NCBI RefSeq assembly: GCF_900067135.1
Contig: NZ_FJUR01000001.1
Location: forward strand, 2,483,501-2,547,500
Reading direction: 5' to 3'
DNA from: Rhizobium sp. 9140
GTDB taxonomy: Bacteria > Pseudomonadota > Alphaproteobacteria > Rhizobiales > Rhizobiaceae
DNA length: 64,000 nt
A program made the translations under genes and the position numbers. The notes beneath the pieces are model-generated. The model was not told where the DNA came from. It searched no databases and saw nothing but the letters and a program-made list of their open reading frames with translations. How positions within the stretch are numbered: the stretch's first letter is position 1; each line of letters begins with the position of its first letter. Positions 1 through 64,000 of this stretch are shown in pieces.

Positions 1-513
1 GGCTCGTCGGCCATGCCGCACAAGCGCAATCCGGTACTCACCGAGAACCTCACGGGCCTCGCCCGCATGGTCCGTGCCTTCTCGATTCCCGCCATGGAAA
101 ACGTCGCCCTCTGGCACGAGCGCGACATCTCGCACTCCTCCGTCGAGCGCATGATCGGCCCGGACGCGACGGTGACGCTCGATTTCGCCCTTGCCCGCCT
201 GACCAACGTCATCGATAAGCTGCTGATCTACCCGGACAACATGATGGGAAACCTCAACAAGTTCCGGGGCCTTGTTCATTCGCAGCGCGTCCTCCTCGCC
301 CTCACCCAGGCCGGTGCTTCGCGCGAGGACGCCTATCGCCTCGTCCAGCGCAATGCGATGCGTGTGTGGGAACAGGGGAAAGACTTCCTGGAAGAACTGC
401 TCGCCGACGAAGAGGTCCGGGGTTACCTGCCGGAAGCCGACATCCGCGAGAAGTTCGACCTCGGCTATCACACCAAACACGTCGACACGATCTTCCGCCG
501 CGTCTTCGGCTGA
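1..513 (+). CDS. purB: Adenylosuccinate lyase, C-terminal part (5' end outside window)
   Basis: PurB cleaves SAICAR to AICAR and adenylosuccinate to AMP, releasing fumarate, in cytosolic purine synthesis. The visible 170 residues begin inside the fumarase/lyase superfamily signature ([11 protein letters not shown] at residues 1-11 of the fragment), which carries the mobile catalytic loop. The rest is the helical C-terminal part that completes the tetramer. The reading frame is open from base 1, so the gene continues upstream. It is the first of several purine genes in the window (purC, purS, purQ and purL follow), but unrelated genes separate it from purC. A hairpin lies 35 bases after the stop. 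Identity is secure; only the start is missing. Confidence 0.96.
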
Positions 514-547
514 TCCGTCTCACGCTGATCCGTGCCGAAACTGTCGG

Positions 548-577
548 AACGGCCGCATTCGCTAGAATGCGACCGTT
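548..577. terminator. Hairpin after purB
   Basis: Inverted repeat AACGG-C-CGCATTC / GAATGCG-A-CCGTT around a GCTA loop, with one mismatch. It lacks a downstream T-run, so it may be a weak or Rho-assisted terminator, or an mRNA 3'-end stabiliser. Confidence 0.4.
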
Positions 578-655
578 CTGCGCAAGACTTTGGTGAATGC
601 TTCCCGATACTTTGTAAACTGCAGCTAACATGCAGACGAGGGGAGCAAAACCAAT

Positions 656-958
656 ATGCCGGCACAAATGGGTATGGAACGAGAAGCGCGGCCCCGCGTC
701 AAGCTCACCGGGCGTGTCACCTGCCGGGACAAGACGAGCACCGGAACCGTGGTCGATCTCTCGGATGCGGGCATGAGCCTGCAACTGGCCTACGACATCA
801 AGGCAACGCAGGGCCAGGCGATCATCATGGACACCGAAGAGCTCGGACGCTTGAACGGCATGGTGCAGTGGGTCCGCGGTGATCAGATCGGCGTTCGCCT
901 GATGACCTCGTCGAACACCAGCGCCAAGATTGCTTCCTACTATAAATTTTTTCGATAG
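656..958 (+). CDS. PilZ-domain protein
   Basis: A 100-residue protein made of one PilZ domain, a c-di-GMP receptor module. It has the N-terminal basic stretch (REARPRVKL, residues 6-14), matching the RxxxR half of the ligand motif, then a beta-barrel segment with D-S-D-x-G-M-S-like residues (LSDAGMSL), equivalent to the D/NxSxxG half. GAGGGGAGC about 11 bases upstream supports the ATG. Single-domain PilZ proteins of this size are common in rhizobia and act as c-di-GMP-dependent adaptors. The nearby GGDEF-EAL gene at 1.7-3.5 kb is a plausible but unproven source of the signal. The target is unknown. Confidence 0.8.
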   Translation: MPAQMGMEREARPRVKLTGRVTCRDKTSTGTVVDLSDAGMSLQLAYDIKATQGQAIIMDTEELGRLNGMVQWVRGDQIGVRLMTSSNTSAKIASYYKFFR

Positions 959-1042
959 GTGACGCTCGGGGCATGCCCAAACGCGATGCCTGACGCCCTC
1001 AGGTCTTGACAACGAAGGTTTGCCGCCGCACATCGCGACATC

Positions 1043-1600
1043 ATGAAAGCCTCGGAAGCAGACATCCTCATCGTTCCCGGATATACCAACTCCGGTCCCG
1101 GTCACTGGCAGTCCCGCTGGGAAAGCAAGCTCGCCTCGGCCCGCCGCGTCGAACAGGCGGAGTGGGTGAAGCCTGTGCGCGAGGACTGGGTCGCCCGGAT
1201 GAACGAGGAGATCGAGGCGGCAACCAAGCCGGTGGTCATCGTCGCGCATTCCCTCGGCGTCGCCACGGCCGTTCATGCCATCTCCAAGGAAAACCAGCAC
1301 AAGATCGCCGGCGCCTTCTTCGTCGCTCCACCGGATGTCGAAAACCCGAAGATTCGCCCGAAGCATCTGATGACGTTCGGACCTTACCCGCGCGACCCGC
1401 TTCCCTTTCCTTCCATTATCGTCGCCAGCCGCAACGATCATTTCGGCTCTTACGAGCATGCGGGCGACATCGCCAATGCCTGGGGCTCCACCCTCGTGGA
1501 TGCCGGCGAGTCGGGTCATCTCAACGCCGAATCGGGCCACGGCCCATGGCCCGAGGGCACGATGGTCTTCGCCCAGTTTCTCAGCCGCCTAAAGCCTTGA
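1043..1600 (+). CDS. RBBP9/YdeN-type alpha/beta hydrolase
   Basis: A 185-residue single-domain serine hydrolase of the RBBP9/YdeN (DUF676-like) family. The N-terminus has the family's ILIVPGYTNSGPGHWQS segment (oxyanion-hole region). The nucleophile elbow is AHSLG (Ser near residue 70), a variant of GxSxG typical of this family. The C-terminal ESGHLN / SGHGPWP segment supplies the catalytic His, and the Asp is expected in the preceding DHF region. No signal peptide is seen, so it should be cytosolic. Family members are small esterases with poorly defined substrates. The gene stands alone between the PilZ gene and the GGDEF-EAL gene. Confidence 0.82.
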   Translation: MKASEADILIVPGYTNSGPGHWQSRWESKLASARRVEQAEWVKPVREDWVARMNEEIEAATKPVVIVAHSLGVATAVHAISKENQHKIAGAFFVAPPDVENPKIRPKHLMTFGPYPRDPLPFPSIIVASRNDHFGSYEHAGDIANAWGSTLVDAGESGHLNAESGHGPWPEGTMVFAQFLSRLKP

Positions 1601-1688
1601 CTTGCCCGTATATCTGGGTGAATCCTGATAGATGGAAAGTGCCTGAAGACGAACCTGTCTCGGGCGATACTCTCCGGGCTGGGCGGAC

Positions 1689-3529
1689 GTGGATGTGACG
1701 AGCGAACCTGGCAGCCAGAGCGACAGCGCTCCCCTCGACACGGTTCCGCCGGACGACGTTTCCCGCCGCTTAAGGCTCGCACTCGATGTTTCAAAGATCG
1801 GCGTGTTCGATGCGGATCTGGAGACCGGCCACGTCACGCGCGATGCCGTCCTCAGACATATCTTCGGCTACGGCGACCGGCCCGACGAAGGCGAGGGTGA
1901 TCTTCTCGAAAAGACCGTCCATCCCGAAGACCGCGATCGAACCTGGGCGACGATCGATGCGGGAATAGCCTCCGGGGAACCCTTCTTCAACGCCTTCCGG
2001 ATCATCCGGCCCGATGGCGAGGTTCGGCACATCCACTCCCGCTCGGTGACCTTCCGCGACGGTAAAGGCCACCTCCGGCTGCTCGGCGCCAATTGGGATG
2101 TGACGGAAGACGTCATGCTGCGGCAGAGCCTCGAACAGGCCCGCACGCTGTCGGAAACCCGCTACGAGGCGCTGGAGAGTGCTTGGCGCGAGATCGAGCG
2201 TCGCGCCCTGAAGGACCAACTGACGGGACTTGCGAACCGGCACGCTCTCCTGCGTTGGCTGGATAGCCTCCCGGCCCCCCGGACGGTCCCCGTCCCGCCC
2301 ACGCCATCCTGCATATCGACCTCTCCCGCTTCAAGGAGATCAACGATACGCTCGGCCATAGGGCGGGCGACGCCGCCATCGTTCACGTCGCCGGCCTGCT
2401 CGAGGCTTTGCGTCGTCAGGACGAGTGGCTCGCGCGCATCGGAGGCGACGAGTTCGCATTCGTGCTCGGCGCCGGCGAGCGCTCGGAGAATGCAGCCCGG
2501 ATCGCAGAGGAGGTCATACGCATCCTCGAAGCACCCATTCCCTGCGACGGTCACCTTTGTCGCTGCGGCGTCAGCATCGGGCTTTCCCGAACCGGCGACG
2601 ATGTGGACGGACGCCAGGCGCTGATCAACGCCGCGATTGCCCTATCCTCTGCCAAGGCGCAGAAGGGCAGCCGCACCGTTCTCTTCACGGCAGAGCTGGA
2701 AAATCGAAACCGCGCGATCAAACAGACGGCCGACGACATCCTGCGCGGGCTGGACGACGACGCTTTCCTGCCGTTCTACCAGCTGCAGTTCGATGCAAAG
2801 ACGCTTGAGGTCAGCGGTGTCGAAACCCTCGCGCGCTGGCAGCATCCGAAGCACGGGGTCCTCGCGCCGGACCGATTTCTAAAGATTGCCGAAGATATCG
2901 ACGTGATGTGGCGCATCGACCGGTCGCTGGCGGAAAAAGCCTGCGGGGACTTTCTGCGCTGGAGGCTCGAAGGGCTCGCTGTCCCCCGTATGTCCGTCAA
3001 CATCTCCGCTCGCCGCCTGCTCGATCCCGAGTTGCTCGCTTCCTTCCCGACTCAGAGTTTCCCGAAGGGCACCTTCGTTTTCGAAATGCTCGAATCGATC
3101 TTCCTCGACGCCCTCGACGACGAGATGTCCAAAGCGATCGATCGCATCCGCAAAGCCGGTATCGCCATCGAGATCGACGACTTCGGCACCGGCCACGCCT
3201 CCGTCCTCGGGCTGACCACCCTTCACCCGAAGCGACTGAAGATCGATCGGGCGCTCATCGCCCCGCTGACGCGCGGCGAACGCCATCGTCGCCTGGTTGC
3301 CGCGATCATCGAAATGGGCCACGCGCTCGATATCGAGATCGTTGCGGAGGGCGTCGAAACGCAGGCGCAGATCGTTCTGCTCCGGACGATGGGGTGTGAC
3401 GTCCTGCAGGGGTATGCCCTCGCCCGCCCCATGGCGACACGGGACATAGAAGCCTTCCTGCGCGCGCGCCTGCCGGCAACCGCTGATACGGGTCTTGCAT
3501 CGGAAGGTTCTCCCCCTGCCGCGGAATGA
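1689..3529 (+). pseudogene. PAS-GGDEF-EAL c-di-GMP turnover protein, frameshifted at a C6 tract
   Basis: Two overlapping frames together encode one PAS-GGDEF-EAL protein. Frame 3 from the ATG at 1689 gives a PAS domain (about residues 25-145) and the start of the GGDEF domain (LTGLANR). The homology then continues in frame 2 from about 2282 (HIDLSRFKEIND, then GGDEF at 2441-2455) to 3529. The break coincides with CCCCCC at 2275-2280; one extra C would restore a 613-residue frame. The EAL part has DDFGTG, the downstream Lys and AEGVET, but the signature reads ETL at 2822-2830. Possible explanations are a genuine mutation, a contracted (phase-variable) tract, -1 slippage or a sequencing error. 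If the break is real, a start at 2408 could still yield the GGDEF tail plus EAL. Confidence 0.8.
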
Positions 3530-3611
3530 TCCCGCCGCCACCATGAGGCCGGCGCAGGCCTGCAATGCGCCGATAGACCCTCGTGTTTCCAGAGGAGAGA
3601 TCAGACGCCGA

Positions 3612-3640
3612 TTGTGAAATGTTTTCTTTTCCGCTATGGA
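3612..3640 (+). promoter_or_regulatory. Possible purC promoter
   Basis: TTGTGA (3612-3617) and TATGGA (3635-3640) are separated by 17 bases, about 80 bases before purC. The -10 match is poor, so this is tentative. Confidence 0.3.
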
Positions 3641-3718
3641 CCCGGGAGAAAAACATGCCCGACTGCACCAACGAAAAGGCGCATCTCCCAGCGCCCACAA
3701 CAATATGAGACAGAGTCT

Positions 3719-4483
3719 ATGAACCGTCGCCGCCGAATCTATGAAGGCAAGGCCAAGATCCTCTATGAGGGCCCCGAGCCGGGCACGCTGATACAGTTCT
3801 TCAAGGACGATGCTACCGCTTTCAACAAGAAGAAGCATGACGTCATCGATGGCAAGGGCGTACTGAACAACCGCATCTCCGAATATATCTTCACGCATCT
3901 GAACCGCATCGGCATCCCGACCCACTTCATCCGCCGCCTCAACATGCGCGAGCAGTTGATCAAGGAAGTCGAGATCATCCCGCTCGAGATCGTCGTGCGC
4001 AATGTCGCGGCCGGATCGCTGTCCAAGCGCCTTGGCATCGAGGAAGGCACCGTGCTGCCGCGCTCGATCATCGAATTCTACTACAAGGCCGACGCGCTCG
4101 ATGACCCCATGGTCTCCGAAGAGCACATCACGGCCTTCGGCTGGGCAAGCCCGCAGGAGCTCGACGACGTGATGGCGCTCGCTATCCGCGTCAACGACTT
4201 CCTGACAGGCCTGTTTCTTGGCGTCGGCATCCAGCTGGTCGATTTCAAGATCGAATGCGGCCGCCTGTTCGAAGGCGACATGATGCGGATCATCCTGGCG
4301 GATGAGATTTCGCCCGACAGCTGCCGCCTCTGGGACGTCGTGACGAAGGAAAAGATGGACAAGGACCGGTTCCGCCGCGACATGGGCGGCTTGGTCGAAG
4401 CCTATCAGGAGGTCGCCCGCCGTCTCGGCATCATGAACGAAAACGAGCCGCCGCGCGGTTCCGGTCCGGTTCTGGTCAAGTAA
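3719..4483 (+). CDS. purC: SAICAR synthetase
   Basis: PurC joins aspartate to CAIR using ATP, giving SAICAR in purine synthesis. The ATG at 3719 ([13 protein letters not shown]) is chosen because the family starts with R-x-IYEGKAK, the ATP-binding entry strand. The frame is open 35 codons further up, but those residues are not PurC-like. The 254-residue length is normal. Family landmarks are visible: FKDDATAFN, the [11 protein letters not shown] motif near residue 95, and the DFKIECGR catalytic segment near residue 178. It heads a compact purC-purS-ORF-purQ group with short gaps or overlaps, so co-transcription is likely. Confidence 0.96.
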
Positions 4484-4526
4484 GCCGCCAGAACCCGAGA
4501 GCATCCAGTTTCGAGGAAAACAACAA

Positions 4527-4769
4527 GTGATCACCGCACGCGTAACCGTAACGCTCAAGAACGGCGTTCTCGACCCGCAAGGCAAGGCCATCGAAGGCGC
4601 CCTCGGCGCCCTCGGTTTTCAAGGTATCGGCCAGGTTCGCCAAGGCAAAGTGTTCGACCTCAAGGTCGATACCGACGACCGCGCGAAAGCCGAAACCGAC
4701 GTAAAGGCCATGTGCGATAAGCTGTTGGCAAACACCGTGATCGAGAACTATACTATCTCCCTCGACTGA
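4527..4769 (+). CDS. purS: FGAM synthase subunit PurS
   Basis: PurS is the small dimeric subunit that bridges PurQ and the short-form PurL, carrying ammonia transfer to FGAR to form FGAM. It has 80 residues with the family pattern: an N-terminal strand (ARVTVTLKNGVLDPQGKAIEGAL), FQGIGQVRQGKVFDL, and the C-terminal LLANTVIENY. The start is a GTG preceded by GAGG about 10 bases upstream. Its presence agrees with the 743-residue short PurL at 8.8 kb and the separate PurQ, i.e. the three-subunit enzyme rather than the long fused PurL of gammaproteobacteria. Confidence 0.95.
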   Translation: MITARVTVTLKNGVLDPQGKAIEGALGALGFQGIGQVRQGKVFDLKVDTDDRAKAETDVKAMCDKLLANTVIENYTISLD

Positions 4770-4787
4770 AGGTTGCGGGAGAGTGGC

Positions 4788-5045
4788 ATGACGAACGTCA
4801 CGAACGAACTGATGTATGAACTCCTCAAGCGGATGAATGGCGATATATCGCACATCAGGCACGCCGTGACGGAACTGAAGAGCGAAATGCAAAGCATGCG
4901 TGGCACGCTCGTTTCCGTTCAGCAGGACATTCACAACATCTACGGCGTCCTCGGACGCCACGAGACCCGTCTCGACCGCATTGAAAACCGCCTCGAGCTG
5001 CGCGAGCTTGCCGAGGCACAGGCAAGGTTCGATCCGCATCCATGA
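4788..5045 (+). CDS. Small coiled-coil protein between purS and purQ
   Basis: An 85-residue, probably all-helical cytosolic protein with no catalytic motif. Residues 5-75 give a heptad-like pattern ([46 protein letters not shown]), predicting a short coiled coil or helical hairpin. The ATG at 4788 with GGGAGAG 5-10 bases upstream is preferred to an in-frame TTG at 4773. Its stop overlaps the purQ start (ATGA, 5042-5045), implying translational coupling. I do not recognise a characterised function. The position suggests co-expression with, and perhaps an accessory role for, the PurS/PurQ/PurL complex, but it could be a passenger. Confidence 0.75.
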
Positions 5046-5713
5046 AGTCCGCCGTCGTTCAGCTCCCCGGTCTCAACCGCGACCGTGACATGATCACCGC
5101 CCTGACCATGATTTCCGGCAAGCCGCCGGTGACCATCTGGCAGACGGAAACCGAAATTCCGGATGTCGATCTGATCGTCATTCCCGGCGGTTTCTCTTAT
5201 GGCGATTACCTCCGCTGCGGCGCCATTGCCGCCCGCATGCCCGTCATGCAGGCGATCAAGGCGAAGGCCGAACAGGGCGTCCGCGTGCTCGGCGTCTGCA
5301 ACGGCTTCCAGATCCTGCTCGAAGCCGGCCTGCTGCCAGGGGCGCTGATGCGCAATGCCTCGCTGAAGTTTGTCTGCAAGGAGATCAAGCTCGAAGTTGT
5401 CAACGCTTCGACGGACTTCACCCGCGCCTACGCGGAAGGTCAGATCATCCGCTGCCCGGTCGCCCATCACGACGGCAACTACTTCGCCGATACGGAAACG
5501 CTGAAGGAGATCGAAGGCAGTGGGCAGGTCGTCTTCCGCTATGCCGCCGGCACCAATCCCAACGGCTCGATGAACGACATCGCGGCCGTTACCAATGCCC
5601 GTGGCAATGTCCTCGGCATGATGCCGCATCCGGAAAACCTGATCGAAGCCGCGCATGGCGGCTCGGACGGTCGCGCCCTGTTCGCCTCGGCTCTCGACGT
5701 CATCGCGGCCTGA
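5042..5713 (+). CDS. purQ: FGAM synthase glutaminase subunit PurQ
   Basis: A class I glutamine amidotransferase that releases ammonia from glutamine for the PurL active site. In its 223 residues, the nucleophilic Cys sits in GVCNGFQ (near residue 87), and the His-x-Glu pair is in MMPHPENL near residue 197. The [13 protein letters not shown] motif near residue 45 is diagnostic of PurQ. Translation starts inside the stop of the preceding coiled-coil ORF. The stop codon falls in the loop of a hairpin that probably ends the operon. Confidence 0.97.
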
Positions 5714-5733
5714 ACATCGGCCGCGATTCTTTC
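5702..5733 (+). terminator. Hairpin spanning the purQ stop codon
   Basis: ATCGCGGCC (5702-5710) and GGCCGCGAT (5719-5727) form a 9-bp perfect stem, followed by TCTTTCC. The purQ TGA lies in the 8-base loop. The T-tail is weak, so termination efficiency is uncertain. Confidence 0.55.
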
Positions 5734-5762
5734 CGACACAGCTTCCGGCGTAGCCGGACCCA

Positions 5763-5794
5763 TATCGAGATCCAGCCCCGTATCGAGATCCAGC
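5763..5794. repeat. 14-bp direct repeat before the lipoprotein gene
   Basis: TATCGAGATCCAGC occurs at 5763-5776 and 5781-5794 (18-bp period), immediately upstream of the ATG at 5796. The second copy occupies the ribosome-binding region. Confidence 0.7.
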
Positions 5795-5795
5795 G

Positions 5796-6185
5796 ATGAA
5801 TCCTGCCTGCCTGTCCTCCATCGCTGCCGCCATTGCGGCTCTCCTGTCCGGCTGCCAGTCGGCACCGGAACCAGCACCGGTCCGCAACGTCGCGGCGCTG
5901 CCGACGATGGAGCGCATCGCGCTCAGCGCCAATGCCTGCTGGTTCAAGTCGGGGGACGCCGCGTTCAAGTCCTACCGCCTGGCGCCGGAACTCAATTCCT
6001 TCTCCGGTCGCCCGCGCATCCTGCTCGTCAAGCGCAACAATCCTGAAGCCCGCCCGCTCGCCGTCATCCAGGCCGAAGGCCATCCGGCCAAGGTCGACGC
6101 CTTCGGTCCTCTGTTCAGCGAACCGGTCGGCACACGCATGACAAGCGACATCAAGCGCTGGATGGCCGGCGACAAAGGCTGCTGA
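5796..6185 (+). CDS. Putative lipoprotein, unknown function
   Basis: A 129-residue protein with a short N-terminal hydrophobic segment ending in a lipobox (LLSGC, Cys near residue 20), so it is probably lipid-anchored in the envelope. The mature part has conserved-looking NACWFKSGD, a Cys shared by similar rhizobial proteins, and ends in GC. No enzymatic motif is recognised. It lies alone after the purQ terminator. The start ATG directly follows a 14-bp repeat and has no strong Shine-Dalgarno sequence. The call of exported lipoprotein rests on the lipobox only. Confidence 0.65.
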   Translation: MNPACLSSIAAAIAALLSGCQSAPEPAPVRNVAALPTMERIALSANACWFKSGDAAFKSYRLAPELNSFSGRPRILLVKRNNPEARPLAVIQAEGHPAKVDAFGPLFSEPVGTRMTSDIKRWMAGDKGC

Positions 6186-6249
6186 TCCCGTCGCGCGCCG
6201 GCCCTCATGCATCGAGCGACGTGCTGACTGACGATACGGCCGCCGGCAC

Positions 6250-6525
6250 TCACTCGATGAAATACGACTTGCCAAGCTCCTCACGAACCTCCCAGCGCGT
6301 CAGGCCGATATCGTTCAGCTGATCGTCCGTCAGATCCCTGAGCACGAGCCGTCCCGCACGCTTCATCCGCCATTCGGCAAATCTTTCCGTCATCCGTCCG
6401 AAAAAGCCGCACCTGATCGGGCTCGGCGGCGAAACCATGTCGCCACTCGACCGGAACAACCGTTCTCGTTCGAAACCATCGGGATAAATTGTTCCGATTG
6501 TATCATTATACTGACTGATCGACAT
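6250..6525 (-). CDS. DUF1127 small protein
   Basis: A 91-residue protein whose C-terminal half (about residues 45-85) matches the DUF1127 (YjiS-like) pattern: R-x-x-L-x-x-L-x-D-x-x-L-x-D-I-G-L-x-R, seen here as LVLRDLTDDQLNDIGLTRWEV. The ATG at 6525 (MSISQYND) is preferred to an in-frame ATG 24 bases upstream. DUF1127 proteins are abundant small proteins in alphaproteobacteria; some bind RNA and affect growth or phosphate and carbon metabolism. It is divergent from the MocR-type gene, so the approximately 85-bp A+T-rich spacer may control both. Confidence 0.75.
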   Translation of the reverse strand: MSISQYNDTIGTIYPDGFERERLFRSSGDMVSPPSPIRCGFFGRMTERFAEWRMKRAGRLVLRDLTDDQLNDIGLTRWEVREELGKSYFIE

Positions 6526-6574
6526 GATGATCGTCTCCAAGTGCTGCAAAGTAGCTTTAAATCAATGGGTACAA

Positions 6575-6604
6575 TTGACAAAGACAATCGAGCAATGTCA
6601 TTAT
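6575..6604 (+). promoter_or_regulatory. Promoter of the MocR-type gene
   Basis: TTGACA (6575-6580) and CATTAT (6599-6604) are separated by 18 bases. Transcription would begin about 6611-6612, at the start codon, implying a leaderless mRNA. No Shine-Dalgarno sequence is visible upstream of the ATG. Confidence 0.5.
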
Positions 6605-6618
6605 TGTCACCATGACAA
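6604..6618. promoter_or_regulatory. Palindromic operator over the start codon
   Basis: TTGTCA-CCA-TGACAA is a perfect inverted repeat covering the predicted transcription start and the ATG of the MocR-type gene. GACAAT (6582-6587) and TTGACA upstream share its half-site. It is a likely autoregulatory operator. Confidence 0.55.
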
Positions 6619-8021
6619 ATTGGCTTCCTGATCTCTCGGCCGGCGACGGACCGCTCTATCTCAAGCTCGCGCAATCCATCGAGGCTGCGATCGACAGCGG
6701 CGCCTTGCCGCCCGGTGAAAAGCTGCCGGCACAGCGCAACCTTGCCTTCGACATCGGCGTAACCCTCGGCACCGTCAGCCGTGCCTATGCCCTCGTGCAC
6801 GAACGCGGGCTGGTGGCCGGCGAGGTCGGACGCGGCACCTATGTTCGCGAACGGAAAACCACGACCGACACGACGTCCGATTCGATGAAATCCTTAGCCG
6901 GCACACGCCCCTTCGAGGCGCCGACAGGAAAGCTGCGATTCGATGCGACCGGCGCACCCCATGTCGGGCAGGCAAACGTTATTCAGGAGATCCTGGCGCA
7001 GGTCGTGGCCGACCATCCGACGGATGTTGCCGATTACACCCGCTCGGCGCTGACGCACTGGCAGGAGGCGGGCGCTGCGTGGATGGCACGCGCCGGCTGG
7101 GCGCCGGATGTCGAGGGTATCGTCGTTACGCAGGGCGCCCATGCCGCCATCGTCTCCGTCGTTACCGCGGTCACGGCTCCGGGTGACCGGATCCTGTTCG
7201 AAAACATGACCTACAGCCAGGTCGCCCGTGCCCTCAGCCTCATGGGCCGGCGCATCCTCGCCGGGGAAACCGATGCGCAGGGCCTTGTGCCGGAGGATTT
7301 CGAGCGGATCTGCCAGCAGCAGCATCCGGCGGTCGTCTTCCTGATGCCGACCCTGCAAAATCCCACGCTGGCCACGATGGACCGTACGCGCCGTCAGGCG
7401 ATCGCCGCCATCGCGCGCCGGCACAATGTCCTCCTCATAGAGGACGACATCTACGGTATTCTCACGAACGATACCCAGCCGATGCTCGCTGCCCTCGCGC
7501 CAGAGCGAACCTTCGTCGTGTCCGGCCTGTCGAAGTCCGTCGCACCCGGCGTTCGCGGCGGCTGGGTTTCCTGCCCGCAGCATTTCGCCGCCCGCGTGAA
7601 GATCGCCCACAAGATGCTGACAGGCGGCACCGCCTTCCTGCTCGCGGAATGCGCCGCAAGGCTGGTTCTGTCAGGCGAGGCGAAAGGCATCCTCGGCCGC
7701 GTCGTTGCGGAACTGGAGGCACGGGAGGCTCTCGCCCGCGACATCCTCAGCGGACACGATTTCCGGTCCCTCCCCCAGATCCCCTTCCTCTGGCTGCAAT
7801 TGCCCGAGCCTTGGCTGGCGGGCACGTTCAAGGCAGCCGCCTTCGAGGCCGGCGTGTTGATCGACGGCGAGGACGAGTTCAAGGCGGGACGCTCCGACAA
7901 GGTGCACCACCGGGTCCGAATCGCTTTTTCGAATCACGGACGTGAGGATGTCCGTCGGGGGTTCCACCAACTCCGGAACGTTCTCGACGGCGGCCTTGCC
8001 GGCTACGACAGCGCCAGCTGA
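6612..8021 (+). CDS. MocR-family regulator (GntR HTH + aminotransferase-like domain)
   Basis: A 469-residue transcription factor with an N-terminal GntR winged helix (about residues 10-80: GPLYLKLAQSIEAAI, LPAQRNLA, GTVSRAYALV, GRGTYV) and a fold-type I PLP aminotransferase-like domain (about 100-460). The PLP lysine is in SGLSKSVAPGVRGGW near residue 305, and the cofactor Asp/Tyr region is IEDDIYG near residue 279. MocR proteins sense PLP or amino compounds and often activate a divergent gene while repressing themselves. The divergent gene here encodes a DUF1127 protein, not a metabolic enzyme. The start matches the family N-terminus, supporting the leaderless reading. Confidence 0.88.
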   Translation: MTNWLPDLSAGDGPLYLKLAQSIEAAIDSGALPPGEKLPAQRNLAFDIGVTLGTVSRAYALVHERGLVAGEVGRGTYVRERKTTTDTTSDSMKSLAGTRPFEAPTGKLRFDATGAPHVGQANVIQEILAQVVADHPTDVADYTRSALTHWQEAGAAWMARAGWAPDVEGIVVTQGAHAAIVSVVTAVTAPGDRILFENMTYSQVARALSLMGRRILAGETDAQGLVPEDFERICQQQHPAVVFLMPTLQNPTLATMDRTRRQAIAAIARRHNVLLIEDDIYGILTNDTQPMLAALAPERTFVVSGLSKSVAPGVRGGWVSCPQHFAARVKIAHKMLTGGTAFLLAECAARLVLSGEAKGILGRVVAELEAREALARDILSGHDFRSLPQIPFLWLQLPEPWLAGTFKAAAFEAGVLIDGEDEFKAGRSDKVHHRVRIAFSNHGREDVRRGFHQLRNVLDGGLAGYDSAS

Positions 8022-8087
8022 GGCAAGCTTCCCGCAAGACAGACCTGCTTCAGTCCACGGACGACCTTCGTAAGCGTGGATACCAAA

Positions 8088-8681
8088 ATGATTCCTGCCG
8101 GCAACACCCAGCCGAAGCCGAGCCGCCGCCCCGTGGCGCTGGCCCGTCTTCTTCTCGTCAGCGGGCAGCTTGGCTTTGCACTGCCGGCCTCCGCCGGTGA
8201 CGGCACCTTCGATGAGTTGCGCTTTGGCGCAACGGCTTCCATTGCCGATGGCAACCTGCACGAAGACGGCGCCTTCCCCGCGGCCACCCTGTTCTTCGAT
8301 CCGTTCGACCGCGACACGGCCACCGGTTGGCGGGATGCGCTGGCCCGCCCGCGAGTCCATGTCGGCGGGGAGATCGGCACGGGCAGCGGCGCCAACTTGG
8401 CTTTTGCCGGCCTGAACTGGACCTTCGACGTCAGCCCCCAGCTCTTTCTCGACGCCGGCTTCGGCGGCCTTGTGCATGATGGCAATCTCGATAGTTCACG
8501 TGAGGATGGCCCCCGTCTCGGATGCCGGTTGCTGTTCCATGAATACGCGGCCGTCGGCTATCGCCTCGATGAAAAATGGAGCCTCGTCGGTCAGGTTGAA
8601 CACGCCTCTCACGCAAAGCTCTGCGACGGCCCGAACGGCGGCTTCACGCGGGCAGGCCTGATGGTCGGTTATCAATTCTGA
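8088..8681 (+). CDS. PagL-like lipid A 3-O-deacylase (acyloxyacyl hydrolase)
   Basis: An outer-membrane beta-barrel protein of about 197 residues. After a signal peptide (cleavage near ALPASA-GDG), the sequence alternates in amphipathic strands and ends with an aromatic C-terminus (VGYQF), typical of outer-membrane barrels. The C-terminal VEHASHAKLCDGPNGG segment resembles the PagL/acyloxyacyl hydrolase active-site region, where His and Ser act with an upstream Glu (E in VEH or an earlier one). Such enzymes remove the 3-linked acyl chain of lipid A. The ATG at 8088 is chosen over a GTG four codons upstream. It ends before a 16-bp palindrome. Confidence 0.75.
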   Translation: MIPAGNTQPKPSRRPVALARLLLVSGQLGFALPASAGDGTFDELRFGATASIADGNLHEDGAFPAATLFFDPFDRDTATGWRDALARPRVHVGGEIGTGSGANLAFAGLNWTFDVSPQLFLDAGFGGLVHDGNLDSSREDGPRLGCRLLFHEYAAVGYRLDEKWSLVGQVEHASHAKLCDGPNGGFTRAGLMVGYQF

Positions 8682-8724
8682 AAACGAATTTTCCCGTCAT
8701 TCGGCAACATTCCCAGGGCATTTT

Positions 8725-8740
8725 CCTGTCGCGCGACAGG
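8725..8740. promoter_or_regulatory. 16-bp perfect palindrome upstream of purL
   Basis: CCTGTCGCGCGACAGG is self-complementary over all 16 bases, preceded by TTTT and about 45 bases from the purL ATG. It could be a terminator hairpin of the deacylase gene or an operator for purL. Confidence 0.45.
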
Positions 8741-8784
8741 CGGGCTTCGGCTAAGAACCGCCCAACGTCTCAGGGAACCTTCAC

Positions 8785-11016
8785 ATGGCCATCTCAAATG
8801 CCCGCCCGATCACGCCGGACCTCATCGCCTCCCACGGCCTGAAGCCGGACGAATACCAGCGCATCCTGGATCTGATCGGCCGCGAGCCGAGCTTTACCGA
8901 ACTCGGCATCTTCTCGGCCATGTGGAACGAGCACTGCTCGTACAAATCCTCCAAGAAGTGGCTGAAGACGCTGCCGACCAAGGGTCCGCGCGTTATTCAA
9001 GGCCCGGGCGAAAACGCGGGTGTGGTGGATATCGATGATGGCGACTGCGTCGTCTTCAAGATGGAAAGCCACAATCACCCTTCCTTCATCGAGCCCTATC
9101 AGGGCGCGGCAACCGGGGTCGGCGGAATCCTGCGGGATGTCTTCACCATGGGTGCACGACCGATCGCAGCCATGAATGCGCTGCGCTTCGGTGCACCGGA
9201 TCATCCGAAGACCCGCCACCTCGTCTCGGGCGTCGTCGCCGGCGTCGGTGGCTACGGCAATTCCTTCGGCGTTCCCACGGTCGGCGGCGAGGTCGAGTTC
9301 GATGCCCGCTACAACGGCAACATCCTCGTCAACGCGTTTGCGGCGGGCCTTGCGAAGACCGATGCGATCTTCCTGTCGGAAGCCAAGGGCGTTGGCCTTC
9401 CGGTCGTCTATCTCGGCGCGAAGACCGGTCGCGACGGTGTCGGCGGCGCGACGATGGCCTCGGCGGAATTCGATGAATCGATCGAGGAGAAGCGTCCGAC
9501 CGTCCAGGTCGGCGATCCCTTCACCGAGAAATGCCTGCTGGAGGCCTGCCTCGAACTGATGAAGACGGGCGCCGTCATCGCCATTCAGGACATGGGTGCC
9601 GCCGGCCTTACCTGCTCGGCCGTGGAGATGGGCGCCAAGGGCGGACTCGGCATCGAGCTGATTCTCGATCAGGTACCGGTGCGCGAAGAGCGCATGACGG
9701 CCTATGAAATGATGCTGTCGGAAAGCCAGGAGCGCATGCTCATGGTTCTCGAGCCCTCCAAGGAAGAGGTCGCCAAGGCGATCTTCGTCAAATGGGGGCT
9801 CGACTTCGCCATCGTCGGCAAGACCACGGACGACCTGCGCTTCCGCGTTCTCCATCAGGGCGAGGAGGTCGCCAACCTTCCGATCAAGGAACTCGGCGAC
9901 GAAGCCCCGGAATATGATCGCCCCTGGACGCCGGCCAAGGTACCGGCTGCCCTCGCGGCGGATGACATTCCCCAGGCCGACATTGCCGACGCGCTGCTGA
10001 AGCTTGTGGGATCCCCGAACAACGCGTCGCGCCGCTGGGTCTACGAGCAGTACGATACGCTGATCCAGGGCAACTCGTTGCAGCTGCCGGGCGGCGATGC
10101 CGGCGTCGTGCGCGTCGAGGGCCATGCGACGAAGGCGCTCGCCTTCTCCTCCGACGTCACGCCCCGCTATGTCGAGGCCGATGCTTTCGAAGGCGGCAAG
10201 CAGGCTGTCGCAGAATGCTGGCGCAACATGACCGCGACCGGTGCCCTGCCGCTGGCCGCCACCGACAACCTGAATTTCGGCAACCCGGAGAAGCCGGAGA
10301 TCATGAGCCAGCTGGTTCACGCCATCAAGGGCATCGGCGAAGCCTGCCTCGCGCTCGACTTCCCGATCGTGTCGGGCAATGTCTCGCTCTACAACGAGAC
10401 GCACGGCCAGGCGATCTTGCCGACCCCGACCATTGCCGGCGTCGGCCTCATCGACGACTGGTCGAAGATGGCCCGTATCCGTTTTGCCGGCGAAGGCCAG
10501 ACGATCCTGCTCGTCGGCGCACCGGTCGAACTCGGCACCCACCTCGCCCAGTCCGTCTACATGCGCGACATTCACGGCCGCACCGATGGCCCGCCGCCGC
10601 ATGTGGATCTGGCGCTGGAACGCAAGTCCGGCGACTTCGTCCGCGAGTTGATCCGTGATCGCCTTGTCACATCGGTCCACGATTGTTCATCGGGCGGTCT
10701 CGCCCTGGCCATCGCCGAAATGGCCATCGCTTCCGACATCGGCGCCACGATCGACCCGGTCGAAGGCCGCGACCCCATTCCCGTCTTCTTTGGCGAGGAT
10801 CAGGCCCGCTACGTCGTCACGGTCAAGACGGACGATGTCGAGGAGATCCAGAATATTGCGGAAATCCGCGGCGTTTACGCCCCCGTCATCGGCAAGACGG
10901 GCGGCGCAACCGTCACGCTCGGCTCGGCCCGTCCCGTCCCGATCGAGAGATTGCAAAAGGCGTATGAATCATGGTTCCCTGACTTCATGTCCGGCGAATT
11001 GCCCGCGACCGAATAA
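8785..11016 (+). CDS. purL: FGAM synthase large subunit PurL
   Basis: The ATP-dependent FGAR amidotransferase catalytic subunit. Its 743 residues are the short form that works with PurS and PurQ. Visible landmarks: [12 protein letters not shown] (residues 46-57), the Mg-ATP segment [10 protein letters not shown] near residue 90, [13 protein letters not shown] glycine-rich loops, and a second AIRS-like half with [12 protein letters not shown] near residue 493 and HDCSSGGLA near residue 632. It is separated from purC-S-Q by several genes, a layout common in rhizobia. The ATG is preceded by AGGGAACC. BolA follows after 60 bases. Confidence 0.98.
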
Positions 11017-11075
11017 AGCCACAGAATGAACCGGACCCCGGCCGACCGGGTTAACGGGAACAAGGAGGACACCGC

Positions 11076-11309
11076 ATGGCCATGAAACCGGGCGATATCG
11101 AGGACATGATCAAGACCGGTATTCCCGGCGCGCAGGTGACCATCCGCGATCTCGCCGGAGACGGGGATCATTACGCGGCCGAGGTCGTCGCGGAAGCCTT
11201 CCGTGGCAAGAGCCGGGTGCAGCAGCATCAGATGGTCTACAATGCGCTTCAGGGCAACATGGGCGGCGTGCTTCACGCCCTTGCCCTTCAAACCTCGGTT
11301 CCGGAGTGA
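11076..11309 (+). CDS. bolA: BolA-family protein
   Basis: A 77-residue BolA/IbaG-like protein. The sequence I-x-x-GIPGAQVTIRDLAGDGDHYAAEVVAEAF followed by RVQQHQMVYNAL is the BolA fold, with the conserved His of the RVQQHQ segment serving as a [2Fe-2S] ligand in complexes with monothiol glutaredoxins. The gene lies 400 bases before grxD, with a small basic ORF between, in the same direction. This agrees with the known BolA-Grx4 partnership in Fe-S trafficking and iron sensing. GGAGGA upstream is a strong ribosome-binding site. Confidence 0.92.
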   Translation: MAMKPGDIEDMIKTGIPGAQVTIRDLAGDGDHYAAEVVAEAFRGKSRVQQHQMVYNALQGNMGGVLHALALQTSVPE

Positions 11310-11313
11310 GCAA

Positions 11314-11544
11314 ATGGCCGGTCTGTTGAAGATGCTCGTGTCGGGCGTCGTAGACGGGGTCTTGAAAGAGATCCTGAAGAAGAGCGGCACCGGCACGACG
11401 AAGCGGACGCGACGGCAGGCACGCACCCCGACCGGCGTCGTCACCGGGCTCGTCAAGGATGCCATCATCAAGGTGGTGGCGCCGAAGAAGCAAGTCAGCC
11501 GCAAGCGCACGGCTGCGGCGCGCAGCAAGCAGAAACGCGTCTGA
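11314..11544 (+). CDS. Small basic protein between bolA and grxD
   Basis: A 76-residue protein starting four bases after the bolA stop (ATG 11314). The N-terminal 30 residues form an amphipathic helix (MAGLLKMLVSGVVDGVLKEILKK). The rest is rich in Arg, Lys, Thr and Ala (KRTRRQAR, SRKRTAAARSKQKRV). It has no known domain. The charge suggests nucleic acid or membrane-surface binding. The frame is also open upstream, but that part overlaps bolA out of frame and is rejected. Tight spacing argues for a real, co-translated gene, yet function is unknown. Confidence 0.55.
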   Translation: MAGLLKMLVSGVVDGVLKEILKKSGTGTTKRTRRQARTPTGVVTGLVKDAIIKVVAPKKQVSRKRTAAARSKQKRV

Positions 11545-11711
11545 GCCACATCTTCCGGCGTCACACCCTTTCTTCCGCTTCATGCGGAGGTCCCATCCTT
11601 TTTTTAAGCCGGCCCTTTTTTCAAGCAGGATGGGTGAAAACTGCGTTGCGCCATGCTATGTGACGGTTATCGACACCCGTCCTTGAAGCGGGACAGAGAA
11701 GGAATTCAAGT

Positions 11712-12047
11712 ATGACCGGCATCCACGATTTCATCGACAACGAGGTGAAGACCAACGACATCGTGCTCTTCATGAAGGGTACCCCGCAGTTTCCGCAGTG
11801 CGGCTTCTCCGGGCAGGTCGTGCAGATCCTCGATTACCTCGGCGTCGACTACAAAGGCGTCAACATTCTCGCCGATGCGGATCTGCGCCAGGGCATCAAG
11901 GACTATTCGAACTGGCCGACGGTTCCCCAGCTCTATATCAAGGGCGAGTTCATCGGCGGCTGCGATATCGTCCGCGAGATGTTCCAGGCCGGCGAGCTTC
12001 AGACGCATCTGCAGGAAAACGGCGTCGAGGTCAAAGCTTCAGCCTGA
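11712..12047 (+). CDS. grxD: Monothiol glutaredoxin (CGFS type)
   Basis: A 111-residue Grx4/GrxD-type protein. The FMKGTPQFPQCGFSGQ segment contains the CGFS active-site Cys (near residue 34), which coordinates a glutathione-bound [2Fe-2S] cluster. WPTVPQLYIKGEFIGGCDI carries the cis-Pro and the glutathione-binding Gly-Gly. These proteins pass Fe-S clusters and bind BolA, whose gene is just upstream. The start ATG has GAAGGAA about 8 bases before it. A strong hairpin follows. Confidence 0.96.
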   Translation: MTGIHDFIDNEVKTNDIVLFMKGTPQFPQCGFSGQVVQILDYLGVDYKGVNILADADLRQGIKDYSNWPTVPQLYIKGEFIGGCDIVREMFQAGELQTHLQENGVEVKASA

Positions 12048-12074
12048 TCCGGCTTCCTCTGCAAGATATCTGGT

Positions 12075-12101
12075 CCCCGGCCTCGCGCCGGGGTCGTTGT
12101 T
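12075..12101 (+). terminator. Rho-independent terminator after grxD
   Basis: CCCCGGC (12075-12081) pairs with GCCGGGG (12087-12093) around a CTCGC loop, followed by TCGTTGTTTT. Confidence 0.75.
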
Positions 12102-12466
12102 TTCAGGGTCGACATCACAAGCGGCCGAAAAGCGAACCCGTGGCAGTTGCCGATCGATATGTCGTCACGCAGCTGTTGCCGGATTGCGCTACCGAAGCAG
12201 CGGGCACCGCGATATGTTTGATTCGGGTTGCGAATCATGCGGTGATCCGTCCTCTCACAAACAGACCGGGACAGCAGTGATGCCTCCCATCATGGCCGGT
12301 TCCCGGCAGATTTCGTTGAAAAGCGCTATGGGCCAATGATCCTAGGATCACTCGATCTCGGGCTCGGCTACGACCTATGGCTGAACGTCCGGCCGATGCG
12401 CGGCGCTGCCGCGTGCTTCCGTCGGATCGCCTGCCGCAAAGCGGCGGGATGGAAGGACTTTTGAAA
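12102..12466. other. Intergenic region before the first exporter gene
   Basis: No convincing gene. It holds TTGAAA at 12317-12322 (possible -35) and the 14-bp perfect palindrome TGATCCTAGGATCA at 12338-12351, which would overlap the -10 region and includes the rare CTAG tetranucleotide. GGAAGGA at 12451-12457 is the ribosome-binding site of the next gene. Confidence 0.5.
12338..12351. promoter_or_regulatory. Palindrome, candidate operator of the exporter genes
   Basis: TGATCCTAGGATCA is fully self-complementary and sits 17 bases after TTGAAA, about 115 bases before the exporter ATG. No regulator gene is adjacent. Confidence 0.4.
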
Positions 12467-13708
12467 ATGACGTCCACCACGGAACCCGCTATCGCGATGC
12501 CGTTGTCGAAAGGTCAGTTCATCGCCATCATGGCCATGCTGATGTCGATCAACGCCCTGTCGATCGACATGATGCTGCCGGGCCTGCAGGAGATCGGCCA
12601 GAGCCTCGGCGTTGCCGACGAGAACAGCCGCCAGTTCGTGATCACGTCCTACCTGATCGGCATGGGCAGCGCCCAGCTCTTCTTCGGGCCGCTGTCCGAC
12701 AGATTCGGGCGCAAGATGCCGCTAATCGCCGGACTGGTGATCTATGCGCTCTGCGCCTTCGCCATCGTCTTCGTGCCGAGCTTCGGCGCATTGCTCGCTC
12801 TGCGCTTCGTTCAGGGCCTCGGCGCTGCCGCCACCCGCGTCATCAGCGTCTCCATCGTCCGCGATATCTATGGCGGGCGCATGATGGCCGAGGTCATGTC
12901 GCTTGTCATGATGGTCTTCATGGTCGTGCCCGTCATCGCACCGAGCATCGGTCAGCTGGTCATGCTGTTTGCCGAATGGCACATGATCTTCCTGGTCATC
13001 TCCATCTACGCGTTATTCGCGACCGTGCTCGTCGTGCTCTACCTGCCGGAAACGCTTGCGCCGGAGAATCGCCGCCCCTTCACGATCAAGGGTATCTCTA
13101 CCTCCTTCGCCATCGTTCTCGGCAATCGCACGGCGCTCTGTTACGCATTGTCGATCTCCTTCATCTTCGGCGCGCTGTTCGGCTTCATCAATTCGGCCCA
13201 GCAGGTCATGGTCGGCGTGTTCGGCCTCGGCAATTACTTCCCGCTGGTGTTTGCCTGTTTCGCGGGCCTCATGGCGGTGGCCTCCTTCACCAATTCGCGC
13301 CTTGTCGGTCGCTACGGCATGCACCGGGTCTCCCACATCGCGCTTCTGCTGTTCGTCGCCGCCAGCGCGGTCTGGGCGATGTTCTCCGCCGCCGGCTTCC
13401 TGCCGTTCTGGCTGTTCGCCATTCTTTACGGCAGCGCCATGTTCCAGTTCGGCCTGATCGGCGCGAACTTCAACGCGATGGCCATGGAGCCGCTCGGTCA
13501 TGTCGCAGGCACCGCCTCCTCCGTCATCGGCTTCATGCAGACCATCGGCGGCGCCCTTATCGGCGCCATGATCGGTCAGGCCTTCGACGGCACGGTGACG
13601 CCGCTGGCGTTCGGCTTCCTCTCCGTCGCCATCATCGGCCTGTTCTTCGTGCTGCTGGCCGAGCGCGGCCGCCTGTTCTCGTCCGATCACCACCATCCCG
13701 CCGGCTGA
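12467..13708 (+). CDS. MFS drug-resistance transporter, Bcr/CflA type (first copy)
   Basis: A 413-residue, 12-helix major facilitator of the Bcr/CflA (DHA1) subfamily, predicted to export drugs or metabolites by proton antiport. Helix 1 carries SINALSIDMMLPGLQEIGQSL, the D-x-x-LP pattern of this subfamily. The loop after helix 2 is motif A (GPLSDRFGRKMP, near residue 80). Helix 4 has the RFVQGLGAAATRV motif. The ATG at 12467 with GGAAGGA 9 bases upstream is preferred to an in-frame ATG 90 bases earlier. The next gene, 29 bases on, is a paralogue, so the two are probably one operon. Confidence 0.9.
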   Translation: MTSTTEPAIAMPLSKGQFIAIMAMLMSINALSIDMMLPGLQEIGQSLGVADENSRQFVITSYLIGMGSAQLFFGPLSDRFGRKMPLIAGLVIYALCAFAIVFVPSFGALLALRFVQGLGAAATRVISVSIVRDIYGGRMMAEVMSLVMMVFMVVPVIAPSIGQLVMLFAEWHMIFLVISIYALFATVLVVLYLPETLAPENRRPFTIKGISTSFAIVLGNRTALCYALSISFIFGALFGFINSAQQVMVGVFGLGNYFPLVFACFAGLMAVASFTNSRLVGRYGMHRVSHIALLLFVAASAVWAMFSAAGFLPFWLFAILYGSAMFQFGLIGANFNAMAMEPLGHVAGTASSVIGFMQTIGGALIGAMIGQAFDGTVTPLAFGFLSVAIIGLFFVLLAERGRLFSSDHHHPAG

Positions 13709-13737
13709 GCCCCAACCGCCCTTAAGATCGAGATCCC

Positions 13738-15015
13738 ATGTCCACGTCCTCCCAACCTCCTCTGCCGCAAGGCTCGCAACGCATCGGGCTTGGCTTCCGT
13801 GAGTTCGTCGTCACCATCGCTTTGATGACGGCGAGTATTGCGGTTGCCATCGACAGTATGCTCCCGGCTCTGCCGCATATCGCCAGCTCGCTCAACGTGC
13901 CCAATCCGAACGACGCGCAGCTGGTCATCGCGGTCTATTTCTTCGGCTTCGGCTTCGCCCAGCTCGTGTTCGGCAGCCTTGCGGATGCCTTCGGCCGGCG
14001 CGCGATCCTGCTGCTCGGCCTCGCCATCTTCACGGTCACCACCTTTGCCGCCGCCTGGACGGAGAGTTTCACGGCCCTCCTCGCCTTCCGCTTCGCACAG
14101 GGCGTCGGCGGCGCCGCCATCCGCATCACCACCACGGCGATCACGCGCGACTGCTTCGATGGCCGCGAGATGGCGCGGGTCATGTCCTACATCATGATCG
14201 TCTTCATGCTGGTGCCGATCCTCGCGCCGTCCTTCGGCCAGGCCGTGCTCACCTATGCCGACTGGCACTGGATCTTCATTCTGCTCGGCGTCATCGGCGC
14301 GATCCTGTTCGTGTGGGCGAGCCTGCGCATGCGCGAATCGCTGCCGGTTTCCGAGCGGCTCCCCCTCTCGGTCGCTGCGATCTCCGGCGGCTTCCGCACG
14401 GTCCTCACCAACCGCATCACCTGCGGCTACATGCTCGGCCTCACGCTGTTCACCGCCGTCATCTGCACCTTCATCGTCACGGTGCAGCAGATATTCGGAA
14501 CGGTCTACGGCCTCGGTGACTGGCTGCCGATCGCCTTTGCCGGTACGGCCTCCGGCATCGCGGTTGCCAATTTCATGAATGGCTACTTCGTCCGCCGCTT
14601 CGGCATGCGCCGCATTTCCCATGCCTGCATGATCATCTTCACGGCACTCGGACTGCTCGCGGTCGGCGTCGCTTTCTTCGGCACGCCGTCCTTCCTGTTC
14701 ACCTACCTGATGCTCAGCATCATGCTGATGTTCTTCGCCGTCATCACCACCAACTTCACCGCCATCTGCCTTGAGCCAATGGGCCATATCGCGGGAACGG
14801 CCACGGCGGTCACCGGCTTCGTCTCCACCACCGGCGGCGCGATCCTCGGCGGCATGATCGGGCAGATGTTCGACGGGACGGTGCGCCCGCTCTTCGTCGG
14901 CTTCGCGCTCTTCGGCCTCTTCACCATCCTCGCCGTGCTCTGGGCCGAACGCGGACAGCTCTTCACCCACCCCGGCGACGAACCGGAGATGGAGCCCGGC
15001 ATGGGCGGCCATTGA
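13738..15015 (+). CDS. MFS drug-resistance transporter, Bcr/CflA type (second copy)
   Basis: A 425-residue paralogue of the preceding transporter. It has the same layout: AVAIDSMLPALPHIASSL in helix 1, motif A variant GSLADAFGRRA, and RFAQGVGGAAIRI in helix 4. The C-terminal helices align too (MEPLGHVAGTASSVIGF in the first copy, LEPMGHIAGTATAVTGF here). It has a Met/Glu-rich tail (EPEMEPGMGGH). The pair arose by tandem duplication or joint acquisition. They may form homodimers or have separate substrates; nothing in the sequence decides. A bidirectional terminator follows. Confidence 0.9.
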   Translation: MSTSSQPPLPQGSQRIGLGFREFVVTIALMTASIAVAIDSMLPALPHIASSLNVPNPNDAQLVIAVYFFGFGFAQLVFGSLADAFGRRAILLLGLAIFTVTTFAAAWTESFTALLAFRFAQGVGGAAIRITTTAITRDCFDGREMARVMSYIMIVFMLVPILAPSFGQAVLTYADWHWIFILLGVIGAILFVWASLRMRESLPVSERLPLSVAAISGGFRTVLTNRITCGYMLGLTLFTAVICTFIVTVQQIFGTVYGLGDWLPIAFAGTASGIAVANFMNGYFVRRFGMRRISHACMIIFTALGLLAVGVAFFGTPSFLFTYLMLSIMLMFFAVITTNFTAICLEPMGHIAGTATAVTGFVSTTGGAILGGMIGQMFDGTVRPLFVGFALFGLFTILAVLWAERGQLFTHPGDEPEMEPGMGGH

Positions 15016-15040
15016 CGAACAACCTCAGCAGTAGAATCGG

Positions 15041-15066
15041 AAAGGGCGGCCAGTGGCCGCCCTTTT
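15041..15066. terminator. Bidirectional terminator between convergent genes
   Basis: AAAGGGCGGCC (15041-15051) and GGCCGCCCTTT (15055-15065) form an 11-bp perfect stem with an AGT loop. T-runs lie on both strands. It serves the exporter (+) and inositol monophosphatase (-) genes. Confidence 0.85.
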
Positions 15067-15089
15067 GGTATCGAAGACCTCGATAGATA

Positions 15090-15917
15090 TCAGATCGTGA
15101 AAACCTTCTGCCGGAGAAGGTGCCAGCTGGCCTCGTCGGACGTGACCAGCAGGCCGCCGTCGAGATGCTGCGGCTGGTAGGGAGAGCCATCGAAACGCCG
15201 GACATAGGCGCCAGCCTCTTCCGCGATCAGGCAACCCGCCAGATGATCCCACGGCATCAGCTTCTGGTACATGAGGAAGTGGAAGTGCCCGGCGGAAAAG
15301 GCGCGGTACTCGTGCGCCGCGCAGCGGTAGCTGGTCGCAATCCGAACGCTCGCCATGTTGCCCATGACGGTGCGCCGCGCATCCGGCGCGTAGAAACCGG
15401 TGGACGCGCAGCCGACGAAATCGTCCAGCGTCGTCGGCGCAGGGGTTACCGAGAGCTGGTCCTGAGACCCGTCCGCGCGGCAAAGCCATGCGCCTGCGCC
15501 CTTCTCGGCAATCACCCAGTCATTGCCCATGGGATCGTAGATGATGCCGGCGATCGTCTCGCCGCCGGCGACCACGCTCGCCATCACCCCGAACAGCGGC
15601 ATGCCGGCGGCATAGTTGAACGTGCCGTCGATCGGATCGACGATCACGGCGAGGTCGGCGTCGGCAAGCTTGTCCAGAAGCGCCGGATCGGCCGAGACGG
15701 ATTCCTCGCCGATGAACAGCGCGCCGGGAACGACATCGCCGATTCGGGCCTTGATCAGCCGTTCCGCCGCTTCGTCGGCCTCGGTGACGAGGTCGATCGC
15801 CTCCGTCTTCATCCTGACGTCGCCGCTCGAAAGGTTGCGGAAGCGCGGCATGATTTCGACTGCGGCGGCCTCCTGCAGCAGATTGGCCAGTCCGGCAATG
15901 TCGATCTCGCGGGTCAT
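15090..15917 (-). CDS. Inositol monophosphatase-family protein
   Basis: A 275-residue Mg-dependent sugar or nucleotide phosphatase. Metal-site motifs are complete: GEES (near residue 68), [10 protein letters not shown] (near residue 90, the D-x-I-D-G-T signature) and the C-terminal PWDHLAG (near residue 218). The ATG at 15917 overlaps the ttcA stop (ATGA), so the two are translationally coupled. The frame is open far upstream but overlaps ttcA. Substrate cannot be read from sequence; rhizobial members are annotated as IMPase, CysQ-like or histidinol phosphatase-like. Pairing with a tRNA thiolase is probably for co-expression only. Confidence 0.88.
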
Positions 15918-16810
15918 GAAAGAGGCTCCGTTCCTGTAGGTTGCGTCGTCAGCGACTGGAAGTCGAAAAGCTTCGGGTCGAGCAAATGCGACGGGTTGGC
16001 ATGGCCGAGCGCGCGCAGCATCGTGTCCTTGCGGCCGGGCATGCGGGCCTCGATGTCTGCCAGCATCGCCTTCATCGCATTGCGCTCCAGCCCGTCCTGC
16101 GAGCCGCAGAGGTCGCAAGGGATGATCGGGAACTGCATGGCAGCGGCGAATTTCGCCAGATCGTCTTCCGCCGCATAGGCCAGCGGCCGGAGCACCGTCA
16201 GGTCGCCCTCGTCGTTGACGAGCTTCGCCGGCATCGTCGCCAGCCGCCCGCCATGGAAGAAGTTCATGAAGAATGTCTCGAGAATGTCCTCCCGGTGATG
16301 GCCGAGAACGAGCGCGTCGCAGCCCTCCTCGCGGGCGATCCGGTAGAGATTGCCGCGCCGCAGACGCGAACAGAGCGCGCAATAGGTACCCCCCGCCGGC
16401 ACCTTCTCCTTCACGATCGAATAGGTGTCGCGATATTCGATGCGATGTCGCACGCCGATGGAAGCAAGATACGCCGGCAAGATGTGCTTGGGAAAGTTCG
16501 GTTGCCCCTGATCCAGATTGCAGGCAATCAGCTCGACCGGCAGCAGGCCGCGCCATTGCAGGTCGATCAACAGCGCCAGCAGGCTGTAACTGTCCTTGCC
16601 GCCGGACACGCCGATCAGCCAGCGCTTCTGCCCGTTCAGCATCCCGAAATCGTCGATCGCCTGGCGGATATTGCGCAGCAGACGCTTGCGCAGCTTGTTG
16701 AAGCTGACACTGTCCGGCATGCCGCGAAAGATCGCCGGCAGATCGGCAGGCGTTTCCTCGATCGACGGACGCGCGGCAGTCTCTGTGTGAAGCATGGAAT
16801 CAGGTGTCAT
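15914..16810 (-). CDS. ttcA: tRNA 2-thiocytidine(32) synthetase TtcA
   Basis: TtcA adenylates and thiolates C32 of certain tRNAs using an Fe-S cluster. The 298 residues contain the PP-loop SGGKDS (near residue 72), then CALC (near residue 148) and CDLC (near residue 239), the two CxxC pairs of the TtcA family, and the [11 protein letters not shown] motif. The ATG at 16810 (MTPDSML) is chosen; residues encoded further upstream run into glsA and are not TtcA-like. It ends in an ATGA overlap with the phosphatase gene. It is probably transcribed from the 118-base spacer after glsA or with glsA. Confidence 0.94.
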
Positions 16811-16928
16811 CGAGGCGCTTTCCGGCAGAGGCTCTTCGGCAAGAGGCCGATAGGCACGCGGACGTTTGAATGGCCTGCCATGCCCGCCCGACGTGTCAAG
16901 ATCAAGACAAATCGATCCGACGCGCGTG

Positions 16929-17873
16929 TTACGCGCCGAACACCGACCATCCCGTGCGGTTTGCCAGCATTTCCAGCGCCAGCGAGCCGAGCTGCGAATT
17001 GCCATTTTCGTTCAGTCCTGGCGACCAGACGGCAACGGAGGCCTTTCCCGGCGCCACAGCCATGATGCCGCCACCCACGCCGCTCTTGCCGGGAAGGCCG
17101 ACATGATAGGCGAAATCGCCGGAGCCGTCGTAGTGGCCGCAGGTGAGCATCAGCGCGTTGATGCGCCGCGCCCGCTGGCGCGACACGATGGAATGCCCCG
17201 TGCCCGGCTGCTGCCCGTTATTGGCGAGGAAGAGGCCGGCTTTGGCAAGCTGCACGCAGGTCATCGCAATGGCGCAGTGGTGGAAATAGACCCCGAGCAC
17301 ATGCTCCACGGGATGATCGAGCTTTCCGAAGGATCGCATGAAATTGGCGAGCGCCGCATTGCGAAAACCCGTCGCGGCCTCCGATTTCGCCACCTGCGGA
17401 TCGATCGAGATATCCTCGTCATCGGCCAGCATCCGCATGAACCGCAGAATCTCGCCGATCACCTCCCGCGGCGTGTGGCCGGCAAGAATGAGGTCGCTGA
17501 TGGTGATGGCGCCGGCATTGATGAAGGGATTGCGCGGCTTTCCGCCCTCATGCTCCAGTTGCACGATCGAGTTGAAGGCGGAACCGGACGGCTCGCGCCC
17601 TACCCGCTTCCACAAGCGCTCGCCATGCTTGCCGAGCGCCAGCGTCAGCGTGAAGACCTTGGAAATACTTTGAATCGAAAAGGGAACAGCGGCATCACCG
17701 ACCGAAAAAACCTTACCATCGACCGTAACGATTGCCATGCCGAAGCTCTTCGGATCGATACGGGCGAGCTGCGGAATGTAGTCCGCGACCTTCCCCTCGC
17801 CGCGCCGCGGCTCGACTGCCGCATAGATGTCATCGAGCACCGACTGGAGATCGAGATGTTCCGTATCCGACAT
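16929..17873 (-). CDS. glsA: Glutaminase
   Basis: Hydrolyses glutamine to glutamate and ammonia. It is a 314-residue serine-dependent beta-lactamase-fold glutaminase. The catalytic S-x-x-K is in [10 protein letters not shown] (near residues 67-72). PFINAGAI (near residue 120) and [13 protein letters not shown] (near residue 265) match the family. The ATG at 17873 (MSDTEHLDL) is selected because the preceding 27 in-frame codons cross the terminator of rpsD. The gene follows rpsD on the same strand, isolated by that terminator. Confidence 0.95.
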
Positions 17874-17910
17874 GGGGTCCTCACGTCGTTGCCAGGCGGT
17901 TCTTCGCATG

Positions 17911-17942
17911 AAAAAAGCCGCCCCGAATGGAGCGGCTTTTTC
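17911..17942 (-). terminator. Rho-independent terminator of rpsD
   Basis: On the minus strand GCCGCTCC-ATTC-GGGGCGGC is followed by TTTTTT. The mirror A/T runs make it potentially bidirectional. It lies between rpsD and glsA. Confidence 0.9.
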
Positions 17943-17975
17943 CGGAATGTGCAAGGCCGAAGCCTGCCCAAAAGC

Positions 17976-18593
17976 TTATCGCGAATAGAATTCGACGACG
18001 AGGTTCGGTTCCATGATGACGGCGTAAGGCACGTCTGCAAGGAACGGGATGCGTGCGAAGGTCGCAACCATCTTGTTGTGATCGACTTCGATGTAGTCGG
18101 GAACGTCACGCTCTGCGAGGCCGACGGCTTCGAGAACGGAGACGAGCTGCTTGGACTTTTCGCGAACTTCGATGACGTCGCCGACCTTGCAGCGATAGGA
18201 ACCGATGTTGACGCGAACGCCGTTGACCGTGACGTGGCCGTGGTTGACGAACTGACGGGCAGCAAAGACCGTGGGAACGAACTTGGCGCGATACACGATC
18301 GCGTCGAGACGCGATTCGAGCAGACCGATCAGGTTCTCCGAAGTGTCACCCTTGCGGCGGTTGGCTTCGTCGTAGGTCGCGCGGAACTGCTTCTCGCGGA
18401 TGTCGCCGTAGTAGCCCTTGAGCTTCTGCTTGGCGCGCAGCTGAACACCGAAGTCCGAAAGCTTGGACTTGCGACGCTGGCCGTGCTGGCCGGGGCCGTA
18501 TTCGCGGCGGTTCACCGGGGACTTCGGACGACCCCAGATGTTCTCGCCCATACGGCGGTCGATTTTGTACTTGGACGATTCGCGCTTGCTCAT
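17976..18593 (-). CDS. rpsD: 30S ribosomal protein S4
   Basis: A primary 16S rRNA binding protein of 205 residues with the alphaproteobacterial N-terminus ([21 protein letters not shown]), the S4 domain near residues 95-155 ([29 protein letters not shown]) and a C-terminal FYSR. The ATG at 18593 has GAAAGG about 7 bases upstream. It is monocistronic, with its own terminator. A TTGACA (minus strand, 18727-18722) lies about 130 bases upstream, but its -10 partner is weak. Confidence 0.98.
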
Positions 18594-18725
18594 CGCATTT
18601 CCTTTCAGAACGTTGCACCCGCTTGTTGCCAGACAGGATGAAGGAAACACGCCCTCCTCTGAACCGCTTGCGCCGTTCTGACAGGCCTCTCACATTACGC
18701 TAACGGAGACGCCACGGGACATGTC

Positions 18726-18753
18726 AAATAAAACACCGGGCTTTGCGGCCCGG
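18726..18753 (-). terminator. Minus-strand terminator upstream of rpsD
   Basis: On the minus strand CCGGGC-CGCAAA-GCCCGG is followed by TGTTTTATTT. It would end leftward transcripts coming from beyond 18.75 kb; the nearest leftward gene now ends at 19519, on the far side of the VapBC module. Confidence 0.7.
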
Positions 18754-18805
18754 CGTTGTCGCGGTGTTTAGGGGCAAGTCATGGAATTGTCAACATCAGG
18801 ATGCG

Positions 18806-18834
18806 TTGAGGTGACCGGCGTTGTCGGATATAAA
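18806..18834 (+). promoter_or_regulatory. Promoter of the VapBC module
   Basis: TTGAGG (18806-18811), a 17-base spacer and TATAAA (18829-18834). The start would be near 18841, just before the antitoxin ribosome-binding site GGAGAA (18850-18855). Confidence 0.6.
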
Positions 18835-18858
18835 GACCTATCGAATATGGAGAACGTC

Positions 18859-19086
18859 ATGCCGCGGACTGCAAGGATCGATGAAGACCTCGTTGACGCC
18901 GTCGAAGGAATGGCCGCACGTGAGAAGAAAACGTTCGATGAAATTGTTTCCGAACTCGTGCGTGGCTCTCTTGAACGGTCGCCGACGGGAGTCGAGCGAA
19001 ACGGATTTCCGATTCTCCCCTATACCCCGGGTACCCCGGTCACAACTCTGGAGATGGTCAACGCGCTTCGAGACGAGGAGGCATGA
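18859..19086 (+). CDS. VapB-like antitoxin
   Basis: A 75-residue protein. The N-terminal half (PRTARIDEDLVDAVEGMAAREKKTFDEIVSELVRGSL) has a ribbon-helix-helix-like arrangement: a short beta strand, then two helices. The C-terminal half, with FPILPYTPGTPVTTLEMVNALRDEE, looks like the toxin-binding tail of VapB proteins. The ATG at 18859 is chosen for GGAG 6 bases upstream; in-frame ATGs at 18847 and 18781 are less likely. Its stop overlaps the vapC start (ATGA). Such antitoxins bind their own promoter, alone or with toxin. It appears intact although its toxin is broken. Confidence 0.75.
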   Translation: MPRTARIDEDLVDAVEGMAAREKKTFDEIVSELVRGSLERSPTGVERNGFPILPYTPGTPVTTLEMVNALRDEEA

Positions 19087-19517
19087 TCTATCTTCTCGAT
19101 GTGAATGTTCTGATCGCGCTGCTGGACGCCGGCAGTCCGTTTCATAGCGCCGCACACGAATAGATAAGTGATCTCGGCGAGGATGGCTGGGCCACATGCC
19201 CGATCACGGAGAACGGCGTCATTCGGATACTGAGCAACCGAACCTATGTCCGTTACCCAGGCTCGGCCATCGTGGCCTCCGGAATGATCGATATGATAGC
19301 GAAACTTGCCAGACGGCATTCTTGGGCGGATGACGTCAGCCTCGCAAACACCGCTCTCTTTTCTCTCGAGAGAATTACCCATCACAATCAGATCACCGAC
19401 ACCTACCTTCTCGGCCTTGCAACGTCGAAGCGCGGCAGGCTTGCGACCTTCGACCGTCATATCGATGTGACAACCGTCATCGGCGGTGCCGACGCCCTTC
19501 ACCTCATCCCGACCTGA
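19083..19517 (+). pseudogene. VapC-type PIN-domain toxin with in-frame stop
   Basis: VapC toxins are Mg-dependent PIN ribonucleases. Reading from the ATG at 19083 gives the PIN start MIYLLDVNVLIALLD (first acidic residue in LLDVN), then HSAAHE, then TAG at 19161-19163. The same frame continues as a perfect PIN domain: WATCPITENGVIRILSN (second acidic E), a DDVSL segment, ITDTYLLGLA (third and fourth acidic positions) and GRLATFD, to 19517. In relatives the residue after HE/HR is usually W, so TGG to TAG is the simplest origin. There is no other lesion, so the mutation is recent or the stop is sometimes read through. A fragment starting at 19272 lacks the first catalytic residues. Confidence 0.85.
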
Positions 19518-19518
19518 C

Positions 19519-21030
19519 CTACTCCGCGGCACTCCGCTCGTCCATGTCGAGCGCAGCATTCGGATCACCCGGCGCCGTCTCGGTCTTCAGATCGGGAAAC
19601 GCAACGATCCGGCGGCCGGACGCATCGCCATGCACGACGATCAGCCCCTGCTCTTCGAAATAGCCGAGCAGCCGGCGGGCGCGGCGTGAGGAATGGGTGC
19701 CATAGGCGCGCGCGATCATCAGGTCGGATGGACATGGCAGTCCGCGCAAGGCCGCCTGTGCAACGTTCAGGAACACGCCCTGAAGATCCTCCGTCACCTG
19801 CCGCGACAGGTCGAGCGCCGTCTTCCAGGCATCACTCGCAGCTGTATCGGCATCGACGCCGGAGCGGCTGATCGCCATCTTGCGCCGGAAGGCCGACAGC
19901 GAAAGTGCTGCACCCGGCACGCGGCGGATACGGCAGCGCACGAGGAAGTCCTGAAACAGCTCCGCATCGGGCCGGAAGGCCGCACCGGGATGATCGAGGA
20001 TTTCGGCAAGAATCTGGTCGAGCAGCGCCTCCCGGTCGGCCGGCGGCATGTCCGGCTGCTGGGCACGCGCCTCGATGGGTGCCGCGGGTTCCGGGCGGGG
20101 ACGCGAGAGTTCGGCCAGAATATCCGTCGCCGGCCGCGGCGCCGGCGCCGTACGGCGCGTCAGCGGCCGGGTGAGTTCGTCCGGGTCGGGCGTGAAGATC
20201 AGGTCCTCCACGTCCGCCAACGCTTCCGGCAGCGGCGTCAGCATCGGGCTGGTCGAGCGTGCCGAGGTCTCCACCGTCCCGATCATCACCGGCAGCGGGC
20301 GACGCGACAGAGCCGGCCCGAGCGCCACGAAGGAGCCGCGCTTCAGGTCGCGAAACATTTCCGCCGTCCGCCGGTCCATGCCCAGCAGATCGGCGGCGCG
20401 CGCCATGTCGATATCGAGAAAGGTGCGTCCCATCAGGAAGTTGGAGGCTTCCGCTGCCACGTTCTTGGCAAGCTTCGCCAGCCGCTGGGTCGCGATCACG
20501 CCGGCGAGACCTCGTTTACGTCCGCGGCACATCAGATTGGTCATCGCGCCCAGCGAGAGCTTGCGCACCTCTTCCGTCACGTCGCCCCCGACCGAGGGCG
20601 CAAACAGCTGCGCCTCGTCCACGACAACGAGGATTGGATACCAGAACTCCCGGTCCGCATCGAACAGCGCATTCAGAAACAGGCCGGCGGTGCGCATCTG
20701 CTGCTCGATATCCAGCCCTTCGAGCGACAGCACGCAGGAGACGCGATGCTGGCGGATGCGCGAGGCGATGCCCGCAAGCTCCGCCTCCGTCCGCTCGCCT
20801 TCGACGACGACATGGCCGAACTTGTCGGCCAGCGTGACGAAGTCGCCTTCCGGATCGATGATGCACTGCTGCACCCAGGGCGCGGATTGCTCGAGAAGAC
20901 GGCGGAGCAGATGCGACTTGCCGGAACCGGAATTGCCTTGCACCAGAAGGCGCGTCGCCAGCAGTTCCTCGATATCGAGCGGTACGGACGTCCCGTCCAT
21001 CGCCGTCCCCATGTCGATGCCGACCTTCAT
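19519..21030 (-). CDS. HerA/DUF87-type ATPase with C-terminal winged helix
   Basis: A 503-residue ATPase of the HerA-FtsK superfamily. Walker A is GNSGSGKS (residues 33-40). Walker B is ILVVVDEAQLF (near residue 134). Sensor-like GVIATQRLAKLAK (near residue 178) is typical of DUF87/HerA hexameric motors. Residues 280-330 form a Pro/Arg-rich linker. The final 120 residues end in a winged-helix-like domain (MIARAYGTHSSRRARRLLGYFEEQGLIVV). HerA usually partners NurA nuclease, but no nuclease gene is adjacent. It ends two bases from the vapC remnant. Its role could be DNA translocation or repair; the partner is unknown. Confidence 0.75.
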   Translation of the reverse strand: MKVGIDMGTAMDGTSVPLDIEELLATRLLVQGNSGSGKSHLLRRLLEQSAPWVQQCIIDPEGDFVTLADKFGHVVVEGERTEAELAGIASRIRQHRVSCVLSLEGLDIEQQMRTAGLFLNALFDADREFWYPILVVVDEAQLFAPSVGGDVTEEVRKLSLGAMTNLMCRGRKRGLAGVIATQRLAKLAKNVAAEASNFLMGRTFLDIDMARAADLLGMDRRTAEMFRDLKRGSFVALGPALSRRPLPVMIGTVETSARSTSPMLTPLPEALADVEDLIFTPDPDELTRPLTRRTAPAPRPATDILAELSRPRPEPAAPIEARAQQPDMPPADREALLDQILAEILDHPGAAFRPDAELFQDFLVRCRIRRVPGAALSLSAFRRKMAISRSGVDADTAASDAWKTALDLSRQVTEDLQGVFLNVAQAALRGLPCPSDLMIARAYGTHSSRRARRLLGYFEEQGLIVVHGDASGRRIVAFPDLKTETAPGDPNAALDMDERSAAE

Positions 21031-21133
21031 GAAACCCTCGTTCTCGTCTGGAATGCCGCGCCGCCACGCCGGCAGTCTTCATGCCTATCAGAATGTGCAC
21101 CCCTTTGCGCCCGTCATCGGGCGCAACCCACAG

Positions 21134-21928
21134 CTAAAGCGGCGGCGACACCGTCAGCCCGAACCCTTGGAGCAAGCGGCGCGTGGAAAAGTCAGGGGCG
21201 GCCGAGGTGAAGATGGCGGGATCGATGCCCGTCAGCGGAACATAACTCTCTGGCGGCGGCACCAGCCGGCGCGCCTGCCGGGCGATGGCTTCCGCCGGAT
21301 CGAGCCAATCGACCGGCCAGGGCGCGAGCTTGCGGAAAACGTTCGCCATGAAGGGATAATGCGTACAGGCGAGCACGACGATATCCGTTCGACGCCCGTC
21401 AACCTCCCGAAAGCAGGGCGCGATTTCCGCCAGCACGGCGGCATCCTCCATCGTCTCGCCGCGAATATAGGCCTCTGCCATGGCCGCCAGATGCTGCGAG
21501 CCGACAAGCTGGACATCGCACTTCGCGGCGAAGGACTGGATGAGATCTCGGGTATAGGCGCGCTTGACCGTACCTGGCGTGGCGAGCACCGAGACCATGC
21601 CGGACCGTGTTCGCTCCGCCGCCGGCTTAATGGCGGGAACCGTGCCGACGAAACGCATCTGCGGGAAAGCTGCGCGCAACTCGGCCCCGACTAGCGTGAA
21701 CGCCGTATTGCAGGCGACGATGCAGATCTCCGGATCGTGTTCAGCGAGAAGGTCTGCGAAAAGGCCGATGATCCGCGCCTTGAGCGCCGCCTCGTCCGCC
21801 CAGCCGCCATAGGGAAAGCCGGCATCGTCGGCGACATAGACGAAATGCCGCTCCGGCATCAGCACCCGCGCTTCGCGCAGCACCGTCAGTCCGCCGATAC
21901 CGCTGTCGAAGACGAGAACCGGCTTCAT
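21134..21928 (-). CDS. murI: Glutamate racemase
   Basis: Supplies D-glutamate for peptidoglycan. Its 264 residues contain [12 protein letters not shown] (residues 5-16, catalytic Asp-Ser), the first catalytic Cys in IVACNTA (near residue 73) and the second in VLACTHYPF (near residue 185). It begins one base after the stop of the upstream RNA methylase gene, so the two are co-transcribed and probably coupled. The ATPase gene follows 103 bases downstream. Confidence 0.96.
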
Positions 21929-21929
21929 G

Positions 21930-22790
21930 TCAGCCCTCGCTCTCGTCCGGCGTTACCGTCTCCGGCGACGCGACAGGACGGCCAGCGCCGCTCCGCCCAT
22001 CAGCAGGTGCACCCGCGCCGCGCGGCGTTTCCCGGGAAAAGCGGTCGAGCGAGGAGATGACGCCGCGGATAACGCGGATTTCGGTGGCGCTGAAGGCGGG
22101 TCGCGTCAGCACGGCCCGCAAATTGTCCACCAGCTTCGGGCGCTTGGCGAGCGGCCGGAAATAGCCCCGCGAATCGAGCGCTTCTTCCACATGATCGAAC
22201 AGACCCTGCAGATCGGTCTTGGTCGCCGGCTGCTGCGGCAGCGCGTGGAAGGAGGTCTGGTCCTCCGACACCATGGACGTTTTCATCCACTCGTACGACA
22301 TCAGCAGCACGGCCTGCGCGAGATTGAGCGAGGCGAAGGCCGGATTGACCGGAAACGTCACGATCTCGTCGGCCAGCGCGATCTCTTCATTGGTGAGACC
22401 GGTGCGCTCACGGCCAAAGAGAATGCCGGTCTTCTCCCCCTTGACGAAACGGCCGCGCAGCGTTTCCGCCGCCACGCCCGGCGCACGCACCGGCTTATAG
22501 CCGTATCGGTCACGCGCTGTCGTCGCATAGACGAAATTCAGGTCGGCGACGGCCTCTTCCGTGGTCTCGTAGAGCTTGGCGGCGTTGATGACATGGTCGG
22601 CCCGGCTGGCGGCGGCTTGCGCCTTTTCGCTCGGCCAGCCGTCGCGCGGGTTGACGAGACGCAGTTCGGCCAGCCCGAAATTCGCCATTGCCCGCGCAAC
22701 CATGCCGATGTTCTCGCCAAGCTGCGGATGGACCAGAATGATCGCCGGTCCTTCCGCCAGAAGCGGGCGCTCGCTGTTCGTGCCTGCCAT
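21930..22790 (-). CDS. TrmJ-like tRNA/rRNA 2'-O-methyltransferase
   Basis: A SPOUT-family methylase of 286 residues. The N-terminal strand [24 protein letters not shown] (residues 17-40) is SPOUT motif 1 of the TrmH/TrmJ group. Motif 2 is [16 protein letters not shown] (near residue 120). Motif 3 is [20 protein letters not shown] (near residue 148), which forms the knot. TrmJ methylates position 32 of tRNAs using AdoMet. A charged C-terminal extension follows. It is upstream of and coupled to murI. The TrmJ assignment over other TrmH-group-1 enzymes is by overall pattern. Confidence 0.85.
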
Positions 22791-22884
22791 ATCGTTCCCA
22801 TTCCAAGCGGTGCCGCATCCGGAACGGCACCCGTCACCTATTGCCGCTTCGTCGCACAGATCGTCCGGTTTTGAAAGACGGCGC

Positions 22885-23403
22885 CTACTGCGCCCCCTGC
22901 GCAGCGATGGCGGCCAGTTCCGCTTTCAGCGAACCCTGCTCACCGCCGCGCAGGATATCGTCGATGACGGGACGACCGTTCTCCTCGACGACGGTGAAAT
23001 GCAGCTCGGCGGGCTTCCGGTCGCCCGGATCTTCGAGGCAGGAGATATTGTCGAAGGTAACAGCCACATCTGCGCGCCCGCTCACGGGTGCTGCGGGCAC
23101 GATCTTCACGTCCTTCAGCGAGCAACTGTCCTGTCCGCTGACGATCGGGTCGTAATCGAGCGGCGAATCGCCATCCTCGAACGCGGGAAAACGTGTCGCG
23201 TCCTTGTAGACGCGCACGAAATCCTGGCTGTAAATCCGCCTCAGGCGCTCGTCATCGAAATAGTCGCGTGGTTCCCCGACCGGATTTTCCGACCAGCCGT
23301 TCTGCGCTTCCGCCATGACCTCCTTGACCGGCGCCGCGACATCGGCGGCATGTGCCGCCGTGCTGGCAAGGGCAAGAAGGGTAAAGAGAAGGGTTCGTTT
23401 CAC
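22885..23403 (-). CDS. Secreted DUF3828-like protein, GTG start
   Basis: A 172-residue exported protein with signal peptide KRTLLFTLLALASTAAHA followed by ADVA. The mature domain has Y-F-D-D-E-x-L-x-x-I-Y, then DYDPIVSGQDS, a central beta region, and TVVEENGRPVIDDIL. This resembles DUF3828 (YbjP/YqhG-like) and closely parallels the protein at 35320-35790 (DFDPVISGNDG, TLVQEHGGWKVDDIA). Two Cys (DSCSL, ISCLE) may form a disulfide. The start is a GTG at 23403 that overlaps the upstream stop (GTGA), so it depends on translation of the FUSC gene. Function is unknown. Confidence 0.72.
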   Translation of the reverse strand: MKRTLLFTLLALASTAAHAADVAAPVKEVMAEAQNGWSENPVGEPRDYFDDERLRRIYSQDFVRVYKDATRFPAFEDGDSPLDYDPIVSGQDSCSLKDVKIVPAAPVSGRADVAVTFDNISCLEDPGDRKPAELHFTVVEENGRPVIDDILRGGEQGSLKAELAAIAAQGAQ

Positions 23404-25523
23404 GCGCGGCTCTCCTGATGTGACCCCGGCTCGGTCGACGGGGATGTCTGTGGCACGTCCCCCGGCTCCAGCCGCGACAGCGTCAGCGCGATCATCTCCA
23501 GACCGACGAGGGACGATTGCCGCGATAGGCGGAAATGACGGCGCTTGCGCGGCAGCGCCATTCGCTTCGTCAGAAATAACGCACCGCCCTTCGCCTCGAT
23601 CCGGTCGACGGCGGCCAGCGCCTCCGCCACCAGCGGCGCCATCTGCGCGGACGGTAGGCCGCCTTCGTCTACTTCCCCTCCACCGACGACGTGCAAGGCC
23701 CGCCCGTTGCGAGACGGATCGGCCGCGAGCCCGCCGGCAAAGGTCCGCGCCCAGTAGGTCGCCGTCATCAGGGTCATCAGCGTTTGTCGCACGACGCCCG
23801 GCCGCGTCACCAGCTGCCAGGAGGATCCAAGCGGCCGCACGACCGAGGAAAGTTCGGCATAGGCCCGCTCCAGCACCTGCGACCGGTGGATGAGATCGAA
23901 ACCGCTGCGTCCTTCCGCTGCATCCGTCAGCAGGCGCCGCAGCGCCGCGCACCAGCGCTGAAGCGCCTCACCCGCCAGCGTTTCCGTCCGTGCCGGAAAG
24001 ACCAGAAAGGCCACCGCCAGCCCCGCGAGCGAGCCGATGACCGTCTCTTCGAGCCGCAGGATCAGCACCTCCGGCGTCAGGCTGCCGATCAGGCTGTAGA
24101 CCAGCGCCAGCACGATCGACACGAAGAAGGTCATAGCCGCATAGGAGATGGCCAGGAGGTAGAAGGCCAGAAAGACGCAGACAGCGGCAAGGATGAGAAC
24201 GACCGGCGTCATCGCCTGCAGCAGACTGGCCGCGACGAGACCGACGGCAATGCCGAACAGCGTCCCGATGGACCGCTGCACGGCCCGCATCGCCGTATCC
24301 CCGCGAGATCGCGTGTTGGTAAAGACGAGAAAGGCCGACAGCACCGCCCAGAACCATCGTTCCCGCGACAGCATCAGCCCGAAGACCATGGCAAGGGCGG
24401 AGGCGAGCGTGATCTGGATGGCCGTGCGCACCGCCGGGTCGGAGAGGGTGAAGTCTGCCAGCTTGAGCCCGACCGCTCCGGCAGTGTCAGGCGCCTTCAT
24501 CCCTCGCGAAACATCCGGCGCCCCCGCGAGCCTCTGCACCGCAACGGCAAGCCGCCGCCGCACGGCATCGACCGACAGGCAGGCATCGATCGTCTCCTGC
24601 AGATAGATGTCGTCCGGTGCCGATCGCGCGGCATTGCGGGCCAGCCGTTCCATCCGCTCCCGCGATCCGGCGCGCAAGGCGGCAACCAGCTGCGCCGGCG
24701 GAAAAGCCTGCCGCGAGAGAACGATCAGGCTCTCGGCGGCGACATGCAGTTCGAAGAGGCAGACCGTCACCGCGATCCGGCGCGGGTCGTCCCGCTCCGG
24801 ATCGTGTCGTCCGTCCGTCTCGGGCCGCGCCGGCACGAAACTTTCCGCCATCATCACGGCATCCTTCAGCCGCTCCACCTGCCGATCCATCTGCCGCCGG
24901 TCGCGCTCGTCGATCCCGCCGGTCGTCGCCGAAATCCGGGCGAGGATGCGATCGACCCGCGTTTCCACCGCCGCCACCGCCCGACCGAGATCGAGCCGCC
25001 AGTCGTCGGCGAGGGCGAAGCGCCGAACGCCCTGCCCCACCAGAAGCGCTGTCAGCGGCCCCAGCGCCGTGACCGGCAGGTCGCCGAGATCGGGCCTGAG
25101 ATAGGCCCCGATGAAGTAGGACATGAAGGCGAACATGCCGAGCGCGAAGCCGCGCGGCCCAAAGGTCCTGGCGTAAGTGGCCAGGAAGATCAGCACGAGG
25201 AAGGCGAGATCGGAGGCGAGCCGGTTTCCTTCCAGAAGTGCTGCGAGCCCTACGACGCCGATGCAGACGCCGCAGCCCATAAGCCGCGTCACGAACTGCT
25301 CGCGCATCGAGGCGTCCTTCACCGACAGGCCGCTCTGGATCGACAGCGTGATGGCCAACGCATAGGCGGCTCTCGGCAGGGGCAAGATGAAGCTATGCAA
25401 CGCCGCGAGAAGACCGACGGACAGGCAGACGCTCAGCGTTACCCGCAGCCCGGTGCGCAGCCGCGAAAAGGCAGGATCGTTGGCGAGCAGCCAGTCACGC
25501 AGGGAAAAGACATCCATGGCCAT
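23400..25523 (-). CDS. FUSC-family inner-membrane transporter
   Basis: A 707-residue membrane protein of the FUSC/aromatic acid exporter (AaeB/YccS-like) family. It has the internal two-fold plan: a first block of about six membrane segments (residues 25-180), a large cytosolic domain (about 180-350), a second membrane block (about 365-520: RTAIQITLASALAMVFGLMLSRERWFWAVLSAFLVF) and a cytosolic tail. The second half contains the FUSC motif SIGTLFGIAVG. Relatives export aromatic acids or stress metabolites together with membrane-fusion partners, none of which is nearby. It is translationally coupled to the DUF3828-like gene. Confidence 0.85.
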   Translation of the reverse strand: MAMDVFSLRDWLLANDPAFSRLRTGLRVTLSVCLSVGLLAALHSFILPLPRAAYALAITLSIQSGLSVKDASMREQFVTRLMGCGVCIGVVGLAALLEGNRLASDLAFLVLIFLATYARTFGPRGFALGMFAFMSYFIGAYLRPDLGDLPVTALGPLTALLVGQGVRRFALADDWRLDLGRAVAAVETRVDRILARISATTGGIDERDRRQMDRQVERLKDAVMMAESFVPARPETDGRHDPERDDPRRIAVTVCLFELHVAAESLIVLSRQAFPPAQLVAALRAGSRERMERLARNAARSAPDDIYLQETIDACLSVDAVRRRLAVAVQRLAGAPDVSRGMKAPDTAGAVGLKLADFTLSDPAVRTAIQITLASALAMVFGLMLSRERWFWAVLSAFLVFTNTRSRGDTAMRAVQRSIGTLFGIAVGLVAASLLQAMTPVVLILAAVCVFLAFYLLAISYAAMTFFVSIVLALVYSLIGSLTPEVLILRLEETVIGSLAGLAVAFLVFPARTETLAGEALQRWCAALRRLLTDAAEGRSGFDLIHRSQVLERAYAELSSVVRPLGSSWQLVTRPGVVRQTLMTLMTATYWARTFAGGLAADPSRNGRALHVVGGGEVDEGGLPSAQMAPLVAEALAAVDRIEAKGGALFLTKRMALPRKRRHFRLSRQSSLVGLEMIALTLSRLEPGDVPQTSPSTEPGSHQESRA

Positions 25524-25598
25524 GCCGTATGAACGCTCGATCCACTGTTTTCAAACGGTAAGATCGCGAAAGCCGCATAAGTTTTAGCGCCCGCCGCT

Positions 25599-25626
25599 TT
25601 GCCTCGGGCCTTGCCAATGCTATAGC
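25599..25626 (+). promoter_or_regulatory. Possible icd promoter
   Basis: TTGCCT (25599-25604), a 16-base spacer and TATAGC (25621-25626), ending about 75 bases before the icd ATG. Confidence 0.4.
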
Positions 25627-25700
25627 GCCACCTATCGTCCGTTCCGCAAACGGGGCATCCGTTCTTTCCAGCCCCACTCCAAGCTACGAGGCACGTTTTC

Positions 25701-26915
25701 ATGAGCAAGATCAAGGTCGCCAATCCCGTCGTCGAACTCGACGGCGACGAGATGACCCGCATTATCTGGCAGTTCATCAAGGAAAAGCTGATCCACCCCT
25801 ATCTGGACATCGACCTTGAATACTACGATCTCGGCATGGAAAACCGCGACGCCACCGACGACAAGGTGACGATCGACGCGGCCAACGCCATCAAGAAGCA
25901 CGGCGTCGGCGTCAAGTGCGCGACGATCACCCCGGACGAGCAGCGCGTCGAGGAATTTGGCCTGAAGAAGATGTGGAAGTCGCCGAACGGCACGATCCGC
26001 AACATTCTCGGCGGCGTCATCTTCCGCGAGCCGATCATCTGCAAGAACGTGCCGCGCCTCGTTCCCGGCTGGACCAAGCCGATCATCGTCGGCCGCCACG
26101 CCTTCGGCGACCAGTACCGTGCGACCGATTTCAAGTTCCCCGGCAAGGGCAAGCTGACGATGAAGTTCGTCGGCGACGACGGCACGGAAATCGAACACGA
26201 AGTCTACGACGCACCGGCCGCCGGCGTTGCCATGGGCATGTACAACCTCGACGAATCGATCACCGACTTCGCCCGCGCATCTCTGAACTACGGCCTGCAG
26301 CGCGGCGTTCCCGTCTACCTGTCGACCAAGAACACCATCCTCAAGGTCTATGACGGCCGCTTCAAGGACATCTTCCAGGAGGTCTTCGAAAAGGAATTCG
26401 CGGACAAGTTCAAGGAAGCCAAGATCTGGTACGAACACCGCCTGATCGACGACATGGTCGCCTCCGCGCTCAAGTGGTCCGGCGGCTACGTCTGGGCCTG
26501 CAAGAACTATGACGGCGACGTCCAGTCCGACATCGTCGCCCAGGGCTTCGGCTCGCTCGGCCTGATGACCTCGGTTCTGATGACCCCGGATGGCCAGACC
26601 GTCGAAGCCGAAGCCGCACACGGCACGGTCACGCGCCACTACCGCCAGCACCAGAAGGGCGAGGAAACCTCGACCAACTCGATCGCCTCGATCTTCGCCT
26701 GGACGCGTGGCCTCGCCCACCGCGCCAAGCTCGACGGCAATGCCGAACTGACAAAGTTCGCCGACACGCTGGAGCGCGTCTGCATCGAGACGGTCGAGGA
26801 CGGCTACATGACGAAGGACCTCGCGCTCCTGATCGGTCCCGACCAGCCCTGGCTCTCCACCACCGGCTTCCTCGACAAGATCGACGAAAACCTGGGCAAG
26901 GCCATGGCCGCCTGA
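25701..26915 (+). CDS. icd: NADP-dependent isocitrate dehydrogenase
   Basis: Oxidatively decarboxylates isocitrate to 2-oxoglutarate in the TCA cycle. Its 404 residues belong to the eukaryote-like homodimeric class used by rhizobia: [21 protein letters not shown] at the N-terminus, GTIRNILGG (substrate Ser/Asn loop, near residue 95), [12 protein letters not shown] (near residue 245) and [12 protein letters not shown] (near residue 306; the R-H pair favours NADP). It is monocistronic with a clear terminator. Confidence 0.97.
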
Positions 26916-26944
26916 TCGGCCGCAAAACCCGACGGCATGAATCG

Positions 26945-26975
26945 AACCCGGCTTTACAGCCGGGTTCTTTCGTTT
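26945..26975 (+). terminator. Rho-independent terminator of icd
   Basis: AACCCGGC (26945-26952) and GCCGGGTT (26959-26966) form an 8-bp stem with a TTTACA loop, followed by CTTTCGTTT. Confidence 0.88.
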
Positions 26976-27040
26976 CATCACTTGGTCATACACCCCGCAG
27001 CGCTCTCACCCGGCGCAAGACATCCTCCTGCGAGACACCG

Positions 27041-27508
27041 ATGACCACACGCCCCACCCAGCAGACGATCCGCCCGCTCGAACCGCAGGATCGTGCGCAG
27101 TGGGAACCCATGTGGCGCGCCTACCTCTCCTTCTACGAGACGACGCTCCCGGAGGCGCAATACGACCTCACCTGGCAGCGGCTGCTGGATCCCTCGGAGC
27201 CCATGCATGCACTCGGCGCCTTCGATGCGAAGGACCGCCTTACCGGCATCGCCCACATCATTTTCCACCGCTCCTGCTGGCTTCCGGAGAGCACCTGCTA
27301 CCTCCAGGACCTCTTCGTCGATCCGACAAGCCGAGGCGCAGGCACCGGCGCCGCCCTCATCGAAGCGACCGCCGATCTCGCCCGCCAGAAACGGGCCGGC
27401 CGCCTCTACTGGCTCACCCAAGACCAAAACACCACCGCCCGCCGCCTCTACGACCGCATCGCGGCGGCGTCGGGGTTTGTTCAGTATCGCAAGCCTCTCG
27501 ATCAGTGA
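27041..27508 (+). CDS. GNAT-family N-acetyltransferase
   Basis: A 155-residue acetyl-CoA-dependent transferase. The beta4 strand and CoA pyrophosphate loop read YLQDLFVDPTSRGAGTGAALIEA (R-G-A-G-T-G near residue 108), the core GNAT motif A. Downstream, LYWLTQDQNTTARRLYDRIAAASGFVQY is motif B with the conserved N-x-x-A-x-x-L-Y. The N-terminus places substrate-binding helices around WEPMWRAYLSFYE. The substrate is unknown. It stands alone between the icd terminator and the DinB-TetR unit. Confidence 0.88.
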   Translation: MTTRPTQQTIRPLEPQDRAQWEPMWRAYLSFYETTLPEAQYDLTWQRLLDPSEPMHALGAFDAKDRLTGIAHIIFHRSCWLPESTCYLQDLFVDPTSRGAGTGAALIEATADLARQKRAGRLYWLTQDQNTTARRLYDRIAAASGFVQYRKPLDQ

Positions 27509-27617
27509 CGAGGCTGGGAAGGCATCTGATACATAGGATAAATGGAACCGTGAACTTCACGACGATGACGGCAACTCATAGCCCCGAATAACGCCGGACC
27601 CGTTCTCGGAATTTTTT

Positions 27618-27636
27618 TTGACTGACCGTCAGTCAA
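27618..27636. promoter_or_regulatory. TetR-type operator
   Basis: TTGACTGACCGTCAGTCAA is a 19-base perfect palindrome with a central C, of the TGAC-TGAC / GTCA-GTCA kind bound by TetR/AcrR repressors. It contains the -35 box, and a TetR gene is the second gene downstream. Confidence 0.85.
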
Positions 27637-27646
27637 TATGTATATT
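27618..27646 (+). promoter_or_regulatory. Promoter of the DinB-TetR operon
   Basis: TTGACT (27618-27623), a 17-base spacer and TATATT (27641-27646). A start near 27653 leaves a leader of about 19 bases with GGAGG at 27662-27666 before the ATG at 27672. Confidence 0.75.
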
Positions 27647-27671
27647 GTCGTTGTTCCTAATGGAGGCACTG

Positions 27672-28253
27672 ATGTCCACGAAGACTCTTCTACAGGCACT
27701 TTCCCGGTATAAATTCCGCAGTGATGATGAGGTGCTGACCGCCTTAGCCTCCCTGTCGGACAACGTGACAACGGATGCCATGACTGCGGCACTCCGCGTT
27801 CTGCATCACGCCCATCTTGTGGACAGAATATTTGCCGCCAACCTTCAGCGGCACACTCACGACTTCAAGGGGAGCTGGCAGGCCGATCCGCCATCTCTTG
27901 ATGAGCTTTCTGCGAATATGCGCGAAATCGACGCGTGGTACGTTGAGTATATCGCGGGGATCACAAACGCAGACCTTGAAGAGCGCATCGATTTCACATT
28001 TACCGATGGACAGCACGGTCGCATGTCGCGCGAGGAGATGCTCGCGCACGTGATCACACACAGCGGCTATCACCGCGGTGAAGTCGGCCGTCTCATTCCG
28101 GAAATCGAAGCAACCGCGATGCGGGATGTTTTCGCTGGGTACCTACACGAGGCGGAACCCGAGCGCCGTCAAGAGAGCGAGTTACATCAATGGCGAAACC
28201 GCCAGCCAAGCGCCCCCGAACCAGCCCCCCTGAAGAGCGCCGCCGGCAATTGA
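27672..28253 (+). CDS. DinB/DUF1993-type four-helix protein
   Basis: A 193-residue putative DinB-family protein, a four-helix bundle that usually binds one divalent metal through three His. Visible are HHAHLVDRIFAANL (near residue 44) and the C-terminal HVITHSGYHRGEVGRLI (near residue 130), matching the H-x3-H metal motif of this family. Relatives act as thiol transferases or damage-inducible proteins of unclear chemistry. The ATG at 27672 is preferred for GGAGG 5 bases upstream. The 3' end overlaps the TetR gene by 64 bases. The gene is richer in A+T than its neighbours, hinting at acquisition. Confidence 0.8.
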   Translation: MSTKTLLQALSRYKFRSDDEVLTALASLSDNVTTDAMTAALRVLHHAHLVDRIFAANLQRHTHDFKGSWQADPPSLDELSANMREIDAWYVEYIAGITNADLEERIDFTFTDGQHGRMSREEMLAHVITHSGYHRGEVGRLIPEIEATAMRDVFAGYLHEAEPERRQESELHQWRNRQPSAPEPAPLKSAAGN

Positions 28254-28837
28254 TGACGGCAGCCGAGAGGCTGTTCCTCGAAAAGGGTGTCGAGAACACG
28301 TCTATAGAAGACATCACATCCGATGCGGTGGTGTCAAAAGGATCGTTCTATCTGCACTTCACATCAAAGACGGAGGTTATCGAAGCATTACGGAAGGATT
28401 TTGTCGAAAATCTCGCCGGCTTCGTTAAGGCAGACTTCGAGCGAGAGCACGAAAGCGATTGGAACGCCAGACTCATGGCGTGGGTTACCGCGTGTGCTAT
28501 CGGATATCTGAGAGCAACGCGCCTACACCACCTACTGTTTACCACGACCCCTGCACCCTCTCGGGAAGGCCTGACGCGAAACATCCTGGTCGACAATCTG
28601 ACAGAACTCCTCAAGGCTGGTAGCCGTAACCATGTCTGGGAGTTGGACGATCCGGCCTTTACGGCTGTCTTTTTGTTCAACGCGCTTCATGCAGTCGTCG
28701 ACCGAGGCAACCGTACGGAGAGTCTTGAGGAGCGTGAAGCGCTTCTCGCCAACATTCGGCTGCACGCCCAGAGACTCGTATTCACCAAGCCGGTGTCGGA
28801 CACCAAAACAGGCGGCGGCAACGAAAAATCACCCTAA
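28190..28837 (+). CDS. TetR/AcrR-family repressor
   Basis: A 215-residue regulator. The TetR HTH occupies residues 17-63: RRRQLMTAAERLFLEKGVENTSIEDITSDA, then VSKGSFYLHFTSKTEVIEAL, with the recognition helix at KGSFYLHF. The C-terminal ligand domain is divergent. The ATG at 28190 is needed to include the whole HTH although it overlaps the DinB gene by 64 bases; the ATG at 28253 would remove the first helix. It probably represses its own operon through the palindrome at 27618-27636. The ligand is unknown. Codon use is less G/C-biased than flanking genes. Confidence 0.88.
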   Translation: MAKPPAKRPRTSPPEERRRQLMTAAERLFLEKGVENTSIEDITSDAVVSKGSFYLHFTSKTEVIEALRKDFVENLAGFVKADFEREHESDWNARLMAWVTACAIGYLRATRLHHLLFTTTPAPSREGLTRNILVDNLTELLKAGSRNHVWELDDPAFTAVFLFNALHAVVDRGNRTESLEEREALLANIRLHAQRLVFTKPVSDTKTGGGNEKSP

Positions 28838-28843
28838 GGTCCC

Positions 28844-28868
28844 CCGGGCAGCACGGCGCGCTGCCCGG
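28844..28868. terminator. Hairpin between convergent TetR and alaS genes
   Basis: CCGGGCAGC and GCTGCCCGG form a 9-bp perfect stem with the loop ACGGCGC. There is no T-run on either side, so it is probably a weak terminator or 3'-end stabiliser. Confidence 0.5.
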
Positions 28869-28976
28869 AAACACACCGGCACGTGTCAGCGCACGGAATT
28901 GCGGTGGCACTGCTCGTCGGCGTGAGGCGTCGACCGCCGAATAGAGCGGCCAACATCCTCCGCATATCGCCTTCGA

Positions 28977-31655
28977 TCAGGCAGCAGCCGCAATATCCGC
29001 GATCGCCTGGGCGACCGCTTCGATGGCGTCGGCGGCAAGCGTGCCGTCTGGGCCGCCGGCCTGGGCCATGTCGGGACGGCCGCCGCCGCCTTTGCCGCCG
29101 AGGGCGGCGGAGGCGATGCGGACGAGATCGACGGCGCTGTGCGCCTTGACGAGGTCTTCCGTCACGCCGACAACAGCGCTGGCCTTGCCGTCATCGCCCA
29201 CGCCGATGAAAGCGACGATGCCCGAGCCGAGGCTCTTCTTGCCGTCGTCGGCAAGGCCCTTGAGGTCCTTCGGATCGACGCCGGTGACGACCTTGCCAAG
29301 GAATTTGATGCCGTTGATGTCGCGTGGCGCGTCCGCGGAACCGGCAGCGCCACCGCCGCCGAGCGCGAGCTTGCGCCGGGCATCCGCCAGTTCACGCTCC
29401 AGCTTGCGCCGCTCGTCCATCAGGCTCTCGACGCGGCCGATGACGTCGCCCGGCTGGACCTTCAGCGTGGAGGCCAGCGTCTTCACGCGCTCATCCTGTT
29501 CCGAGAGATAGGAGAGCGCCGAGACGCCGGTCAGCGCCTCGATGCGGCGCACGCCGGAACCGACGGCGCTTTCGCCGAGGATTCGCACAAGCCCGATCTC
29601 GCCCGTCGCACCGACATGCGTGCCGCCGCAGAGCTCGACCGAATAGGGACGGCCGGTCTTCGCGCCGCGCACGCCCTGCCCCATCGACACCACGCGCACC
29701 TCGTCGCCATATTTTTCGCCGAACAGCGCCATCGCGCCCTCGGCGATGGCATCGTCGACGCTCATCAGGCGGGTCGTGACGGCCGTGTTCTGGACGATGA
29801 TCTCGTTGGCCATATCCTCGACGATCTTCAGCTCCTCGGCCGTCATCGGCTTGGGGTGCGAGACGTCGAAACGCAGGCGCTCGGGCGCGACCAGCGAACC
29901 CTTCTGTGCGACATGGGTGCCGAGAACCTCGCGCAGCGCCTCGTGCAGCAGGTGTGTCGCCGAATGATTGGCCCGCAGCCGACCACGGCGGGAATGATCG
30001 ACGGTCAGCGCCACGGCGTCGCCAGCCTTGATCGTGCCCTCATCGACGGTCGCGATGTGGACGAACACGCCCTCGCCGCGCTTCTGCGTGTCGGTCACGC
30101 TCAGGCGCGCACCGTCGGAGGTAATGATGCCGGTATCGCCCATCTGCCCCCCGGATTCGCCGTAGAACGGCGTCTGGCTGACGACGATCTGGACGGTTTC
30201 GCCGGCCGATGCCGACTCGATCGGCACCCCGCCGCGCACCAGCGCCTGCACGACGCCTTCGGCGGTCTCCGTGTCGTATCCAAGGAACTCCGTTGCGCCG
30301 AAGCGATCCTTCAGTTCGTACCAGATGGTTTCCGTCGCGGTATCGCCGGAACCGGACCAGCTGGCGCGGGCCTCGGCCTTCTGGCGCTGCATCGCATCGT
30401 TAAAGCTTGTGAGATCGACACCGATGCCGCGGCCGCGCAGCGCGTCCTGCGTCAAGTCGAGCGGAAAGCCATAGGTGTCATAGAGCTTGAACGCCGTCTC
30501 GCCATCGAGCGTATCGCCCTTGTCGAGCGTTGCCGTCGCGTCGGCGAGCAGGCCGAGGCCGCGATCGAGCGTCTTGCGGAAACGGGTTTCCTCGAGCTTC
30601 AACGTCTCCGAAATCAGCGCTTCCGCGCGCACCAGTTCCGGATAGGCGCGGCCCATCTCGCCCACCAGCGCCGGCAGCAGCTTCCACATCAGCGGCTCGC
30701 GGGCGCCCAGCAGTTCGGCATGGCGCATCGCGCGCCGCATGATGCGGCGGAGCACATAGCCGCGGCCTTCGTTCGATGGCAGCACACCGTCGGCAATCAG
30801 GAAGGCGGAGGAGCGCAGGTGGTCGGCAATCACCCGGTGGCTGGCGCGCCGGTCACCTTCGGCCTTGACGCCGGTCGCTTCCTCGGAGGCCGAAATCAGG
30901 GCGCGGAAAAGGTCGATATCGTAATTGTCGTGCTTGCCCTGCAGCAGCGCCGCGACGCGCTCCAGGCCCATGCCGGTGTCGATCGACGGGCGCGGCAGGT
31001 CGAGGCGCTCTTCCTTCGTCACCTGCTCATACTGCATGAAGACGAGGTTCCAGATCTCGATGAACCGGTCGCCATCCTCGTCCGGCGAGCCCGGAGGTCC
31101 ACCCCAGATATGATCGCCGTGGTCATAGAAGATTTCCGAGCACGGACCGCAGGGGCCGGTATCGCCCATGGCCCAGAAATTGTCGCTGGTGGGGATGCGG
31201 ATGATACGGTCGTCCGAGAGGCCGGCGATCTTCTTCCACAGGCCGAATGCCTCGTCGTCGGTGTGGTAGACCGTCACCAGCAGGCGCTTGGCATCGATGC
31301 CGAATTCTTTCGTGATCAGGTTCCAGGCAAGCTCGATGGCGCGTTCCTTGAAATAGTCGCCGAACGAGAAGTTGCCGAGCATTTCGAAGAAGGTGTGGTG
31401 GCGAGCGGTGTAACCGACATTGTCGAGGTCGTTGTGCTTGCCGCCGGCACGCACGCATTTCTGTGCGGTCGTGGCGGTGGAAAACGGGCGCTGCTCCAGA
31501 CCGGTAAAGACGTTCTTGAACTGGACCATGCCCGCATTGGTGAACATCAGCGTCGGATCGTTACGCGGAACGAGCGGGCTCGACGGCACGACCGTGTGGC
31601 CGTTCGTCTTGAAATAGTCGAGGAATGTCGACCGGATCTCGTTTACGCCACTCAT
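28977..31655 (-). CDS. alaS: Alanyl-tRNA synthetase
   Basis: Charges tRNA-Ala. Its 892 residues carry the full domain set: a class II catalytic core with [26 protein letters not shown] (N-terminus) and [12 protein letters not shown], a tRNA-recognition region, an editing domain with [11 protein letters not shown] (near residue 577; zinc-binding H-x3-H) and [13 protein letters not shown] (near residue 678), and the C-Ala domain with [13 protein letters not shown] near the end (about residue 866). The start ATG has GAGACATGAGT context; no leader peptide or T-box is evident. It lies downstream of recA on the same strand but is separated by the recA terminator. Confidence 0.98.
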
Positions 31656-31893
31656 GTCTCGTCCTTCGCCCCTGCGCGACCCTGGCTGCTGCTGACGAGC
31701 GGCTCCGGGTGGTATCGATTGTTCACGTCCACGCGCAGGCCGGCTCCGTCATCGGAGCAGCAGGCTTGCGCGAACCCGAGGCTTTTATCGTTCGCAGAAA
31801 TCCCTGTCCAGCAGCATGTCCCGCAACAGGCTCAACCACCTGCAATCCTTCGCGCCCGCACCGATCGTCCATTACGGTCTGTACCGATCACAC
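31656..31893. other. alaS leader and upstream region
   Basis: Non-coding stretch between the recA terminator and alaS. It probably contains the alaS promoter, but no -35/-10 pair stands out, and no T-box or other known riboswitch was recognised. Confidence 0.4.
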
Positions 31894-31924
31894 AAAAACG
31901 GCCGCCCCGAAAAGGGAGCAGCCG
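31894..31924 (-). terminator. Rho-independent terminator of recA
   Basis: On the minus strand CGGCTGCTCC-CTTTTC-GGGGCGGCCG (10 bp including two G-T pairs) is followed by TTTTTGTG. It lies 100 bases after the recA stop. Confidence 0.85.
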
Positions 31925-32022
31925 CTCGACACAGGCAGGACCTGACATCAGAACCTTTGGAGCCTGCCTGAGAGGCGAGCATGACGAAGCCGTCACGCAC
32001 ACCGAGGCTTTCTCCGAGCGTC

Positions 32023-33114
<1,092 letters not shown>

Positions 33115-33170
33115 TTCATCCACCTTTAGGTTATCGGGTCAGTCGAGGCAATGAACCCGCCGCTGGTCTG

Positions 33171-33199
33171 TATGTACTCTTTTTGTTCTCATTCTGCAA
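33171..33199 (-). promoter_or_regulatory. recA promoter
   Basis: Minus strand: TTGCAG (33199-33194), a 17-base spacer and TACATA (33176-33171), giving a start near 33164 and a leader of about 50 bases. An imperfect LexA site lies across it. Confidence 0.6.
33174..33188 (-). promoter_or_regulatory. Imperfect LexA box in the recA promoter
   Basis: Minus strand GAAC-N7-GTAC (GAACAAAAAGAGTAC) is one base from the alphaproteobacterial consensus GAAC-N7-GAAC and overlaps the spacer and -10 box, the right place for repression. Confidence 0.6.
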
Positions 33200-33241
33200 G
33201 AGGCCTTCAACGCATTGACACAACATTCCAATTCGAACTGT

Positions 33242-33256
33242 GTTCCGTTCATGTTC
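33242..33256. promoter_or_regulatory. Consensus SOS (LexA) box upstream of recA
   Basis: GTTCCGTTCATGTTC fits GTTC-N7-GTTC exactly. It lies about 55 bases upstream of the recA -10/-35 pair and about 95 bases before psuK, so it could act on either gene or as an auxiliary site. Confidence 0.6.
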
Positions 33257-33348
33257 TCCCCTGTACATGCCATTGACGTAAAACCGTTCTCCCCTTCGAC
33301 CGCTCGGGCGAATCGGCTCACAGGGGTTCTCGCAACGGGAGACATGGC

Positions 33349-34329
33349 ATGAAGAACGTGGTCGTCTTCGGTGGCGCGCATATCGATCGGCGCGGTCGCA
33401 TCGCGAGCGCCACGACGCTCGGCGCCAGCAATCCGGGCCGCTGGTTCGAGGAGGCGGGCGGCGGCGGCTTCAACGCGGCGCGCGGCATGGCGCGGCTGGG
33501 CTCCTCCGTCAGCATGGTCGCGCCGCGTGGCGGCGATGCGGAAGGGGAAGCGGTGGCGCGTGCGGCGGAAGCCGCCGGCGTCATCGACCGCGCGTTCACT
33601 TTCCTCGACAGGCGGACCCCGAGCTACACCGCCATTCTGGAGGCGGACGGCAATCTCATCGTCGCGCTTGCCGACATGGATCTCTACACGATGTTCTCGC
33701 CCCGCAGGCTCCGCCAGCGCGCGCTGCGCGATCTCGTTGTCGAGTCACATCTCGTCTTGGTCGATGCGAACCTGCCCGCCGAAACGCTGTCCGCCGCCCT
33801 TCGGATGGCGAAGGAAGCCGGCGCGCGGACGGCAGCGATCGCCATCTCTCCGGCAAAGGTCGAAAGGCTGAGGCCGGCCTATCCTCATCTCGATCTCCTC
33901 TTTCTCAACGAGGCCGAGGCCGCCGCGATCGGCGGCGAAAAGAGCACGACGGCGGACGGCTGGCCGGCGATCCTGCAAGGCGCGGGCATTGCCGGCGGGG
34001 TGGTCACGCGTGGCGGCCGTGCGGCCGTCGCCTTCGATGGCGACGCGGTCGCAACCGTGCGCCCCCCTTTCATCGAAGCCTTGGGCGACGTGACCGGCGC
34101 CGGAGATGCGCTGGCCGCCGGCTTCCTCGACGCCCTGATGCGGGGCGCGGCTCTCGGCGAATGCCTGCGCGCGGGCGTGGGGGCCGCCGCCGTGACCGTC
34201 CGCTCGCCGCTGGCGGTGGCAGACGATCTTTCTCCGGAACGGCTGGCGCAGGAATTGGACCTTGTGTCGCCTGCCGAAATCCTGTTTTCACAGCCTCTTC
34301 ACCGCAGTGCCGAAAAGGATGCCTCATGA
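33349..34329 (+). CDS. psuK: Pseudouridine kinase (PfkB family)
   Basis: Phosphorylates pseudouridine to pseudouridine 5'-phosphate. A 326-residue ribokinase-fold protein: AGGGGFNAARGMARLG near residue 40 is the PfkB N-terminal signature, and GDVTGAGDALAAGFLDAL near residue 245 is the C-terminal signature with the catalytic Asp. The assignment to pseudouridine rests on the next gene, psuG, whose ATG lies within this gene's stop (ATGA). It is divergent from recA. Confidence 0.88.
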   Translation: MKNVVVFGGAHIDRRGRIASATTLGASNPGRWFEEAGGGGFNAARGMARLGSSVSMVAPRGGDAEGEAVARAAEAAGVIDRAFTFLDRRTPSYTAILEADGNLIVALADMDLYTMFSPRRLRQRALRDLVVESHLVLVDANLPAETLSAALRMAKEAGARTAAIAISPAKVERLRPAYPHLDLLFLNEAEAAAIGGEKSTTADGWPAILQGAGIAGGVVTRGGRAAVAFDGDAVATVRPPFIEALGDVTGAGDALAAGFLDALMRGAALGECLRAGVGAAAVTVRSPLAVADDLSPERLAQELDLVSPAEILFSQPLHRSAEKDAS

Positions 34330-35249
34330 CACGCCCCGTCTCGCACGATCTGCCGATCGCCTATTCCTCCGAAGTCGCCGCCGCCAAGGCACGTGGCTCG
34401 GCCATCGTCGCGCTGGAATCGACCATCATCACCCATGGCATGCCCTACCCCGGCAATCTCGACATGGCGCGCAGCGTCGAGGCGATCATCCGTGACCAGG
34501 GCGCCGTTCCCGCGACCATTGCCGTCATCGACGGCACGCTGCACATCGGTCTGGATGCCGAACGGCTGGAAGCGCTGGCCCAGACCCGCGGCGCCATGAA
34601 GGTTTCGCGCGCCGACCTCGCCTTTGCCATCGCCGAACGCCGCACGGGTGCCACGACCGTCGCCGCCACCATGATCGCCGCAGCCCGCGCCGGCATCCGC
34701 GTCTTCGCCACCGGCGGCATCGGCGGGGTGCACCGCAAGGCCGAAGAAACCTTCGACATCTCGGCCGACCTCGAAGAGCTCGCCCGCACCGGCGTCATCG
34801 TGGTCTGCGCGGGCGCAAAGGCCATCCTCGATATCCCCAAGACGCTCGAAGTGCTGGAAACCCGCGGCGTACCGGTCGTCACCTATGACAGCGATATCTT
34901 CCCGGCCTTCTGGTCGCGCGATTCGGGGCTGAAAAGCCCGCTGATGCTGAACAGCCCCGCCGCCATCGCGAACTTCCAGCGCATGCGCGACCGTCTCGGC
35001 ATCGACGGCGGCATGCTGATCGCCAACCCGGTACCGGAAACGAGCGAAATTCCGCGCGACGAAATGGAGATCTATATCGCCCGCGCGCTCGACAATGCCG
35101 ACCGCGACAAGATCATCGGCAAGGCCGTCACCCCCTATCTGCTGCAGAGCATCTTCGAGCTGACCGATGGTCGCAGCCTGGAGACCAACATTGCGCTGGT
35201 CGAAAACAATGCGCGCCTCGCCGCCGAAATCGCCGTCGCGATGATGTGA
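34326..35249 (+). CDS. psuG: Pseudouridine-5'-phosphate glycosidase
   Basis: Breaks the C-glycosidic bond of pseudouridine 5'-phosphate to give uracil and ribose 5-phosphate. In its 307 residues, VALESTIITHGMPYPGN (near residue 28), TVAATMIAAARAGIRVFATGGIGGVHR (near residue 115) and VVCAGAKAILDIPKTLEVLETRGVPV (near residue 160, with the putative Schiff-base Lys in AGAK) are diagnostic. Start coupling with psuK (ATGA) makes a two-gene catabolic operon that recycles pseudouridine from RNA turnover or the environment. No dedicated nucleoside transporter is adjacent. Confidence 0.95.
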   Translation: MTRPVSHDLPIAYSSEVAAAKARGSAIVALESTIITHGMPYPGNLDMARSVEAIIRDQGAVPATIAVIDGTLHIGLDAERLEALAQTRGAMKVSRADLAFAIAERRTGATTVAATMIAAARAGIRVFATGGIGGVHRKAEETFDISADLEELARTGVIVVCAGAKAILDIPKTLEVLETRGVPVVTYDSDIFPAFWSRDSGLKSPLMLNSPAAIANFQRMRDRLGIDGGMLIANPVPETSEIPRDEMEIYIARALDNADRDKIIGKAVTPYLLQSIFELTDGRSLETNIALVENNARLAAEIAVAMM

Positions 35250-35319
35250 CACCACGATGTGACACCCGGGGAACGAGGCGGCGCCATCATCGCGCCGCCT
35301 CATGCCGACGTCGACCGCC

Positions 35320-35790
35320 CTACCGGCTGGCGTCGTCGAACAGGCTCGACAGGCTCCACGGGATATCGCCCTGCTGGTTGGCGATATCGTCCACCTTCCA
35401 GCCGCCGTGCTCCTGCACCAGCGTGTAGTAGAGCGTCACCGGACCGCCATTCTCGAAGCTCACCTCCAGCTCGGCCCTGTCGTCGATGATGATCGGCGCG
35501 CTGGTCGTCACCTTGCGCGCGTGTCCGTCATTGCCGGAAATCACCGGGTCGAAGTCGATCGCACCCACTTCGCCCTCCGGCGTGCTGTCGCGGTCGGCCT
35601 GGAAGCGCGCATTGAGCGCGTCCGAGAAGAAGGGCGTATAGGGCGACGGCGCCTCGGCGTCCGTTTCATCGGGGTCGTAGCGGTAGAGCGCCTTGATCAG
35701 CGCCTCGGGCGTCCGGTAGGTTGCCGCAAAAGACGGCGCTGTGGCGAAAAGCATCAGAAGCGTGCTGAGCAGAAGCAGGGGAAGGCGCAT
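35320..35790 (-). CDS. Secreted DUF3828-like protein (second copy)
   Basis: A 156-residue exported protein with signal peptide RLPLLLLSTLLMLFATAPSFA followed by ATYRT. The body has ALIKALYRYDPD, FFSDALNARFQ, IDFDPVISGNDG and TLVQEHGGWKVDDIA, the same order of motifs as the protein at 22885-23403, so the two are distant paralogues. It lacks the paired Cys of the first copy. The ATG at 35790 begins directly with the signal peptide; 16 upstream in-frame codons are excluded. It has no operon partner. Function is unknown. Confidence 0.7.
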   Translation of the reverse strand: MRLPLLLLSTLLMLFATAPSFAATYRTPEALIKALYRYDPDETDAEAPSPYTPFFSDALNARFQADRDSTPEGEVGAIDFDPVISGNDGHARKVTTSAPIIIDDRAELEVSFENGGPVTLYYTLVQEHGGWKVDDIANQQGDIPWSLSSLFDDASR

Positions 35791-35920
35791 GGACAGATCC
35801 CGTTGATGGCCGGCCGCGATTGGCCGAAGTGATGTCATTGGCGACGCTGGCAGACAGCCGCTCGGCAGCCACCTGATCCGAGCCGCAGTCCGGCAGGGAC
35901 CAGCGCCGGCCGAAGACGGA

Positions 35921-38542
35921 TCAGCTGTCCAGCATCTCGCGCACGGCCACCGCCAGCTGCTTCAGCGAGAACGGCTTTGGCAGGAAACCGAATTTTGCAT
36001 CCGCCGGCAGGTTCCGCGCAAAGGCATCCTCGGCATAACCGGACACGAAAATGAACTTGAGGTCCGGATAGGTCTTGCGCAGCTCGCGCAGCAGCGTCGG
36101 ACCGTCCATTTCGGGCATGACGACATCGGAAACCACGATGTCCACCATGCCGTTCAGCTCTTCCATCACCTCCAGCGCCTCGACGCCGGAGCCCGCCTCA
36201 TAGACCTTGTAGCCGCGCGTTTCCAGCATGCGCTTGCCGCCGCGGCGCACGGCCTCCTCATCCTCGACGAGGAGGACAATGGCACTGTCGCCGGTGAGGT
36301 CCGTTGGCTCCTCGGCTTTCGCCGGGATCGAGGTGGCGAGCGTCAGCGGCTGGTCGAGCGCACCCGGCTCGCCGGATGCCGGCAGCGCCTCCTCGATGAA
36401 GCGCGGCAGCAGGATGCGGAAGGTGGTGCCCTTGCCGACTTCGGATTCCGGATAGATGAAGCCGCCGGACTGCTTGACGATGCCATAGACCATAGAAAGG
36501 CCGAGGCCCGTGCCCTTGCCGACTTCCTTTGTAGTGAAGAACGGCTCGAAGATCTTGTCGACGATCTCGGGCGGGATGCCCGTCCCCTCGTCGCTGACCT
36601 CCACGACGACGAAATCCTCGGCCGGAAGCTCGCGTCGGTTGAGTGCCGCAGCCTCCTCGGCCGGCATGTTGCGGGTGCGGATCGTGATCGTGCCGCCGCT
36701 GGGCATGGCATCGCGGGCGTTGACCGCAAGGTTGATCAGCACCTGCTCGAACTGCCCGAGATCGGTGCGTACCGGCCAGAGGTCGCGGCCATATTCCACT
36801 TCCAGCTTCACATGCGTGCCCGTCATGCGGTCTACCAGCATGCGCAGGTCGCCGATGACGTCGGTCATGTTGAGCACGGTCGGGCGCATGGTCTGCTTGC
36901 GCGAGAAGGCGAGCAACTGGCGCACCAGCACGGCGGCGCGGTTGGCGTTCCGCTTGATCTCCATCAGGTCGGCAAAGCTCGCGTCGGAGGGACGCGCCGA
37001 CAGAAGAAGGTGATCGGAGGAGAGCAGGATGGCGGTCAGCACATTGTTGAAGTCGTGCGCGATGCCGCCGGCGAGCGTTCCCACCGCGTTCATCTTCTGC
37101 GTCTGCGCCATCTGGGTTTCCAGCGCCTTCTGCTCGGTGATCTCAACGGCATAGACGATGGCGGCCTCTTCAGGCGCCGGTTCGCTCTGTTTCGCGACGC
37201 TCTGATCGATCACGGCATTGACGTAGAAACGGAAGAAACGGTTCTCGTCGGTCGGGTGCGGCAGGTCGAGCGGCGCGATATCGCTCTGCCGGTCCTTGGC
37301 TGCCGCCAGCGCTTCCTGCAGGCGACCGCGCTCCGACACGCGCGCAACGCTCTCCAGCAGCGCCCCGCGCTCCATGTCGTCCTGCGACACCACCCCGGAA
37401 AACAACTTCAGGAATGGCGCATTGGTCCGCAGGATGCGGCCATTGCCGTCCACGGAGGCAATCGCCATCGGCGTGTTGTTGAAGAAGCGCGTGAAGCGGA
37501 TAGCCGCGAGCGAGGCCGAGGGATCGGCTTCCTCGTCCACCGTACGCGCAAGCACGATCGTCCGGCTTTCGCCCGGCGCACCGTCGCGGGCCGACGAGAC
37601 CCGGTGAACCATGCGCACGGCAAAGCTCTGCCCGTTCGATCGGCGGAGATCGAGGTCGAGCGTTTTCGTCTTGCGCAGGCCGGGATCCGCCTGCACCGAC
37701 TGCACCAGCGCCAGCCCCTCGCCGGCGACCAGATCGGCGATCGTCATCGAGCCCGGCTGGAACTTGGTGAGATCGAGTCCGAGCCAGTCGGCCAGCGTCG
37801 CGTTGATGTAGAAGATTTCGCCCTTCTTGCCGGCGGAGAAGAAACCCGCCGGCGCGTGGTCGAGATAGTCGATCGCGTTCTGGAGTTCCTTGAAGAAACG
37901 CTCCTGATCGTCGCGATCGGCGGTGATGTCGGAGATCTGCCAGATGTAGAGCGGATTGCGGTCGGCATCCTCGAGCGGCAGCACGCGGGCCTTCAGGCGA
38001 AACCAGTGCGCACCGGAGCCTGCCGATCCGCCGGCAGCGCGCAATGGCTTCATCAGCCGGAATTCCTCATGTCCGGCCTTGCCCTCGCGCAGCCCGTTCG
38101 TCAGGCGGTAGATCGCCTCCGTTGCCTCGCGGTCACGCGAAAGGATGGTCTCCAGCGACTGCACGTCGTTCGCCTTATCGGCGCCCGTCAGCGCGCCATA
38201 GGCCGCATTGGCGTAGACGATCCGGCCCTTGCGGTCGGTGATCAACGTGCCCTCGGGGTGCCCGTCGAGAAAGGCCCGCGCGAGCTCGTCGGGGCGCGAC
38301 TGCGGCATGACTTCGATAAAGCCGATGACGGCAGAGACCAGAAAGAAGATGCCGACCATTGCGAGAATGCCGAGAATGCCGAGCACCACCTCGTTGCCGA
38401 GCTGGTTCTTGAAGATCACGAAAGCCGCTGCCGAGGCAATAAGGACGATCGCCAGCAGCACGATGCGCAGCACGGTTCCCGGACGCGTTCCCCGATCGAC
38501 GATCGGCATGCGATACTCGTCTGCCTGTCGCAGTTTCGTCAT
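35921..38542 (-). CDS. cckA: Cell-cycle hybrid histidine kinase CckA
   Basis: CckA phosphorylates, via ChpT, the master regulators CtrA and CpdR in alphaproteobacteria. The 873-residue protein has two membrane helices (about residues 25-75), PAS domains (about 100-220, 245-360 and 375-480), HisKA with GIAHDFNN (His near residue 496), HATPase with N-box [11 protein letters not shown] and G-boxes DEGTGIP and [15 protein letters not shown], and a C-terminal receiver ([10 protein letters not shown], Asp near residue 806). The ATG at 38542 has GAGGA 6 bases upstream; longer in-frame starts exist. An adjacent chpT is not seen. The Hpt at 50.3 kb is a different protein. Confidence 0.93.
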
Positions 38543-38987
38543 CAGGGTCCTCATTGCCCCGCCGCTTGAAATGGCCCGGGCCATGGAAGGTCCGCGCACG
38601 CGACGTCATTGGTCGATTCTCTTTATCAGCCGGCGCCAGTCTGACAAAGCGTTCTCAGGGCGTCAGGGGAGCGAATTCACGCCGAATTCACAAGGAATCT
38701 CGGTATCGTAGCGTCCTGCCCGTCATTCGGCAGGCAAGGCTCGTTCCCCTTCGTGTCCTGACGCCATCGACAAACCGGCAGGACGGAGGCACCCATGCGT
38801 CAGCGGGCGTTTTAGACATTCCGTGGATTGGCCGGGTTTTCCGCACGGCATGTCTGGACGCGACAGGCGACCGCTCCATTTACCGGGACAACACGTTCTC
38901 GCGGCTTGTTTCCAACGGCAAAAAGACGTCAATTCCAATTCCGCAGCGTCGTATATGCGCTGCACCTGAAAGACGAGGAGAGCGAAG
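38543..38987. other. Divergent control region between cckA and the FliO-like gene
   Basis: No gene seen. GAATTCAC occurs twice, at 38673-38680 and 38684-38691, i.e. 11 bases (one helical turn) apart, possibly a regulator site. TATATG near 38952 could be a -10 box. GAGGAGAGC precedes the ATG at 38988. Confidence 0.4.
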
Positions 38988-40004
38988 ATGTTTGAAGATG
39001 TCGTCGGCAATAACGGCGGTCGGTTCATCATCGCGGCCGTGGCCGTCGCTGCGGGTCTGCTGGCTCTGGTGGCCGTTCTCTGGTTCATGCGCAATCGCGC
39101 GTCTTCCCCCTTCATCCGCGGCGGCAAGAACCGCCAGCCGCGGCTCGCGGTGCTCGATGCCGCGGCCGTGGACACACGCCGCCGGCTCGTGCTCGTGCGC
39201 CGGGATGATGTCGAGCACCTGATCATGATCGGCGGCCCGACCGATATCGTCGTCGAAAGCCGGATTGTCGGCGCGAAGCCGCGATTGGACGCTTCAGAGT
39301 CCGGACAGACGGCCATCGCCGCGCCGCCCGCCACGCAGCAGATCGCCGGCCAGCCCGTTGCCGCAAACCTTGCAGCACCCGCCCGCCCGGATGCCCTGCC
39401 CGCACCTGCCGCCCGCATTGCGCAGGAGCGTCGCCCTGAAAACAGGACGGAACCAAGGCCCGAACAGCGCTCGCAGCCAACGCCGGACGCCCACCCGGCA
39501 GCACGCCCCGCCCAGCCGCCGGTCTCCAATATGGGTCAGGCGCTCTACGGAGACGACGCCATCGCGCCCCGGCAGCCGCCGGCAGCCCGCACCGCCGCAC
39601 CGGCCCAGAGAGCAACGCCGCAATTCTCGGCTGGTAATGCGGCTCCGTCCGGGCGAAAGGCCCCCGAGGACATCCTCGACGCCGCGCGCGCGCGCGTCCT
39701 CCCCCAGATCCCCGCGCCGGCTGCAGCCGCCGTCCCCACCCAGCCGGCAGCAGCCGCTGCGGCAAGATCCAAGCCGCCCGGCACCGAGATCGGCAACCGC
39801 GACGAAGGAAAACGTGACGAAGGCCGGGATTTCGAGCGTTTGCTCGACGCCCAGATCTCCGGTGACCTCGGCCGTCTTGCACCCGAACCCACGCCTCGCG
39901 CCCCCGCCATCGACGCCCCCCGCCCGGCCCCGCGCAACGAGCCGACGCTGGAAGAGGAGATGAACCGGATGCTGAGCGAGATGGGCAACGAGCGCAAGCC
40001 GTGA
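38988..40004 (+). CDS. FliO-like single-pass membrane protein with long disordered tail
   Basis: A 338-residue protein. Residues 12-35 are a membrane helix (FIIAAVAVAAGLLALVAVLWFM). Residues 50-92 (RLAVLDAAAVDTRRRLVLVRR, then DDVEHLIMIGG and TDIVVE) match the FliO domain of flagellar export, where FliO helps assemble FliP. About 230 residues follow, rich in Pro, Ala, Gln and Arg and clearly disordered, ending in a helical EEEMNRMLSEMG. No flagellar genes are nearby and FliO is much shorter, so I infer a repurposed FliO-fold protein. It sits between cckA and dksA. Function is unknown. Confidence 0.7.
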   Translation: MFEDVVGNNGGRFIIAAVAVAAGLLALVAVLWFMRNRASSPFIRGGKNRQPRLAVLDAAAVDTRRRLVLVRRDDVEHLIMIGGPTDIVVESRIVGAKPRLDASESGQTAIAAPPATQQIAGQPVAANLAAPARPDALPAPAARIAQERRPENRTEPRPEQRSQPTPDAHPAARPAQPPVSNMGQALYGDDAIAPRQPPAARTAAPAQRATPQFSAGNAAPSGRKAPEDILDAARARVLPQIPAPAAAAVPTQPAAAAAARSKPPGTEIGNRDEGKRDEGRDFERLLDAQISGDLGRLAPEPTPRAPAIDAPRPAPRNEPTLEEEMNRMLSEMGNERKP

Positions 40005-40052
40005 TGAATCGCACCGCGCAACAGGCGCCTTCCGGCCTGGACCGCTCCTCTA

Positions 40053-40082
40053 ACGCAAAAATGGCCGCCAAAGGCGACCATT
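40053..40082 (-). terminator. Rho-independent terminator of dksA
   Basis: On the minus strand AATGGTCGCC-TTT-GGCGGCCATT (10 bp with one G-T pair) is followed by TTTTGCG. The mirrored A-run could also help end the convergent FliO-like gene. Confidence 0.8.
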
Positions 40083-40122
40083 CGGAAGATATATAAAATG
40101 TAAGGCGTCCGAACCGGCACGT

Positions 40123-40542
40123 TCACTCGTCGCGATAAACCTTCTCGCGGCGCTCGTGGCGTTCCTGTGCTTCGATTGACAAGGTCGCGATCGGGCGGGC
40201 GTCGAGGCGGCGCAGACCGATGGGTTCGCCGGTTTCCTCGCAATATCCGTAGGTGCCTTCGTCGATCCGCTGCAGGGCGGCATCGATCTTGGAAATCAGC
40301 TTGCGCTGACGGTCGCGTGCACGAAGCTCGATAGCACGATCGGTTTCCGATGAGGCGCGGTCGGCGAGATCGGGGTGATTGGCGCTCTCTTCGGCAAGGT
40401 GGCCGAGCGTTTCTCGCGCTTCCCGGAGGATGTCGTTCTTCCAGGCATTCAACTTGGCTCTAAAGTAAGCCCGTTGATGGGAGTTCATGAATTCATCGTC
40501 TTCGGAAAGAACGAAGGTACCAAGATCGATCTTCTCACTCAA
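40123..40542 (-). CDS. dksA: DksA-type RNA polymerase regulator lacking most zinc ligands; TTG start
   Basis: DksA binds the RNA polymerase secondary channel and, with ppGpp, reprograms transcription. Its 139 residues contain the coiled coil with the tip motif DLADRA (D-x-x-D-x-A, near residue 65), then RDRQRKLISKIDAALQRIDEGTYGYC. Of the four zinc Cys in E. coli DksA only the first remains: the following residues read CEETGEP, and the second pair is replaced in TLSIEAQ. The start is a TTG at 40542 with AGGAG 7 bases upstream; no ATG fits the family N-terminus (SEKIDLG). It is monocistronic with a clear promoter and terminator. Confidence 0.93.
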   Translation of the reverse strand: MSEKIDLGTFVLSEDDEFMNSHQRAYFRAKLNAWKNDILREARETLGHLAEESANHPDLADRASSETDRAIELRARDRQRKLISKIDAALQRIDEGTYGYCEETGEPIGLRRLDARPIATLSIEAQERHERREKVYRDE

Positions 40543-40576
40543 CGCGTTTCTCCTGAAGAACATCTCATGCGGCGGG

Positions 40577-40605
40577 TCTATAGACCTATGAAGACTGTGT
40601 TTCAA
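40577..40605 (-). promoter_or_regulatory. dksA promoter
   Basis: Minus strand: TTGAAA (40605-40600), a 17-base spacer and TATAGA (40582-40577), with a start near 40570 and a leader of about 28 bases. The -10 lies inside the 12-bp palindrome GGTCTATAGACC (40575-40586). Confidence 0.65.
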
Positions 40606-40891
40606 GTCTCTGCGCACGGCGCACGCATATTTCAAATTGCTCGAAAACGAAGCTAACGGCCTCATATTTCACCAGAATTACAAGAGCATGACAGGAAATC
40701 GGCTGTCCGATACCGGACGGCCGCTGCACGACCGCAGGTTCGGGCGTCTGCGCAGTGCAATCCGGCCGAAAAAAGAGGCAGTCTTTTTCGGTTCGCCATC
40801 TCTATCGTCGTGTCGGAAGCCCGGCTCGCGCTTGATCTTTGCCGACGGCCGGGAGACAAGGTGTGATCTCAGTCGTCCGGTGGCTTCCTCC
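40606..40891. other. Spacer between dksA and the SixA-like gene
   Basis: No gene is supported. It contains an A/T-rich inverted repeat, CCGAAAAA (40766-40773) and TTTTTCGG (40784-40791), that may affect the sixA transcript. An open frame through this region lacks any family similarity before 40892. Confidence 0.4.
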
Positions 40892-41422
40892 ATGTCTTCC
40901 GCCTCCCTGTCTTCCGCCATATCCCAGCCAGCCCTGTTCCTCGTACGCCATGCCCGCGCTGGCGGCCCAAGGGCTGGAGAGCGGGATTTCGACCGGACAC
41001 TCGATGAGATGGGCCGGGCGGATGCAGCCCGCATGGCAGCGACGCTACAGAAGCGCGGCTGGACGCTGGGCGATATCGTCTGCTCGTCAGCGCGCCGTTG
41101 CCGCCAGACCGCCGACATTCTGCTCGGCACGACGCCGTCCGCTTCGATCTCGTTCGAGGAGTTGCTCTATGACGGCGCGCTCGATGCCTATCTCGCCGTC
41201 GTCGGTGACATCAACGCGAGAGCCGGCGCCGGCGCGCCGCTGACCATCATCGGGCACAATCCGGTTCTGGAGCATCTTGCCTGGGAGTGCCTCGGCTCGG
41301 CAACGGCCACACGCGCTTTGCCCGCCGGCTTCCTGCCCGGCATGGTCATCGCCATCGCCCGCAAGCCGGACACGGCCCCGGACGAACTTCCCGGCCGGCT
41401 TGTCGAGGTCCTGACCCCGTAA
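40892..41422 (+). CDS. SixA-type phosphohistidine phosphatase
   Basis: A 176-residue histidine-phosphatase (phosphoglycerate-mutase fold) protein. The RHG-type motif is LVRHARAG (near residue 18; RHA instead of RHG, as in SixA). The second catalytic His lies in IIGHNPVLEHL (near residue 120). VCSSARRCRQTADIL supplies the phosphate-binding Arg. SixA enzymes dephosphorylate Hpt or PTS histidines. The ATG at 40892 fits the family start; the frame is open upstream without similarity. A candidate substrate in this window is the lone Hpt protein at 50.3 kb, but that is speculation. Confidence 0.85.
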   Translation: MSSASLSSAISQPALFLVRHARAGGPRAGERDFDRTLDEMGRADAARMAATLQKRGWTLGDIVCSSARRCRQTADILLGTTPSASISFEELLYDGALDAYLAVVGDINARAGAGAPLTIIGHNPVLEHLAWECLGSATATRALPAGFLPGMVIAIARKPDTAPDELPGRLVEVLTP

Positions 41423-41557
41423 GATCTCGTCTGCGGGCAATCTTTCCACGACATGGTCGACGGGCCTGCCTTTCCCGCATGCGCGCAGCTCCCTATATCG
41501 CATGCGGGCCGTCCGACCCGGATGTCACCTCATCTCAACGAAGGGAAGCCAAGCCGC

Positions 41558-43027
41558 GTGTCTTTTCTCACCCGCATGTCCGACGATGCGAAAATCGCCT
41601 TGGATACCCTGACGGATCGCGCCGCGGGGCTCGTCAATCCCTCGGTCCGCCTCGGCGTCACCGGCCTGTCGCGCGCGGGCAAGACGGTCTTCATCTCCTC
41701 CCTCGTTCATAACCTGCTGAATGGCGGCCGCCTGCCGGTGTTCGAACCCGTTCGCGCCGGCCGCGTGTCAAAAATCCGGCTGGAGCCGCAACCCGACGAC
41801 GCCGTACCACGCTTCCAGTACGAGGATCATATCACGGCGCTGGTGCGCGATCGCATCTGGCCCGATTCGACGCGCGCGATCTCGCAGCTGCGCATCACAC
41901 TCGACTACGAGAGCGCCAGCGGCTGGAACCGCATGTTTTCGCCGGGCCGCCTGTCGATCGACATCGTCGATTATCCAGGCGAATGGCTGCTCGATCTGCC
42001 GCTCCTCTCGCAGGATTACCGCACCTTCAGCGCCGCGACCGTCGCCCGCGCCCGCAGCGGCATCCGCCGCGAGCTTTCCGCCGAATGGCTGGCGCTCTGC
42101 GAGACCGCCATGCCGCAGGCCGAAGCCGACGAGGGTCGCACCCGCGCGCTGGCTGAAGCCTTCACCCGCTATCTCCGGGCCTGCCGCACAGACGAGCGCT
42201 CGCTCTCCACATTGCCGCCCGGCCGTTTCCTGATGCCGGGAGATCTGGAGGGCTCACCCGCCCTCACCTTCGCGCCCCTGCCGGATCTGCCCGACGGTCG
42301 CCCAGCGTCCGGCTCGCTGCACGCGATGATGGAGCGCCGCTACGAGGCCTACAAGACGCATGTGGTGAAACCCTTCTTCCGCGAGCACTTCGCCCGCCTC
42401 GACCGCCAGATCGTGCTCGTGGACGCGCTGCAGGCGATCAATCGCGGACCCGAAGCGCTGCTCGACCTCGAAAGCGCTCTGGCGGACGTCATGGGCTGCT
42501 TCCAGCCGGGAACGAACTCCTTCCTCTCCTCTTTCCTCACCCGCCGCATCGACAAGGTGCTGATCGCCGCGACCAAGGCCGATCACCTGCACCACGAAAG
42601 CCATGATCGGCTGGAGCGCATCACCGCGCGCATCGTCTCGCGCGCCATGGAGCGGATCGGCGGCAGCGGTGCCGGCGTCGAGGTCATGGCGCTCGCCTCG
42701 GTGCGCGCCACCCGCGAGGCGACCGTCAACCATGATGGCCACCCGCTGCCGGTCATCGTGGGAACGCCGATTGCCGGCGAGCGCATCAATGGCGAGCTGT
42801 TCGATGGCGAGCGCAAGACCGCGATCTTCCCCGGCGACCTGCCACGCGATCCCGACAGCCTGTTTCGCACGACGGATGAGGAGCTCGGTCAGCACGTGCC
42901 GGAGGTTAATTTCGTCCGCTTCCGCCCGCCGCACATCGAGGAGACGGGGGGCGGGCTAAAGCTGTCCGTTCCGCATATCCGTCTCGACCGGGCCATGCAG
43001 TTCCTGTTCGGAGACCGCCTCGCATGA
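41558..43027 (+). CDS. YcjX-like P-loop ATPase/GTPase (DUF463)
   Basis: A 489-residue stress-linked nucleotide-binding protein of the YcjX family. The P-loop is GVTGLSRAGKTVF (near residue 37). Other family landmarks are DIVDYPGEWLLDLPLL (near residue 140; switch-like D-x-P-G), KAD in LIAATKADHLHHE (near residue 345) and the C-terminal FRPPHIEETGG. The GTG at 41558 with AGGGAAG 9 bases upstream is my choice; ATGs at 41522 and 41578 are alternatives. The stop overlaps the next start (ATGA), and the pair is the usual ycjX-ycjF order. In E. coli these belong to the phage-shock neighbourhood, but no psp genes are visible here. Confidence 0.85.
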   Translation: MSFLTRMSDDAKIALDTLTDRAAGLVNPSVRLGVTGLSRAGKTVFISSLVHNLLNGGRLPVFEPVRAGRVSKIRLEPQPDDAVPRFQYEDHITALVRDRIWPDSTRAISQLRITLDYESASGWNRMFSPGRLSIDIVDYPGEWLLDLPLLSQDYRTFSAATVARARSGIRRELSAEWLALCETAMPQAEADEGRTRALAEAFTRYLRACRTDERSLSTLPPGRFLMPGDLEGSPALTFAPLPDLPDGRPASGSLHAMMERRYEAYKTHVVKPFFREHFARLDRQIVLVDALQAINRGPEALLDLESALADVMGCFQPGTNSFLSSFLTRRIDKVLIAATKADHLHHESHDRLERITARIVSRAMERIGGSGAGVEVMALASVRATREATVNHDGHPLPVIVGTPIAGERINGELFDGERKTAIFPGDLPRDPDSLFRTTDEELGQHVPEVNFVRFRPPHIEETGGGLKLSVPHIRLDRAMQFLFGDRLA

Positions 43028-44079
43028 GCGACCTTCCCCGCCGCCCCGCCGCTTTCACCGTCGACGGCGATCAGCCGCCGCAGGCCGAAACCCGCCGCGC
43101 GCCGGCAAGCTTCGGCGATGGCGTCGTGCTGACGCCGGATGCCGAAGACCCCTTCGCGGAAACGACGCTTGCCACGCCCGTCGTCTCCGCGCTGGAGGAG
43201 CGCCGTCCCCGGCGGCGGTTCTCGCTGGCGAAGCTCGCGCTCGGTGCGCTCGGCGTCCTCGTCTCGCTCGCCCTCGGCCTCTGGATCGACAGCCTCGTGC
43301 GCGACCTCTTCACGCGCAACGACGCGCTCGGCTATGTCGCCATCGCGGCGGCAGCCATCGTCGTTCTGGCCGTGCTCGGCATTGTCGGCCGCGAGGTCCT
43401 CGGCCTCATGCGGCTCAATGCCGTCCAGTCGCTGAAAGAGGAGGTGACCGCCGCCTTCGCCGCACCCGGCAACACGGTCGCCCGCAAGACCATGAACGAC
43501 CTCGTCCAGCATCTCGCGGCGCGTCCCGAGACAGCGCGCGGTCGCGAACGGCTGAAAGCGACGGAGGGCGAGATCATCGACGGTCCCCACCTCATCGACC
43601 TCACCGAGCGCGAACTCCTGACGCCGCTCGACCGGGAAGCGCGCGCCCTCATCCTCAACGCCTCGAAACGCGTTTCCATCGTTACGGCCGTCAGCCCGCG
43701 CGCGCTGGTCGATCTCGGCTATGTCGTGTTCGAATCGGCCCGGCTCATCCGCGCCATGGCGGATCTCTACGGCGGGCGTCCGGGCACGCTCGGCCTCTTC
43801 CGCCTCATCCGCGACGTGCTGGCCCATCTCGCCGTCACCGGCTCCATTGCCGTCGGCGACAGCCTCGTCCAGCAGGTGCTCGGCCACGGCATCGCGTCGA
43901 AGCTCTCGGCCCGCCTCGGCGAAGGCGTCGTCAACGGTCTCATGACCGCGCGCATCGGCATCGCCGCCATGGACCTCTGCCGCCCCATGCCCTTCCGCGC
44001 CCTCAAGCGCCCCGGCATCGGCGACTTCATCGGCGATATCGCTCCCGGCCAGAAGCGCGCATCAACGGACGATGTCTAG
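43024..44079 (+). CDS. YcjF-like membrane protein (TIGR01620/DUF697)
   Basis: A 351-residue inner-membrane protein. About 70 N-terminal residues are cytosolic and Pro/Ala/Arg-rich. Two membrane helices follow (about residues 72-92 and 101-122: LALGALGVLVSLALGLWI, GYVAIAAAAIVVLAVLGIVG). The C-terminal DUF697 region contains SPRALVDLGYVVFESARLIRAMADLYGGRPG (near residue 222) and GEGVVNGLMTARIGIAAMDLCRP (near residue 300). It is translationally coupled to the YcjX-like gene and probably forms a complex with it at the membrane. Function is not established. Confidence 0.87.
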   Translation: MSDLPRRPAAFTVDGDQPPQAETRRAPASFGDGVVLTPDAEDPFAETTLATPVVSALEERRPRRRFSLAKLALGALGVLVSLALGLWIDSLVRDLFTRNDALGYVAIAAAAIVVLAVLGIVGREVLGLMRLNAVQSLKEEVTAAFAAPGNTVARKTMNDLVQHLAARPETARGRERLKATEGEIIDGPHLIDLTERELLTPLDREARALILNASKRVSIVTAVSPRALVDLGYVVFESARLIRAMADLYGGRPGTLGLFRLIRDVLAHLAVTGSIAVGDSLVQQVLGHGIASKLSARLGEGVVNGLMTARIGIAAMDLCRPMPFRALKRPGIGDFIGDIAPGQKRASTDDV

Positions 44080-44103
44080 CGCCTGCCCAGATCGACGGAA
44101 CGC

Positions 44104-44895
44104 TCAAATCCCGCCATACCAGTCATAGCCGACATCCTCCCAGAACCCACCCTTGCCCCCGCCATAGGGGGCGAGCGTCGCGGCGAGTTCGATCGACTTG
44201 ATATATTTGGGCATCTTGTAGCCGAGCTGCCGCTCGACCCGCACGCGCAACGGCGCGCCATTGGCCACCGACAGCGTCTGGTCATTGCAGCCATAGGCCA
44301 GGATGGTTTGCGGGTGGCGCGCGTCGAGAAGGTCGATGGATTCGTAATAGGGCGTCGGGCCGCCAAGGCCGAGGTCCATGGCGTCGTAGCATTTGAAGAC
44401 GACGAAGCGGGCCTCCGGCCGCACCTTCGCCTGATCGAGAATAGTCGCGAGCGGCACGCCCGTCCACTTGGCGATGCAGCTCCAGCCCTCGACGCAGTCA
44501 TGGCGCGTGATCTGCGTCCGCGAGGGCATGGCGCGGATTTCGTCGAGGCCGAGATCGAGCGGCTTTTCGACGAGGCCGGTGACGGGCAGCCGATAGGTCG
44601 CGAACGCCGTCGCCTTCAGCGCGAGATAATCGGCCCCGTCTGGATCCGTCGATCCATTGGGCCGCTGCCCTTGACGGATTTCGGTGGCTGAAAACTCCGG
44701 CGCAAGCCGGTCCCCCGCGAGCATCCGCTGGACGCGGTAGCTCAGGCTGTTTGCGGAGGCGAGCGTCTCGCGAACGGCGCTATCGCCCGAGAGAACGCCG
44801 TCGAGCACGTCGCAGCCGGCAAGCGGTACGGTGGAGGCCGCGACACCCGCGAGCGTCAGGAACCGGCGGCGGTTGGCAAGCAAGGTTCGGCTCAT
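44104..44895 (-). CDS. Molybdopterin-dependent oxidoreductase (SUOX/MsrP fold), Tat-exported
   Basis: A 263-residue periplasmic enzyme of the sulfite-oxidase-fold family. The N-terminus has a twin-arginine motif (NRRRFLTLAGVA) followed by a lipobox-like LAGC, so it is exported folded and may be lipid-anchored. RHDCVEGWSCIAKWTGVPL (near residue 132) provides the Cys that ligates molybdenum. GGPTPYYESI and NGAPLRVRVERQLGYKMPKYIKSIEL are typical of the fold. Its start overlaps the stop of the cytochrome b gene (ATGA), so both are made together. The arrangement recalls MsrPQ, but the substrate (sulfoxide, sulfite or other) is unknown. Confidence 0.88.
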   Translation of the reverse strand: MSRTLLANRRRFLTLAGVAASTVPLAGCDVLDGVLSGDSAVRETLASANSLSYRVQRMLAGDRLAPEFSATEIRQGQRPNGSTDPDGADYLALKATAFATYRLPVTGLVEKPLDLGLDEIRAMPSRTQITRHDCVEGWSCIAKWTGVPLATILDQAKVRPEARFVVFKCYDAMDLGLGGPTPYYESIDLLDARHPQTILAYGCNDQTLSVANGAPLRVRVERQLGYKMPKYIKSIELAATLAPYGGGKGGFWEDVGYDWYGGI

Positions 44896-45767
44896 GATCT
44901 CGGCTCCCTGGACACGGCATCTGCCGCGGGCGCGGTCTCCCGCGCGCGATAGCGGCCGGTGATGATGGATCGCAGTTCGTTCACCGGCCCCGCCAGCAGC
45001 ACCATGACGATATGCACGACGAAGAAGAGGACGAGCGCCAGCATGCAGGCGAAATGCAGCGTCCGCGCGGTCTGCCGCCCGCCGAAGAGATCAAGCAGGA
45101 ACGGCCAGGCGGCATTCATGGTCGGCGACATCGAAAGTCCCGTCAGAATGACCAGCGGAAACAGACCGAAGAGCACGCCGCCATAGGAGAGCTTCTGGAG
45201 GACATTGTAGCGCCCGTCATGGCGAAACCGCAGCCGCGCATGATCGGCGATATCACGGGGTAAGTGCCGGAGATCCTGCCCGGACGGCAGCAGGTCGCGC
45301 CGCAGCCGCCGGGCGGCGAGGGCCGAAACCAGCCAGATCAGAAGCGTGAAGGCGAGCACCCAGGCAAAGAAGAAATGCACGACGCGCCCTGTGGCGAGAT
45401 CCTGATAGGACGGCACGGTCGCCCAGGCGGGAAAGCCGCGATAGGCCGGGGTGTCCGCCGGCCCGCTCATGCCGAACAGGCCGCTCGTGTCGAAGCTGTG
45501 CCCGAACACGGTCGTCCGCCCCTGCGGCTGCCCATCAGGCCCGTAGATCGCGTCCATTTTAAGCACGCTGTTGTCGAAGGCGAAGCCCGACTGCTTGCCG
45601 ATATAAAGGGTGGGATGCGCGTTGAAGATCTGCAGGCCGCTCAGGAGCAGGAAGAAGAGCGCGACGGCCCACATCCAATGCGTCAGCCGCGTCAGCAGCC
45701 CATGGCGATAGATCAGACGCCCTCCGCCCGCAGCGCCGGACGCGATCTCTTCAGGTGCATGCGTCAT
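44892..45767 (-). CDS. Cytochrome b561-type membrane subunit
   Basis: A 291-residue integral membrane di-heme cytochrome of the Ni/Fe-hydrogenase b-type / cytochrome b561 class. RLTHWMWAVALFFLLLSGLQIF (near residue 26) contains the first heme His. Further His candidates are in GRVVHFFFAWVLAFTLLIW (near residue 131) and TLHFACMLALVLFFVVHIVMVL (near residue 240). A periplasmic loop (about residues 55-115) carries the sequence IGKQSGFAFDN. It should pass electrons between the quinone pool and the molybdenum enzyme encoded next. The ATG at 45767 is chosen over one 45 bases upstream. Confidence 0.87.
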   Translation of the reverse strand: MTHAPEEIASGAAGGGRLIYRHGLLTRLTHWMWAVALFFLLLSGLQIFNAHPTLYIGKQSGFAFDNSVLKMDAIYGPDGQPQGRTTVFGHSFDTSGLFGMSGPADTPAYRGFPAWATVPSYQDLATGRVVHFFFAWVLAFTLLIWLVSALAARRLRRDLLPSGQDLRHLPRDIADHARLRFRHDGRYNVLQKLSYGGVLFGLFPLVILTGLSMSPTMNAAWPFLLDLFGGRQTARTLHFACMLALVLFFVVHIVMVLLAGPVNELRSIITGRYRARETAPAADAVSREPRS

Positions 45768-45863
45768 CGCTCGTCTCCCCGGCCCCGAATCGATCGCGCG
45801 ACATCCGGCCACTGTTCAAAGGCGCCGTGCAGGCCCTCCTGCGCTCTCATCAAGCCCGCGCGC

Positions 45864-45905
45864 CCTGCAAGCCCGCATTTCCTGCAAGCCCGCATTTCCT
45901 GCAAG
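45864..45905. repeat. 17-bp tandem repeat
   Basis: CCTGCAAGCCCGCATTT occurs at 45864-45880 and 45881-45897, followed by a partial copy to 45905. It lies in the non-coding spacer between the cytochrome b gene and the secreted-protein gene. Confidence 0.85.
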
Positions 45906-46063
45906 ACAGTGTGGGCAGCGCAAAACGAAAGCGTTGCAAATCTGCAGCGATCCGGCAGATCGTCGCGGTTTGCACGCACCGACAGACCAACTGAAACGCT
46001 CCATTAACCATTCAAGTGCCAATGTCACCTCACGTTCTCGACACCGACCCTCAAGGATCGCTC

Positions 46064-46621
46064 ATGTTCTCGCGCCCTTCTTTGATCGCGCGCGGCCCTG
46101 CCGCATGCATGGCCGCACTCACGCTGGCGGCAATCGCCGTCATCCCTGCCCCGGCGCTGGCCGAAAGCCGCGATAAGGCTTTCTTCGAACAGGTCGCCGG
46201 CCAGTGGAAAGGTCCGGGCGAAATCGTCGCGGGCAAGTACAAGGGCACGAAGTTCACCTGCGACCTCACCGGCGAACCGACCGATGACACCGGCATCAAG
46301 CTCGACGGCTTCTGCCGCGTTGGCGTCTTCAAGCAGCCGATGTCGGCCGTCATCAGCCAGAAGGGCAACAGCTATTCCGGCAAGTTCCTCGACGGCGCGG
46401 AAGGCAAGGGCCTCGACATCGTCTCGGGCAATGTCGCGAAGGACAAGATCGTCGTCGGCATCAACCGCAAGAAGCTGAACGGCGCAATGATCGCCCGCAT
46501 GTCGGATCCCTCGCTGCTCAACATCACGATTTCGGTGAAGGTCGAGGAAACCATGGTCCCCGTCATCGGCGTCGCGCTCACGCGCCAGACCGATCAGATG
46601 GCCGTCGGCTCGATCCGCTAA
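46064..46621 (+). CDS. Secreted protein of unknown function
   Basis: A 185-residue protein with a signal peptide (LIARGPAACMAALTLAAIAVIPAPALA, cleavage before ES). The mature part is beta-rich: FFEQVAGQWKGPGEIVAGKYKGTKFTCDLTG, then a DGFCRVGVFKQPMSA segment. Two Cys (FTCD, GFCR) could form a disulfide. The W-x-G-P-G-x-I pattern is like lipocalin-style small periplasmic proteins, but I cannot name a family. The ATG at 46064 begins the signal peptide; an ATG 48 bases upstream is excluded. Two 53-bp palindromic repeats follow the stop directly. Confidence 0.7.
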   Translation: MFSRPSLIARGPAACMAALTLAAIAVIPAPALAESRDKAFFEQVAGQWKGPGEIVAGKYKGTKFTCDLTGEPTDDTGIKLDGFCRVGVFKQPMSAVISQKGNSYSGKFLDGAEGKGLDIVSGNVAKDKIVVGINRKKLNGAMIARMSDPSLLNITISVKVEETMVPVIGVALTRQTDQMAVGSIR

Positions 46622-46623
46622 AG

Positions 46624-46729
46624 CATTTCCAGGAGAAGCGTTTACGCTTCACCGTGGGACAATGCGACCATAACAACATTTCCAGGCGAAGCGTCTCCGC
46701 TTCGCCGTCGGATAATGGGATTATTACAA
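46624..46729. repeat. Two tandem 53-bp palindromic repeats
   Basis: Copies at 46624-46676 and 46677-46729 match at 43 of 53 positions with no gap. Each holds a hairpin: GAAGCG-TTTA-CGCTTC (46635-46650) and GGCGAAGCG-TCTC-CGCTTCGCC (46685-46706). They begin CATTTCCAGG and end with ACAA. They resemble rhizobial intergenic palindromic elements and may form the 3' end of the upstream transcript. Confidence 0.85.
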
Positions 46730-46781
46730 AGAGCTTCTGTCGGGCAGGCGCCCGCAAGCGCCTTGCCCGGTTTATGTCACA

Positions 46782-47321
46782 TCAGACGGTCGCCGTCCGA
46801 TCGCGCCACCAGTCTTCGCGCCCGTCAACCATCTCGATACCCGCCGCATCGGCCGTTTCAGCCCACTGAGCAACGCTCCGCCCCGCGACGATATGGTCGG
46901 GCAGAATCTCGGCCAGCGGCAGCAGCACGAAGCCCCGTTCGGTCATACGAGGATGCGGTAGAGTCAGCGCCGGCGTCTCCATCGCAATCCTGTCATAGGT
47001 CAGCACGTCGAGATCGATCGTGCGCGGCCCCCAGCGCTCCAGCCGCTGCCGCTTCATGGCTTTTTCCACATCGAGACACGCTTCGAGAAGCACTGCCGGC
47101 TCCAGCGTCGTTTGCACCACCGCGCAGGCATTGAAGAACCAGTCCTGATCCGTCTTGCCCCAGGGCGGCGTGCGGTAGAGGCTGGAAACGGCCGCGACCG
47201 TAACCTCGGGATGCGCGTCGAGCCGCGCCAGCGCTTCGGCGATCGCAGCCGTGGCGTCGCCGATATTGCCGCCGAGCCCGATGGCTGCCTGATGCCGTAC
47301 GCCGTTATCGATCATGCTCAT
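46782..47321 (-). CDS. folK: HPPK, 6-hydroxymethyl-dihydropterin pyrophosphokinase
   Basis: Transfers pyrophosphate from ATP to the pterin in folate synthesis. Its 179 residues contain AIGLGGNIGD (near residue 13), VSSLYRTPPWGKTDQDWFFNACA (near residue 46), and the signature RWGPRTIDLDVLTY (near residue 94; metal-binding D-x-D). The ATG at 47321 overlaps the folB stop (ATGA). It is the last gene of folP-folB-folK. Confidence 0.96.
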   Translation of the reverse strand: MSMIDNGVRHQAAIGLGGNIGDATAAIAEALARLDAHPEVTVAAVSSLYRTPPWGKTDQDWFFNACAVVQTTLEPAVLLEACLDVEKAMKRQRLERWGPRTIDLDVLTYDRIAMETPALTLPHPRMTERGFVLLPLAEILPDHIVAGRSVAQWAETADAAGIEMVDGREDWWRDRTATV

Positions 47322-47692
47322 GGCCTGGCGACATGCTCGACGGTCACCTCGACGGTATCCAGCACGCCCGGCACCGGTGCGTTCGGCTTGCGGATGGACA
47401 CCTTTGCCCGATGGATCTGCGGCCAGCGCGCGCACAGCATCTCGGCGATCTCTAGCGCCAGCGCCTCGATGAGATAGCGACGGCGGCCGGTGATGATCTT
47501 CTCGATTTCGGCAAAGGCAATCCCGTAATGCACCGTATCCTCGATCCGGTCCTCGCGCAGCGCCGATCCCTGCTCGACCACCAGTTCGGCATCAACGAAG
47601 AATCGCTGCCCGAGAAACTCCTCCTCGTCATGAACGCCGTGCCGCGCGAAGAAAGCGCAGTTCTTGAGCGTGATCGTATAGGTCGGCGTCAT
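47318..47692 (-). CDS. folB: Dihydroneopterin aldolase
   Basis: Makes 6-hydroxymethyl-dihydropterin for FolK. Its 124 residues have the family pattern: KNCAFFARHGVHDEEEFLGQRFFVDAEL (N-terminus; the Glu of the HGVHDEE region), DTVHYGIAFAEIEKII (near residue 50), and RYLIEALALEIAEMLC (near residue 70), with the catalytic Lys in AKVSIRKPNAPVPG (near residue 100). It overlaps folK by four bases and lies 68 bases after folP. Confidence 0.96.
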   Translation of the reverse strand: MTPTYTITLKNCAFFARHGVHDEEEFLGQRFFVDAELVVEQGSALREDRIEDTVHYGIAFAEIEKIITGRRRYLIEALALEIAEMLCARWPQIHRAKVSIRKPNAPVPGVLDTVEVTVEHVARP

Positions 47693-47760
47693 ATCGGGAT
47701 CTCCTGCCGATAGTCGCAGCCACGGCGCGTCGCCGGTGCCGCTGAGAGCGTTTAAATGCG

Positions 47761-48624
47761 TCAGGGTCGTGCCGCCAGTATAGCATCCGCGACCATCAGG
47801 GCGTCCCTGTTGAATGCGACATCATGGACGCGAAATATCGCGCCGCCGGCCAGCCGCGCCGCCACCGTGGTCGCCGCCGTCGCAACGTCCCGCTCGGCCG
47901 CTTCCCGGCCGGTGGCCGCACCGAGGAACCGTTTGCGCGACGTCCCGATCAACAGTCTGTGTCCAAGGCCATGCAACTCACCCAGCCGCGCCATCAGCGC
48001 CCAGCTTTCGGAAGCCTCCTTGGCAAAGCCGAAACCCGGATCGAGCACGATGGCATCCGCGGCGATCCCGGCATCCGCCGCGATCTCCAGCGACCGGGCG
48101 AAGAACAGCCTCTGATCCGCGATCACATCCTCGGCCTTCACGCGCCCGCGCCCCGTATGCATGATGCAGACACCGGCGCGCGCTTGCGCCACGACGGCGG
48201 CGATATCAGGCTCCCGCTGGAGGCCGTGCACATCGTTGACGATATGCGCACCGGCCGCCAGCGCCAGCCGCGCCGTTTCTGCGCGATAGGTGTCGATGGA
48301 GATCAGGGCATCCGTCTCGTGCGCCAGCCGCTCGATGACGGGGAGAACGCGATCCTGCTCCTGCGCTGCGGAAACCGCATCGGCGCCCGGACGCGTCGAT
48401 TCGCCGCCGATGTCGAGGATATCGGCGCCCTGTTCCACACAGGCCTGCGCATGCGCCAGCGCCGCGTCGACATCGAGAAAGCTGCCGCCATCCGAGAAGG
48501 AATCAGGCGTAACGTTGACGATCGCCATGAGCATGCCGCGCGGGCCGAGGGTCAGGCTGCGACCATGCGCCAGCGACCATTCGAAGGCGGCAAAGGGATC
48601 GGCGGCATCGAGGGAATCAACCAT
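47761..48624 (-). CDS. folP: Dihydropteroate synthase
   Basis: Condenses hydroxymethyl-dihydropterin pyrophosphate with p-aminobenzoate; it is the sulfonamide target. In its 287 residues, MAIVNVTPDSFSDGG (near residue 33; pterin/pyrophosphate site), DIGGESTRPGA (near residue 72), VNDVHGLQ (near residue 133) and VLDPGFGFAKEASESW (near residue 193) are all present. The C-terminal R-x-H is in FRVHDVAFNRDAL. First gene of the folate operon. A small bidirectional spacer separates it from the DUF922 gene. Confidence 0.97.
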   Translation of the reverse strand: MVDSLDAADPFAAFEWSLAHGRSLTLGPRGMLMAIVNVTPDSFSDGGSFLDVDAALAHAQACVEQGADILDIGGESTRPGADAVSAAQEQDRVLPVIERLAHETDALISIDTYRAETARLALAAGAHIVNDVHGLQREPDIAAVVAQARAGVCIMHTGRGRVKAEDVIADQRLFFARSLEIAADAGIAADAIVLDPGFGFAKEASESWALMARLGELHGLGHRLLIGTSRKRFLGAATGREAAERDVATAATTVAARLAGGAIFRVHDVAFNRDALMVADAILAARP

Positions 48625-48761
48625 GACGGATCTCGGCGAAACGACCGACCTTGTGGAGTTGCAGCGCTAACCTTGTTTCAGAGCGGCGGGCATTTCCAGT
48701 TGCGCTTGCCCAGCCTATGCCCCAAGCTTTGGGCGACATCAACCGTCGAGACAGCTTATCC

Positions 48762-49403
48762 ATGACCACGGCCCGCAAATTCCTTCTCGTCCCGCTGGCG
48801 GCCCTCCTCATGATCACCGAGCCGTTGACGGCCGGGGCGGAAACGGTGATGAACAAGACGATCACCTATTTCTCCGTGGGCGGCCGTACCGCGGCGGAAC
48901 TCGACGCGGCGCTCTCGTCGCAGGGTCCGCAAATGCGCGAAACCGGCGCGCGCCATCCCGGTGCAACCCGCATCAAGTTCGGGGGAACGGTGAGCTATGT
49001 CCGTCGCGGACGTCTCTGCTCCGTCGGCAGCGCCCGCGTGACGCTCAACACCCGGCTGATCCTGCCGCGCTGGAAGAACCGCAACACCGCCGGCCGCGAT
49101 CTCGGCCTCGTGTGGGACACGCTGTCGAGTGACATCAAGCGCCACGAGGAGCGCCACGCCGAGATCGCCCGCAACCACGCGCGCGACATGGAAAAGACCT
49201 TCCTCTCCCTCCCGCCGGAGGTGGATTGCGAGCGGATGCAGGCCCGCGTCGCCCGCGTCAGCGAAGACGCGATTGTCGCACACGACAAGGACCAGGCCGC
49301 CTTCGACCGTCGCGAGGCCGCCAATTTCGACCTGCGCATGGTGCGCCTGCTCCAGTACCGCCTGGAGCGTATGGCAAAGCCGGCCGAGTCCGGCACGCGC
49401 TGA
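48762..49403 (+). CDS. Secreted DUF922-family putative Zn-dependent protein
   Basis: A 213-residue exported protein with signal peptide TARKFLLVPLAALLMITEPLTAGA followed by ETVMN. The body matches DUF922: YFSVGGRTAAELDAALSSQGP, then ARVTLNTRLILPRWKNR, then IKRHEERHAEIARNHARDMEKTF. HEERH (near residue 129) resembles an HExxH metalloprotease motif, and ASP/Glu follow. Two Cys (RLCSVG, VDCERM) are likely disulfide-bonded. DUF922 proteins are annotated as secreted Zn-dependent proteases without proven activity. The ATG at 48762 starts the signal peptide. It is divergent from folP. Confidence 0.8.
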   Translation: MTTARKFLLVPLAALLMITEPLTAGAETVMNKTITYFSVGGRTAAELDAALSSQGPQMRETGARHPGATRIKFGGTVSYVRRGRLCSVGSARVTLNTRLILPRWKNRNTAGRDLGLVWDTLSSDIKRHEERHAEIARNHARDMEKTFLSLPPEVDCERMQARVARVSEDAIVAHDKDQAAFDRREAANFDLRMVRLLQYRLERMAKPAESGTR

Positions 49404-49471
49404 AACACGCAACAACTCATTGATGATTTCTAGCGATAGTGGCCGGCGCCAAGTTAGGCTATAGTCTAAGC

Positions 49472-49732
49472 ATCGGAAGCCAAGAAGAAACGAAGCTTCC
49501 AAAGCCGATGCCACCGGGATGTGCATCGAAGCCGTTCTGTTTCCGGCTTTGAAGACCCTGACGATATTTGCAAGGACCTGTCCGAAACCGGATCGCTTGG
49601 CGACCGGATACGCTCACCCCTGCCCTGTTGTTCTCCTGGCGTGTCCTGTTGCCGCAGATGATCCCTCCCTCATCCTGCGTGCGATGCGCCCTCCTGGCCC
49701 CGCTTGTCCCTGCGACAGGCGGGGCTTTTTTT
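49472..49732 (+). ncRNA. Candidate structured small RNA
   Basis: A gene-free region with successive hairpins: GGAAGC/GCTTCC (49475-49500), CGATGC/GCATCG (49506-49528), AAGCCG/CGGCTT (49529-49549), CCGG..CGC-TTG-GCG.CCGG (49588-49607) and a final strong terminator. TATAGT (49460-49465) could be a -10 box, but its -35 is poor. The region also contains pyrimidine stretches such as CCCTCCCT and CCCTCCTGG, which could pair with ribosome-binding sites. It may alternatively be the long 3' UTR of the DUF922 gene. I could not match it to 6S, SRP, tmRNA or RNase P RNA. Confidence 0.35.
49697..49732 (+). terminator. Strong Rho-independent terminator
   Basis: GCCCCGC (49697-49703) and GCGGGGC (49719-49725), extended inward by TGTC/GACA, are followed by seven T. 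It ends a plus-strand transcript from upstream. Confidence 0.92.
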
Positions 49733-49767
49733 GGGCGACAATGCCGTCAGTCGAACAGGCCTGAAGA

Positions 49768-50088
49768 TCAGGCCTGGCGTTCCGGCACATGAACGACGAG
49801 GCCGTCCAGCGCGTCGCTCATCTTGATCTGACAGCTCAGCCGCGAGGTGGGCCGGACGTCATAGGCGAAGTCCAGCATGTCCTCTTCCATGGCCTCCGGC
49901 GCGCCGACGGCTGCCGTCCACGCCTCGTCGATATAGACATGACAGGTGGCGCAGGCGCAGGCGCCGCCGCATTCCGCCTCAATGCCGGGCACGGAATTGC
50001 GAACCGCATTTTCCATAACGGTCGATCCGGTCTGGACCTCCAGCTCGTGGCGTGTGCCGTCAAAGGCGATGATGCTGAGTTTTGTCAT
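49768..50088 (-). CDS. Adrenodoxin-type [2Fe-2S] ferredoxin
   Basis: A 106-residue electron carrier. The cluster Cys follow C-x5-C-x2-C in [14 protein letters not shown] (residues 40-52; an extra Cys lies within the x5), with the fourth Cys in RLSCQI (near residue 86). The N-terminal strand [24 protein letters not shown] is typical of the adrenodoxin/FdxB class, as is the acidic [12 protein letters not shown] helix that contacts reductases and P450s. It is monocistronic. Partners cannot be deduced here. Confidence 0.93.
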
Positions 50089-50292
50089 GATGGCGCGGTC
50101 TCGGATGCTCGATGCGCGGGACCGCCAATGCCAACGGGCACGGCGCCCGCAAATAGGGGGTGCCCGTTTTTCTCACACTGTTTCAGGCGAGCCGTCAAGA
50201 AAACAGGTCGATTTGCCTGCTTTCCTAGGGATGCCACGCCGGACGGGCGCCGCCGCGATCGACCATCGCGGACTGGCGTGTGTCGCTGGCCG

Positions 50293-50661
50293 CTACCGGC
50301 AGAGCTTGAGAATGAAGATTTCGGTATCGAGGACGGCGGACGAGAGTGCGGCGAGACTTTCGGAATCCTCAGGTCGCTCTTCCACGGACGCGGCGACATG
50401 GGCAACCGTGAAGGCGCCGACGGCCACTGCCGCACCCTTCAGCCGATGCGCGGCGGCCTTGCGGACCTCGGCATCCTCGACCAGCAGTTCCTTGACGATC
50501 TGCCGCGACTGGCGCGCGAAAATCTGCAGCACTTCAATCTCCAGCACCTTGTCGCCCATTGTCTGATTGGCGAGGTGGACGAGGTCGATCGGGCGTCCGC
50601 GGGAGTGAAGATGGCCAAGTGCCGTTTCGGGACTGTCGAAGGCGATATTGAGGGCGGCCAT
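50293..50661 (-). CDS. Stand-alone Hpt (histidine phosphotransfer) protein
   Basis: A 122-residue protein consisting of one Hpt domain. HLANQTMGDKVLEIEVLQIFARQSRQIVKELL forms the first helices. The phosphorylatable His is in AAHRLKGAAVAVGA (near residue 76; H-x-L-K-G-x-A). The last helices end at FILKLCR. Free Hpt proteins relay phosphate between hybrid kinases and response regulators. No kinase or regulator gene is adjacent; cckA at 36-38.5 kb is the only hybrid kinase in the window, but its known relay protein is ChpT. The ATG at 50661 fits the domain best. It is divergent from the giant coiled-coil gene. Confidence 0.85.
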   Translation of the reverse strand: MAALNIAFDSPETALGHLHSRGRPIDLVHLANQTMGDKVLEIEVLQIFARQSRQIVKELLVEDAEVRKAAAHRLKGAAVAVGAFTVAHVAASVEERPEDSESLAALSSAVLDTEIFILKLCR

Positions 50662-51254
50662 GCACGTTTTCCTTATTCTGTTTTCCAACGCTGCCGGCTC
50701 GTTGCGGGACATCCCGCGGGCTCGGAATCCGGGTGGCGATGCGGGACGTGAAGGTCGCGTGGCGTCGAACTGAAGCCCTGCGCACCCGGCCCGTCGCCGC
50801 ACTGCCGTCTCGTGTGGATTTCACAGCAGCCGGGCTGCTATCAGATGAAAACCGGGCGCAATCAGGGCGGCTTTTGTCAAGTATGGTTAACGAACGAAAA
50901 CATCCGGCATTGCAGGGCCTTCGCGCCGTCCCGGGGCTGAATTCCGTTAAGAACTTGTTAGCATTTTAACGAATGCCCCGGGGCGTTAATTGTAAGACTA
51001 TCCCGGATGTGTCACTACGATACGTTACAGGATATCGGTTTCCGCAAAGGACCCGGCATCCCTCCGGGAGGCCCTTCCCATGGCTGTGCGACCATGGGAA
51101 AAAGCATCACCGGTCGCGGTATGAAATTGGTGCGGTCATTGTATTGCGTGCATCCAATGCGCAGGAACTGTCCTCACCCCCGATCCGGCATTGTCGGCAG
51201 CCATGACAGCTGCGCGATGTCGAGACGGAAAGTTCGGTAACGAGGCGTATCTGC
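50662..51254. other. Control region between the Hpt gene and the giant gene
   Basis: 593 bases without a supportable gene. It holds four TTAA tetramers (50887, 50947, 50966, 50986) in a G+C-rich genome, including TTAA-N7-TTAG at 50947-50961, one base from the CtrA consensus. There is also a small hairpin, CCTCCGGGAGG-like, near 51062-51073. GAGG lies 9 bases before the ATG at 51255. Confidence 0.5.
50947..50961. promoter_or_regulatory. CtrA-like site upstream of the giant gene
   Basis: TTAA-GAACTTG-TTAG matches TTAA-N7-TTAA except at the last base, with further TTAA motifs nearby. It is about 300 bases from both flanking start codons. Confidence 0.35.
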
Positions 51255-54200
51255 ATGGCGACGAACAAGAGCAACGAGTCGATCGACGACAAGGCCTTCC
51301 AAGCGCTCGAAGACGCTTTGAGGATCGATTTCGACGAACTGAAGTCCGCGCTTAACGAGACCCCGCCGGAAGCCGGCCGCACGGCGCCGAAGCCCCAGAC
51401 CGGGGCAACCGCCGCAACGTCCCCCTCTCGTGCAGCCCCGTCCCGTGCAGCAGGGAGCGCGAAGCCTGCCCAGCCGGCTGCCGCGCCGAAGCCGGCAGCC
51501 CCGCCCCGCGCCGCCCAGCCTGTCGACGATCCGCTCGCCCCGCCGCGCAGCCTCGCGCCGGAACCGGTTCCGGCAGCCCCGGGCGCGAAATCGCCGACCT
51601 TCGCCCCCGCCAACGACGACAGCCGCCGCACCGCACCGGCCATGCTCCGCTCGCTCGAAGCCCGCTCAGCCCGGACCGCGATGCGCGGCGCCGCCATCCT
51701 GTCGCTGATCTGGATCGTCGCCGGCCTGGGGATCGCCAACCTGCTCTACGGCCCGGAAATCTGGCAGATCCGTTCGCTGGCAGCGCTTGCCGCCCTTCCC
51801 GGCGCCATCGTCGCCGCCATCTTCATCGTCCTCCCCGTCATGCTCTTCTTCGCCTTCGGCGTCATGATGGCGCGCGCGCAGGAAATGCGGAATGCCGCCC
51901 GCTCGATGACCGAGGTCGCCCTGCGTCTGGCGGAACCGGAAACCACCGCGTCCGACCGCATCATGACGGTCGGCCAGGCCGTCCGCCGCGAAGTCTCGGC
52001 CATGAACGAAGGGATCGAGCGCACGATCGCCCGCGCGACCGAGCTGGAAACCCTCGTCCATTCGGAAGTCAACGCGCTCGAGCGCAGCTACAGCGACAAC
52101 GAATTGCGGGTCCGCACCCTCGTGCAGGAACTCGGTCTGGAGCGTGAAGCGATCGTCGGCCATGCCGAGCGCATCCGCTCCTCCATCACCGGCGTTCACG
52201 CCCAGCTGCGCGACGACCTGACGAATGCCAGCGAAGACCTGCAGATGCGTCTTGCGACCTCGGGCGAGGCCGCGGCCTCGCTGATCGAGACCCGCGCCGC
52301 CGCGCTGATGGAGAAGTCGCAGGCCGCATCGCAGTCGATCAGCACGCTGCTCAGCACCCGCACCGATGCGCTCGTCAGCGGTCTGAACGCGGCCGGCGCC
52401 GATATCACCAGCGAGTTCGACACCCGTCTGGAAGCCCTGAACCACACACTTATCAAGCGCGGACAGCAGCTTCTCGGACAGTTCGAGACGCGCGCATCCA
52501 CGCTCGACAGCAACACCGAGAAGCTGAACGCCGCACTGAACGAGCGCGCCCGCCAGCTGAACGAGACGCTGATCGCCCGGACGCGCGACCTGAACGAGAG
52601 CCTCGTCGTCGGCCAGCAGGCCATCACCGGCGGCCTCGACGACATCCTCAACACGCTGAACGGCGCGCTGGACGAGAAGGGCGCAAGCTTCCGCCAGAAC
52701 CTGAAGACTGCGGCCGACGACGCCATCATGGATCTCGACCTGCGCTCCGGCTTCTTCGAGGAGAAGCTGCAGGGCACGGTCGGCCAGCTGGCCACCGCCT
52801 TCGACGGCCGCTTTCAGGATTTTGCCACCGCCTTCGAACGCCGCGCCGGCCTGCTGGATGCGAAGATGGCCGACAGCCTCTCGCGCATCGACCAGTCCGT
52901 GGCCGGCGGCTCCGACACGCTCGGCCGCCTGCTGGACGACGGGCTCGAAAAATTCCAGGCTGCCATCGGCGATCAGTCGCTGTCCATCGCCACCACGCTC
53001 GGCGCTTCGCAGGCGATGATCGAGGAAAGCATTTCCGCGCGCACCGGCGAGATGGACAGCGTGATCGGTCAGGCCCATGAGCGCATCGACACCGTTCTTG
53101 CCGCCCGTTCCGGCTCGCTGATGAGCGCCCTCACCGCCGCGCAGGACCGCATCGAGTCCGATTTCGCTGGGCGCGCCGACAGCATCGAGACAGCACTCGG
53201 CACCACCCAGGCACGCCTTGCCGAAACGCTCGATACCCGCACCGGCGCCCTCATGGAGGAGCTCGGCGCCTCCGAAACCCGCATCGGAGCTCTGCTCACC
53301 GAACGCACCGGCGTCGTCACATCTGCTCTGGAAACGACGGAGCGGCGTCTGTCGGAGGCCTTCGACAGCCGTAGCGAGCGCCTTCTCGGCGCGCTCGACG
53401 CGGCCCGGGGCAACATCGAGCAGGCGTTCGCCGCCCGCAGCGACGATGTCGCCACCGCCATCGGCAGCGCCGAGCAGCGGCTGCAGGAAACGCTGGACAG
53501 CCGCGCCCGCGGCCTGTTGCAGGGTCTCGATGCCGCACAGGATCGTATCGAGGGTTCGCTGAACGCGCGCGCCGACGACCTGGCGAGCACCATCGCAACC
53601 AGCCATCAGCGTCTCGACGACACGCTCTCCGACCGTACGTTGGAACTCTCCGTCATGCTGGCTGCCAGCACCGAAGCGCTCGACGGCGCGCTGGAAGGCA
53701 ATGCCGAACGGATCGATGGCATCATGGCGGCTCGTGCCGCGACGATCACCGAAACGCTGTCGAACAATGCAACGCGCATCGAAACCCTGATGAGCGACCG
53801 CGCCGGCGCGCTGGACGTCACCCTGTCGAATGCCGCCCGCACCATCGAAGGCGCCTTCACCGGCACGGCCGAGCGCATCGACGACATCATCAGCGAACGC
53901 ACCATGACGCTCTCAGGCGTGCTCGCGAGCTCCACCGCGGCACTCGAAGGCACTGCCGAGCAGATCGACAGCATGCTGACCGAGCGCACGCTCGAACTCT
54001 CGGGCGTCCTCGCCGGCACGACAGCCGGCATGGAAAGTCTGTTCGAAGGCACGACGGAACAGATCGACACGCTGCTCACACGCGGTATGGCGACCCTGTC
54101 GGAGACGCTGTCGGGCGCAACGCGCACGATCGATACCACTTTCGCCGGCACGACCGGTCGCATCGACGAGATCATGGCGGAGCGCACGACGCGCCTTGCC

Positions 54201-57200
54201 GGCGTCCTCGCAGGCTCCACGGCCGCCATTGAGGGCACCAGCGAGCAGATCGACCAGATCCTGTCGCGCGGCATAAACACCCTGAACAGCACGCTTGCCG
54301 ACGCCACGCGCAATCTCGACAACACCTTCGCGGGCAAGGCGGAGCGCATCGACGAGATCCTTACCGAGCGCACCATGACGCTCTCAGGCCTCCTCGCCTC
54401 CTCCACCGCCGGCATCGAAAGTGCCGTCGAAGGCACTGCCGAACAGATCGACCTCGTCCTCTCCCGCGGCACGACCAACCTCACCGGCGCCCTGTCGGAA
54501 GCGACCCGCTCGCTCGACACCACCTTCTCGGGCACCGTCGAGCGCATCGATGAGATCCTCACCGAGCGCACCATGACGCTCTCCGGCGTGCTGGCCTCCT
54601 CGACCGCCGGTATCGAAAGCGCCGTCGAAGGCACCGCAGAGCAGATCGACCAGATCCTGTCGCGCGGCACGAACACCCTCAACACCACACTGACTGACGC
54701 AACGCGCAACCTCGACAACACGTTCACGGGCAAGGCGGAGCGCATCGACGAGATCCTCACCGAGCGCACCATGACGCTCTCCGGCGTGCTGGCCTCCTCG
54801 ACCGCCGGCATCGAAAGCGCCGTCGAAGGTACCGCAGAAAAGATCGACCTCGTCCTATCCCGCGGCACGACCAACCTGACCAGCGCACTTTCGGACGCCA
54901 CCCGCACGCTGGACAATACCTTCTCGGGCACCGCCGAACGCATCGATGAGATCCTCACCGAGCGCACCATGACGCTCTCGGGTGTGCTCGCTTCCTCCAC
55001 CGCCGGCATCGAAAGTGCCGTCGAAGGCACTGCCGAACAGATCGACCTTGTTCTCTCCCGCGGCACGACCAACCTCACCGGCGCCCTCTCGGACGCCACC
55101 CGCACGCTGGACAACACCTTCTCGGGCACCGCCGAACGTATCGATGACATCCTCATCGAGCGCACGATGACGCTCTCCGGCGTGCTGGCCTCCTCCACCG
55201 CCGGGATCGAAAGTGCCGTCGAAGGCGCGGCCGAACAGATCGGCCGGATCCTCTCCTCGAACACGGACACGCTGGACGGCAAGCTCGCCGCGGCGACCCA
55301 GACGCTCGACCGGACGTTCGACGGCACAGCCGAGCGTATCGCAGACATCATGGCGGAACGCACCATGTCTCTCTCGGGCGTGCTGGCCTCCTCCACCGCG
55401 GGCATCGAGAGCGCCGTTGAGGGTACGGCCGAGCAGATCGACCGCGTTCTCTCCAGCGGCACGACGAACCTCACCGGCGCCTTGTCGGACGCCACCCGCG
55501 CGCTGGACAGCACCTTCTCGGGGACAGCCGAGCGCATTGACGAGATCCTCGTCGAGCGTACCATGACGCTCTCCGGCGTTCTCGCCTCCTCCACCGCCGG
55601 CATCGAAAGTGCCGTCGAAGGCACCGCCGAACAGATCGATCGCGTCCTTACCCGCGGTACCACCACGCTGACCGGCGCCCTGTCGGACGCGACCCGCGCG
55701 CTGGACGGCACTTTCTCTGGTACCGCCGAGCGCATCGACGAGATCATGATCGAGCGCACCATGTCGCTTTCCGGCGTGCTCGCCTCCTCGACCGCCGGCA
55801 TCGAAAGCGCTCTCGAAGGCACGTCCGAGCAGATCGACCAGGTCTTCGCGCAGCGCACGTCCAGCCTGTCGCAGACGCTCGACCAGGCAACCCGCACGCT
55901 CGACACGACCCTTTCCGGTTCGACGCGGGCGATAGACGAGGTTCTGTCGGAGCGGACCATGTCCCTTTCCGGCGTCCTGGCATCGTCCACGGCCGGCATC
56001 GAAAACGTCATCGAGGGCACCGCGGAGCAACTCGACACGCTGTTGGCCCGCGGCACCTCCGGCCTGTCGGCGACGCTGGCCGGCGCGACGACGATGCTGG
56101 ACGGCACGCTCGCCGGCTCTGCCGAGCGCATCGATGCGGTTCTCGCCGCCCGCGCCCGGGAACTCGCCGCCACCAGCTCCGCCATCGAAAGCGCCGTCGA
56201 AGGCAATGCCGACGACGTCAATGCGGTGCTCGTCCGCGGTGCCTCGAACATCAGAAGCACGCTTTCGGAAGCAACGCGCCAGCTCGACAAAGCGGTCTTG
56301 GGCACAGCCGGCCACCTGGACGAGATGCTTGCCACCCGCACATCGGCTCTGTCCGACGTCCTCACAGGTTCGACCGCGACGATCGAGAACGCCATTGACG
56401 GCACCACCGAGCGCCTCGATTTCCTGCTTGCCACCAGCGCGTCCAGCCTCGGCGACATGCTGAACGATGCGACCGGCTCCATCGAGCAGCGCGCAGCCAT
56501 TCTCTCCGGCTCGCTCTCCAGCGCCACGGACCGCATCGAGCGCGCGCTCGACGGCACCACCGTCCGCCTGGGCAGCATGATCGACGATCACGCCCGTGCG
56601 CTCGACGAAACGCTGACCGGTCAGACCGCAGCGCTCGACAACCGTCTCGCCGAACGCACGGACGACCTGTCGCGCATCCTCGTCGGCCGCGCGTCAGAAA
56701 TGGGCGACACGCTTGCCACACGCGTCGAGGATATCGCCGACCAGCTCTCCTTCCGCGCGAGCACCATCGCCGAGACGATGACCGACCGCATCGGTGAGAT
56801 CGACCGCGACCTCACGGCCCGCACCGTCGGCATCGCCGAGGACATGACCGGCCGCGTCAATGCCATCGCCGGCACCATGACCGGTGCTACCGGCGAGATC
56901 GCCGGCGCCCTCTCCGCCCACGCGGCCGAACTGGCCGCCGCCATCGACACCCGCGCCGGCGCGATCGAGCAGACCCTTTCGGCCCGCGCCGCCAGCCTCG
57001 ACCAGACGATGTCCACGACGGAAGACCGTCTGCGCATTGTGCTCGACACCCGCATCGACGCCCTGAATACCGCAGTCGCCGATGGGTCCACCCAGCTCTC
57101 CGACATGCTGAACGATCAGGCGGCAACCATCGCCACCACGATCGCCGCCAGCGCCGGCATGCTGGAGATGACGCTCGAGGAACGCCAGGAGGCGCTCGCC

Positions 57201-60200
57201 CGCACGATCGACCAGAGCGCGGAAGCGCTCGACAACCGCCTGCGCGACAGCGCCGCCCGCGTGACCGTCCGCCTCGGCGACACCACGGCCGAACTGGCCC
57301 GTGCGGCCGATGGCCTGGCCGAGCGCATGGACACCTCGATCACGGGAATAAACACCCGCTTCGACGAAACCGGTGCCCGCATCGAGGCGAGCCTCGGCCA
57401 TCTCGAAACACGCATCCGCGACAGCGTCGGCAGTGTCGACACGCTGGTGAATGACGCCGGCAACCGCATCGCGGGCACGCTGTCCGAACGCGTCTCGGAA
57501 CTCGACCATGCCAGCCGCACCGCCGCCGAGCGCATTTCCGGCAGCCTTGCCGGCCGCACCGAAGAAATCGCCCGTATCAGCAGCGAAGCCGCGACCCGCA
57601 TCGCCGAAACGCTGGCCTCGCGCACCGGCGAACTCGACCGGATCAGCAGCGAAGCGGCAAGCCGGATCGAATCGACCATCGAGCGTGGCACAGGCCGCAT
57701 CGAGGAGCGGCTCGGCACCATGGATCGCGCCCTCAATGTCGGCCTCGACAATGTCAGCCGCACGATCGAAGGCAAGGCGGCCCATCTCGTCGGCAGCCTG
57801 CGCAGCGCCGTCTCCGACACCACGCAGGATATCGACGCCGAAGCCGTTCGGTCCTCGGACACGCTCGCCAAGGTCGGTGGCGACTTTGCGGAAGCCATGG
57901 CCGCTCGCCAGGCCGATTTCCAGAACGCCATCGAGCGCACCGCGGCCACGGCTGCCATGCGCAGCGCGGAACTCGCCCGCAGCGTCGGCGAAGCCGCCGA
58001 TGCGGCCCTCATCCGCGCTTCCGAAACGCAAACCCGCATCTCCGAACAGGGCAACGCGCTGCAGCGCAACCTCTCCGAGGTCGAAAAGGCACTGGAAGCG
58101 CGCGGCGAAGCCATCCGCACCACGCTCGACGAGCGCACCCGCGATCTCAATTCCATGCTGTCCGGCCGCACCAGCGAATTGTCACGCCTCATCGACGAGC
58201 AGGCCCGCCCGGTCGTGGAAACCTACGTCGCCGCCGGCCGCGATGCGGCAGATCGCCTGACCGCCGCCGCCCGCGACGGTGCCGAGCGTCTGCGCGCCGA
58301 AAACGACGCCCTCGTCACCGCTCTGTCCGCCCGCACCGGCGAACAGCTTGGTGCCATATCGCAGCGCGCCGAGGAAACCGCCCGGGCGATCCAGATGGTC
58401 GAGAACCGCCTGCAATCGACAGCGGAAGCGTTGATCGAGCGCCTTTCCACCAGCAACGCCGCCATTGCCGGCGTGGTCGAGGAAGCCACAAGCACCTTCG
58501 GCGCCATGAATGAGCGTCTGAATGCCACCGGCGACCGCTTTTCCGAAACCGCCGAGCGGACATCCGACATGCTGTCGGCCTCCACCCGCCTTCTCGAAGG
58601 GAAGGCCGACCGGCTGGTCGCGATCTCGTCCAGCACGCTTTCGCAGGTCGGCAGCCTCGTCGGCCGCTTCGAGGATCACTCGCGCATGCTCGGCCAGGCC
58701 TCCGATCTGCTGGCGGCCGCACAGTCCAACCTTGCCGGCACGCTCGAAGAGCGCCAGGAAGCCCTGCGCACGCTCTCCGTCGGCCTCGTCAGCCGCTCGG
58801 AAGACATCGAACGCACCATGCGGGCGCTAGAGGGCTTCGTGGAAGGCTCGTTCCAGCGCGCCGAAGACCGATCCAACCAGATCGCCGGCAACCTGCGCAG
58901 CGGCATCCAGGCCTCCTTCAGTGATGTCGGCCGCATCCTCACCGATGCGGAAGAGCGCACGCAGACGGCGGCAAACGCCATGCGCGATGCGCTGGCCCAT
59001 GCCGGCCAGGATGCCGAGCAGTCGGTCGATCAGCTCCTGGCCCGCACGGAAGAGCGCTCCGGCCAGGTCGCAGGGACCCTGCGCGACGGCGTCCAGCGCG
59101 CCATTTCCGATGTCGATCGCACGCTTGCCGACGCGGAAACCCGCACCCGCACCGCCGGCGAGGCGATGCGTGACGCCATTGCCGCGGCAACCGATACCGC
59201 CGGCGCTTCCGTCGATCGCACCTTCGCCCGTGCGGAAGATCGTGCCGGCGAAGTGGCCGCCCGCCTGCGCGGCAGTGTCGGTGCCTCGCTCTCCGAAATC
59301 GACGGCCTGCTCGACGAGACGGGCAAGCGGTCCGACGCGGTATCCGAAAAGATGCGCGAGCAGATCCGCCAGTCCGTCGATGAAGCGATCTCCCGCTTTG
59401 CCGGCGCCACCGACGAGATCCGCCGCTCCGGCGAGGAGATCCGTCGCGAACTCGACATGACCCGCGCCGAACTGAAGCGCGGTGCCTTCGACCTGCCGGA
59501 AGAAGCCAAGGAAAATGCGGCCGTCATGCGCCGCGCCGTGTCCGAGCAGATCAAGGCCCTGCAGGAACTGTCCGACATCGTCGGCCGCTCCTCCAGCCAG
59601 CTCGAAATCGGCGAACCGACACCGCATCGCGGCCGCATGGCAACGCAGGCCGCTCAGCCGGCCTATGCCCCGGCCCAGCCCTCTTATGCTGCAGCTCCGG
59701 CAGCCGTTGCCGCCGCACCCGCAGGCAATCCGTACCAGCAGCCATACCCGGCGGCCCCCACCACGCTGCTCGGCGCCCGTGCAGCGGAAGCAGCACCGGC
59801 CCGAACGGTCGTAACGACCGAGGCTTCGGCCATGCCGCAACGCCACCCGGCGCCGGTCTCGGCTGCCCCGGCACAGCCACGCCCCGCGCCGGCTGCGGCC
59901 CGGGCACCGCAGGGAATGGCTGCGCAACCCGCACCGATCCAGACTGCTCCGGTTCAGACGGCCCGTCCTCAGCCGACGCCGCCCCAGTCCGTCCAACCCC
60001 AGTCCGTCCAACCCCAGTCCGTCCAGCCCCAGCCGACACAAGCACCTGCCCAGGCGGCCGCACGTCCAGAGCCGGAAGCACCGCAGACCGCCGCACCATC
60101 GGCTCAGCCGCAGAGAGCCGCACGGCCGCCACAGGAGCCCGGCGCTCATCAGCGGCCCGCAGCCGCCGCCGAGACCCCGCTGCGCGGCAGCGTCGGCATT

Positions 60201-60791
60201 GCCGATCGCTCGCCGCTCCGCCAGGCCTCCGCTGCCGAAGACGACATGCGTGAAGGCGGTTCCGGCTGGATGCGCGATCTCCTGCGCGGAGCCTCCCGCG
60301 AGGACGAGCCGCAGCAGATCGCGCCGGCCCGTCTGCGGCCCGAGGCGGCACCTGCGCCCACAACACAGGTCTCCCCGACCCAGGCCTCACCGACCCAGGC
60401 CTCACCGACACAGGCCTCCCGCAGCACCGACAGTCGCAACCCGCGCCACGTCATGGAATCGCTGAACTCGCTTTCGGTCGATATCGCCCGTGCGATCGAT
60501 CATGATGCGTCGGTCGATCTCTGGCGCCGCTACCAGCGTGGAGAGCGCGACGTGTTCACGCGCCGCCTCTACACGCTGAAGGGTCAGCAGACCTTCGACG
60601 AGATCCAGCGGAAATACGACCGCGAAGCGGAATTCCGCACCGCTGTCGATCGCTACATCGCCGATTTCGAACAGCTGCTGGCGGATGTTGCCCGCAACGA
60701 CCGAGACCGTGTGATCACCCAGACATATCTGACCTCGGACACGGGCAAGGTCTACACCATGCTCGCCCACGCCGCCGGCCGCTTCAGCTAA
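51255..60791 (+). CDS. Giant membrane-anchored hendecad coiled-coil protein, GPR/RgsE-like polar growth scaffold
   Basis: 3,178 residues. Residues 1-35 form a short acidic helix and 35-130 are Pro/Ala-rich. Two membrane helices (about 146-166 and 179-204) put both ends on the same side, presumably the cytoplasm. Residues about 205-2788 form an almost unbroken helix of 11-residue repeats, with hydrophobic residues at positions 3 and 7 and small ones at 11. Nine exact 66-residue units span 1030-1623. Residues 2789-3055 are a Pro/Gln/Ala linker, and 3056-3178 a charged C-terminal domain (DLWRRYQRGERD, YLTSDTGKVYTML). Architecture and lineage match Agrobacterium Growth Pole Ring protein (apolipoprotein-like; about 2,100 residues as I recall) and Sinorhizobium RgsE. 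Homology is inferred, not searched. No catalytic motif is present. A strong terminator follows. Confidence 0.85.
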   Translation: MATNKSNESIDDKAFQALEDALRIDFDELKSALNETPPEAGRTAPKPQTGATAATSPSRAAPSRAAGSAKPAQPAAAPKPAAPPRAAQPVDDPLAPPRSLAPEPVPAAPGAKSPTFAPANDDSRRTAPAMLRSLEARSARTAMRGAAILSLIWIVAGLGIANLLYGPEIWQIRSLAALAALPGAIVAAIFIVLPVMLFFAFGVMMARAQEMRNAARSMTEVALRLAEPETTASDRIMTVGQAVRREVSAMNEGIERTIARATELETLVHSEVNALERSYSDNELRVRTLVQELGLEREAIVGHAERIRSSITGVHAQLRDDLTNASEDLQMRLATSGEAAASLIETRAAALMEKSQAASQSISTLLSTRTDALVSGLNAAGADITSEFDTRLEALNHTLIKRGQQLLGQFETRASTLDSNTEKLNAALNERARQLNETLIARTRDLNESLVVGQQAITGGLDDILNTLNGALDEKGASFRQNLKTAADDAIMDLDLRSGFFEEKLQGTVGQLATAFDGRFQDFATAFERRAGLLDAKMADSLSRIDQSVAGGSDTLGRLLDDGLEKFQAAIGDQSLSIATTLGASQAMIEESISARTGEMDSVIGQAHERIDTVLAARSGSLMSALTAAQDRIESDFAGRADSIETALGTTQARLAETLDTRTGALMEELGASETRIGALLTERTGVVTSALETTERRLSEAFDSRSERLLGALDAARGNIEQAFAARSDDVATAIGSAEQRLQETLDSRARGLLQGLDAAQDRIEGSLNARADDLASTIATSHQRLDDTLSDRTLELSVMLAASTEALDGALEGNAERIDGIMAARAATITETLSNNATRIETLMSDRAGALDVTLSNAARTIEGAFTGTAERIDDIISERTMTLSGVLASSTAALEGTAEQIDSMLTERTLELSGVLAGTTAGMESLFEGTTEQIDTLLTRGMATLSETLSGATRTIDTTFAGTTGRIDEIMAERTTRLAGVLAGSTAAIEGTSEQIDQILSRGINTLNSTLADATRNLDNTFAGKAERIDEILTERTMTLSGLLASSTAGIESAVEGTAEQIDLVLSRGTTNLTGALSEATRSLDTTFSGTVERIDEILTERTMTLSGVLASSTAGIESAVEGTAEQIDQILSRGTNTLNTTLTDATRNLDNTFTGKAERIDEILTERTMTLSGVLASSTAGIESAVEGTAEKIDLVLSRGTTNLTSALSDATRTLDNTFSGTAERIDEILTERTMTLSGVLASSTAGIESAVEGTAEQIDLVLSRGTTNLTGALSDATRTLDNTFSGTAERIDDILIERTMTLSGVLASSTAGIESAVEGAAEQIGRILSSNTDTLDGKLAAATQTLDRTFDGTAERIADIMAERTMSLSGVLASSTAGIESAVEGTAEQIDRVLSSGTTNLTGALSDATRALDSTFSGTAERIDEILVERTMTLSGVLASSTAGIESAVEGTAEQIDRVLTRGTTTLTGALSDATRALDGTFSGTAERIDEIMIERTMSLSGVLASSTAGIESALEGTSEQIDQVFAQRTSSLSQTLDQATRTLDTTLSGSTRAIDEVLSERTMSLSGVLASSTAGIENVIEGTAEQLDTLLARGTSGLSATLAGATTMLDGTLAGSAERIDAVLAARARELAATSSAIESAVEGNADDVNAVLVRGASNIRSTLSEATRQLDKAVLGTAGHLDEMLATRTSALSDVLTGSTATIENAIDGTTERLDFLLATSASSLGDMLNDATGSIEQRAAILSGSLSSATDRIERALDGTTVRLGSMIDDHARALDETLTGQTAALDNRLAERTDDLSRILVGRASEMGDTLATRVEDIADQLSFRASTIAETMTDRIGEIDRDLTARTVGIAEDMTGRVNAIAGTMTGATGEIAGALSAHAAELAAAIDTRAGAIEQTLSARAASLDQTMSTTEDRLRIVLDTRIDALNTAVADGSTQLSDMLNDQAATIATTIAASAGMLEMTLEERQEALARTIDQSAEALDNRLRDSAARVTVRLGDTTAELARAADGLAERMDTSITGINTRFDETGARIEASLGHLETRIRDSVGSVDTLVNDAGNRIAGTLSERVSELDHASRTAAERISGSLAGRTEEIARISSEAATRIAETLASRTGELDRISSEAASRIESTIERGTGRIEERLGTMDRALNVGLDNVSRTIEGKAAHLVGSLRSAVSDTTQDIDAEAVRSSDTLAKVGGDFAEAMAARQADFQNAIERTAATAAMRSAELARSVGEAADAALIRASETQTRISEQGNALQRNLSEVEKALEARGEAIRTTLDERTRDLNSMLSGRTSELSRLIDEQARPVVETYVAAGRDAADRLTAAARDGAERLRAENDALVTALSARTGEQLGAISQRAEETARAIQMVENRLQSTAEALIERLSTSNAAIAGVVEEATSTFGAMNERLNATGDRFSETAERTSDMLSASTRLLEGKADRLVAISSSTLSQVGSLVGRFEDHSRMLGQASDLLAAAQSNLAGTLEERQEALRTLSVGLVSRSEDIERTMRALEGFVEGSFQRAEDRSNQIAGNLRSGIQASFSDVGRILTDAEERTQTAANAMRDALAHAGQDAEQSVDQLLARTEERSGQVAGTLRDGVQRAISDVDRTLADAETRTRTAGEAMRDAIAAATDTAGASVDRTFARAEDRAGEVAARLRGSVGASLSEIDGLLDETGKRSDAVSEKMREQIRQSVDEAISRFAGATDEIRRSGEEIRRELDMTRAELKRGAFDLPEEAKENAAVMRRAVSEQIKALQELSDIVGRSSSQLEIGEPTPHRGRMATQAAQPAYAPAQPSYAAAPAAVAAAPAGNPYQQPYPAAPTTLLGARAAEAAPARTVVTTEASAMPQRHPAPVSAAPAQPRPAPAAARAPQGMAAQPAPIQTAPVQTARPQPTPPQSVQPQSVQPQSVQPQPTQAPAQAAARPEPEAPQTAAPSAQPQRAARPPQEPGAHQRPAAAAETPLRGSVGIADRSPLRQASAAEDDMREGGSGWMRDLLRGASREDEPQQIAPARLRPEAAPAPTTQVSPTQASPTQASPTQASRSTDSRNPRHVMESLNSLSVDIARAIDHDASVDLWRRYQRGERDVFTRRLYTLKGQQTFDEIQRKYDREAEFRTAVDRYIADFEQLLADVARNDRDRVITQTYLTSDTGKVYTMLAHAAGRFS
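54342..56123 (+). repeat. Nine tandem 198-bp (66-codon) repeats inside the giant gene
   Basis: The E-R-I-D codons recur exactly every 198 bases: 54342, 54540, 54738, 54936, 55134, 55332, 55530, 55728, 55926 and 56124. Each unit is six hendecads, e.g. ERIDEILTERT / MTLSGVLASST / AGIESAVEGTA / EQIDLVLSRGT / TNLTGALSDAT / RTLDNTFSGTA. Adjacent units share long near-identical DNA. A tenth, divergent unit follows. Confidence 0.92.
59982..60026 (+). repeat. 15-bp tandem repeat in the linker (PQSVQ)
   Basis: CCCCAGTCCGTCCAA occurs three times (59982, 59997, 60012), the last with one change, encoding repeated PQSVQ in the disordered linker. Confidence 0.85.
60371..60415 (+). repeat. 15-bp tandem repeat in the linker (SPTQA)
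   Basis: CTCACCGACCCAGGC-type units at 60371, 60386 and 60401 differ by one or two bases and encode repeated SPTQA just before the C-terminal domain. Confidence 0.85.
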
Positions 60792-60829
60792 AGCTCTTCA
60801 TACCGAAGGCTGGCCACGGCCCCCATTGG

Positions 60830-60874
60830 AAACCCGCCGCACGAGAAAACCGTGCGGCGGGTTTCCACGTTTTT
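60830..60874 (+). terminator. Rho-independent terminator of the giant gene
   Basis: AAACCCGCCGCACG (60830-60843) and CGTGCGGCGGGTTT (60851-60864) form a 14-bp perfect stem with the loop AGAAAAC, then CCACGTTTTT. Confidence 0.92.
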
Positions 60875-60985
60875 ACGGAAAGCATCCGCCAACGCAGACG
60901 GCAGGGACGCCGCATGGAACGATCACGGCCGGAAGATCGTTTGGCGCAGAGCACATCGAACTACGACGTCGAGAAAGTGACCCGC

Positions 60986-61273
60986 ATGAACAGATTGGCC
61001 ATTGCCGCCGTGTCAGCCGCCGTCTTGGGTTTGACGGCATGCACATCCGTCGGGGCGCCGGCGCAGCCGATCGAGCCGATTCCCGGCAGCATCATCTATG
61101 GCGGCCAGCCGCGCACGAAGCTGATGAAATCGCCCATTGGCAGCACCTTCCCTCATCGCTTCCGGGACAATCGCGGCGGCGAGTGGGAAGAGGTCTACCG
61201 GATCGCCCCCGATCGAACCCTCGAGCTGATCGCCCGCCGCCAGATCGAACTCGACGTCGAGAACAACCGGTAA
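60986..61273 (+). CDS. Small lipoprotein of unknown function
   Basis: A 95-residue lipoprotein. The signal peptide NRLAIAAVSAAVLGLTAC ends in a lipobox (LTAC, Cys near residue 19). The mature region has IPGSIIYGGQPRTKLMKSPIGS, then FPHRFRDNRGGEWEEVYRI and ends in a charged helix. A family of short rhizobial lipoproteins with YGGQPRTKL is likely, but I have no function. The ATG at 60986 starts the signal peptide; 24 upstream in-frame codons are excluded. It is separated from the giant gene by a strong terminator, so expressed independently. Confidence 0.7.
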   Translation: MNRLAIAAVSAAVLGLTACTSVGAPAQPIEPIPGSIIYGGQPRTKLMKSPIGSTFPHRFRDNRGGEWEEVYRIAPDRTLELIARRQIELDVENNR

Positions 61274-61342
61274 CGTGAGAAGCAACGGTCTCCGAGTGCG
61301 GAGGCTCACCCGGATCCACAGAGAATGACAAAGGAGAAGACC

Positions 61343-61579
61343 ATGACCAACCTCGACCTACCCGAAGGCCATCGCGAACATGAACCGACCACGACCAAGG
61401 CCTTGAACGTCGTCAAGGCGGAGGCGGCTGCCGTCCGCCAGACGGCGACCGAACACCCGTCCTCGACCGTTCTTCTCCTCGGCCTCGTCGGTATCGCCGG
61501 CTTCCTCATCGGCCACGGCGTCGGCTATCGCAAGGCGGAGGCAGACACCGTCCCATCCTTTCGCCGTTTCTGGTCCTAA
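61343..61579 (+). CDS. Small single-pass membrane protein
   Basis: A 78-residue protein with a hydrophilic N-terminal helix (about residues 1-38, HEPTTTKALNVVKAEAAAVRQTATEHPSS), one membrane helix (about 42-62, TVLLLGLVGIAGFLIGHGVGY) and a short basic/aromatic tail ending FRRFWS. The glycine-zipper-like GxxxGxxxGxGxG in the helix could drive oligomerisation. It resembles the C-terminal part of ElaB/YqjD-type ribosome-tethering proteins, but the match is weak. The ATG at 61343 has AAGGAG 8 bases upstream. A bidirectional terminator follows. Confidence 0.65.
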   Translation: MTNLDLPEGHREHEPTTTKALNVVKAEAAAVRQTATEHPSSTVLLLGLVGIAGFLIGHGVGYRKAEADTVPSFRRFWS

Positions 61580-61634
61580 GGCAAGCGAACGGCCTGATCC
61601 GCTCTCACAGGGCCGGATTTCGGAATCGGCCCAT

Positions 61635-61665
61635 AAAAAAATCCCGCAAACCTGCGGGATTTTTT
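61635..61665. terminator. Bidirectional terminator before petC
   Basis: AATCCCGCA (61640-61648) and TGCGGGATT (61653-61661), loop AACC, with six or more A upstream and six T downstream. It serves the small membrane protein gene (+) and the pet operon (-). Confidence 0.92.
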
Positions 61666-61722
61666 GTGAGATATCGTCCGTCACGCAACATGAGACCACG
61701 GTCGAGGTGAACTCCGAGCGGC

Positions 61723-62601
61723 TCAATGCTCTTTGCTGGCGTAAACAGACTTCTTCGTCAGATAGATCAAGCCAGTGAAGATCAGCAGGAAGATCAGCAC
61801 CATGAAGCCCGTGCGCTTGCGTTCCTCCAGATGCGGTTCTGCCGCCCACATCAGGAAGGCGGAGACGTCGCGGGAATATTGCTCCACCGTCTGCGGCGCG
61901 CCATCGTCATAGGTCACCTGGCCCTCTGTCAGCGGCTTGGCCATGGCAAGGGCCGCAGCATTGGCGAAGTAGGGGTTGTAGTGTGTGCCTTGAGCGATTT
62001 CCACGCCGGCCGGCGGCTCCTCATAGCCGTTCAGCAGCGCGTGGATATAGTCCGGTCCCCCTTCCTGATACTGCGTGAACATATCGAAGATGAAGGTTGG
62101 GAAGCCGCGTTCGATGCCACGGGCCTTCGCGATCAGCGAGAAGTCCGGCGGTGCCGCCCCGTTATTAGCCGCAGCGGCGGCTTCGGCATTGGGGAACGGC
62201 GAGACGAAATGGTCCGACGCCACAGCCTTGCGGGTGTACATCTCACCCTCGGCATTCGGCCCGTCCTGCACTTCGTAGTTCGCGGCGAAGGTCTTCACCT
62301 GCGCTTCCGAGTAACCGAGGTCCTCCAGCGTGCGGAAGGCGACAAGGTTCATCGAGTGACAGGCGGAACAGACTTCCGTGTAGACCTTCAGGCCGCGCTG
62401 TAGCTGCCCCTTATCGTAATGGCCGAACGGGCCGGCGAACGACCACTCTTCCTGATGCGGCTTCTTGATCGGGAAGTGCGGCGTTCCCCCGCCATGCTCT
62501 TCGGTGGCCGTGGTGCCCTCATGCGGCGCGTTCTCCTGCGCCAGCACGGGGCCGGCAAGAAGAGAGGTGGCAAGGAAGAGGCCGGTAATCAGCTTTTTCA
62601 T
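61723..62601 (-). CDS. petC: Cytochrome c1 of the bc1 complex
   Basis: A heme subunit of respiratory complex III that passes electrons to cytochrome c. The 292 residues have a signal peptide (KKLITGLFLATSLLAGPVLA), the heme motif VCSACHSMNLVAFR (near residue 67), the axial Met region in NAAALAMAKPL, and a C-terminal membrane anchor (FMVLIFLLIFTGLIYLTKKSVYA). The ATG at 62601 is chosen (MKKLITG); an ATG 33 bases upstream would precede the signal peptide with charged residues. In many rhizobia cytochrome b and c1 are separate, as here. It is the last gene of petABC. Confidence 0.96.
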   Translation of the reverse strand: MKKLITGLFLATSLLAGPVLAQENAPHEGTTATEEHGGGTPHFPIKKPHQEEWSFAGPFGHYDKGQLQRGLKVYTEVCSACHSMNLVAFRTLEDLGYSEAQVKTFAANYEVQDGPNAEGEMYTRKAVASDHFVSPFPNAEAAAAANNGAAPPDFSLIAKARGIERGFPTFIFDMFTQYQEGGPDYIHALLNGYEEPPAGVEIAQGTHYNPYFANAAALAMAKPLTEGQVTYDDGAPQTVEQYSRDVSAFLMWAAEPHLEERKRTGFMVLIFLLIFTGLIYLTKKSVYASKEH

Positions 62602-62633
62602 CGTGTTGGAGTCCTTGGTCTCTTCTCTCGGCA

Positions 62634-63905
62634 TCACGCCGCCACCGGGGTCTTGCGGGCCTTCTGCTCCAGCACCGCTTCGGTGATGGAATTCGGAATG
62701 CGGCGCGGCGTCTCGAACAGGCCGAGAAGCGGCATGATCACGAGGAAGAAGCCGAAATAATAGAGCGTGCCGATCTGCGACATCACCACATAGGCGCCTT
62801 CCGCCGGGCGCGAGCCGAGCCAGCCGAGAAGGATGGCGTTGACGACGAAGATCCAGAAGAACAGCTTGTACCAGGGACGATAGACCGCCGAGCGGACCTT
62901 CGACGTGTCGAGCCAGGGCAGGAAGAACAGAACGATAATCGCCCCGAACATCACGAGCACGCCGCCGAGCTTCGAGTCGATCGGGCCGACATTGAAGGTG
63001 ATGGCGCGCAGCATCGCGTAGAACGGCAGGTAGTACCATTCCGGCACGATATGGGCAGGCGTCTTCAGCGCGTTTGCCGGGATATAGTTGTCCGGGTGGC
63101 CGAGAAAGTTCGGCATGTAGAAGACGAACCAGGCATAGACGAGCAGGAAGACGGACACGCCGAGCGCGTCCTTCAGCGTCGCATAGGGTGTGAACGGAAC
63201 CGTGTCGGTCTTGGTCTTCACCTCGACACCGGTCGGGTTCGTCTGGCCGGTCACATGCAGCGCCCAGATGTGCAGCACGACGACGCCGGCGATCATGAAG
63301 GGCAGCAGGTAATGCAGCGAGAAGAAGCGGTTGAGCGTCGGCTGGTCCACGGCAAAGCCGCCGAGCAGGAACTGCTGGATCCATTCGCCGACGAGCGGGA
63401 AGGCGGAGAAGAAGCCGGTGATGACCGTCGCACCCCAGAAGGACATCTGCCCCCACGGAAGCACGTAGCCCATGAACCCCGCCGCCATCATCAGCAGGTA
63501 GATGACCACGCCAAGAATCCAGAGGATTTCGCGCGGGGCCTTGTAGGAGCCATAATAAAGCCCGCGGCCGATATGCAGGTAGACGGCGATGAAGAAGAAC
63601 GAGGCGCCGTTGGCATGCATGTAGCGCAGCAACCAGCCATGGTTCACGTCGCGCATGATCTTTTCGACAGAAGTAAAGGCGACGGTGGTGTCGGCAGCGT
63701 AATGCATGGCCAGCACGACACCCGTGACGATCTGGATGATCAGCATCACCGACAGCATGGCGCCGAAGGTATAGGCATAGTTCAGGTTGCGCGGAACGGG
63801 ATAGGAAATGAAACTGTCATGGACCAGCCGCGGCAGCGGCAGCCGCGAATCCACCCATTTTTCCAGTCCCGTCGTCGGCGTGTAGGTTGAATGTTCCCCA
63901 CTCAT
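62634..63905 (-). CDS. petB: Cytochrome b of the bc1 complex
   Basis: The quinol-oxidising and quinone-reducing di-heme subunit of complex III. In its 423 residues, eight membrane helices are visible. Heme His candidates are in [14 protein letters not shown] (near residue 80), [24 protein letters not shown] (near residues 95-117) and [24 protein letters not shown] (near residues 195-215). The Qo-site PEWY motif is present ([15 protein letters not shown], near residue 285). The ATG at 63905 (MSGEHSTY) is chosen over one 18 bases upstream, which would overlap petA. It lies between petA and petC in one operon. Confidence 0.97.
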
Positions 63906-63919
63906 ATCGGCAATCCCCC

Positions 63920-64000
63920 TCAACCGATCTTGATGACTGTATCGGATGTGAACGCAAAGTTGGGTACGGCAAGGTTCATCGGCGCCGGACCCTTTCGAAT
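63920..64000 (-). CDS. petA: Rieske iron-sulfur subunit, C-terminal end only
   Basis: The final 26 residues of the bc1 Rieske protein: [12 protein letters not shown] then [10 protein letters not shown] and a stop at 63920-63922. G-P-A-P-x-N-L-x-V-P is the last conserved motif of Rieske subunits. The cluster-binding part lies outside the window. It precedes petB by 14 bases in the usual petABC order. Confidence 0.9.

Follow-up and report, generated by a model that had tools for sequence, protein, structure and literature searches.

By sequence comparison, the product of the open reading frame at positions 51255–60791 (forward strand) of the window, a 64,000-nucleotide stretch of the Rhizobium sp. 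9140 genome, is an orthologue of the growth-pole scaffold GPR/RgsE and a long member of this known family. In Agrobacterium and S. meliloti, GPR/RgsE is described as localising to the growing pole, in a ring or a focus, with a role in polar growth (PMC8262873, PMC7327166), and it is reported to organise the growth of bacteria that are described as having no MreB (PMC8546619). Published descriptions also include the membrane anchoring of RgsE (PMC7327166, PMC8262873) and, for GPR, a 200-nm ring of six foci, the loss of rod shape on depletion and a requirement for the C-terminus (PMC8262873, PMC7327166). The open frame and its 3,178-residue product are present as initially annotated, and the two membrane helices placed near the N-terminus coincide with hydropathy peaks; the bulk of the protein lies C-terminal to these peaks, in a topology predicted from sequence. 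The protein is organised as follows.

51255–60791, forward strand: GPR/RgsE orthologue, 3,178 residues, from the open-frame listing and homology
51627–52094, forward strand: conserved N-terminal domain, residues 125–280, with two hydrophobic helices inside
51690–51746, forward strand: hydrophobic helix, residues 146–164, a hydropathy peak
51807–51863, forward strand: hydrophobic helix, residues 185–203, a hydropathy peak
52092–59486, forward strand: hendecad rod, residues 280–2744, alpha-helical by sequence, from periodicity and hendecad parse
54300–55839, forward strand: tandem repeat array within the rod, 198-bp unit equal to 66 residues or six hendecads
59508–60434, forward strand: Pro/Ala/Gln-rich linker, residues 2752–3060, presumably disordered, from sequence composition
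60435–60788, forward strand: conserved C-terminal domain, residues 3061–3178, from homology

The N-terminal domain (155 residues) was found in 40 and the C-terminal domain in all of 41 genomes, the genome under study included; in two of these, the C-terminal domain is recovered as two pieces of one locus. The profile alignments of the two domains contain 33 rows each. Within the family, 294 of 297 genomes carry the C-terminal domain, and searches with either domain reveal a single GPR locus in the 5.43-Mb genome of the strain. The matching protein of S. meliloti strain Ak57 (CP090106.1, 2044121–2050390) is 2,089 residues long, which is also the printed length of RgsE (PMC7327166). RgsE (SMc00190) is 76% identical to the window protein over residues 125–280 and 87% identical over residues 3050–3178. 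The global alignment (59.0% identity, 2,073 aligned residues) is free of gaps over residues 125–620 and 2100–2745 of the window protein; most of the approximately 1,105 unaligned residues fall between positions 620 and 2100, where RgsE lacks 914 of approximately 1,480 residues, and about 160 more are in the linker. Homologues from A. arsenijevicii (2,115 residues, 52% global identity) and A. tumefaciens CNPSo 675 (2,183 residues, 51%) both show 69% identity in the N-terminal and 84% in the C-terminal domain. At the rod end, 254 of the 316 residues in 2430–2745 and 312 of the 331 in 2100–2430 are aligned in the Agrobacterium comparisons; the rod ends are therefore fully collinear with RgsE but not with the two Agrobacterium homologues. 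The initial annotation had likened the architecture of the protein to that of GPR, with a length about half again as great. Both end domains are similar in the two genera, and 3,178 residues correspond to 1.50 times the printed GPR length of 2,115 (PMC8262873).

Gene order is shared with S. meliloti as well, and runs YcjX, DUF697 (YcjF-type), FolK, FolP, DUF922, ferredoxin, Hpt, GPR, cytochrome c1 and cytochrome b. End-domain identity, the alignment to RgsE and this common neighbourhood are the grounds for the assignment to GPR/RgsE. Of ten flanking frames in the first set compared with Pfam, eight had no match, and several are evident chance frames. Agrobacterium GPR (Atu1348), as described for strain C58, has in common with the window protein two N-terminal membrane helices, a PF01442-type helical body, a Pro-rich low-complexity stretch and an essential C-terminus (PMC8262873); the window protein differs in its greater length and in its 198-bp repeat array.

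Some database entries for these genes call for care. In CP090106.1, the gene for S. meliloti RgsE bears the annotation 'kinesin'. This 3.72-Mb record has the title 'plasmid pSymB' but includes housekeeping genes, and looks like a mislabelled chromosome. Opposite the rod, the reverse strand of the window contains open frames of 990 (53606–56578), 646 (51666–53606) and 578 (54855–56591) residues, and in two homologous loci (G017 and G019) the antisense frame is longer than the GPR frame. GC-rich repeats most likely give rise to such frames, which are a trap for gene finders. Homologue frames were chosen by homology, since choosing the longest frame returned the antisense one in G017 and G019. 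In one genome (G014), the N- and C-terminal domains are found on different contigs (C32 and C30), which is what assemblies broken at repeat arrays would give; database lengths of such genes may be wrong.

The rod consists of 2,465 residues, of which 39 are aromatic and only one is a proline; it contains no cysteine. Over residues 230–2800, the periodicity of I, L, V, M and F has a power of 62.5 at the exact period of 11/3, the maximum among 300 shuffles at the same period being 5.3. A heptad coiled coil is rejected, as power at period 3.5 is 0.8. A fine scan of the same region gave a best period of 3.661 (power 155; the shuffles refer to the fixed 11/3 period), and the array (residues 1016–1530) gave 3.667. 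Parsing by dynamic programming divided the rod into 218 hendecads that cover 2,398 of the 2,465 residues; the phase slips 10 times, in 7 cases by 7 residues. The parse score of 519 compares with 275 for the best of 30 shuffles. Hydrophobic residues (ILVMF) occupy position 3 in 88% and position 7 in 87% of the hendecads, and position 11 is A, T, S or G in 75%; the mean values in the shuffles are 35%, 36% and 62%, respectively. The 11-residue period, the hydrophobic positions 3 and 7, the small residue at position 11 and the extension of hendecads well beyond the repeat array are thus borne out. The initial figure of about 2,580 consecutive hendecad residues stands in substance, as hendecads lie far above the shuffles, but is slightly high: 2,398 residues are covered, and the last part of the rod (residues 2380–2680, period 3.607) is not clean hendecad. 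The array contains 7.8 copies of the 198-bp unit, and nine successive units are 62–90% identical in DNA (eight of the nine, 69–90%). At 1.5 angstrom per residue, the extended rod would reach approximately 370 nm by arithmetic.

The rod varies extensively in length. Among the matches listed in the family search, the longest open frame has 3,392 codons (G134) and that of the window, with 3,194, is second; the frame of G010 has 1,236, so that members of the family lie more than 2,000 codons apart. In the genus of the window, all seven genomes encode long forms (2,584–3,178 residues), which differ by up to 594 residues. A quick tree was built from 125 rows of joined N- and C-terminal domains; 48 of its 122 inner branches are weakly supported, and many branches are long. 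On this tree, the 18 proteins of at least 2,500 residues require 7 changes, and at least 5 as judged by starred branches, compared with 17.2 in shuffles. Given these 5 to 7 changes or more, lengthening has very likely recurred in several lineages.

Changes in length tend to preserve the hendecad register. Where the rods of the window protein and five close congeners differ by indels of at least 5 residues, these are always 66 or 198 residues long; a sixth, more distant congener shows many rod indels of other sizes as well. Rod length was taken between two fixed anchors in 97 of 125 proteins, the 28 without one or both anchors being left out. In 28 of 39 greedily chosen independent pairs with a non-zero difference, the difference in rod length is divisible by 11 (3.5 expected), and in 34 of the 39 it is 0, 4 or 7 modulo 11. 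In contrast, linker length differs by a multiple of 11 in none of the same 39 pairs, which argues that register-keeping steps are favoured in the rod. Multiples of 7 occur at chance level among rod-length differences in the table of all pairs. Great length does not depend on clean hendecads, as five homologues with frames of more than 2,500 codons (G086, G050, G148, G238 and G021), all outside the 97 proteins measured, have periods of 3.60–3.62.

We think it probable that the protein is a membrane-anchored growth-pole scaffold, with a coiled-coil hendecad rod, a spacer in the middle of the rod and a C-terminal domain that recruits partners at the new pole. The two N-terminal helices would anchor it in the inner membrane, and a continuous helical rod with a hendecad hydrophobic stripe would extend into the cytoplasm and oligomerise along the stripe as a slightly right-handed coiled coil. 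The disordered Pro-rich linker would present the conserved C-terminal domain, which would bring factors for growth or polarity to the new pole. The middle of the rod would serve as a spacer of free length. Recombination between repeats that are in phase would alter it, and the steps that survive would mostly be register-keeping ones (11, less often 4 or 7). The MreB model PF06723 matches three frames of 651, 459 and 490 codons with 52.3, 35.6 and 19.7 bits, the first two above the cut-off of 27. The sizes of these frames suggest DnaK/FtsA-type relatives rather than MreB, consistent with polar growth.

The surface of the rod has been interpreted differently in Agrobacterium, where the GPR helices are read as apolipoprotein domains (PMC8262873). 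According to that proposal, the rod would bind lipid along its surface and organise the synthesis of membrane at the growing pole; its hendecad pattern would then be an amphipathic one. Profile matches agree with it: PF01442 (apolipoprotein A1/A4/E), the family printed for GPR (PMC8262873), scores 301.8 bits in 12 stretches, above the curated Pfam gathering cut-off of 90, and the ApoLp-III model reaches 37.1 bits (cut-off 36.3). Lipid binding would also account for the defects described on deletion of A-IV-like regions of GPR (PMC8262873). However, the window protein is far longer than apolipoproteins and lacks their proline punctuation, with its one proline in 2,465 residues. The stripe at positions 3, 7 and 11 is narrow, occupying only about three positions in eleven, and combines L/I with T/A, the Thr/Ala being at position 11; the rod is acidic (net charge −156), with 20 lysines against 218 arginines. 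In our reading, stripe and charge are more in keeping with a coiled coil than with a lipid-binding helix of class A, and from these features together with the register rule we infer oligomerisation as a coiled coil; the lipid-binding alternative seems unlikely. The match of the tail part of the ZorA (Zorya defence) model to rod residues 1272–1544 was also considered and rejected as a sign of a ZorA-like motor tail, as it scores 67.3 bits against an NCBIfam cut-off of 190 and its best stretch covers model positions 347–618 only. It most likely reflects the shared periodicity of coiled-coil sequences, and loose annotation could take such rods for ZorA defence proteins.

The length of the rod could instead be a molecular ruler that sets the ring-to-tip distance or cell width, with long forms accompanying a different pole geometry. 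That all seven genomes of the genus encode long forms, and that long forms cluster on the tree (7 changes versus 17.2 in shuffles), would fit. Yet very close relatives differ by whole 66-residue units, and the differences within the genus and the family detailed above, up to 594 residues and more than 2,000 codons, are hard to reconcile with a fixed measure, so that a ruler appears quite improbable and the middle of the rod would rather be a spacer. A neutral origin of the array is a possibility to which we give somewhat more weight while still doubting it: length would drift as far as an unbroken helical stripe allows, and the long form would have no function beyond those of the short one. 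The units, 62–90% identical in DNA, and a copy number that varies among congeners are what drift would leave. The recurrence of long forms in several lineages speaks against it, although drift could also give recurrence. The fact that rod length changes mostly in register-keeping steps argues that the continuous hydrophobic stripe is what is selected.

The hendecad period is not found across the whole class. The 97 measured rods have periods of 3.649–3.667, whereas 19 homologues from other orders, with rods cut at fixed distances from the protein ends, have periods of 3.562–3.623; 18 of these frames have 727–1,221 codons and one has 2,000. The twentieth class locus, which comes from the order of the window, has a period of 3.663, and the shortest Hyphomicrobiales forms (845–1,236 codons) range from 3.598 to 3.679. 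In view of this contrast, the hendecad rod seems characteristic of the order Hyphomicrobiales, as inferred from comparison without ancestral reconstruction. The C-terminal domain extends further: among 240 genomes sampled from the class, 91 match its profile. Sixteen of the 20 class loci read more widely (for other orders alone, 15 of 19) match the N-terminal domain (E below 1e-3) and have between one and three hydrophobic peaks. No Pfam match at 0.01 was found for 31 of 33 members of the C-terminal domain, and the other two are marginal (E 0.0019 and 0.0096); against the PDB, its profile returned four weak rows (best E 0.045) and no solved structure. One genome (G430, contig C61, 29629–29979) has a C-terminal domain match with one in-frame TAA, either a broken gene or an assembly error. 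Three others have two matches each instead of the usual one (G545, contigs C74 and C39; G413, C393 and C392; G335, C53 and C3), possibly paralogues, contamination or split genes.

TipN of Caulobacter consists of two membrane helices plus a coiled coil. This polar landmark of 882 residues is much shorter than the window protein, and its layout resembles that of the short homologues from other orders. GPR has been called 'similar' or 'analogous' to TipN in published texts (PMC13170164, PMC8546619).

Upstream of the GPR gene, and divergent from it, lies a gene for a single-domain Hpt protein. The features on this side are listed below.

49768–50088, reverse strand: 2Fe-2S ferredoxin gene, a neighbour conserved within the order
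50293–50661, reverse strand: divergent single-domain Hpt protein (PF01627), 122 residues, start as in S. meliloti, frame extending to 50802
50662–51254, no strand: Hpt–GPR intergenic region
50947–50961, within the intergenic region: CtrA-like box TTAA-N7-TTAG

The Hpt protein of the window carries the phospho-acceptor motif HRLKG and scores 28.7 bits with PF01627, compared with 37.1 for that of S. meliloti. In a set of 130 loci, mostly Rhizobiaceae, the Hpt gene is divergently upstream of GPR in 125 (121 of 126 without four duplicate genomes). No Hpt gene was found beside GPR in G011, G012 and G022; the other two misses are G032 and G027 (contig edge, short stretch). The acceptor histidine is kept in 105 of the 125 copies and replaced in 20, namely in Ciceribacter or relatives (L097, L098, L114, L142 and L149), in Peteryoungia (L107 and L151) and in 13 other loci. 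To judge from the sequence, these copies may be non-catalytic binding proteins.

The Hpt gene is found with GPR over a wide range. Of 19 wider loci, each from a different genus of the order, 15 contain Hpt and 17 contain ferredoxin, which is thus as persistent at this level. In the 20 class loci, chosen blind to their neighbours, Hpt is adjacent in 9 (8 of the 19 outside the order) and not a neighbour in 11, and ferredoxin is adjacent in 2 (1 of 19). A class-wide Hpt profile, of whose 17 adjacent genomes described below 8 (G000 included) are themselves rows and nine are not, matches 118 of 240 genomes, many through Hpt domains of large kinase-like frames. In the best 23 of the 118 (to E 2.1e-20, a chosen cut), the gene is adjacent and divergent to GPR in 17; in the other six, it is 10 kb off (one), on another contig (three), 1.5 Mb away (one) or in a genome without the C-terminal domain (one). 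The 11 rows that follow include no case adjacent to GPR. Outside the order, Sphingomonas parapaucimobilis has an Hpt-like neighbour that lacks the acceptor histidine and falls below the Pfam cut-off; the scaffold protein of this species is matched by the C-terminal domain (E 1.5e-24) and not by the N-terminal domain.

Between the Hpt core and the GPR start, the motif TTAA-N7-TTAA is present in 115 of 120 loci when one mismatch is allowed (shuffles preserving base composition only: mean 15.7, maximum 24) and exactly in 25 (0.8 in shuffles); the printed CtrA consensus is TTAA-N7-TTAAC (PMC7200025). Most of these boxes (186 of 213) lie 250–400 bases before the GPR start, and TTAACCAT is present in 97 of the 120 loci. 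Control pairs at spacing 7 occur in 53 (AATT), 12 (ATAT) and 7 (TATA) loci. CtrA control of the Hpt–GPR region is a likely reading. However, exact TTAA-N6-TTAA is found in 72 loci, more than the exact N7 form, and TTAA pairs with one mismatch occur at spacings of 4, 5, 6 and 8 in 50, 66, 97 and 41 of the 120; since TTAA pairs are so common at other spacings, another TTAA-binding factor or plain AT-richness is a possible explanation. In its main text, the S. meliloti CtrA paper does not name this gene region by locus number (PMC4433202).

Three findings go beyond what is described for the GPR/RgsE family: the step-wise changes in rod length, the Hpt gene next door and the TTAA boxes. None of them was found in open-licence main texts. 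No paper in that literature was found to link Hpt with GPR, or to mention hendecads in GPR/RgsE, and the main texts of PMC7327166 and PMC8262873 contain neither Hpt, nor CtrA, nor hendecad. The widely conserved part of the protein is the C-terminal domain rather than the long body, and among the neighbours checked Hpt is the one that persists furthest. We tentatively propose, as an idea with less than an even chance of being right, that scaffold and divergent Hpt form an ancient alphaproteobacterial phosphorelay–scaffold module. CtrA would switch both genes through a promoter region that they share, and the Hpt protein would bind or act at the scaffold, coupling cell-cycle signalling to the site of wall growth; the Hyphomicrobiales would then have lengthened the scaffold in hendecad steps. 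Counting against such a module are the 20 copies with a replaced acceptor histidine, the loci without an Hpt neighbour (G011, G012, G022 and 11 of the 20 class loci) and the equal persistence of ferredoxin within the order. The Hpt neighbour is a candidate link of cell-cycle signalling to polar growth.
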